A DNA stretch of 33,905 nt, taken from Myxococcota bacterium (GTDB taxonomy: Bacteria > Myxococcota_A > UBA9042 > DTJE01). The stretch is from positions 1 to 33,905 of the forward strand of contig JAGOKF010000039.1 in assembly GCA_017994695.1 (NCBI GenBank). Reading direction: 5' to 3'. Positions 1-33,905 of this stretch are shown here, one piece after another. How positions within the stretch are numbered: position 1 is the first letter of the stretch; each line of letters begins with the position of its first letter. The notes beneath the pieces are model-generated. The model ran no database searches, had not been told where the DNA came from, and saw nothing but the letters and a program-made list of their open reading frames with translations. A program made the position numbers and the translations under genes.

Positions 1-61
1 GGTCCATCGAGGCGACGGCCTGGATGTCCGCGAGGGTCAGGGACACATCGGTGCGGGGCAT
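1..61 (-). CDS. 5' end of an unidentified divergent gene (partial)
   Basis: Only the first 20 codons are inside the window, reading leftward from an ATG at 61-59. The visible protein begins MPRTDVSLTLADIQAVASMD. The start is credible because the minus strand carries AAGGAGG about six bases upstream of the ATG, a strong Shine-Dalgarno. The gene is divergent from mfd. Twenty residues are too few to name a family, so no function is proposed. Confidence 0.6.
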   Translation of the reverse strand, partial: MPRTDVSLTLADIQAVASMD

Positions 62-81
62 GGCTCTCCTCCTTGGGGCGG

Positions 82-87
82 AGCATA
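82..87 (-). promoter_or_regulatory. Possible extended -10 box for the left-edge gene
   Basis: On the minus strand the sequence TGCTATGCT resembles an extended -10 element (TGn followed by TATGCT). It lies about 20 bases upstream of the left gene's ATG and just upstream of its AAGGAGG. No convincing -35 hexamer is seen at the right spacing. This is a pattern-based guess. Confidence 0.3.
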
Positions 88-210
88 GCAGAGGGGTGGG
101 ACACCGACACCGGGAAATGCCCGGAGTCGGCCCCTGGACGCCGGGGGGCTGGCGGAGGAGCGGGGCTCGGAGTACCCTTCGCGGCCCTGGAACGGGACCG
201 GAGGACGGGG

Positions 211-3200
211 GTGCCGGAAGGCGGGGAACAGGCCAGGAGGCGGGGGATCGGGGGGCTGCCCCGGGCCGTCGAGGAGATGCTCCAGGCGCCCGGACGCCGG
301 GACGTGCCGGTGGCGGGGCTGGAGCAGGCCGCGCTGGTGGCCGCCACGCTGGCGGGCATCGCGGAACGCCCGCTGGTGATCCTGGGCCCCCGGCCGGACC
401 TGGCCGATCGGGCCGCTCAGGTGGCCCGCTTCGTGCTGCAGGGCGGCCCGGTCCCCTATGCCTTTCCCCGGTGGGTGCGAAGCGCCGAGTCGCCCTATGA
501 CGAGGTGGTGGAAGGGCCCTACCTGGCCGCCGCCCGCCTGGGGACCCTGGGCCTCCTGGCCTTTTCGGACCAGCCGTTCCTCTGGGCCCTCGACGGGGCG
601 CTGGCCGCCCGGGGGGTCCTGCCCTTCCGGGCCTTCTCGGAAGGCGTCTTCCGGCTGGAGGCGGGCCGGGACGCGGACCTGACCGTGCTGGTGGAGACGC
701 TGGCCCAGGCGGGGTACCGCCGGGTGCAGACCGTGTCGGAAATCGGGGAGTTCGCGGTCCGGGGCGGGGTGGTGGACTTCTTCACGCCGGTCCTGGAGGA
801 CCCGGTCCGGGCCGAGTGGGACGGGGACCAGGTCGCCCGGATGCGGATCTTCGACCCGGCCACCCAGCGCGCCGAAAGACCGTTGCACCGGACCTGGGTG
901 GTGCCGGTCTGGGAGGTCCCCGGGGACCCGGGGGCGCTCCGGGAGGCCCTGATCCGGCTGCGGGACTTCGCGGCGGCCCGGGGCGTCCCCGGGACCCGGG
1001 TCTCGGAGGCCGAGACGGCCATCGCCTCGGGGAGGACCCCTCCGGGCTTCCAGGCGATGCTGCCGCTGATCCACGGCCCCCTGGACCTGCCCCTGGACTA
1101 CCTGGGGGAGGACGCCCTGGTCGCCGTGCTGGATCCGGGGGCCTGCCGGGAAGGGGCCGACGGGGCCCTGGAGGACCTGCGGCAGCAGGCGCGGACCTTC
1201 TCGGGCCCTCCCCGGCTCGCGGCCGACCCGGAGGACCTGGCCTCCCCGGGGCAGCGGATGATGGAACGCCTGCTCGAACGCCCCGGGACCGTCACCTTCG
1301 ATCTGTCGTCCGGCGGCATCCTGGGCCCGGCGCCGGCGGAACTGCAGTCCTCCCTCTGGGTCCGGGCGTCGGGCGGGGACCTGCCCGTGGCGGCCCGGGT
1401 CCGAGGGTTGCGGGACCTCCTGTCCCGGGTGATCGAAGGCGGCAAGCGGGTGCTGCTGCTGGCCCCCTCCGAGAGCGAGGCGGAGCGGGTCCGCACGATC
1501 CTGTCCTCCGAGGGCGTGACCGCCTCCCGGGCCATGCGGGACGGACTGCTGGAGGTCTGGAGGGTTCCCGGGGCAGAGGGATCGGTGCGCATCGGCGTCG
1601 GCCGGACGCGCACGGCCTTCGGCATCGAGGCCACCGGACTGTTGGTGCTGCCCACCGAGGCGGTCTTCGGCCTGAAGGACGTCCTGTCGGTCCGGAAAGG
1701 GGAACGACGGGGCGCCAAGACCCTCACCGAGTGGCGGGACCTGCGTCCCGGGGACCTGGTCGTGCACCGGGATCACGGGATCGGCCGCTTCGAGGGGATG
1801 GTGTCGATGGACCTCCAGGGCCGCATGGCGGACTGCCTGGTGCTGTCCTACGCCGCCGGGGACCGCCTCTACGTGCCCGTCGATCGGTCGGACACGCTGG
1901 AGAAGTACATCGGGGCCGGCGAGGGGACCCCGGGGACCCTGGACCGCCTGGGGAGCCCGGTCTTCGCCCGGCGCAAGGCCCGGGCCAGGAAGGCCGCCCG
2001 GGACATCGCGGGGCGCCTGAAGGCCCTCTATGCCCGGCGCATGGCGGCGTCGGCCCGGGCCCTGGAACCGCCCGACGCGGACTACCGGGAGTTCGAGGCC
2101 ACCTTCCCCTACGAGACCACCCCGGACCAGGAGCGGGCCATCGAGGAGGTGATCGAGGACCTGGTCCGGGACCGCCCGATGGACCGGCTGGTCTGCGGGG
2201 ACGTGGGGTTCGGCAAGACCGAGGTGGCCATCCGGGCGGCCTACCTGGCCGTGCAGCAGGGGCTCCAGGTGGCGGTGCTGGTCCCCACGACGCTGCTGGC
2301 GGAGCAGCACCGACTGAACTTCTTGGCCCGCTTCCGGCACACCCCGGTGGTGATCGAGTCCCTGTCCCGCTTCAAGGGGCCGAAGGAGGCCCGCCGGGTG
2401 ATCGGGGGCCTGGCGGACGGGTCCGTGGACATCGTGATCGGGACCCACCGGATCCTGTCCGAGGACGTGCGGTTCCGGAGGCTCGGCCTGCTGGTGGTGG
2501 ACGAGGAGCACCGCTTCGGCGTGGTCCACAAGGAGCGGCTCCGGGAGATGTCCGCGTCGGTCCACACCCTGACCCTGACCGCGACCCCCATTCCCCGGAC
2601 CCTGCACATGGCCCTGGCGGGCATCCGGGACCTGTCGGTGATCGCCACGCCTCCCCAGGACCGCCTGGCGGTGCGGACCTATGTGGCCCGGCCCAGCCCC
2701 GACCTGATCCGGTCGGCCATCCTCCGGGAGGTGGGCCGCGGGGGGCAGGTCTTCTACCTGCACAACCGCATCGAGGACATCTACGACTTCGCCGACCGGG
2801 TGCAGCGCCTGGTCCCCGAGGCCCGGGTGACCGTCGCCCACGGGGCGATGTCGGCCGACGACCTGGAATCGGTGATGGGGGCCTTCGTCCGGGGGGAGAA
2901 GGACACCCTGGTCTGCACCACGCTGATCGAGTCGGGGATCGACATCGCCACGGCGAACACGCTGCTGGTGGACCGGGCCGACACGCTGGGGCTGGCGCAA
3001 CTGTACCAGTTGCGGGGACGGGTGGGCCGGAGCGCCGAGCAGGCCTACTGCTACCTGCTGGTCCCGGATCCCTCCCGGATGACCGAGGAGGCCCGGCGGC
3101 GCATCGAGGCCATCGAGCGCTTCTCGGACCTGGCCTCGGGCTTCCACCTGGCGGCGATGGACTTGGAGATCCGGGGGGCCGGGGACCTCCTGGGTGCGGA

Positions 3201-3771
3201 CCAGTCGGGCCATCTGGCGGCGGTGGGGCTGGACCTGTTCCTGGAGATGCTCCAGGACGCCCTCCGAGAACTGTCCGGGGAGGAGCCGCCCGATCGCCTG
3301 GACACCGAGGTGCGCCTGCGGGTCGATGCCCGGATCCCCCCGGAATACCTCCCCGACGAGACGCTGCGGCTCCGGGCCTACCGGCGCCTGGCCCGGGCCG
3401 AGGACCTCCGGGAGGTCGCCCGGGTCGCGGGGGAACTGGCGGACCGGTACGGCCGTCCCCCGCCTCCGGTGGAGCGGCTGCTGGGGATCATCCGGGTCAA
3501 GGTGCTGGCCCGGGCCCTGGGGATCCAGCAGGTGATCGAGAAGGGGACCTCGGTGCGGCTGGTCGCGGCGCCGGGGCGGGAGGCGGGGATCGACCGGGTG
3601 GCCGCGGCGGGAACCCTCCGGGGACTCCGGGGGATGGCCCGGCCGGAACGGGGCGTGCTGGAGGTCCCCCTCCCGAGGGCCGGCGGGCTGGTGGCGATGC
3701 TGGAGTCCCTGCTGGGGAGCGGGGACGTCCCCGGCGGCGGGGGAGTTTCCCCCGGGGCGGGAATGGGGTAG
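211..3771 (+). CDS. mfd: Transcription-repair coupling factor Mfd
   Basis: Mfd is the ATP-dependent translocase that dislodges RNA polymerase stalled at DNA lesions and recruits UvrA. The 1186-residue product has the full architecture. A degenerate UvrB-like N-terminal module is followed by the CarD-like RNA polymerase interaction domain near residue 511 (RPGDLVVHRDHGIGRFEG). The helicase-type motor has Walker A GDVGFGKT at about 663-670, DEEH at 764-767, TATPIPRTL, and QLRGRVGRS. The TRCF C-terminal domain closes it. The GTG at 211 was chosen because GGAGG lies six bases upstream and conserved sequence starts soon after. The open frame reaches back to a TTG at 73, but that stretch looks non-homologous. 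The length is close to the usual 1150 or so. Two parvulin genes follow in the same direction, 28 bp away. The identity is certain; the exact start is less so. Confidence 0.95.
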   Translation: MPEGGEQARRRGIGGLPRAVEEMLQAPGRRDVPVAGLEQAALVAATLAGIAERPLVILGPRPDLADRAAQVARFVLQGGPVPYAFPRWVRSAESPYDEVVEGPYLAAARLGTLGLLAFSDQPFLWALDGALAARGVLPFRAFSEGVFRLEAGRDADLTVLVETLAQAGYRRVQTVSEIGEFAVRGGVVDFFTPVLEDPVRAEWDGDQVARMRIFDPATQRAERPLHRTWVVPVWEVPGDPGALREALIRLRDFAAARGVPGTRVSEAETAIASGRTPPGFQAMLPLIHGPLDLPLDYLGEDALVAVLDPGACREGADGALEDLRQQARTFSGPPRLAADPEDLASPGQRMMERLLERPGTVTFDLSSGGILGPAPAELQSSLWVRASGGDLPVAARVRGLRDLLSRVIEGGKRVLLLAPSESEAERVRTILSSEGVTASRAMRDGLLEVWRVPGAEGSVRIGVGRTRTAFGIEATGLLVLPTEAVFGLKDVLSVRKGERRGAKTLTEWRDLRPGDLVVHRDHGIGRFEGMVSMDLQGRMADCLVLSYAAGDRLYVPVDRSDTLEKYIGAGEGTPGTLDRLGSPVFARRKARARKAARDIAGRLKALYARRMAASARALEPPDADYREFEATFPYETTPDQERAIEEVIEDLVRDRPMDRLVCGDVGFGKTEVAIRAAYLAVQQGLQVAVLVPTTLLAEQHRLNFLARFRHTPVVIESLSRFKGPKEARRVIGGLADGSVDIVIGTHRILSEDVRFRRLGLLVVDEEHRFGVVHKERLREMSASVHTLTLTATPIPRTLHMALAGIRDLSVIATPPQDRLAVRTYVARPSPDLIRSAILREVGRGGQVFYLHNRIEDIYDFADRVQRLVPEARVTVAHGAMSADDLESVMGAFVRGEKDTLVCTTLIESGIDIATANTLLVDRADTLGLAQLYQLRGRVGRSAEQAYCYLLVPDPSRMTEEARRRIEAIERFSDLASGFHLAAMDLEIRGAGDLLGADQSGHLAAVGLDLFLEMLQDALRELSGEEPPDRLDTEVRLRVDARIPPEYLPDETLRLRAYRRLARAEDLREVARVAGELADRYGRPPPPVERLLGIIRVKVLARALGIQQVIEKGTSVRLVAAPGREAGIDRVAAAGTLRGLRGMARPERGVLEVPLPRAGGLVAMLESLLGSGDVPGGGGVSPGAGMG

Positions 3772-3799
3772 AAAGGGCCGTCCGGGCCGGGCGGGGGAG

Positions 3800-4822
3800 A
3801 TGGCGCAGGGACGCAGGGGCATTCGGGCATGGTGGGTGATCCCGGCGCTGCTGGTCCCGGGAGGCCTGGCGATCACCTGGGGCGTCCGGCCCCAGAAGCC
3901 CCGTCCGGAGTCGGCGACATCCTCGGTCACGGCGCCGGCCGAGTCCAGAGAAGGGGCGGCCGACGACTGGGTCGTCGGGTCCATCGGGGACCGGCCGGTG
4001 ACCTTCGGGGAACTGGAGCGGGTGATCCAGTCCCTGCCGGTCCACGCCCGGGTGCGCTACCAGTCCTACGACCGGCGCCGGGACTTCCTGGAAGCCTACC
4101 TCCAGGTGCTGGCCCTGGCGGCCCACGCCGCCGAGCAGGGCTACGGCCGCGACCCCGAGGTGATCGAGCGCCTGAAGGCCGAGGCCGTGGACCGGTTCCT
4201 CCGGGAGCAGGAGGCCCTCTGGGTGCGGTCCTCGGACATCCCCGACGAGGAGGTCCGCCGGTACTACGAGGAGCACCCGGAGGAGTTCCACCGGCCGGCC
4301 CAGGGGCGCTTCCTCCAGGTCGTGGTGAAGGACCGGCAGTTCGCCGAACGGGTGCTGCTCCGGCTGCGGGCGGCCCTGGAGGCCTCGGGGGTGGACCCGG
4401 TCCGGGCCTTCCGGCAGCAGGCGGAACGCTACCGCGAGGGGCCGGGGGACCCGGGATGGGACTGGGACCTGGGGTGGCGCCCGGCGGCGTCCGACGGCAC
4501 GCTCCCCGAACCGATCCGGGAGGCCCTGGGCCGGATGCGCGAGGACTGGACCTTCGAGGGACCCGTGGAATCCCCCCTGGGCTTCCACGTGCTGTTCCGG
4601 GCGGGGTCCCGGGAGGCGGTGGACCTGTCCCTGGCCCAGGCCCGGCCCGCGGTGCTGGAACGGCTGGTCGCCGACCGGCAGGAGGCGTTGCGCCGGGCCT
4701 TCCTGGAGTCGGTCCGGCGGGAATCGGGGGTGACGGTCCACCGGGAGGCCGCCGACCGGGTGGCGGACGAGGTGCGCCGGGAGTGGTCTGAACGGCTGCG
4801 CCCCGAGGGGGAGTCTCCATGA
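3800..4822 (+). CDS. Membrane-anchored parvulin-like peptidyl-prolyl isomerase (diverged)
   Basis: The 340-residue product has a single N-terminal hydrophobic segment at about residues 10-28, which would anchor it with the bulk in the periplasm. A SurA-like helical region follows, and then a diverged PpiC/parvulin-type domain around residues 160-270, ending in the typical fold signature of a glycine-phenylalanine-histidine near a LGFHVL motif. The canonical HI(L/V) entry strand is poorly conserved (GRFLQVVVKD), so isomerase activity is uncertain and a pure chaperone role is possible. The gene starts 28 bp after mfd. Its stop overlaps the ATG of the next parvulin gene (ATGA), implying translational coupling. 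The likely role is outer-membrane or secreted protein folding. PpiD-like or PrsA-like naming would be arbitrary. Confidence 0.75.
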   Translation: MAQGRRGIRAWWVIPALLVPGGLAITWGVRPQKPRPESATSSVTAPAESREGAADDWVVGSIGDRPVTFGELERVIQSLPVHARVRYQSYDRRRDFLEAYLQVLALAAHAAEQGYGRDPEVIERLKAEAVDRFLREQEALWVRSSDIPDEEVRRYYEEHPEEFHRPAQGRFLQVVVKDRQFAERVLLRLRAALEASGVDPVRAFRQQAERYREGPGDPGWDWDLGWRPAASDGTLPEPIREALGRMREDWTFEGPVESPLGFHVLFRAGSREAVDLSLAQARPAVLERLVADRQEALRRAFLESVRRESGVTVHREAADRVADEVRREWSERLRPEGESP

Positions 4823-5871
4823 GGAACAAGACCTTCGCGATGGTGGCGGGGTGTCTGGCCCTGCTTCGGGGGATCCCGGCGGGGGGGCAGGAACGGGCCC
4901 CGGCGCCCCCAGCGGGGCAGGTGGCCCCCTCCCGTTTCGCGGAGGAGGTCGCGCCGGGGGAGATCGACCGGGTGGTGGCCTCGGTGGGCGCCGAGGCCGT
5001 CACGCTGCGGGAGGTGCTGGGCCGCGTCCGGATGGCCGGCGGTTCCCGGCCCGCGGGGGGCGAGGAGCCCGTGCCGACGCCCGCGGAACTGAAGGCCGCC
5101 CTGGACGACCTGGTGGCCGAGCGGCTGCTGCTGGCCGAGGCCCGCCGCCTCTCCCTGACGGTCTCCGATGCCGAGGTGGATCGCCAGATCGAGCAGATCC
5201 GCAGCCAGAACCAGTGGAGCGAGAGCGACTTCGCCCAGGCGATCCGGATGCTGGGATTTCCGACCGTGGAGGCCTACCGGGCCCACGCGCGCCTGGAACT
5301 GCTGAAGACCCAGGTCCTGCGCCTGAAGGTCGGCTCGAAGGTCCACGTCACGGATCGGGAGGTGGACGAGGAGTTCCAGCGGCGGCACCCGGACAACGCC
5401 GAGGAGGAGGTGCACCTGGCCCACATCGTCTTCCTGGTCCCCGAGAACGCGGACATGGCGGCGATCCAGGCCCTGGCCCGGAAGGCCGAGGAGGTCCAGC
5501 GGGAGGCGGCGGGCGGATCGGTCCCCTTCGAGGAACTGGCCCGGCGGCACAGCCAGGACGGCAGCGCCTCCCGGGGCGGGGACGTGGGGTGGTTCATCCG
5601 GGGGAAGCTCCAGTTGTCGCTGGAGAACGTGGCCTTCGCGATGGACGTGGGCGAGGTCTCCCCGGTGGTCCAGTCGGCGGTCGGGTTCCACGTCCTGAAA
5701 CTGCTGGACCGGCGCCGGGCCCCCCTGGCCGATCCCGAGGAGGCCCGGCGGCGCATCCGCTTCGATCTTTCGGAGGCCGCCTTCTCCCGCCTGTACCGGG
5801 AATACCTGGAGGGTCTGAAGACCACGGGCCGGGTGATCCTCCGGGGCCTCCCGGGCGTTCCTGAATCCTGA
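4819..5871 (+). CDS. Secreted SurA-type peptidyl-prolyl cis-trans isomerase
   Basis: The 350-residue protein starts with a basic-hydrophobic signal peptide (MRNKTFAMVAGCLALL). A SurA N-terminal chaperone domain follows at about residues 47-180, and a well-conserved parvulin (PpiC) domain at about 197-297. The parvulin domain shows VHLAHIVF, FEELARRHSQD, GGDVGWF and VGFHVLKLLD. This layout is that of SurA, a periplasmic chaperone and prolyl isomerase for outer-membrane proteins, but with one parvulin domain rather than the two of E. coli SurA. It overlaps the preceding parvulin by the tetranucleotide ATGA. With that gene it forms a pair that probably evolved by duplication followed by loss of active-site features in the first copy. 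The next gene is separated by a 118-bp promoter-containing gap. Confidence 0.85.
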   Translation: MRNKTFAMVAGCLALLRGIPAGGQERAPAPPAGQVAPSRFAEEVAPGEIDRVVASVGAEAVTLREVLGRVRMAGGSRPAGGEEPVPTPAELKAALDDLVAERLLLAEARRLSLTVSDAEVDRQIEQIRSQNQWSESDFAQAIRMLGFPTVEAYRAHARLELLKTQVLRLKVGSKVHVTDREVDEEFQRRHPDNAEEEVHLAHIVFLVPENADMAAIQALARKAEEVQREAAGGSVPFEELARRHSQDGSASRGGDVGWFIRGKLQLSLENVAFAMDVGEVSPVVQSAVGFHVLKLLDRRRAPLADPEEARRRIRFDLSEAAFSRLYREYLEGLKTTGRVILRGLPGVPES

Positions 5872-5931
5872 TCGCGAACGACGGTTTCAGAGACCCCAGG
5901 TCCCGCAATGTCCTTCCTCGATTCCTGTAAA

Positions 5932-5949
5932 CTTGACAAATAAGTCAAG
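5932..5949 (+). promoter_or_regulatory. Palindromic Rrf2-type operator overlapping a -35 box
   Basis: CTTGACAAATAAGTCAAG is a perfect inverted repeat with 6-bp arms and a 6-bp A/T-rich centre, conspicuous in a very GC-rich region. It contains TTGACA (5933-5938), a consensus -35 hexamer. A -10 box at the expected spacing is weak (around CATCGTAT, 5956-5963). It lies 41 bp upstream of the Rrf2-family gene that heads the suf operon. The core resembles the known E. coli IscR type 1 site (YYGACTRWWWYAGTCRR), with a centre one base shorter. Autorepression of the suf operon by the adjacent regulator is the natural inference. Confidence 0.7.
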
Positions 5950-5989
5950 ATTGGCCATCGTATCCCACGGACGGCGGGAGAGGCCACCG

Positions 5990-6481
5990 ATGCGGGTCAG
6001 CGCCACCGAGGAGCACGGCCTGAGGTGCCTGATGAGACTGGCCGCCTGCTGGCAGGCCGGCCGGGAGACCACCCTCGGGGAGGTGGCCCGGGAGGAGGGC
6101 CTGACCCTGGCCTACGTCGCGAAACTGGTGGCGCTGCTGCGGAAGGCCGGCCTGGTCCGGAGCCTCCGGGGGGCCCGGGGGGGCATCGTCCTGGCCCGGG
6201 ATCCGCAGCGGATTCCCTTGTCGGAAGCGATGGCGGCCCTGGCGGGACGGGCCGTGCGGACCGGACCGTGCCTGGATGCCGGGCACCCGCCCTGCGGGCA
6301 GGCCGCGTCCTGCGGGTTGCGGCCGGTCTGGATGCGGGTCGAGGAGACCCTGGATGGGATCCTGGGGGGCATCTCCCTGGCGGACGTGGTCCGGGAGGGC
6401 CGGGAGTCGGCCACCCGGCATTTCGGGCGCCCGGGGCGCGACGGGAGGGGTTCGGCAGCATCGGCCGAGGCCGAGGGATGA
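5990..6481 (+). CDS. Rrf2/IscR-family Fe-S-sensing transcriptional regulator of the suf operon
   Basis: The 163-residue protein has the Rrf2 fold. An N-terminal winged helix (ATEEHGLRCLMRLA, then VAREEGLTLAYVAKLVALLRKAGLV) is followed by a wing with RGARGG and a dimerisation helix ending in LRPVWMRVEETLDGIL. Three cysteines sit where IscR and relatives hold a [2Fe-2S] cluster, at C94, C102 and C108, with C-X7-C-X5-C spacing compared with C-X5-C-X5-C in E. coli IscR. The ATG at 5990 has GGGAGAGG six bases upstream. An in-frame TTG at 5933 was rejected because it is the -35 box. The gene sits directly upstream of sufC, with 11 bp between its stop and the sufC ATG, so it most likely senses Fe-S status and controls its own operon. 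The specific name (IscR, SufR or other) cannot be decided. Confidence 0.88.
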   Translation: MRVSATEEHGLRCLMRLAACWQAGRETTLGEVAREEGLTLAYVAKLVALLRKAGLVRSLRGARGGIVLARDPQRIPLSEAMAALAGRAVRTGPCLDAGHPPCGQAASCGLRPVWMRVEETLDGILGGISLADVVREGRESATRHFGRPGRDGRGSAASAEAEG

Positions 6482-6492
6482 GGGGGAGCGAG

Positions 6493-7260
6493 ATGAACGA
6501 GGACCGGCAGGCGGACGTGGAACCCATCCTGGAGGTCCGGGATCTCCGGGCGTCGGTGGGGGATCGGGCGATCCTGAAGGGCGTGGACCTGGCGGTCCGC
6601 CCGGGGGAGGTCCACGCCCTGATGGGGCGCAACGGCAGCGGCAAGAGCACGCTGTCCCACGTGCTGATGGGCCACCCGGCCTACCGGGTGGACGGCGGGG
6701 AGGTGCGGTTCCTGGGTCAAGACCTGCTGGCCATGGACGTCACCGAGCGGGCCCGGGCCGGCTTGTTCCTGGGCTTCCAGCACCCGGTGGCCGTGCCGGG
6801 CGTCACGGTGACCCACTTCCTGCGGAACGTGCTCCGGAGCCGGGGCCGGGACCTGCCGGCCCGGGAGTTCCGGGGGGTGCTTCGGAAGGCCTTCGACGAA
6901 CTGGGCATCGCCGACGAGTTCGCGGGGCGATCGCTGAACGACGGATTCTCGGGCGGCGAGCGGAAGCGCCTGGAGGTGCTCCAGTTGCGGCTGCTGCGCC
7001 CGGCCCTGGCCCTGATGGACGAAACGGACAGCGGGCTGGACATCGACGCCCTGAAGGTCGTCTCCGAGGGGATCAACGCGTCGATCCGCGAGGGGGTGTC
7101 GGTGGTCCTGGTGACCCACTACCAGCGGATCCTCCAGTACGTCCAGCCCCAGGTGGTGCACGTCTTCCTGGACGGCCGGGTGGCCCGGAGCGGCGGGCCG
7201 GACCTGGCCCGGGAACTGGAGGCCCGGGGGTATGACTGGATCGACGCGCCGCAGGCCTGA
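6493..7260 (+). CDS. sufC: Fe-S assembly ATPase SufC
   Basis: SufC is the ABC-type ATPase of the SufBC2D scaffold that builds Fe-S clusters in the cytoplasm. The 255-residue product shows Walker A GRNGSGKS at 45-52, the SufC-type Q-loop region ([11 protein letters not shown]), signature [10 protein letters not shown] from 152, Walker [15 protein letters not shown] from 172, and the H-loop histidine in THYQR (H209). The [10 protein letters not shown] string is typical of SufC rather than transport ATPases, and there is no membrane partner. The ATG at 6493 follows AGGGGGAG. An in-frame ATG at 6478, overlapping the regulator's stop, is an alternative start that would add five residues. Confidence 0.96.
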
Positions 7261-7288
7261 AGGGCTGGCGGCGGAAAGGAGGCGGGAC

Positions 7289-8698
7289 ATGGAAGCCACC
7301 GGCGCCGGAACGTTGGTCGGGGAGTACCGGTACGGGTTCCACGACGAGGAGCGCAGCGTCTTCCAGACCCGCCGGGGCCTGGACGAGGAGGTGGTGCGCC
7401 AGGTCAGCGCGATCAAGAACGAGCCGGACTGGATGCTGGAGTTCCGGCTCCGGGCCCTGGGGCTCTTCCAGGCCCGGCCCATGCCCCGCTGGGGCAACAC
7501 CGAGGTGCTGGACGCCATCGACTTCGACCGGATCATCTACTACGCCCGGGCGACCGAGGGCCAGGGGCGGACCTGGGAGGAGGTCCCGGAGGGGATCAAG
7601 CGGACCTTCGAGCGCCTGGGGATCCCCGAGGCCGAGCGGAAGTTCCTGGCCGGGGTCACGGCCCAGTACGACTCCGAGGCGGTGTACCACTCGATCCAGG
7701 CGGAACTGGAGAAGCAGGGGGTGATCTTCCTGGACATGGACTCGGGCCTGCGCCTGCACGGGGACCTGGTCCGCCGGCATTTCGGGACCGTGATCCCCCC
7801 GAACGACAACAAGTTCGCGGCCCTGAACTCGGCCGTGTGGTCCGGGGGGTCCTTCGTCTATGTCCCCCCGGGGGTCCACGTCCGGGTGCCGCTGCAGGCC
7901 TACTTCCGGATCAACACCCGGGACATGGGCCAGTTCGAGCGGACCCTGATCATCGCCGACGAGGGGTCCAGCGTGCACTACATCGAGGGGTGCACGGCGC
8001 CCGTGTGGTCGTCCGACAGCCTCCACTCCGCCGTGGTGGAGGTCATCGCCAAGAAGGGCGCCCGGATCCGCTACACGACGATCCAGAACTGGTCCCGGAA
8101 CGTCCTGAACCTGGTGACGAAGCGGGCCGTGGCCCACGAGGACGCCACGGTGGAATGGGTGGACGGGAACCTGGGGTCCCGCCTGACCATGAAGTACCCG
8201 GCGATCCACCTGGTGGGGCCGAGGGCCCACGGGGAGATCCTCTCCATCGCCTTTGCCGGGGCCGGGCAGCACCAGGACGCTGGCGCGAAGGTGATCCACG
8301 CCGCCCCGGACACCACGTCGTCCATCACCTCGAAGTCCATCAGCAAGGACGGCGGGCGGGCCTCCTACCGGGGGCTCGTGAAGGTCCATCCCGGGGCCCG
8401 GAACGCCCGGGTGAACGTCCGCTGCGACGCCCTGCTGCTGGACGAGCACTCCCGGTCCGACACCTGGCCGACGATGGAGATCGGCGAGGCGGGGGCCGCG
8501 GTGGGCCACGAGGCGACCGTGTCGAAGGTCAGCGAGGAGCAGTTGTACTACCTCCGGAGCCGGGGCCTGACCGAGGCCGAGGCGACGCTGATGATCGTGA
8601 ACGGCTTCATCGAGCCCTTCGTGAAGGAACTGCCGATGGAGTACGCGGTGGAACTGAACCGCCTGATCGCCCTGGAGATGGAGGGATCCGTCGGATGA
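7289..8698 (+). CDS. sufB: Fe-S cluster scaffold protein SufB
   Basis: SufB is the scaffold subunit on which the nascent cluster forms within SufBC2D. The 469-residue product is full length for the family. It carries the beta-helix core and the conserved C-terminal helical region ([17 protein letters not shown]). C379 (NVRCDALLL) matches the E. coli C405 sulfur acceptor, and E408 (GHEATVSKV) sits 29 residues later, exactly the C405-E434 separation. C235 (IEGCTAP) corresponds to the C254 site. The ATG at 7289 follows AAAGGAGG by six bases, the best ribosome site in the operon; an earlier in-frame start would overlap sufC and has no such site. The stop overlaps sufD as ATGA. Confidence 0.97.
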
Positions 8699-9885
8699 AC
8701 GGGATGATCCACGACCGGGAGTGGCGCGACGCCCGCCGGCAGGAGGCCCTGGAGGCCCTGGAGCGCCTGGAGATGCCCTCCCGGGTCGCCCACCGGTGGC
8801 GATTCACGGATCCCTTGGGCCTGATCCCCGGGGGCAGCCTGGCGGCGGCGGCCGGCGGCCCTGGGAACGCTCCGTTGGTGGAGGTGTCCCTGCCTCCGGG
8901 GGCCCGGGATCGGGGGGTCGAGGTCGCGGACCTGGCCCTGGACCGCCAGCCCGCCTTCGTGGCGGAGCACCTGGGACGCCTGTCGCCGGCGGCGGAGGAC
9001 CCGCTGCTGGCCCTGGTCCTGGGGACCCACCGGGGCGGGATCGCCCTGCGGGTCCCGGCCGGAGTGAGGCTCGAGGAACCGATCCGGATCCGGCAGCAGG
9101 CCGCTGCCGCTCCCGGGGGGATGGTGGCGGGCCGGACGCTGGTGGTGCTGGAGGAGGGGGCCCAGGCCGAGGTGCAGGAGGAACTGGAAATCCTGTCGGG
9201 GCACGCCGGGTGGGCCTCCGAGGCGGTGCTGGCCGTGGGCGCCCGCCTGGTGCACCGCCGCCTGGAGCAGGTGGCGCCGGGGGCCGCGGCCTTTGTCCGG
9301 GCGGACTGGGTCCTCCAGGGAAGCGCCTTCCTGGATCACGGCCACGGGGTCCTGTCCCGGGGGCTGCTGAAGTCGGAGGCGTCGGTAGTGATCCGGGGCC
9401 CCGGCGGGGAGGTCCGGGGAAACGCCCTGATCGTCGCCGGGGACCGGGCCCGGGCGGACTGGCGGGTCACGGTGGAGCACCGGGCGGGGGACACCCGGAG
9501 CCGGCAGACGGTCCGGGCGGCGGCGGCCCGGAAGGCCCGGGCGGCCTTCACGGGGCTGCTGGAGATCGCCCCGGGCGCCCGGGGGAGCGAGGCCTTCGAG
9601 GAGGCCCGGGGTCTGATCTGGGACCCGACGGCCACGGTGGACCTGCTGCCGGAACTGGAAATCCGCAACCACGACGTCCGGTGTTCCCACGGGGCCGCGG
9701 TGGCCCCCCTGGATGACGAGGCCCTGTTCTACCTCCAGAGCCGCGGACTGGACCGGCAGGCGGCCCGGAGGCTGCAACTCGAGGGGTTCCTCCGGGGCGT
9801 GCTGGAGGATTCCCCGGCGGGCGAGGAGTGGCTGGAGCGGGCCTGGGCCCTCCTGGCGGACGGTGCCTCGGGAGGCAAGGCATGA
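8695..9885 (+). CDS. sufD: Fe-S assembly scaffold subunit SufD
   Basis: SufD is the SufB paralogue that completes SufBC2D and is involved in iron entry. The 396-residue product has the beta-helix core and the closing motif [17 protein letters not shown]. Within it, H332 in CSHGA corresponds to the histidine known to matter in E. coli SufD (H360). The C-terminal helices ([18 protein letters not shown]) resemble SufB, as expected. The start ATG overlaps the sufB stop and a GAGGGA lies eight bases upstream. The stop in turn overlaps the ferredoxin ATG. The first 50 residues are divergent, as is usual for SufD. Confidence 0.93.
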
Positions 9886-10193
9886 GGACGATCGACCTGG
9901 GTTCCCTGGACGACTGGCGGGACGGCGAGGGCCGTCGGGTCCCGGCGGGGGACGAGGAGGTCCTCGTGGTCCGGGTCGGAAACCGGCTGCTGGCGGTGGG
10001 GGCCTTCTGCAGCCACGAGGAACTGCCCCTGGCAGGGGGGCGCCTGGTGGGGGAGGACCTCTGGGAGTGTCCCCACCACGGAGGCCGGATCTGCCTGTCC
10101 ACCGGGGCGCCGGCCGGGATGCCCGTGTCGGCCCCGGTGGCGACCTTTCCGGTCCGGGAGGCGGGCGGCCGCTTCGTGCTGGAAATGGAGTAG
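9882..10193 (+). CDS. Rieske-type [2Fe-2S] ferredoxin in the suf operon
   Basis: The 103-residue protein is a single Rieske domain. The first ligand pair is CSH and the second CPHH, 17 residues later, giving the C-X-H...C-X2-H ligand pattern. There is no signal peptide or membrane segment, so this is a small soluble ferredoxin resembling those of aromatic dioxygenase systems or NirD. The ATG overlaps the sufD stop (ATGA), so it is translated with the scaffold. Known suf operons in several phyla carry such a gene, and a role in supplying electrons for cluster assembly or sulfur reduction is inferred rather than shown. No oxygenase gene is nearby. Confidence 0.9.
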   Translation: MRTIDLGSLDDWRDGEGRRVPAGDEEVLVVRVGNRLLAVGAFCSHEELPLAGGRLVGEDLWECPHHGGRICLSTGAPAGMPVSAPVATFPVREAGGRFVLEME

Positions 10194-10199
10194 CGGGCG

Positions 10200-11936
10200 A
10201 TGTGGGACGTCGAGGCGATTCGCCGGGAGTTCCCCATCCTGGAGAGGCCGGTCGCCGGCCAAAGGCTGGTGTATCTGGACAGCGCGGCGACCTCCCAGAA
10301 GCCTCGGGGGGTGCTGGAGGCCATCCGGCGGCACTTCGAGCAGTCCAACGCCAACGTCCACCGGGGGGTCCACCGGCTGTCCGAGGAGTCCACGGAGGCC
10401 TACGAGGAGGCCCGGCGGGCCGTGGCCCGATTCCTGGGCGCCGCCGGCCCGGAGAGCCTCGTCTTCGTCCGCAATGCCACCGAGGCCATCAACCTGGTGG
10501 CCCATGCCTACGGGGACCGCCACCTGGCACCCGGGGACGAGGTGCTGGTGTCGGAGATGGAGCACCACTCGAACCTGGTCCCGTGGTTCCTGCTGGCCCG
10601 GCGCACCGGGGCCCGGGTCCGGGCCGTCCCGGTGTCCGACGAGGGACTGCTGGATCTGGGGGCGATCCAGGGGGCCCTCGGGGAGGGCCGGGTGCGGCTG
10701 GTGGCCCTGGCGGCCGTGTCGAACGTCCTGGGAACCCGGAACCCCCTGTCGGACATCGCCCGGTGGGCCCACGACGCCGGGGCCGTGCTGCTGGTCGATG
10801 CCGCCCAGGCCGTGCCCCACCTGCCCGTCCGGTTCCGGGATTCCGGGGCGGACTTCCTGGCCTTTTCGGGACACAAGGCCCTGGGCCCGATGGGGATCGG
10901 GGGACTGCTGGTGCGTCCCGAACTCTACGACCGGATGGACCCGTTCCTGGGCGGCGGCGAGATGATCCGGGAGGTGACCCTGGAGGGCGCCACCTGGGCC
11001 GACCCGCCGCACCGGTTCGAAGCGGGGACGCCCGACGTGGCCGGGGCCGTCGGCCTGCGGGCCGCCGTGGAGTACCTGGAGTCCCTGGGCATGGAGGCGG
11101 TGGCGGACCACGCCCTGCGACTGGGGACCTACGCCCGCCAGCGCCTGCGGGAAATCCCCGGGATCCGGCTGCTGGGCCCCGAGCCGGGCCCGGTGGCGAC
11201 CGGCAGTGTCGTGACCTTCGACCTCGAGGGGATCCATCCCCACGACATCGCCCAGGGCCTCGACCGGCGGGGCATCGCGGTCCGGGCGGGCCACCATTGC
11301 TGCCAGCCCCTGCACCGGCGCCTGGGACTTCCGGCCACGACCCGGGCCTCGTTCCACGTCTTCAACGGCGAGGACGACGTGGACGCCCTGGTGGAAGCCC
11401 TCGGGGAGGTCCGGCGGGAGATGACCGCCCCTGTCGTCGGCGCGTCCCTTGGCGATCGGGACTCCGAGCCCGCAGACGCCCTGTTCCGGGAGGTCGTGAT
11501 GGACCACTACCTCCACCCTGCCGGCCGGGAACCCCTGGAGGATGCCACGGTGGAATGGGAGGGCCAAAACCCCCTCTGCGGGGACCACGTCCACCTGCGG
11601 ATGCGCCTGGAAGGGGACCGGATCGCGGCGATCCAGGTCCTCGGGGAGGGCTGCTCGATCAGCGTGGCCTCGGGGTCGATGATGGCGGATCACCTGAAGG
11701 GTCGCACGCTGGAGGAGGCCCGGCGGCTGCTGGCGGCGGTCCGGGCGATGTTCCGGGGGGAACCCCTTCCCGGGAACCTGGACCTGGGGGACGTGAAGGT
11801 GCTCGAGGGCGTCCGGGAACTCCCGGTGCGGGTCAAGTGCGCGCTGCTGGCCTGGACGACGGCCGAGGAGGGACTCCGGCGGGTCCCGGCGGAATCGGAC
11901 GATGGGGGACGGGAGGTGTCCGATGGCCACGCGTGA
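10200..11936 (+). CDS. SufS-SufU fusion: cysteine desulfurase with C-terminal sulfur-acceptor domain
   Basis: The 578-residue product joins two enzymes normally encoded separately. Residues 1 to about 408 are a class V PLP-dependent cysteine desulfurase (SufS): EMEHHSN with the ring-stacking H123, LVDAAQ, the PLP lysine K226 in SGHK, and the sulfur-accepting C367 in RAGHHCCQP. Here Cys368 replaces the Ala usual in RAGHHCAQP. After a roughly 16-residue linker, residues 425-560 are SufU. The four zinc ligands are C460, D462, C485 and C547. Their spacing (CxD, then 25 and 62 residues) equals that of B. subtilis SufU C41/D43/C66/C128. SufU accepts the persulfide from SufS by zinc-ligand exchange, so the fusion would tether donor and acceptor. 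The ATG is six bases after the ferredoxin stop. Confidence 0.93.
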   Translation: MWDVEAIRREFPILERPVAGQRLVYLDSAATSQKPRGVLEAIRRHFEQSNANVHRGVHRLSEESTEAYEEARRAVARFLGAAGPESLVFVRNATEAINLVAHAYGDRHLAPGDEVLVSEMEHHSNLVPWFLLARRTGARVRAVPVSDEGLLDLGAIQGALGEGRVRLVALAAVSNVLGTRNPLSDIARWAHDAGAVLLVDAAQAVPHLPVRFRDSGADFLAFSGHKALGPMGIGGLLVRPELYDRMDPFLGGGEMIREVTLEGATWADPPHRFEAGTPDVAGAVGLRAAVEYLESLGMEAVADHALRLGTYARQRLREIPGIRLLGPEPGPVATGSVVTFDLEGIHPHDIAQGLDRRGIAVRAGHHCCQPLHRRLGLPATTRASFHVFNGEDDVDALVEALGEVRREMTAPVVGASLGDRDSEPADALFREVVMDHYLHPAGREPLEDATVEWEGQNPLCGDHVHLRMRLEGDRIAAIQVLGEGCSISVASGSMMADHLKGRTLEEARRLLAAVRAMFRGEPLPGNLDLGDVKVLEGVRELPVRVKCALLAWTTAEEGLRRVPAESDDGGREVSDGHA

Positions 11937-12540
11937 GGCGATCTACGAGGCCCTGTCGCGGGTGATCGAGCCCGGGACGGGATGCAGCATCACGGACCTG
12001 GGGCTCGTGCTGGACGTGGACCTGGACTCCGAGGGGCGCAGCACCGTGGTGAAGGTGGCCCAGGTGCCCCTGGCCCGGCGGCTGGTCCGGCCGATCCGGG
12101 AGGCGCTGGAATCCCTCGGGGACCTGGAGGATGGCCGCCTGGAGTTCGTCCGGGACCCTCCCTGGGTGCCCGAGGCGATGGCGACCCCCGAGGCCCGGCA
12201 GGCCCTGGCGGAGGCCGAGCGGCGTCCCGGGGCGCCGGCGGACCTGGAGGAGGTGCGGGCGCTGGTCGGGGAGGTCCTGGACCCGGAACTGGGATACTCC
12301 CTGGGCGACCTGGGGCTCATCTACGGGGTCGAACTGGACGGGGAAGGGCGGAAGGCCTTCGTCCGGATGACCCTGACCTCCCCCATGTGTCCCGTCGGGC
12401 CCTACCTGGTGGAGGCGGTCCGCCATGCGGCCCTGCTGGCCCGCGGTCTCGAGGATGCCTCGGTGGAACTGGTCTGGGATCCCCCCTGGGACCCCCGGAC
12501 GATGGCCTCGGAGGACGTCCGCATGGACCTGGGGATCTGA
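11923..12540 (+). CDS. SufT-like protein with tandem MIP18/DUF59 domains, first copy degenerate
   Basis: The 205-residue protein contains two MIP18 (DUF59) domains. The C-terminal copy (about 110-205) is canonical: LDPELGYSLGDLGLIYGVEL, then MTLTSPMCPVG with the key cysteine C156, and VWDPPWDP. The N-terminal copy (about 5-88) has the same frame (ITDLGLVLDVDL and FVRDPPWVPEAM). Where TSPMCPVG should be it reads VPLARRLV, so the conserved cysteine is lost. DUF59 proteins such as SufT assist Fe-S maturation or transfer, and the operon position supports this. The ATG at 11923 follows GGGAGGTG by six bases and overlaps the fused desulfurase gene by 14 bases. It is the last suf gene. Confidence 0.85.
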   Translation: MATREAIYEALSRVIEPGTGCSITDLGLVLDVDLDSEGRSTVVKVAQVPLARRLVRPIREALESLGDLEDGRLEFVRDPPWVPEAMATPEARQALAEAERRPGAPADLEEVRALVGEVLDPELGYSLGDLGLIYGVELDGEGRKAFVRMTLTSPMCPVGPYLVEAVRHAALLARGLEDASVELVWDPPWDPRTMASEDVRMDLGI

Positions 12541-12566
12541 TCCGGATCCCGGGTCAGATCCGGATC
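12539..12566. terminator. Hairpin at the convergent suf / MATE gene ends
   Basis: The self-complementary decamer GATCCGGATC occurs at 12539-12548 and again at 12557-12566, giving a 10-bp stem with an 8-base loop on either strand. It overlaps the suf operon stop codon and covers the stop codon of the MATE gene, so both transcripts would end here. No T-run follows on either strand, so whether it terminates intrinsically is uncertain. Confidence 0.5.
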
Positions 12567-14044
12567 TGCTGCCAGGATCCCGACAGGAACTTCCAGGTCA
12601 TCGCGGCGGCCAGTCCGCCGATGTACACCACCGCGGCGACGAAGATCCCCGTGAGGCCCATGCCCAGCGGCAGGGCCAGCAGCCAGGACAGGGGCACCAG
12701 GCAGAGGAAGTGCAGGGTGATTTCGACCCACATCACGAACCGGTTGGCCCCGGCGCCGAAGAGGGCCTGGGCGAGCACCAGGCCGAATCCCATCGCGAAG
12801 GAGAACGTCCCGACGACCCGCATCGGGGTCCGGCCGGCGTCCAGCACCTCGACGTCGTGTGAGAAGATGCCCATCGCCTGGTCCGGGAAGAGGGCCATCA
12901 GCAGGCCCACCATCCCGGCGAAGAGGGTCGCCATCTTCACGGAGGTCCAGGCATAGTGGCGGGCCTCCTCGGGCCGCCCGCGGCCCAGGCTCTGGCTGAC
13001 CAGCGTGGCCGTCGCGATCCCGAGGCCCATGCAGGCCATGATGTTCAGGAACAGCAGGTCGAAGATCACCTTGGTCGCCGCGGCGTGGATCGGGGCATGG
13101 CCGGCCGTCAGGGACTTCCAGGCCTCGGTGCTGGCCTGGAGGGGGGCCAGGGCCTCGATCCACTCCAGGCGGACCGCCGCGAGGCCCGAGGTGGCCTCGG
13201 CGGCCTGCCGATCCAGCAGTCCGACCCAGTGGTAGGTCACCAGGATCCCGAGCATCAGCACCGCCGTGGCGATGCCCGAGGGGAGGGAGAGGCGGGCGAT
13301 CCCCCAGAGGATCCTCCGGTCCAGGTTGCGTCCGTGGAAGATCCGGTAGGTCTTCCGGTACCGGGCCCGCAGCACGAACCCGATCATCATGGCCAGCCCG
13401 AAATAGGAGGCCCACATCGCCGCGACGCCGGCCCCGAGAACGTTCATCCGGGGCATGCCCAGCAGGCCGAAGACCAGCACCACCGCCAGTCCGGCGTTGA
13501 CCAGGTTCATCGTCACGGCGGTGATCAGGTGGTAGTGGGTCTTCCCCAGGCCGTCGAAGAAGGACTTCACCGACAGGGTGGCGACCATCGCGAGGATGCC
13601 CGCGAACCGGGCCCGGGCGTAGGGGACCCCCTCGGCCAGCACCGCCTCGTTGTCGGTGAACAGGCGGAACATCGGGCGGGTGAACACGACCGCCAGCACG
13701 GTCACCACCGTTCCCGCGGCGAGTCCCAGCACGAGGGAGTTGAAGGCGACCCGGCCGGCGCCCGCGGGATCGTTCTCCCCGACCCGCCGGGCCGTCATCG
13801 CCTGGGTGCCCACCGAGATGGCCCCGACGAAGCCGCCGACGAGCCAGTGGAGCAGCACGGAGTAGCCCAGGGCCGCCTGCCCGGCGATGGAATGCTCCTT
13901 CGGGAGCAGGCCCACCAGGATCGTGTCGAACTGGTTGATGAAGGTCTGGGTGAGCATCGCGGCCATCACGGGCCAGGCGATGCGGAGGATGGTCCGGGCC
14001 CTGGCCGGGTCGGGAAGGACCGAGGATGCGATGCGTCCCTTCAT
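12554..14044 (-). CDS. MATE-family multidrug/organic cation efflux transporter
   Basis: The 496-residue integral membrane protein has the two-bundle, twelve-helix MATE layout. Family hallmarks include VMAAMLTQTFINQFDTILVG in the first helix pair, GTQAMTARRVGENDP after helix 2, and the repeat of that element in the second half (GLGIATATLVSQSLGRGRPEEA). MATE proteins export drugs or metabolites using a sodium or proton gradient; the substrate here is unknown. A polar segment of about 47 residues (277-323) is inserted between the halves and makes the protein longer than the usual 450. The ATG at 14044 has no Shine-Dalgarno, and a promoter-like sequence ends almost at the start codon. The gene is convergent with the suf operon and divergent from the sensor kinase. 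Confidence 0.9.
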   Translation of the reverse strand: MKGRIASSVLPDPARARTILRIAWPVMAAMLTQTFINQFDTILVGLLPKEHSIAGQAALGYSVLLHWLVGGFVGAISVGTQAMTARRVGENDPAGAGRVAFNSLVLGLAAGTVVTVLAVVFTRPMFRLFTDNEAVLAEGVPYARARFAGILAMVATLSVKSFFDGLGKTHYHLITAVTMNLVNAGLAVVLVFGLLGMPRMNVLGAGVAAMWASYFGLAMMIGFVLRARYRKTYRIFHGRNLDRRILWGIARLSLPSGIATAVLMLGILVTYHWVGLLDRQAAEATSGLAAVRLEWIEALAPLQASTEAWKSLTAGHAPIHAAATKVIFDLLFLNIMACMGLGIATATLVSQSLGRGRPEEARHYAWTSVKMATLFAGMVGLLMALFPDQAMGIFSHDVEVLDAGRTPMRVVGTFSFAMGFGLVLAQALFGAGANRFVMWVEITLHFLCLVPLSWLLALPLGMGLTGIFVAAVVYIGGLAAAMTWKFLSGSWQQIRI

Positions 14045-14053
14045 CGGGGGCGA

Positions 14054-14082
14054 AGACTATCCAGGCAGACGCCCCTTGTCCA
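14054..14082 (-). promoter_or_regulatory. Promoter for the MATE gene, probably giving a leaderless mRNA
   Basis: On the minus strand TGGACA (14082-14077, five of six -35 consensus bases) is followed after exactly 17 bases by TAGTCT (14059-14054, TAnnnT form). Transcription would start about 14047-14046, only two or three bases before the ATG at 14044. The absence of a ribosome site fits leaderless translation. Confidence 0.5.
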
Positions 14083-14117
14083 GTTGAGCCGGTCCTTCCC
14101 CGGGCGAGCCCGAATCT

Positions 14118-14126
14118 TGCTAGAGT
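14118..14126 (+). promoter_or_regulatory. Extended -10 for the kinase-regulator operon
   Basis: TGCTAGAGT reads as an extended -10 (TGn plus TAGAGT). The start of transcription would fall about 14133-14134, on the A of the kinase ATG. There is no good -35 at 17-18 bases, which extended -10 promoters can tolerate. No Shine-Dalgarno precedes the ATG, again suggesting a leaderless transcript. Confidence 0.4.
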
Positions 14127-14133
14127 CGGGAAC

Positions 14134-15468
14134 ATGAACCGGAGGGACCCCCATCCGAACCGGTCTCCGCTCCCGCGGCCCATCCCCGCGGCGGTCGTGG
14201 GGATCCTGGTCGGCGCGCTGGCCCTGCTGTGGGCCCTGGCCTTCGCGATGGTGCAGCGGGCCGTCCGGGAGCACCTCCACGCGGTGGCCTTCCAGGGCAC
14301 CGTGGCGCTCCAGGGGCTGCTCCGGGGGGCGGGGCCCCCGGGACCCGATCACCTCCGGAAGGCCTTCCAGGAGTTCGAGTTCCAGGGCGTCCTGGCAGCG
14401 GCGCTGTTTCGGGGCGACGGCCGACTGGTGGCGGCGTCGGAGGACGGCGTCTTCGAGGAGTCGGCGGCGGAGATGGCCCGGGAGGCCATGGAAGGCCACG
14501 CGGTCGTCAGCCGGGAGGCGATCTCTCGGGGAGGCGTCCGGGCCCTCCGGGTCGCGATGCCCCGGCCGCCTCCCCCCGGCCGCCCCGGCGCCGGTCGGGG
14601 CGGGCCGCCGGGATGGATGGAGGGGCCCGGGGAGGATCGCCGGGCCGGCGTCGTGATGGTGGTGGACGTGGACCAGGCCCTCGGGGCGCCGCTGCGCCGC
14701 TGGCTCTGGGCCCAGGGCATCGCCTCCCTGGCCATCGCCATGGCCCTCGAGGCGACCCGCCGACGGGCCCGGCGGGCCGTGGAGGCCTTCGAGGCCCTCC
14801 AGGAGGAGTCGAGGCGGCGGGAGGTGCTGGCACGCCTCGGGGAGATGTCGGCGGTGCTGGCCCACGAGGTCCGGAATCCCCTGGCGGCCCTGAAGGGGCA
14901 TCTCCAACTGCTCCAGGAGGACCTGGCCGGCGACGACCGGAGGCGGGGGCGGCTGGAGGTGGTGCTCCAGGTCACCGGCCGCCTGGAGACCCTGGTCCGG
15001 GACCTCCTGGAATCCACCTCGGACCGCCCCGCGGACCGCCGGGAGGTCCCCCTTTCGGAGGTGATCGCCGCGTCCCTGGACCTGGCGGGCGAGGCTCCCG
15101 GGCCGTCGCTGGAGGTCCGGGCGGTCGGGACGGGAACCGCTCGGATCGATGCCCAGCGGGTGCCCCGGATGATCGGCAACCTGGTCCGGAACGCCCGGGA
15201 GGCCGCGGGTCCGGGCGGTCATGTCCGGTTGACGGTCCGGAGGGAAGCCAGGATCCTGGTGTTCCTGGTGGAGGATTCCGGGCCGGGGCTGGCCGAGGCG
15301 GAGGCGGACCGGGTGTTCCAGCCCTTCGTGACCGGGAAGGCCCGGGGCACGGGACTGGGCCTCTTCATCGCCCGGCGGGTCGCCGAGGCCCACGGGGGCA
15401 CGCTGGTGGCCGGGCGATCCGACGATCTGGGAGGGGCCCGGTTCGAGGCCCGGATCCCGGAGGAGTGA
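14134..15468 (+). CDS. Membrane sensor histidine kinase, ZraS/NtrB-like
   Basis: The 444-residue kinase has a transmembrane helix at about 18-40, an extracytoplasmic sensor region of about 150 residues, and a second helix at about 190-206. The sensor region includes a proline/glycine-rich stretch (PRPPPPGRPG, 143-152). The catalytic part is HisKA with LAHEVRNPL (phospho-acceptor H244), the N box around NLVRNAREA (349-357), G1 DSGPGL (381-386) and G2 GTGLGL (405-410). HAMP and PAS domains are not obvious. It lies six bases upstream of an NtrC-family regulator gene, so it is the cognate kinase. The ligand is unknown; a periplasmic metal or envelope signal is inferred from the downstream Spy/ZraP-like target gene. 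The MATE gene is divergent across 89 bp. Confidence 0.9.
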   Translation: MNRRDPHPNRSPLPRPIPAAVVGILVGALALLWALAFAMVQRAVREHLHAVAFQGTVALQGLLRGAGPPGPDHLRKAFQEFEFQGVLAAALFRGDGRLVAASEDGVFEESAAEMAREAMEGHAVVSREAISRGGVRALRVAMPRPPPPGRPGAGRGGPPGWMEGPGEDRRAGVVMVVDVDQALGAPLRRWLWAQGIASLAIAMALEATRRRARRAVEAFEALQEESRRREVLARLGEMSAVLAHEVRNPLAALKGHLQLLQEDLAGDDRRRGRLEVVLQVTGRLETLVRDLLESTSDRPADRREVPLSEVIAASLDLAGEAPGPSLEVRAVGTGTARIDAQRVPRMIGNLVRNAREAAGPGGHVRLTVRREARILVFLVEDSGPGLAEAEADRVFQPFVTGKARGTGLGLFIARRVAEAHGGTLVAGRSDDLGGARFEARIPEE

Positions 15469-15474
15469 ACCGCG

Positions 15475-16806
15475 ATGGCATGGATCCTGGTGGTCGAGGA
15501 CGACGATCCGGTGCGGTCGTTCGTGGCCGATGCCCTCCGGGGGGCCGGTCACCGGGTGGACGAGGCCGGGGAGGCGGAGGCCGCCCTGGACCAGGTCCGG
15601 AGCCGGGACTTCGACGTGGTGGTCACCGACCTCCGGATGCCCGGCAGGTCGGGCGTGGACCTGCTGCGGGAGGTCCGGGCGATGCCCGATCCCCCGGAGG
15701 TCGTCGTGCTGACGGCCCACGGGACCGTGGCCGCGGCCGTGGAGGCCATGAAGGCCGGGGCCTTCGACTTCCTGGAAAAGCCGGTTCCCAGCCCCGACGC
15801 CCTGCGCATCGTGGTCGATCGGGCCCTGGAACACCGTCGCCTGGCCCGGGACGTGGAGCGCCTGCGGGCCGGGCAGAGGCGCCGGGAGGGGGAGGGGGAG
15901 GTCGTGGCGGCCGACCCCTCGACCCGGGCGCTGCTGGACCGGTTGCGCCGGGTCGCCGCCTCGGACGCCACCGTGCTGCTCCTCGGGGAGAGCGGGACCG
16001 GCAAGGAGGTCTTCGCCCGGGAACTGCACCGCCTTCGCCTGGGGGTCGCGGCTCCCTTCGTCGCGGTGAACTGCGCGGCCATCCCCGAGTCCCTGCTGGA
16101 GTCGGAGCTCTTCGGGCACGAGAAGGGGGCCTTCACCGGGGCCGGGGACCGGCGGATCGGACTGCTGGAGGCCGCCTCCGACGGGACCCTGTTCCTGGAC
16201 GAGATCGGGGAGATGCCCCTGTCCCTCCAGCCGAAACTGCTGCGGGTCCTGGAAACCCGGGAGTTCACCCGGGTCGGCGGGTCCCGGACGATCCGGACCG
16301 AGGCGCGGTTCGTCGCCGCGACCCACCGGGATCTGGCGGAGGCGGTCCGGGAGGGGGCCTTCCGGGAGGACCTGTACTACCGCCTGGAGGTGCTGCCCCT
16401 GCGGATCCCTCCCCTCCGGGAACGGCCGCTGGACATCGAGGCGCTGGCCGACCATTTCCTGGACCGCCAGAGGAGGCGGACCCGGCGTCCCGACCTGCAG
16501 TTCTCGCCCGAGGCCCGGGACCTGCTGGTCCGCTACGACTGGCCGGGCAACGTCCGGGAACTCCGCAACGCCATCGAGCGGGCCTGCGTCCTGGCCGAGG
16601 GGCCCCGGATCCTTCCCGAGGACCTGGGCCTGCCCGTGCGCCTCCCGGAGTCGGGCGAGGGCCTGCTGGCCCTCCAGGAACGGGAGACGGTCATCCGGGT
16701 CCTGCGGGAGGTGGGGGGCAACCGGAAGGCGGCGGCGGCCCGGCTCGGGATCAGCCTCCGGACGCTCCAGTACCGCCTGAAGGAATACGGCCTGCTGGAA
16801 CGCTGA
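15475..16806 (+). CDS. NtrC-family sigma-54-dependent response regulator, ZraR-like
   Basis: The 443-residue regulator has three domains. The receiver (1-120) has acidic pocket EDD (8-10), phospho-acceptor D52 in VVTDLRMPG, T80 and K102. The AAA+ domain (about 142-375) has Walker A GESGTGKE (171-178), the sigma-54-contacting loop GAFTGA (218-223) intact, and Walker B LFLDEIGE. The C-terminal Fis-type helix-turn-helix (about 413-438) has GGNRKAAAARLGIS and LQYRLKEYGL. It therefore activates sigma-54 promoters from upstream sites. The ATG follows GGAGGAG by nine bases and is coupled to the kinase gene. Its most likely target is the -24/-12 promoter 250 bp downstream of its own stop. Confidence 0.95.
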   Translation: MAWILVVEDDDPVRSFVADALRGAGHRVDEAGEAEAALDQVRSRDFDVVVTDLRMPGRSGVDLLREVRAMPDPPEVVVLTAHGTVAAAVEAMKAGAFDFLEKPVPSPDALRIVVDRALEHRRLARDVERLRAGQRRREGEGEVVAADPSTRALLDRLRRVAASDATVLLLGESGTGKEVFARELHRLRLGVAAPFVAVNCAAIPESLLESELFGHEKGAFTGAGDRRIGLLEAASDGTLFLDEIGEMPLSLQPKLLRVLETREFTRVGGSRTIRTEARFVAATHRDLAEAVREGAFREDLYYRLEVLPLRIPPLRERPLDIEALADHFLDRQRRRTRRPDLQFSPEARDLLVRYDWPGNVRELRNAIERACVLAEGPRILPEDLGLPVRLPESGEGLLALQERETVIRVLREVGGNRKAAAARLGISLRTLQYRLKEYGLLER

Positions 16807-16832
16807 ACGGACGCCTCGCCGTTCCCGGGCTT

Positions 16833-16846
16833 CCGGGCTCGCCCGG
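16833..16846 (+). terminator. Weak hairpin after the response regulator
   Basis: CCGGG at 16833-16837 and CCCGG at 16842-16846 form a 5-bp stem with a CTCG loop, followed by pyrimidine-rich CTTCCTTCCG. It is the only stem right after the regulator stop that could act as a terminator, and it is weak. Confidence 0.25.
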
Positions 16847-16921
16847 CCCGCTTCCTTCCGCCGGACGATCCTCCCCTGCCGGTCCCCGACTCCCATCGAA
16901 GGTTCCTCGGACGGATTCCCG

Positions 16922-16959
16922 GGTGCAGGTCTTGCACCTGCCCGGCGCACCCGTTGCAC
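16922..16959 (+). promoter_or_regulatory. Candidate upstream activator (enhancer) sites with TTGCAC repeats
   Basis: Two overlapping inverted repeats share one centre. GGTGCA (16922-16927) pairs with TGCACC (16933-16938), and GCAGGT (16925-16930) with ACCTGC (16936-16941). The half-site TTGCAC at 16933-16937 recurs at 16954-16959, 22 bp on, which is about two helical turns. The cluster lies about 120-150 bp upstream of the predicted sigma-54 transcription start, the usual place for NtrC-type enhancers. Binding by the adjacent regulator is inferred. Confidence 0.5.
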
Positions 16960-17011
16960 TTCCGGGAAGGGTGGCGGCGGGAACCCGGTTCCCTTCCGGA
17001 TCCGGGGGGCG

Positions 17012-17031
17012 GCGGAATCGCCGGATTCCGC
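17012..17031 (+). promoter_or_regulatory. 20-bp perfect palindrome upstream of the sigma-54 promoter
   Basis: GCGGAATC (17012-17019) and GATTCCGC (17024-17031) are perfect 8-bp inverted arms around GCCG. The centre is about 60 bp before the predicted transcription start. It could be a second regulator site or an RNA-independent DNA operator. It differs in sequence from the TTGCAC cluster, so at most one of the two classes need be the regulator's site. Confidence 0.45.
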
Positions 17032-17055
17032 GGCGCTCTCCCGGACGATCCGATC

Positions 17056-17071
17056 TGGCACGGCGGATGCA
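17056..17071 (+). promoter_or_regulatory. Sigma-54 (RpoN) -24/-12 promoter
   Basis: TGGCACGGCGGATGCA matches the sigma-54 consensus TGGCACG-N4-TTGCA at all positions but one (A for the first T of the -12 element). The invariant GG and GC are at the required spacing. The predicted start is about 17081, leaving a leader of some 50 bases before the ATG at 17132. The gene immediately upstream encodes a GAFTGA-containing activator, which such a promoter requires. Confidence 0.8.
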
Positions 17072-17131
17072 GAGGAAGGGTTCCGGGGCCGGGAAGAAGG
17101 CCCCGCGTCTTTTCAAACCTGGAGGTGTCAC

Positions 17132-17641
17132 ATGGTTCGGACGGGATGGACGTGGATGATCGTGGCGGGCCTGCTCGCCTCGGCGCCGGTGCTGGCCCAG
17201 CAGTGCCCCTGTGGCCGGGGCCCCGGCGGGCGACACGGAGGGGGGGCCGGGGGAGGGCCCCACGGCGGGCCCGGCGGCTTCTGGGCGGCCTGCCTCGCGT
17301 CGCCCGAACTGGGGCTGACCGCGGAACAGAAGGCCCGCCTGGACGCCCTGAAGGCCTCGGGGCGCGAGACGGCCGCCGGGCAGCGCCAGGCGATCCGGGC
17401 GCTGCGCCAGGAGATGCACCAGGCGCTGCTGGACCCCAAGGCCTCCCCCGAGGAGATCCGCGCCCGGGCAAAGGCCCTCCATGACGCGATGGACCAGGCG
17501 CGGGACCGGATGGTGGACCGGATGATCGAGGTCCGGTCGGTGCTGACCCCGGCGCAGCTGGGCCGCCTGGGGAGCCTCCCCGCCTGCCAGGGTCCCCGGT
17601 TCCGGGGCCCGCCGGAGGAGGCTCCCGACCTGGACGAGTAG
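17132..17641 (+). CDS. Secreted Spy/CpxP/ZraP-like LTxxQ protein with Cys/His/Gly-rich N-terminus
   Basis: The 169-residue protein begins with a signal peptide (cleavage likely near residue 22, VLA-QQ). The mature N-terminus has a CPCG pair (C25, C27) and a Gly/His-rich run (residues 28-49, with H35 and H44) that looks able to bind metal. The rest is helical, with the two family LTxxQ motifs, LTAEQ (62-66) and LTPAQ (138-142), separated by a long amphipathic helix. That is the fold signature of Spy, CpxP and ZraP, periplasmic chaperones or metal-stress proteins. GGAGGTG precedes the ATG. It has its own sigma-54 promoter just after a sigma-54 activator gene, as zraP does beside zraSR. The assignment as a ZraP analogue is by context and motif; metal binding is not shown. 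Confidence 0.8.
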   Translation: MVRTGWTWMIVAGLLASAPVLAQQCPCGRGPGGRHGGGAGGGPHGGPGGFWAACLASPELGLTAEQKARLDALKASGRETAAGQRQAIRALRQEMHQALLDPKASPEEIRARAKALHDAMDQARDRMVDRMIEVRSVLTPAQLGRLGSLPACQGPRFRGPPEEAPDLDE

Positions 17642-17766
17642 CCGGGTCCATCGGGGAACCCTCGATCCGCCTCCCGGTCCCCTCCTCTCGCAACCTCCCG
17701 TTCTTCGGATGATTCTTCCTCGAGAGGCCCCTCGGCTCCCGTCGCGGTCCGGCCGTTCGCCGCCGA

Positions 17767-17796
17767 TTGACATCGTGGCCCGGGATCCGGTACTGT
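17767..17796 (+). promoter_or_regulatory. Promoter P1 of the tRNA-tuf operon
   Basis: TTGACA (17767-17772) is followed by an 18-base spacer and TACTGT (17791-17796). The -35 is a perfect match and the -10 is fair. The 125 bases between the preceding gene and this promoter hold nothing I can assign; a 7-bp repeat CCTCTCG/CGAGAGG there has a 30-base loop and is not convincing. Confidence 0.6.
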
Positions 17797-17838
17797 CCCT
17801 GCCCGCGGCGGGGTCCTGACCGGGACGGAAAAACCCTA

Positions 17839-17867
17839 TTGACAGGAGCGCCCTGCCTGAGCATAAT
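17839..17867 (+). promoter_or_regulatory. Promoter P2 of the tRNA-tuf operon, with palindrome over the -10
   Basis: TTGACA (17839-17844), a 17-base spacer and CATAAT (17862-17867) make an almost ideal sigma-70-type promoter, with a start near 17874, about 26 bases before the first tRNA. The inverted repeat GCCTGA-N6-TCAGGC (17855-17872) covers the -10 and could be a regulator site. Confidence 0.8.
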
Positions 17868-17899
17868 CAGGCGCCCTTGAGGGGCCGTGTTCTTTGCAT

Positions 17900-17972
17900 G
17901 CTGGCGTAGCTCAATCGGCAGAGCACCTGATTTGTAATCAGGCGGTTGTGGGTTCGATTCCCGTCGCCAGCT
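17900..17972 (+). tRNA. tRNA-Thr(UGU)
   Basis: The acceptor arms are GCTGGCG and CGCCAGC. The anticodon stem CCTGA/TCAGG holds the loop TTTGTAA, giving anticodon TGT (ACA codons). The T-loop TTCGATT is normal. The discriminator base is T and no CCA is encoded. It is first in a four-tRNA cluster read into tuf. Confidence 0.95.
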
Positions 17973-17999
17973 CTGCGCCGGTTGGGGGACTTTGGTGCT

Positions 18000-18082
18000 G
18001 GAGGGGTTCCCGAGCGGTCAAAGGGGTCAGACTGTAAATCTGCTGCCAGATGGCTTCGGAGGTTCGAATCCTCCCCCCTCCA
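18000..18082 (+). tRNA. tRNA-Tyr(GUA)
   Basis: The acceptor arms are GGAGGGG and CCCCTCC, and the loop CTGTAAA gives anticodon GTA. A long variable arm makes it a class II tRNA, as expected for bacterial tRNA-Tyr. Discriminator A; CCA is not encoded (CCG follows). Confidence 0.95.
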
Positions 18083-18136
18083 CCGGTGCCGTTCTTTGAA
18101 GTTTGGCAAGCCCCCTGATGGGGACGAGTCGGGTGG

Positions 18137-18209
18137 GCGGGAATAGCTCAGTTGGCAGAGCGCGAGCCTTCCAAGCTCGACGTCGCGGGTTCGAATCCCG
18201 TTTCCCGCT
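18137..18209 (+). tRNA. tRNA-Gly(UCC)
   Basis: The acceptor arms are GCGGGAA and TTCCCGC. The anticodon stem CGAGC/GCTCG with loop CTTCCAA gives anticodon TCC. The T-arm GCGGG-TTCGAAT-CCCGT is regular. No CCA is encoded. Confidence 0.95.
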
Positions 18210-18237
18210 CCTTCTGTTCGGGGAATGCCTGGACGAG

Positions 18238-18309
18238 GCCTTCGTAGCTCAGGGGTAGAGCACCTCCTTGGTAAGGAGGGGGTCGGCAGTTCGAATCTGC
18301 TCGAAGGCT
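18238..18309 (+). tRNA. tRNA-Thr(GGU)
   Basis: The acceptor arms are GCCTTCG and CGAAGGC. The anticodon stem CCTCC/GGAGG with loop TTGGTAA gives anticodon GGT (ACC/ACU codons). No CCA is encoded. It lies 90 bases upstream of tuf; the order Thr-Tyr-Gly-Thr-tuf is the same as E. coli thrU-tyrU-glyT-thrT-tufB. Confidence 0.95.
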
Positions 18310-18399
18310 CCAGGGGCGATGGTCCGGTCCTGGTCGGGTGGCCGGGATGTGGCAGTTGCGCTGGCAAGGGGAGTCGTTGAAAGTCAAGGAGGATCGGTC

Positions 18400-19593
<1,194 letters not shown>

Positions 19594-19682
19594 CCGGGCG
19601 CGCGGTGCTGCCGGGCGCCGGCGGACTCCCGTAGGGGGGATCGCCCGGCCCCGGCGTTCCGCAGCCGGGAGGCGAGGCAGCC

Positions 19683-19865
19683 ATGGCGAAGAAAGAGAAC
19701 CGGGTCAACATCCAGCTGGAGTGCCAGTCCTGCCGGAAGAGCGGACTGCCTGGCGTCGCCCGGTACGTGACCGAGAAGAACAAGAAGAAGACGACGGCCC
19801 GCCTCGAGCTGCGGAAGTACTGCAAGTTCGAGCGGAAGCACACCCAGTTCAAGGAAGTGAAGTGA
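19683..19865 (+). CDS. rpmG: Large ribosomal subunit protein L33 (bL33)
   Basis: The 60-residue basic protein has the L33 core RYVTEKNKKKTTARLELRKY and the terminal RKHTQFKEVK. A zinc-ribbon form would have two CxxC knuckles. Here the first is present (C14, C17), but the second reads CKFE, so C47 lacks its partner and E50 stands in its place. The ribbon may therefore bind zinc weakly or through another ligand such as H53. The position between tuf and tRNA-Trp/secE is the conserved one. A GGGAGGCGAGG sequence precedes the ATG. Confidence 0.95.
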   Translation: MAKKENRVNIQLECQSCRKSGLPGVARYVTEKNKKKTTARLELRKYCKFERKHTQFKEVK

Positions 19866-19910
19866 AGGGGGTGGGCCTTTCCAGGGGGGTGATCAGGATC
19901 GCCTCCCGAC

Positions 19911-19986
19911 AGGGCAGTAGCTCTAACGGTAGAGCAGCGGTCTCCAAAACCGCGGGTTGGGGGTTCGAATCCCTCCTGCCCTGCCA
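19911..19986 (+). tRNA. tRNA-Trp(CCA)
   Basis: The acceptor arms are AGGGCAG and CTGCCCT, discriminator G, and the 3' CCA is encoded in the DNA. The anticodon stem GCGGT/ACCGC holds CTCCAAA, giving anticodon CCA. The encoded CCA distinguishes it from the four tRNAs upstream of tuf. Confidence 0.95.
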
Positions 19987-20020
19987 GTAGCGCCGGGCGA
20001 GGTCCCGGGAGAGGTCGAGG

Positions 20021-20398
20021 GTGGAAAAATACGTCCGGCTGTCGTTCGTGATCCTCGGGCTGCTGGTCTGGGTGGTGATGGCCAGTTTCTTCGCCACCGT
20101 GATGAACTGGATCAGCCCCGACCTGGACCGGTTCCTGATGGGGGCGCGGTTCGCCGTCAGCGACGCCCTGGGCATGATCTGCGGCGTGGCGACGGCCGTC
20201 GTGCTCTGGTTCCACGAGGCGGCGAACCGGCTGGGCCTGGAGGTCGCCTCGGAGCTCCGGAACGTGACCTGGCCGTCCTGGCCCGAGACGCGGGTCTCGA
20301 CGATCGTGGTGCTGGTGACCACGGTGGTCATCTCCCTGATCCTGGGGCTCTTCGACCTGATCATGGGCGGCCTTTCGGGCCTGATCTATCGCCTTTGA
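20021..20398 (+). CDS. secE: Preprotein translocase subunit SecE
   Basis: SecE clamps the two halves of SecY in the translocon. The 125-residue product has three transmembrane helices (about 7-28, 44-64 and 93-115), the long form known from E. coli, with the conserved amphipathic element ELRNVTWPSWPE (78-89) before the last helix. Translation starts at a GTG preceded by GGGAGAGG at six bases. It sits between tRNA-Trp and nusG as in most bacteria. Confidence 0.95.
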   Translation: MEKYVRLSFVILGLLVWVVMASFFATVMNWISPDLDRFLMGARFAVSDALGMICGVATAVVLWFHEAANRLGLEVASELRNVTWPSWPETRVSTIVVLVTTVVISLILGLFDLIMGGLSGLIYRL

Positions 20399-20414
20399 GG
20401 GGGCTCGTTTCGCG

Positions 20415-20951
20415 ATGGCGATGAAGTGGTACGTGGTCCACACCTTCTCGGGCTTCGAGCAGAAGGTGAAGGCGGACATCGAGCACGCGCTGAAGAACGA
20501 GTTCGCCTCCCTGGCGGGCCTGTTCGGGGAGATCATCGTCCCGATGGAGCCGCCGCCCCCCGAGGGGGCCCCCAGGCGTCCGGGCGGGCGGAAGAAGTTC
20601 TTCCCGGGCTACATCCTCGTCCAGATGGAGATGACCGACGCGGCGCACCATTTCATCCGGCACCGCCAGAGCGTGACCGGGTTCCTGGGGAACGAGAAGG
20701 GGCCCCGGCCGATCCCCGAGAAGGACGTCGAAAAGATCCGCCAGCAGATGAGCCAGGGTCCGGCCCTGGTGGAGACGGAGACCCTCTTCGAGGAAGGGGC
20801 CTCGGTGAAGATCAAGGACGGTCCCTTCGTCGGGTTCGCGGGTCGCATCGAAGAGGTGAAGGCCGAGAAGCGCAAGCTCCGGGTCCTGGTCACGATCTTC
20901 GGACGGGCGACCCCGGTGGAGCTGGATTTCAACCAGGTGGAGAAGGGCTGA
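20415..20951 (+). CDS. nusG: Transcription termination/antitermination protein NusG
   Basis: The 178-residue NusG binds RNA polymerase through its NGN domain ([15 protein letters not shown], then [14 protein letters not shown]), and Rho or S10 through its C-terminal KOW domain ([21 protein letters not shown]). No insertion is seen between them. An ATG two codons downstream (20421) is an equally good start. It is 16 bp after secE and 40 bp before rplK. Confidence 0.97.
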
Positions 20952-20991
20952 GGGCCCCGGCACGGGACCCGGCGGAGGAGACGGACAGGCC

Positions 20992-21417
20992 ATGGGAAAG
21001 AAAATCGTCGGGCAGGTCAAGTTGCACATCAAGGCGGGGAAGGCCACCCCTCAGCCCCCGGTGGGTCCGGCCCTGGGCCAGGCGGGCGTCAACATCATGG
21101 AGTTCTGCAAGGCGTTCAACGCCCGCACCGCGTCCCTGGGCGACTCCACGGTCCCCGTGATCATCACGGTGTACTCGGACCGATCGTTCACGTTCATCAC
21201 GAAGACCGCCCCGGTGTCGGAGATGCTCCGGAAGGCCGCCGGCGTGGAGAAGGGCTCCTCCACCCCCGGGCGGACCAAGGCGGGCAAGGTGACCCGGGCC
21301 CAGGTCGCGGACATCGCGCAGAAGAAGATGCCTGACCTCTACGCCGTCGACCTCGAGGGCGCCATCCGGACCGTGGCTGGATCGGCCCGGAGCATGGGAC
21401 TCGAGGTGGTGGATTGA
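20992..21417 (+). CDS. rplK: Large ribosomal subunit protein L11 (uL11)
   Basis: The 141-residue product is full length. The N-terminal part has [24 protein letters not shown], the proline-rich helix that moves with translation factors, and the C-terminal RNA-binding domain ends in the usual SARSMGLEV. It forms the stalk base with L10 and L7/L12, whose genes follow. Confidence 0.98.
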
Positions 21418-21459
21418 CCCGTCGGCGACGGCCGGCTTGAGGGAGGCGAGGAGTCGTCG

Positions 21460-22176
21460 ATGGGAACGGTGGGCAAGAAGTACAAGGCGGCATTGAGCCA
21501 GGTGGACCGGGAGCGGCGCTACCCGGTCGACGAGGCATGCGCGCTGGTCGGGAAGACCGGCTACGCCTCGTTCGACGAGTCGGTGGACGTCGCGGTGCGG
21601 CTGAACGTGAACCCGAAGCACGCCGACCAGATGGTCCGCGGGGCCTGCGTGCTCCCGGCGGGAACCGGAAAGGTCACGCGGGTGCTGGTGTTCGCGAAGG
21701 GCGACAAGGACAAGGAGGCCCGGGACGCCGGCGCGGACTACGTTGGCGCCGAGGACCTGGCCGAGAAGATCAAGGAGGGGTGGTTCGAGTTCGACAAGGC
21801 CATCGCGACGCCGGACATGATGGGCCTCGTGGGAAAACTGGGCAAGCTGCTCGGGACCCGGGGCCTGATGCCCAACCCGAAGGTCGGCACCGTGACGATG
21901 GACGTGGGACGGGCGGTCCGGGAGGCCAAGGCGGGCAAGGTGGAGTTCCGGGTGGACAAGAACGGGATCATCCACACCACCCTCGGGCGCAAGTCCTTCG
22001 ACGCCGGAAAGGTCCGGGAGAACTTCTTGGCGCTGATGGAGACGCTGATCAAACTGAAGCCGTCCACCGTGAAGGGGACCTACGTGAAGAGCATCACGCT
22101 CAGCACGACCATGGGGCCCGGGATCCGGGTCGATCCGGCGGACGTGGAGGCGGCGCTGAAGGGCGCCGCCCGCTAG
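21460..22176 (+). CDS. rplA: Large ribosomal subunit protein L1 (uL1)
   Basis: The 238-residue L1 has the two-domain family layout with signatures [12 protein letters not shown] and the C-terminal [19 protein letters not shown]. It binds the L1 stalk of 23S rRNA and is a known autogenous repressor of rplKA mRNA in E. coli. A repressor site upstream of rplK is not evident by eye in the 40-bp gap. Confidence 0.98.
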
Positions 22177-22360
22177 AAGCGGGAATGGCCGCCGGGGAGG
22201 GAGACCCCGGCGGATGAAGGTGCTGCCCGAGAAGTCGGCAGGCCCCCGGACGGGGCCGTAAGACCGGCGGAGGCGGTGGAAGACAGGAGTGGTTCCGGCT
22301 CCGGCCCTCCATTCCTCTATCGGGCTGCCCTGAAGAACCTCGGATGGGAGAAGAGATCCG
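22177..22360 (+). promoter_or_regulatory. rplA-rplJ leader with hairpins, L10-leader-like
   Basis: The 184-nt gap holds three stems. The first is perfect, CCGCCGGGG (22189-22197) with CCCCGGCGG (22205-22213) around a 7-base loop. The second is GGCCCC (22241-22246) with GGGGCC (22252-22257). The third is AGGAGTGG (22285-22292) with CCATTCCT (22309-22316), containing one G-U pair and preceded by GAAGAC. In many bacteria an L10 leader RNA sits here and lets L10(L12) repress rplJL translation, and the GAAGACAGGAG string resembles that element's kink-turn side. A covariance-model hit would be needed to be sure. Confidence 0.5.
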
Positions 22361-22888
22361 ATGAATCGGGAACAGAAGCAGGCAGCCGTCGAGGAGTTGA
22401 AGGGCATCCTGACCTCCTCGAGGGCCATGGTGCTGGTGTCCATGACCCGCCTGAACATGGAGACGACCACGGGGCTGCGGGCCACCCTTCGCAAGGAGGG
22501 GGGCCGGTTCCAGGTCATCAAGAACACCCTGTTCGGGCGGGCGGTGGACGGGACCCCGCTGGCCTTCCTGGGCGAGAAGCTGGCCGGTCCGCTGGCGGTG
22601 GCGTACACCGACGGCGACCCGGTGGGTCTCGCGAAGGCCCTCGTGGGCATCCTGAAGTCCGTCCAGGGACTTCAGTTCGTGGTCGGGGTGCTGGGCACCC
22701 GGTCGATGAACGAGGCCCAACTGAAGGCGTTGGCGACCCTCCCGTCGGCCGAGGTGCTGCGGGCGATGCTGCTCGGGACCTTCGGTGGCGTCCCGCGGAA
22801 GTTCCTGGGGCTGTTGCAGGCCCCGGCCCGGGACTTCCTGGGGGTGCTGAAGGCCCGGGAGCGGCAGTTGACGGAGCAGGCGGCGTGA
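22361..22888 (+). CDS. rplJ: Large ribosomal subunit protein L10 (uL10)
   Basis: The 175-residue L10 anchors the L7/L12 dimers to the ribosomal stalk base. The N-terminal rRNA-binding domain is recognisable from [20 protein letters not shown] and from [12 protein letters not shown], and the C-terminal helix that carries L12 dimers is present. It follows the leader described upstream and precedes rplL by 61 bp, the stalk operon order of most bacteria. Confidence 0.96.
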
Positions 22889-22949
22889 CCGGACGGCCGA
22901 TGTTGTGGCCGGAACGGGTCCGCCAGGGAACCACACAAAGGAGCGTGAG

Positions 22950-23348
22950 ATGTCGGAGATCACTCGGGACCAGGTGAAGGCGTATCTGAGCCAGTTGACG
23001 GTGTTGGAGCTGGCCGAACTGACGAAGGAACTGGAGGCGCTGTGGGGCGTCACCGCCGCGGCTCCGATGGCGGCGATGGCGATGCCGATGGCGGCGGCTC
23101 CCGCCGAGGCGGCGGCGCCGGTCGAGGAGAAGACCGAGTTCGACGTCATCCTCGTCGAGGTGGCGGCGGACAAGCGCGTGGCGGTGATCAAGGAGGTCCG
23201 GGGGATCGTCTCGGGCCTGGGCCTGAAGGAGGCCAAGGAGCTCGTCGAGAGCGCTCCGAAGGCCATCAAGGAGGCCGTCTCCAAGGCCGAGGCCGAGGAG
23301 ATCAAGAAGAAGCTCGAAGCCGCCGGCGCGAAGGTCGAGATCAAGTAG
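22950..23348 (+). CDS. rplL: Large ribosomal subunit protein L7/L12 (bL12)
   Basis: The 132-residue protein has the N-terminal dimerisation region (residues 5-34), an Ala/Met/Pro-rich hinge (about 36-58), and the conserved C-terminal domain ([21 protein letters not shown] to the final KVEIK). The ATG at 22950 follows AAAGGAG by six bases; an in-frame upstream ATG at 22905 has no such site and would add non-homologous residues. Confidence 0.97.
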
Positions 23349-23363
23349 GGCCGGTTCGCGGGG

Positions 23364-23395
23364 CCTCCCGAGGGCGCGCCTTGCGCCCCGGGAGG
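23364..23395 (+). terminator. Strong hairpin (attenuator or processing site) after rplL
   Basis: CCTCCCG (23364-23370) pairs with CGGGAGG (23389-23395), and GGGCGC (23372-23377) with GCGCCC (23383-23388). The only defects are a single bulged A and a 5-base loop. No T-run follows. In E. coli the same gap holds an attenuator and an RNase III site, so partial termination or processing between rplL and rpoB is the likely role. Confidence 0.55.
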
Positions 23396-23707
23396 ATCGC
23401 GGTCCGACACGCGAGTGCGCGGGGGTGCACATCCGGACCCGCTCCGCGATGCAGGCTCCCGGCTCGCGCCACGTGCGGGGGCATCCGCGGAAACGCGGCT
23501 GCCCGTTGCCTCCCCGACGGGGGCCCGGAAGCCACGCCCGTGGCTCCGGGTTGGGCGCGTAGGCGGGCGGTGCACTGCCGTTCCGCCGACGCCAGGGCAG
23601 AGGCCGGGGTCCGCTCGTAGGGATCCCGGCGTGGTTCCGGGGACGATGCCGTTGAAGGGCCTCGCTCGGAGACTCGTTCCAACCGTCTCACCAGGAGCAG
23701 GGACAGG
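23396..23707 (+). other. Gene-free, hairpin-rich rplL-rpoB spacer
   Basis: No credible gene is seen here. Further stems are present. One is ATCGC/GCGAT plus GGTCCG/CGGACC (23396-23450), with an asymmetric bulge. Another is a GAAA-tetraloop stem CCGCG/CGCGG (23485-23498) extended by GGGCA/TGCCC (23479-23504). A third is CCCGGA/TCCGGG plus GCCAC/GTGGC (23524-23550), with one bulged A. The rest up to rpoB has no clear motif, except a possible ribosome-binding sequence CAGGAGCAGGGACAGG before the ATG. The stems are consecutive and do not overlap, so they could form at the same time. Confidence 0.5.
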
Positions 23708-27844
<4,137 letters not shown>

Positions 27845-27935
27845 TGCCGATGGCGGGACGGTTTCCGGGAGTCCGAGTTGCAAGGCCGGGGGCCCCTGGG
27901 GGCTCCGGCGCTGTCACCCTGACGGGAGGTGCCTC

Positions 27936-32090
<4,155 letters not shown>

Positions 32091-32115
32091 CCCTGGGCCC
32101 GGGACGGGAGGCGCG

Positions 32116-32652
32116 ATGACCCGGAGTCGGGAGATCCAGACGCTCCTGTGGGCCCTGGCCGGCGCCCTGGCCATCATCGCCGCCGCCACCTGGTGGCTGG
32201 GCCGCCACCCGCAGACGGAACCCCCGGGAAGCGGGACGGCGGCCATCTACGTGGAACTGGACCGGGGCGCCGAGGGATCGGCGGTCTATCGCCTGCCGCC
32301 GGGGTCCACGGCCCGGGATCTCTTCCGGGCCGCGGGGATCGCCGCGCCTTCCCGGTGGGATCCCTCCCGGCCCCTGGAAAACGGCCGCCTCTACCGCCTC
32401 GAGGGCGACGGGGGCCATTCCGAGTCCTGGATGAGCGGGGAACGCCTGCTGGCGCTGGGCATCCCGATTCCGCTGAACGAGTGCTCCCGGGAGGACCTGG
32501 TGGCCATTCCCGGCATCGGCGACGCCACGGCCGTCCGGATTCTCGAGCGGCGGGCCTCCCTGGGCCGGTTCCAATCCTACCGGGAGGTCGCCGAGGTCCC
32601 GGGGGTGGGTCCGAAGACGATCGAACTGCTGACGCGCCACACCCGCCTGTAG
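32116..32652 (+). CDS. ComEA-like membrane-anchored helix-hairpin-helix protein
   Basis: The 178-residue protein has one N-terminal transmembrane helix (about 9-28), then a region around residues 40-75 that resembles the SLBB-type domain of ComEA (YRLPPGSTARDLFRAAGI). The C-terminal part (about 118-178) carries tandem helix-hairpin-helix motifs: IPLNECSREDLVAIPGIGDATA, then FQSYREVAEVPGVGPKTIELL. ComEA binds incoming DNA at the membrane during transformation, and other one-helix HhH proteins of this build exist whose role is unclear. It starts 25 bp after rpoC with GGGAGG upstream, so it is probably in the rpoBC transcript. No comEC is nearby. Confidence 0.8.
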   Translation: MTRSREIQTLLWALAGALAIIAAATWWLGRHPQTEPPGSGTAAIYVELDRGAEGSAVYRLPPGSTARDLFRAAGIAAPSRWDPSRPLENGRLYRLEGDGGHSESWMSGERLLALGIPIPLNECSREDLVAIPGIGDATAVRILERRASLGRFQSYREVAEVPGVGPKTIELLTRHTRL

Positions 32653-32654
32653 AA

Positions 32655-32692
32655 CCCCCCTGGCCGGTTTCCGGATCAGGCCTCCAGGGGGG
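32655..32692. terminator. Bidirectional hairpin at the convergent comEA-like / amidohydrolase ends
   Basis: CCCCCCTGG (32655-32663) pairs perfectly with CCAGGGGGG (32684-32692) across a 20-base loop that contains the amidohydrolase stop codon (32676-32678). A small CCGG/CCGG stem fits inside the loop. There is no T-run on either strand. Its place between converging genes suggests a two-way terminator. Confidence 0.55.
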
Positions 32693-33905
32693 AGCGGACG
32701 GGGCGGTGGTCCCGGGATCTCCGCTGCAGTCGTTCCGCCTGGTCCAGGGCCTCCTGCACCACGAGGTCCAAGGGGGCGGTCACCAGTTCCCGGTCCTTCA
32801 CGACGACCCGACCGTCCACCAGGACGTGGCGCACGTTGTCCCGGCCCATCGAATAGACGATCGCCGCGGCGGGATCCCCCGCCGGGACGCAGTGGGGCGC
32901 CCGGCGGTCCAGCACCACGAGGTCGGCCCGCTTGCCCCGGACCACGGACCCGATCTCGTCGTCCAGGCCCAGGACCTCGGCACCGCCGATGGTCGCCATC
33001 CGCAGGACCCGTCGTGCCGGCATGGCCGTGGGGCCGTGGAGTGCCTTCTGGACCAGCGCGGCGGTGCGCATCTCCTGGAAGATGTCGAGGTTGTTGTTGC
33101 ACGGCGCCCCGTCGGCCCCGATGCCCACCCGGACGCCCGCCTCGATCATCGAAGGAATCGGGGCGATGCCGGATCCGAGTTTCAGGTTGGCCGACGGACA
33201 GTGGAGCACCGCGGCGCCGGTGGTCGCCAGGCGCCGGATCTCGTCCGGGGAGAGATGGACGCAGTGGGCCAGCAGCAGCCGGCGGTCCAAGAGCCCAATC
33301 TGGGCGAAGAGGTCCACCGGGCGGCAGCCGAAGCGATCCACGGTGATCCGGACCTCCTCCTCGGTCTCGGCGCAGTGAGTGTGGACCGGAAGGCCGGTCC
33401 GGGCAGCCGCCGCGGCGACTCCCTCCAGCAGGTGGAAGGACGACGAGACGGCGAACCGGGGCGCCAGGGCGAAGCGCGCCAGGCCCCGGGTCTCCCGGCA
33501 GCGCTCGGCCAGCACCAGGGACTCCTGGAGCCCCTGGTCGGGATTCTCCCGGAGCGCCGGCGGGCCATCGTGGCAGTCCATCAGCACCTTGCTGAAGATC
33601 CCCCGGAGACCCATCTCCAGGGCCGACCGGATCACCACCCCCGTGTGGCGGATCGTGCCCATGTCGTTGATCGTCGTGGTGCCCGACCGCAGCAGTTCGG
33701 CCGCTCCCAGGCGTGCCGCGGCCCGGATGGAGGCCTCGTCGTGGGCCGCCTCCATCGGCCAGGTCCACTGCCGCAGCCATTCCATCAGCGGGAGGTCGTC
33801 GGCCAGGTTCCTCCAGAGGCTCTGGCAGAGGTGCACGTGGACCTGCACGAAGCCCGGCAGCACGAAGGCGTGCTCGGCCGGCAGGACGATCGCGTCCTCC
33901 GGGGG
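32676..33905 (-). CDS. Amidohydrolase, MTA/SAH deaminase - chlorohydrolase family (5' end off the window)
   Basis: The open frame continues past the right edge, so only 409 residues of an expected 430-450 are seen and the start is missing. The metal-dependent hydrolase motifs are all in place: HVHL near the left of the visible part, HTHCAETEEEV, LLLAHCVHLS, then CPSANLKLGSG and GADGAPCNNNLDIFQEMR. This set is typical of the subfamily holding methylthioadenosine/S-adenosylhomocysteine deaminase, 5'-deoxyadenosine deaminase and the s-triazine hydrolases. Substrate cannot be told from motifs; nucleoside deamination is the commonest function. The last residues are basic and variable. It is convergent with the comEA-like gene. 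Confidence 0.9.
   Translation of the reverse strand, partial: PPEDAIVLPAEHAFVLPGFVQVHVHLCQSLWRNLADDLPLMEWLRQWTWPMEAAHDEASIRAAARLGAAELLRSGTTTINDMGTIRHTGVVIRSALEMGLRGIFSKVLMDCHDGPPALRENPDQGLQESLVLAERCRETRGLARFALAPRFAVSSSFHLLEGVAAAAARTGLPVHTHCAETEEEVRITVDRFGCRPVDLFAQIGLLDRRLLLAHCVHLSPDEIRRLATTGAAVLHCPSANLKLGSGIAPIPSMIEAGVRVGIGADGAPCNNNLDIFQEMRTAALVQKALHGPTAMPARRVLRMATIGGAEVLGLDDEIGSVVRGKRADLVVLDRRAPHCVPAGDPAAAIVYSMGRDNVRHVLVDGRVVVKDRELVTAPLDLVVQEALDQAERLQRRSRDHRPVRSPLEA

Follow-up and report, generated by a model that had tools for sequence, protein, structure and literature searches.

A gene of a Myxococcota bacterium encodes SufS and SufU in one polypeptide. We consider it very likely that the product is a SufS cysteine desulfurase with its own C-terminal SufU sulfurtransferase, and that the gene arose, probably once in a Myxococcota ancestor, by loss of the stop codon between sufS and sufU. 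The gene, sufSU, occupies positions 10200..11936 of the plus strand of the window, that is, the whole 33,905-nucleotide stretch analyzed here. In other bacteria, SufS and SufU are separate proteins that meet only briefly. SufS pulls sulfur off cysteine, and SufU, a small zinc protein, carries the sulfur to iron-sulfur clusters. Because the partners normally meet so briefly, the hand-over between them is hard to capture. A natural fusion with a fixed 1:1 ratio offers a tool for trapping the zinc-ligand swap and persulfide transfer, is useful for confirming the SufS-SufU pairing, and allows one to ask whether sulfur delivery to SufBCD requires SufU to come off SufS. It also illustrates how abutting operon genes turn into one protein. 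The fusion brings no new chemistry, and the SufS and SufU parts are themselves ordinary; it is their joining that appears to be undescribed, as no description of a SufS-SufU fusion was found within the literature searched.

Domain Organization of SufSU

The sufSU open reading frame runs from an ATG to a TGA, has no internal stops, and encodes 578 amino acid residues. Pfam matches divide the protein into an Aminotran_5 segment (residues 24–397) and a NifU_N segment (residues 430–511). The SufS domain, residues 1–409 (10200..11426, plus strand), is delimited by alignment to 5xt5_A and by the end of its last helix at residue 409. It matches TIGR01979 over residues 6–406 with 523 bits, against a curated NCBIfam cut-off of 475. 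The SufU domain, residues 425–560 (11472..11879, plus strand), is delimited by alignment to 5xt5_D and matches TIGR01994 over residues 426–559 with 143 bits, against a curated cut-off of 92.5. With both matches above cut-off, the preliminary description of the DNA, which had placed SufS and SufU in one chain, is borne out. Since the SufU segment is not free-standing and shares a frame with SufS, it is classed as the SufU part of a fusion protein and not as a classical SufU.

The two domains are joined by a linker of about 15 residues, 410–424 (11427..11471, plus strand), close to the 16 estimated earlier. In the AlphaFold2 model, it separates a helix spanning residues 391–409 from one starting at residue 425, and most of it is modeled with low confidence. 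Linker length and sequence differ among the fused proteins described below, and no motif shared by the nine linkers is evident.

The AlphaFold2 model has two confidently predicted domains, with a pLDDT of 90 and a pTM of 0.88, from an alignment of which 22 of 31 rows are separate genes read through the stop; a control with only the nine natural fusions, too shallow an alignment to judge docking by, gave a pLDDT of 75 and a pTM of 0.69. Among solved structures, those nearest to the first part are SufS enzymes, and the one nearest to the second is B. subtilis SufU. The top Foldseek match of the model is 5xt5_A, the SufS chain in the complex of B. subtilis SufS with SufU, to which the SufS domain is 45% identical, with a Z of 59 and an rmsd of 1.1 over 405 residues. 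The rows of the structural alignment span residues 1–414, and the SufU fold is assigned from sequence.

Distribution and Origin of the Fusion

One-frame sufSU orthologues are found in nine genomes belonging to two families of a single Myxococcota order. Besides the window's genome, seven belong to its family, and G013 belongs to the second. The copy closest to that of the window, at 86% identity, lies on a 436-kb contig, JAKPOP010000017.1, of a Deltaproteobacteria MAG placed in Myxococcota. Between these two copies, both halves of the protein are under purifying selection (dN/dS of 0.18 for SufS and 0.20 for SufU), and the linker evolves faster than the domains at both kinds of site. The presence of one-frame orthologues in nine genomes, together with purifying selection on both halves, excludes chance or artefact as the source of the fusion. 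Some features of the data would suit an error of sequencing or assembly that merged two adjacent genes: the source genome (4.0 Mb, 97% complete) is fragmented into 158 contigs, the window being contig 79, and sufS commonly lies next to sufU, often with both in the same frame, so that one lost stop would suffice. However, eight further genomes of the order carry the join, also free of a stop and with different linkers, one of them on the 436-kb contig. Given the same join in independent assemblies, we reject a merging error, whose probability is negligible, and with it the frameshift or misassembly that the preliminary description had named as able to undo its claim.

In a sample of 379 genomes from across the phylum, a stop-free match across both domains occurs in nine, all of the one order; in a few further genomes, the two genes share a frame but are separated by a stop. 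Other phyla were covered through the best 80 loci obtained on scanning 84,980 species and the best 15 plasmid records, and similar fusions may exist there. The JAKPOP locus is the only fusion among those 80 loci, most of the others having separate sufS and sufU, and none of the 15 plasmid records has a stop-free fusion, all being in two pieces. Across the phylum sample, these 80 loci, and the literature searched, there was thus no sign of an architecture that is widespread and already characterized, which was the other ground on which the earlier observation could have fallen. The nearest fusions in that literature are a SufS-CysH fusion of archaea and the natural cysteine desulfurase-rhodanese fusion of Pseudorhodoferax, which was shown to be bifunctional (PMC8931425). 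The latter is likewise a desulfurase naturally fused to a sulfurtransferase, but its partner is a rhodanese (PMC8931425), whereas here it is the zinc-dependent SufU.

Relatives with separate genes keep sufS and sufU adjacent. Among such adjacent pairs, 26 of 94 are in the same frame; therefore, loss of a single stop could give the fusion. A single origin is supported by the SufS tree, in which the nine fused proteins form one clade (SH-aLRT 99). In the SufU tree, the eight copies of the main family group together (100/99), and G013, the most divergent, is placed without firm support. Five other members of the family have no match to SufB or SufD, and the genomes of two of these have a completeness of only 68 and 82%. 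Loss of the SUF system is likely in G002 and G003, as these genomes are 95 and 97% complete yet lack a SufB or SufD match. A NifU_N protein is present in G002, G003, G004, and G009, family members without a SUF match.

Catalytic and Zinc-Binding Residues

The residues expected of a working desulfurase and its zinc partner are invariant in all nine fused proteins: the PLP lysine, Lys226; the catalytic cysteine, Cys367, in the motif R-x-G-H-H-C; the HPHD segment, 346–349, containing His346, His348, and Asp349; and the SufU zinc ligands Cys460, Asp462, Cys485, and Cys547. Also invariant in the fused clade are Arg544 and the Gly that separates Cys460 from Asp462. In alignment to 5xt5_D, the ligands, Cys-x-Asp, Cys, and Cys, have the same spacing as in B. 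subtilis SufU. Both the retention of the six catalytic and ligand residues and this spacing had been read correctly from the sequence at the outset. His348 is the histidine of a SufU-type partner, at the position of His354 of M. tuberculosis SufS. E. coli SufS has a Tyr at that position.

Among the known systems closest to the fusion are two SufS-SufU pairs with solved structures. With B. subtilis (5xt5), it shares the SufU ligand spacing and the zinc-swap His in addition to the related SufS domain; the differences are that there are two proteins there and one chain here, and that the conserved Tyr of B. subtilis SufU is Phe in the fusion. For M. tuberculosis (8odq, 9ddd; PMC10216065), the interface residues His352, His354, Asp355, Arg368, Gly370, and His371 of SufS and, on the SufU side, Cys40, Gly41, Asp42, Gly66, Cys67, Ser68, Arg128, and Cys131 are, by motif, identical in the fusion.

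The preliminary description also drew attention to Cys368, next to the catalytic Cys, as unusual. It is indeed uncommon, as 6 among about 108 loci with a separate SufS have Cys there, but it is no hallmark of the fusion, since it varies within the clade (Cys in 6 of 9 fused proteins). The most divergent fusion, that of G013 (locus L012), has a very short linker, an Asp for His365, and a Lys for Ser486, and it retains every zinc ligand.

A Proposed Model for Sulfur Transfer by SufSU

By analogy, SufSU is most likely a tethered desulfurase-sulfurtransferase that acts like the SufS-SufU pairs of B. subtilis and M. tuberculosis, and it is from these pairs that we infer its chemistry and zinc-ligand swap. 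In M. tuberculosis, the SufU zinc exchanges Cys40 for SufS His354, which frees Cys40 to take up the persulfide (PMC10216065). The same swap is expected here because Cys460 and His348, which correspond to these two residues, do not vary among the nine fusions. The proposed sequence of events is as follows. The PLP enzyme, through Lys226, would take sulfur from cysteine and place it on Cys367, forming a persulfide. The SufU domain, held by its tether, would dock at the SufS active site, and its zinc would trade the ligand Cys460 for SufS His348. The freed Cys460 would then accept the sulfur and hand it to SufB, part of the SufBCD scaffold that the upstream genes encode. The transfer from SufS to SufU would take place within one chain, or across the SufS dimer, with delivery to SufBCD while SufU is tethered.

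The fusion departs from the known complexes at the SufU N-terminus. In the M. tuberculosis complex, SufU Leu5 and Tyr9 contact SufS and are reported to be strictly conserved, and the N-terminal Tyr makes a hydrogen bond to SufS (PMC10216065). In M. tuberculosis, SufS and SufU are separate; in the window protein, the equivalents of Leu5 and Tyr9 are Ala425 and Phe429. Position 429 is Tyr in none of the nine fused proteins, which have Phe, Asp, Met, or Ala, versus 95 of 99 separate SufUs, and the Leu5-equivalent position is Leu in 0/9. The lost contacts map exactly where the free SufU N-terminus became linker. These two positions are contacts and not part of the chemistry of the SufU family. The tether would give a high local concentration of SufU and a 1:1 stoichiometry, so the partners would not need to search for one another, and drift could affect the docking residues of the SufU N-terminus. 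It is as if the tether stood in for the lost Tyr contact, holding the partner close and making the docking contacts less needed, judging from the sequences of this single clade. The lost Tyr may instead be drift shared by one clade rather than an adaptation to the tether.

The missing Leu5 and Tyr9 contacts would also fit a fused SufU that is no sulfurtransferase at all, acting only as an allosteric activator of SufS or as an Fe-S scaffold. U-type proteins serve as scaffolds in other systems (IscU, NifU), which lends this reading a precedent. However, the three zinc Cys residues, the Asp, the intervening Gly, and Arg544 are all invariant in the clade, and the fused SufU is the sole SufU of the window's genome, so we regard such a role as highly improbable. 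In G013, there is no NifU_N protein besides the fused copy, which is thus the only U-type protein found there.

A cell might also obtain separate SufS and SufU from the fused gene through proteolysis of the linker or an internal start. The linker is predicted to be unstructured in the AlphaFold2 model, and codon 408 of the window gene is an in-frame ATG right after a GGAG. This start, however, is not conserved: the linker region of G007 offers no start, and G006 has only a GTG within the SufS end, so a conserved internal start for a free SufU was rejected. The linkers have no evident common motif, and a permanent tether is the better fit for a SufU N-terminus that has lost docking residues. 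We therefore think it unlikely that the halves work apart and favor the tethered enzyme. It is tempting to go further and propose that SufU is no longer a diffusible shuttle: permanently tethered, and with its N-terminal docking segment now a linker, it would pass sulfur to SufBCD only when the whole SufSU dimer docks onto that scaffold. We offer this extension tentatively, at somewhat less than even odds. If true, the path from cysteine to cluster would form one continuous assembly line.

The suf Operon and Its Genomic Context

The genes of the operon are in the order rrf2-sufC-sufB-sufD-Rieske-sufSU-sufT, all on the plus strand. The first encodes an Rrf2-family regulator (5990..6481; PF02082, TIGR00738). 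By analogy with M. xanthus RisR, it is possibly Fe-S sensing, as it has three clustered Cys residues (PCLDAGHPPCGQAASC). It is followed by the SufC ATPase (6493..7260; TIGR01978 above cut-off), the SufB scaffold (7289..8698, with an alternative start at 7232; TIGR01980 above cut-off), and SufD (8695..9885; PF01458, with TIGR01981 under cut-off). A Rieske-type [2Fe-2S] ferredoxin (9882..10193; PF00355, CxH...CxxH) precedes sufSU, and a SufT-like protein with matches to two FeS_assembly_P (DUF59) domains (11923..12540) overlaps its end. The order rrf2-C-B-D-(Rieske)-SU is kept in 7/7 fused loci examined, and in all seven except L146, there is a SufT match downstream of sufSU.

The SUF operon of Myxococcus xanthus, risR-sufBCDSUT, has separate sufS and sufU (PMC9973013). 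It belongs to the same phylum, is likewise headed by an Rrf2 regulator, ends S-U-T, and shares its genome with a second Fe-S system. In contrast to the window, its order is B-C rather than C-B, the published operon has no Rieske gene, and its second system is ISC (PMC9973013), whereas that of the window's genome is NifS/NifU. The latter is found on contig 72 (L002, L167), where a NifS lies beside a NifU-like protein with a full-length TIGR02000 match below cut-off.

Most members of the fused clade have a Rieske ferredoxin gene between sufD and sufSU, and one is also found in some operons with separate genes (L045, L085); it is unmatched in the fused loci of G007 and G013. The putative Rieske ferredoxin could supply electrons for cluster assembly. 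In the SufT-like protein, the second DUF59 domain keeps the TSPMCP motif, while the first has AQVPLA, without Cys. The SufT match is double-length in G001, G011, and G008 and single-length in G007 and G013.

Follow-up and report, generated by a model that had tools for sequence, protein, structure and literature searches.

The 359-nt spacer between rplL and rpoB in the window, a stretch of 33,905 nucleotides from a Myxococcota bacterium (contig JAGOKF010000039.1), very probably encodes a conserved RNA fold. A 195-nt element (positions 23410-23604) is common to four genomes belonging to two genera, namely, the window genome (G000) and G001 in genus g1, and G005 and G011 in genus g5. From 5′ to 3′, it consists of hairpin A, a linker, the variable-length hairpin P3, and a four-way junction formed by P4 to P7 (Table 1). 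On balance, we favor the reading that this element is a lineage-specific structured leader RNA, carried on the rpoB strand and acting in cis on rpoBC expression. The presence of a conserved and compact RNA in the rplL-rpoB gap of a non-model organism makes the balance between polymerase and ribosomal proteins a testable question.

Table 1. Features of the rplL-rpoB region, in positions of the window.
Feature	Positions	Strand	Basis and remarks
rplL (ribosomal protein L7/L12)	22950-23348	+	ORF; 5′ neighbor of the gap
P0, long irregular 5′ hairpin	23352-23406	+	Folds; in both g1 species with differing letters, absent in g5
Hairpin A (P1, P2a, P2b, P2c)	23410-23468	+	RNAalifold, controlled pair count; 23 predicted pairs
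Linker	23469-23475	+	Alignments; CCACGTG, CTACGTT in genus g5
P3, variable hairpin	23479-23504	+	Sequences, fold; GAAA loop in the window, GAGA in G001
Four-way junction closed by P4 (TTGCCT/GGGCAG)	23506-23600	+	Folds of four sequences; g1 copies recovered with the g5 model
P5 hairpin of the junction	23512-23522	+	Folds, pair counts
P6 hairpin of the junction	23523-23551	+	Pair counts; bulged A on the 5′ arm
P7 hairpin of the junction	23557-23592	+	Alignment, pair counts
Shine-Dalgarno-like AGGAG before rpoB	23693-23697	+	Read off the sequence
rpoB (RNA polymerase beta subunit)	23708-27844	+	ORF, ATG start; gene 3′ of the gap

The gap corresponds exactly to positions 23349-23707, has a G+C content of 75%, and is present as a single copy in its own genome according to DNA comparison. 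Of 137 related genomes, 116 have a match to rplL at E ≤ 1e-10, and 10 of the 13 genomes of the family match the start of rpoB. The best rpoB matches from named organisms show about 60% identity over about 790 residues, a level that does not fix the phylum. The corresponding gap of E. coli measures about 320 nt. An earlier note on this DNA had described a series of strong stems in the gap, and these are indeed present, including a stem of 13 pairs with one bulged A (23364-23395), the GAAA-capped P3, and P6 with its own bulged A. It had also named compensatory base changes as the way to recognize a genuine RNA element, and such changes were found in alignments of the four sequences. Beyond the stems listed at that time, P5, P6, and P7 proved to be enclosed by a closing helix, P4, forming the four-way junction.

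Hairpin A was drawn by RNAalifold unaided, from a plain MAFFT alignment to which no structure had been supplied, and comprises 23 pairs. Four of these pairs were changed on both sides with pairing kept, against none in all six slid controls, and 96.7% of 92 cells were paired, compared to 29-45% when the partner was slid by one to three columns. Among 500 shuffled alignments, the paired percentage and the covariation score were each reached by nine, the number of doubly changed pairs by 51, and the number of pair types by 332. The internal loop of the hairpin (GCA/CAG) and its bulged C are found in all four genomes.

The junction was aligned with a covariance model of the g5 pair and by hand, because MAFFT misplaced P4 and P5 when given the whole element and was off by about one column when given the junction block. 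Folded alone, positions 23506-23600 and their counterparts adopted the identical layout in all four sequences, with a six-pair P4 closing around P5, P6, and P7; the centroid folds of the two g5 sequences left P5 open. The model alignment of the four sequences holds 37 pairs, in which 95.1% of 143 cells were paired and six pairs were changed on both sides, against 42-44% and zero to two, respectively, in slid controls; of 500 shuffles, one reached the paired percentage and nine reached the number of doubly changed pairs. The two g1 species differ by one compensatory change in P6, where a C-G pair of the window corresponds to T-A in G001. The letters CGGTGCACTGCCG at the tip of P7 are invariant in the four genomes, and the lower stem of this hairpin varies in letters yet stays paired. 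Additional evidence came from R1, a covariance model built from G005 and G011 alone, which found the g1 junctions, scoring 42.0 bits for that of the window and 43.8 bits for that of G001, while its next-best match reached 17.8 bits in 11 sources and 24.9 bits in 52 genomes of the class.

Compensatory changes thus exceeded the slid controls in both hairpin A and the junction, with mixed results against shuffles for hairpin A and with four sequences available. In a manual alignment of the two domains, which covers 54 pairs in the four genomes and omits P0 and P3, 213 of 216 cells were paired; 30 pairs were invariant, 12 were changed on both sides, 10 were changed on one side, and two were only broken. 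This alignment was built with the structure in mind and leans toward it, as does the model alignment of the junction, and the lower stem of P7, the part aligned with the least certainty, contributes half of the 12 doubly changed pairs. The same count offers a hint as to the strand, since the 25 G-U cells against a single A-C cell favor the rpoB strand as the RNA strand, a support rather than a proof, given that the helices were derived from folding the plus strand, which is biased toward G-U over A-C and makes the argument weaker than 25 to 1.

Sequence identity was distributed unevenly over the element. Comparing the window with G005 and G011, respectively, identity was 0.69 and 0.83 in hairpin A with its linker and 0.68 and 0.64 in the junction, against 0.48 and 0.55 at four-fold sites of rplL and the start of rpoB, 0.49 and 0.50 in the 3′ flank, and 0.53 and 0.55 in the 5′ flank. 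The P3 stretch gave 0.52 and 0.62. For the two g1 genomes, identity was 0.98 in hairpin A and 0.93 in both the junction and the P3 stretch; the values for comparison are 0.82 (four-fold sites), 0.83 (3′ flank), and 0.68 (5′ flank). For the g5 pair, hairpin A and the junction were both at 0.83 and four-fold sites at 0.60; the 3′ flank reached 0.74, indicating that this flank is also constrained in genus g5.

Folding energy is a poorer guide. The whole gap folded at -210.9 kcal/mol (z of -2.3, with 1 of 100 shuffles as low), and a separate run with 60 shuffles for each sequence gave z-scores of -1.98 for G000, -3.16 for G001, -2.85 for G005, and -3.75 for G011. With the same number of shuffles, the conserved part alone scored -0.78, -1.66, -2.51, and -6.41, in the same order. 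The caution of the earlier note that high G+C by itself yields many stems was therefore well placed, as a gap z of about -2 and a conserved-part z of -0.8 in the window are barely beyond chance, and at such G+C folding energy alone is weak evidence. Nor does folding strength single out the window gap, since gaps devoid of the element span +0.45 (G004), -1.43 (G013), -2.61 (G007), -2.88 (G002), -4.21 (G009), and -5.97 (G003). The minimum-energy fold of the window gap differs from the conserved one; enforcing the latter gave -206.3 kcal/mol, i.e., 4.6 kcal/mol higher. In the ensemble, representative pairs of P0, P3, P6, and inner P7 had probabilities of at least 0.97, and those of P1, P2a, and P4 had 0.02, 0.25, and 0.27. 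These weak z-scores, the discrepancy between the minimum-energy and conserved folds, the small number of sequences, and the shuffle measures that hairpin A did not exceed would all suit an apparent structure produced by chance from high G+C and shared ancestry. We nonetheless hold this explanation to be highly improbable, as pairing and double changes surpass the slid controls, the g5 model transfers to g1, and the element changes more slowly than four-fold sites and, between genera, than its flanks.

The distribution of the element was then considered among relatives. The gap was readable in ten of the 13 family genomes (G000, G001, G005, G011, G002, G003, G004, G007, G008, and G009), the start of rpoB not being found in G006, G010, and G012. 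The four gaps carrying the element measure 359 nt (G000), 360 nt (G001), 353 nt (G005), and 415 nt (G011). It is absent from the other six readable gaps, which measure 161-203 nt in five genomes and 222 nt in G008 (by eye), so rpoBC has no general need of it. Two further models, R2 for the junction and R3 for the hairpin, were built from the four sequences and match them by construction, making the transfer of R1 to g1 the only independent find. Searched under stricter filters in a phylum sample of 377 genomes, drawn evenly from a larger group, R2 recovered the four at E values of 7.6e-16 to 1.7e-11; its matches in G212 (E = 0.04) and G278 (E = 0.03) were taken as chance, by eye. Weak junction matches among the 52 class genomes occurred in G028 (E = 0.8) and G045 (E = 0.6). 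In the 13 family genomes, R3 gave the four at 6.3e-16 or better and ten others at 0.016 or worse. These ten weak matches, located in G000, G001, G005, G007, G008, G011, and G012, were rejected; the six inspected (the set excluding G011:C75, G008:C224, G012:C43, and G012:C85) look coding by eye and share no DNA similarity with one another (blastn, E ≤ 1e-5). With filters off, R2 and R3 reached at best 20.7 and 16.7 bits in 27 further loci, including the six family gaps, and these scores were also taken as chance. BLAST matches of the gap in G021, G084, and G131 were dismissed as chance given their frame context (two in long open frames, one between divergent frame starts) and their location on contigs other than that of rplL. 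Convincing matches are thus confined to the rplL-rpoB gap.

This confinement bears on whether the element could be a separate small RNA gene housed in the gap and acting in trans. Its compact, structured, and intergenic nature and its single copy in its own genome would fit such a gene, but convincing matches solely beside rpoB do not, and we find this proposal very unlikely. A scan of positions 22800-24000 returned no sigma-70-type promoter, which says little, as the scan is weak, with a chance expectation of 0.0, and addresses this promoter type alone. The same region returned no terminator-like site, with 0.6 expected in shuffles and hence little power.

Terminators are of particular relevance to the comparison with E. 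coli, in which the setting of polymerase against ribosomal proteins within one operon is still described as incompletely understood in a passage of PMC4670729. The E. coli rplL-rpoB gap contains an attenuator that, according to the same passage, decouples the expression of ribosomal proteins and polymerase subunits, and that is reported to be read through under rifampicin (PMC6181997, in part). The window gap resembles that of the E. coli rplKAJL-rpoBC operon in its place and, as far as the cited portions go, in lying where a gap decouples ribosomal protein and polymerase genes (PMC4670729, PMC2777011). It differs in features from the E. coli attenuator and RNase III gap, as no terminator-like site was found in it and its conserved fold has two domains, one of them a four-way junction. 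The earlier note had likened the gap to that of E. coli as a possible RNA element; the conserved RNA with compensatory changes bears this out in part, and a terminator-type attenuator is not supported, with zero sites found and 0.6 expected in shuffles. An E. coli-like attenuator would match the operon position and also a G005 hairpin that immediately follows rplL and precedes CTTTGAT, but the conserved-part stems are followed by no T run in the window sequence, and such a mechanism seems extremely improbable here. The G005 hairpin occupies the first 34 bases of its gap (locus L090) and is weakly terminator-like; the gap of G011, from the same genus, lacks it by eye.

Outside the two conserved domains, hairpins vary. 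P0 includes the 13-pair stem with the bulged A, which is not conserved, G001 having a two-base bulge on the opposite arm instead; in the 5′ flank of the element, the two g1 genomes share 41 of 60 aligned bases. Other hairpins sit in both g5 gaps, where P0 is absent. The stretch from linker to junction, which holds P3, measures 29 nt in G000 and G001, 51 nt in G005, and 129 nt in G011, and the GAAA loop is likewise not conserved, with GAGA in G001 and other hairpins in genus g5. A further strong hairpin is predicted after the junction at 23602-23629 and at the equivalent place in G001, with letters differing between the two species. In the sister genus g3 (G003 and G009; loci L094 and L095), the gap holds a different long hairpin with 41 predicted pairs, of which seven are changed on both sides between the two sequences. 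The family gap is therefore often structured, but with different structures, which suggests a quick turnover of such leaders.

Such hairpins raise the question of whether the element is a structure for processing and spacing, cleaved by a double-strand RNase and protecting the end of the rpoBC message, with neither ligand nor feedback. The E. coli rplL-rpoB gap is noted as an RNase III substrate in a passage of PMC2777011, P0 is a long irregular stem in g1 that, judging from its modeled fold, may serve as a double-strand processing site in this genus, and the g3 hairpin with its doubly changed pairs would suit the same role. However, a four-way junction, a P7 tip free of variation, and conservation of the internal loop would be superfluous in a processing stem, and genus g5 keeps the element without P0. 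We consequently regard processing and spacing as a rather unlikely full account of the element.

Under the favored reading of a cis-acting leader, the element would belong to a transcript that reads through from the ribosomal protein genes, and in genus g1 a double-strand RNase could cut P0 so that rplL and rpoBC end up on separate messages. A protein or ligand might then be recognized by the P7 tip, which is invariant, and by the internal loop of hairpin A, the likeliest partners by analogy with E. coli being RNA polymerase or a ribosomal protein complex. Autogenous control of rpoBC in E. coli is mentioned in part of PMC10931766. The outcome would be a polymerase output uncoupled from the greater demand for L7/L12, and the element probably helps set the amount of polymerase in the cell. 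A more specific version, which we see as quite unlikely, has the two-domain RNA acting as a lineage-born sensor of free polymerase; it would bind RNA polymerase itself or an assembly intermediate and exert feedback on rpoBC, with docking of the P7 tip and the hairpin A loop shaping the site. In three of four genomes, both of these sites contain the palindrome GUGCAC, the exception being hairpin A of G005, with GCGCAC. Mimicry of 23S rRNA was considered as a separate candidate and rejected, as the longest words shared with the rRNA of the same genome (10 and 12 bases) lie within the shuffle range (means of 9.3 and 9.7, maximum of 13).

Several leaders of rpoB or of the same operon invite comparison. 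Lacto-rpoB (RF01709), listed in a table of PMC2864571 as a cis-regulatory structured RNA of Lactobacillales named for rpoB and placed as a cis-regulatory element in a 5′UTR of E. faecium in a passage of PMC7724050, one of two other papers that mention it, resembles the present element in lying 5′ of rpoB. The two are set apart by the absence of a match to its Rfam model, either in the window at gathering score or in 23300-23760 at E ≤ 10, rather than by a comparison of architectures. In marine cyanobacteria, a conserved rpoBC operon leader (cluster 245) was found by comparison (PMC1242208); the likeness to our element is one of conserved structure at a corresponding place, by position, as the structure of the cluster is not given in the passage describing it. 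A prediction in the rpoB 5′-UTR is also mentioned for Shewanella in part of PMC2659441. The ribosomal protein L10 leader belongs to the same operon and is autoregulatory (PMC10931766, in part), but it acts on rplJ-rplL, and the gap has no Rfam match to it. The search of 23300-23760 against Rfam 15 at E ≤ 10 returned a single match, Rubella_3, on the opposite strand, with 14.2 bits where the gathering score is 35, and loci L082, L120, and L123 gave six weak matches, all under gathering score. We thus view the element as an rpoB leader RNA in kind and as no member of any described family tested by model, Lacto-rpoB being the only known rpoB leader so tested (Rfam 15). Among the literature matches listed, none described the element by title or abstract start, which is not proof of absence.

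Elsewhere in the window, ARAGORN called a tRNA-Thr at 7372-7461 where Rfam called none; this call is probably false because a long open reading frame (7232-8698) contains it. The ribosomal protein genes are preceded by tRNA genes for Thr, Tyr, Gly, and Thr (17900-18312) and by one for Trp (19911-19986), an order known from E. coli.
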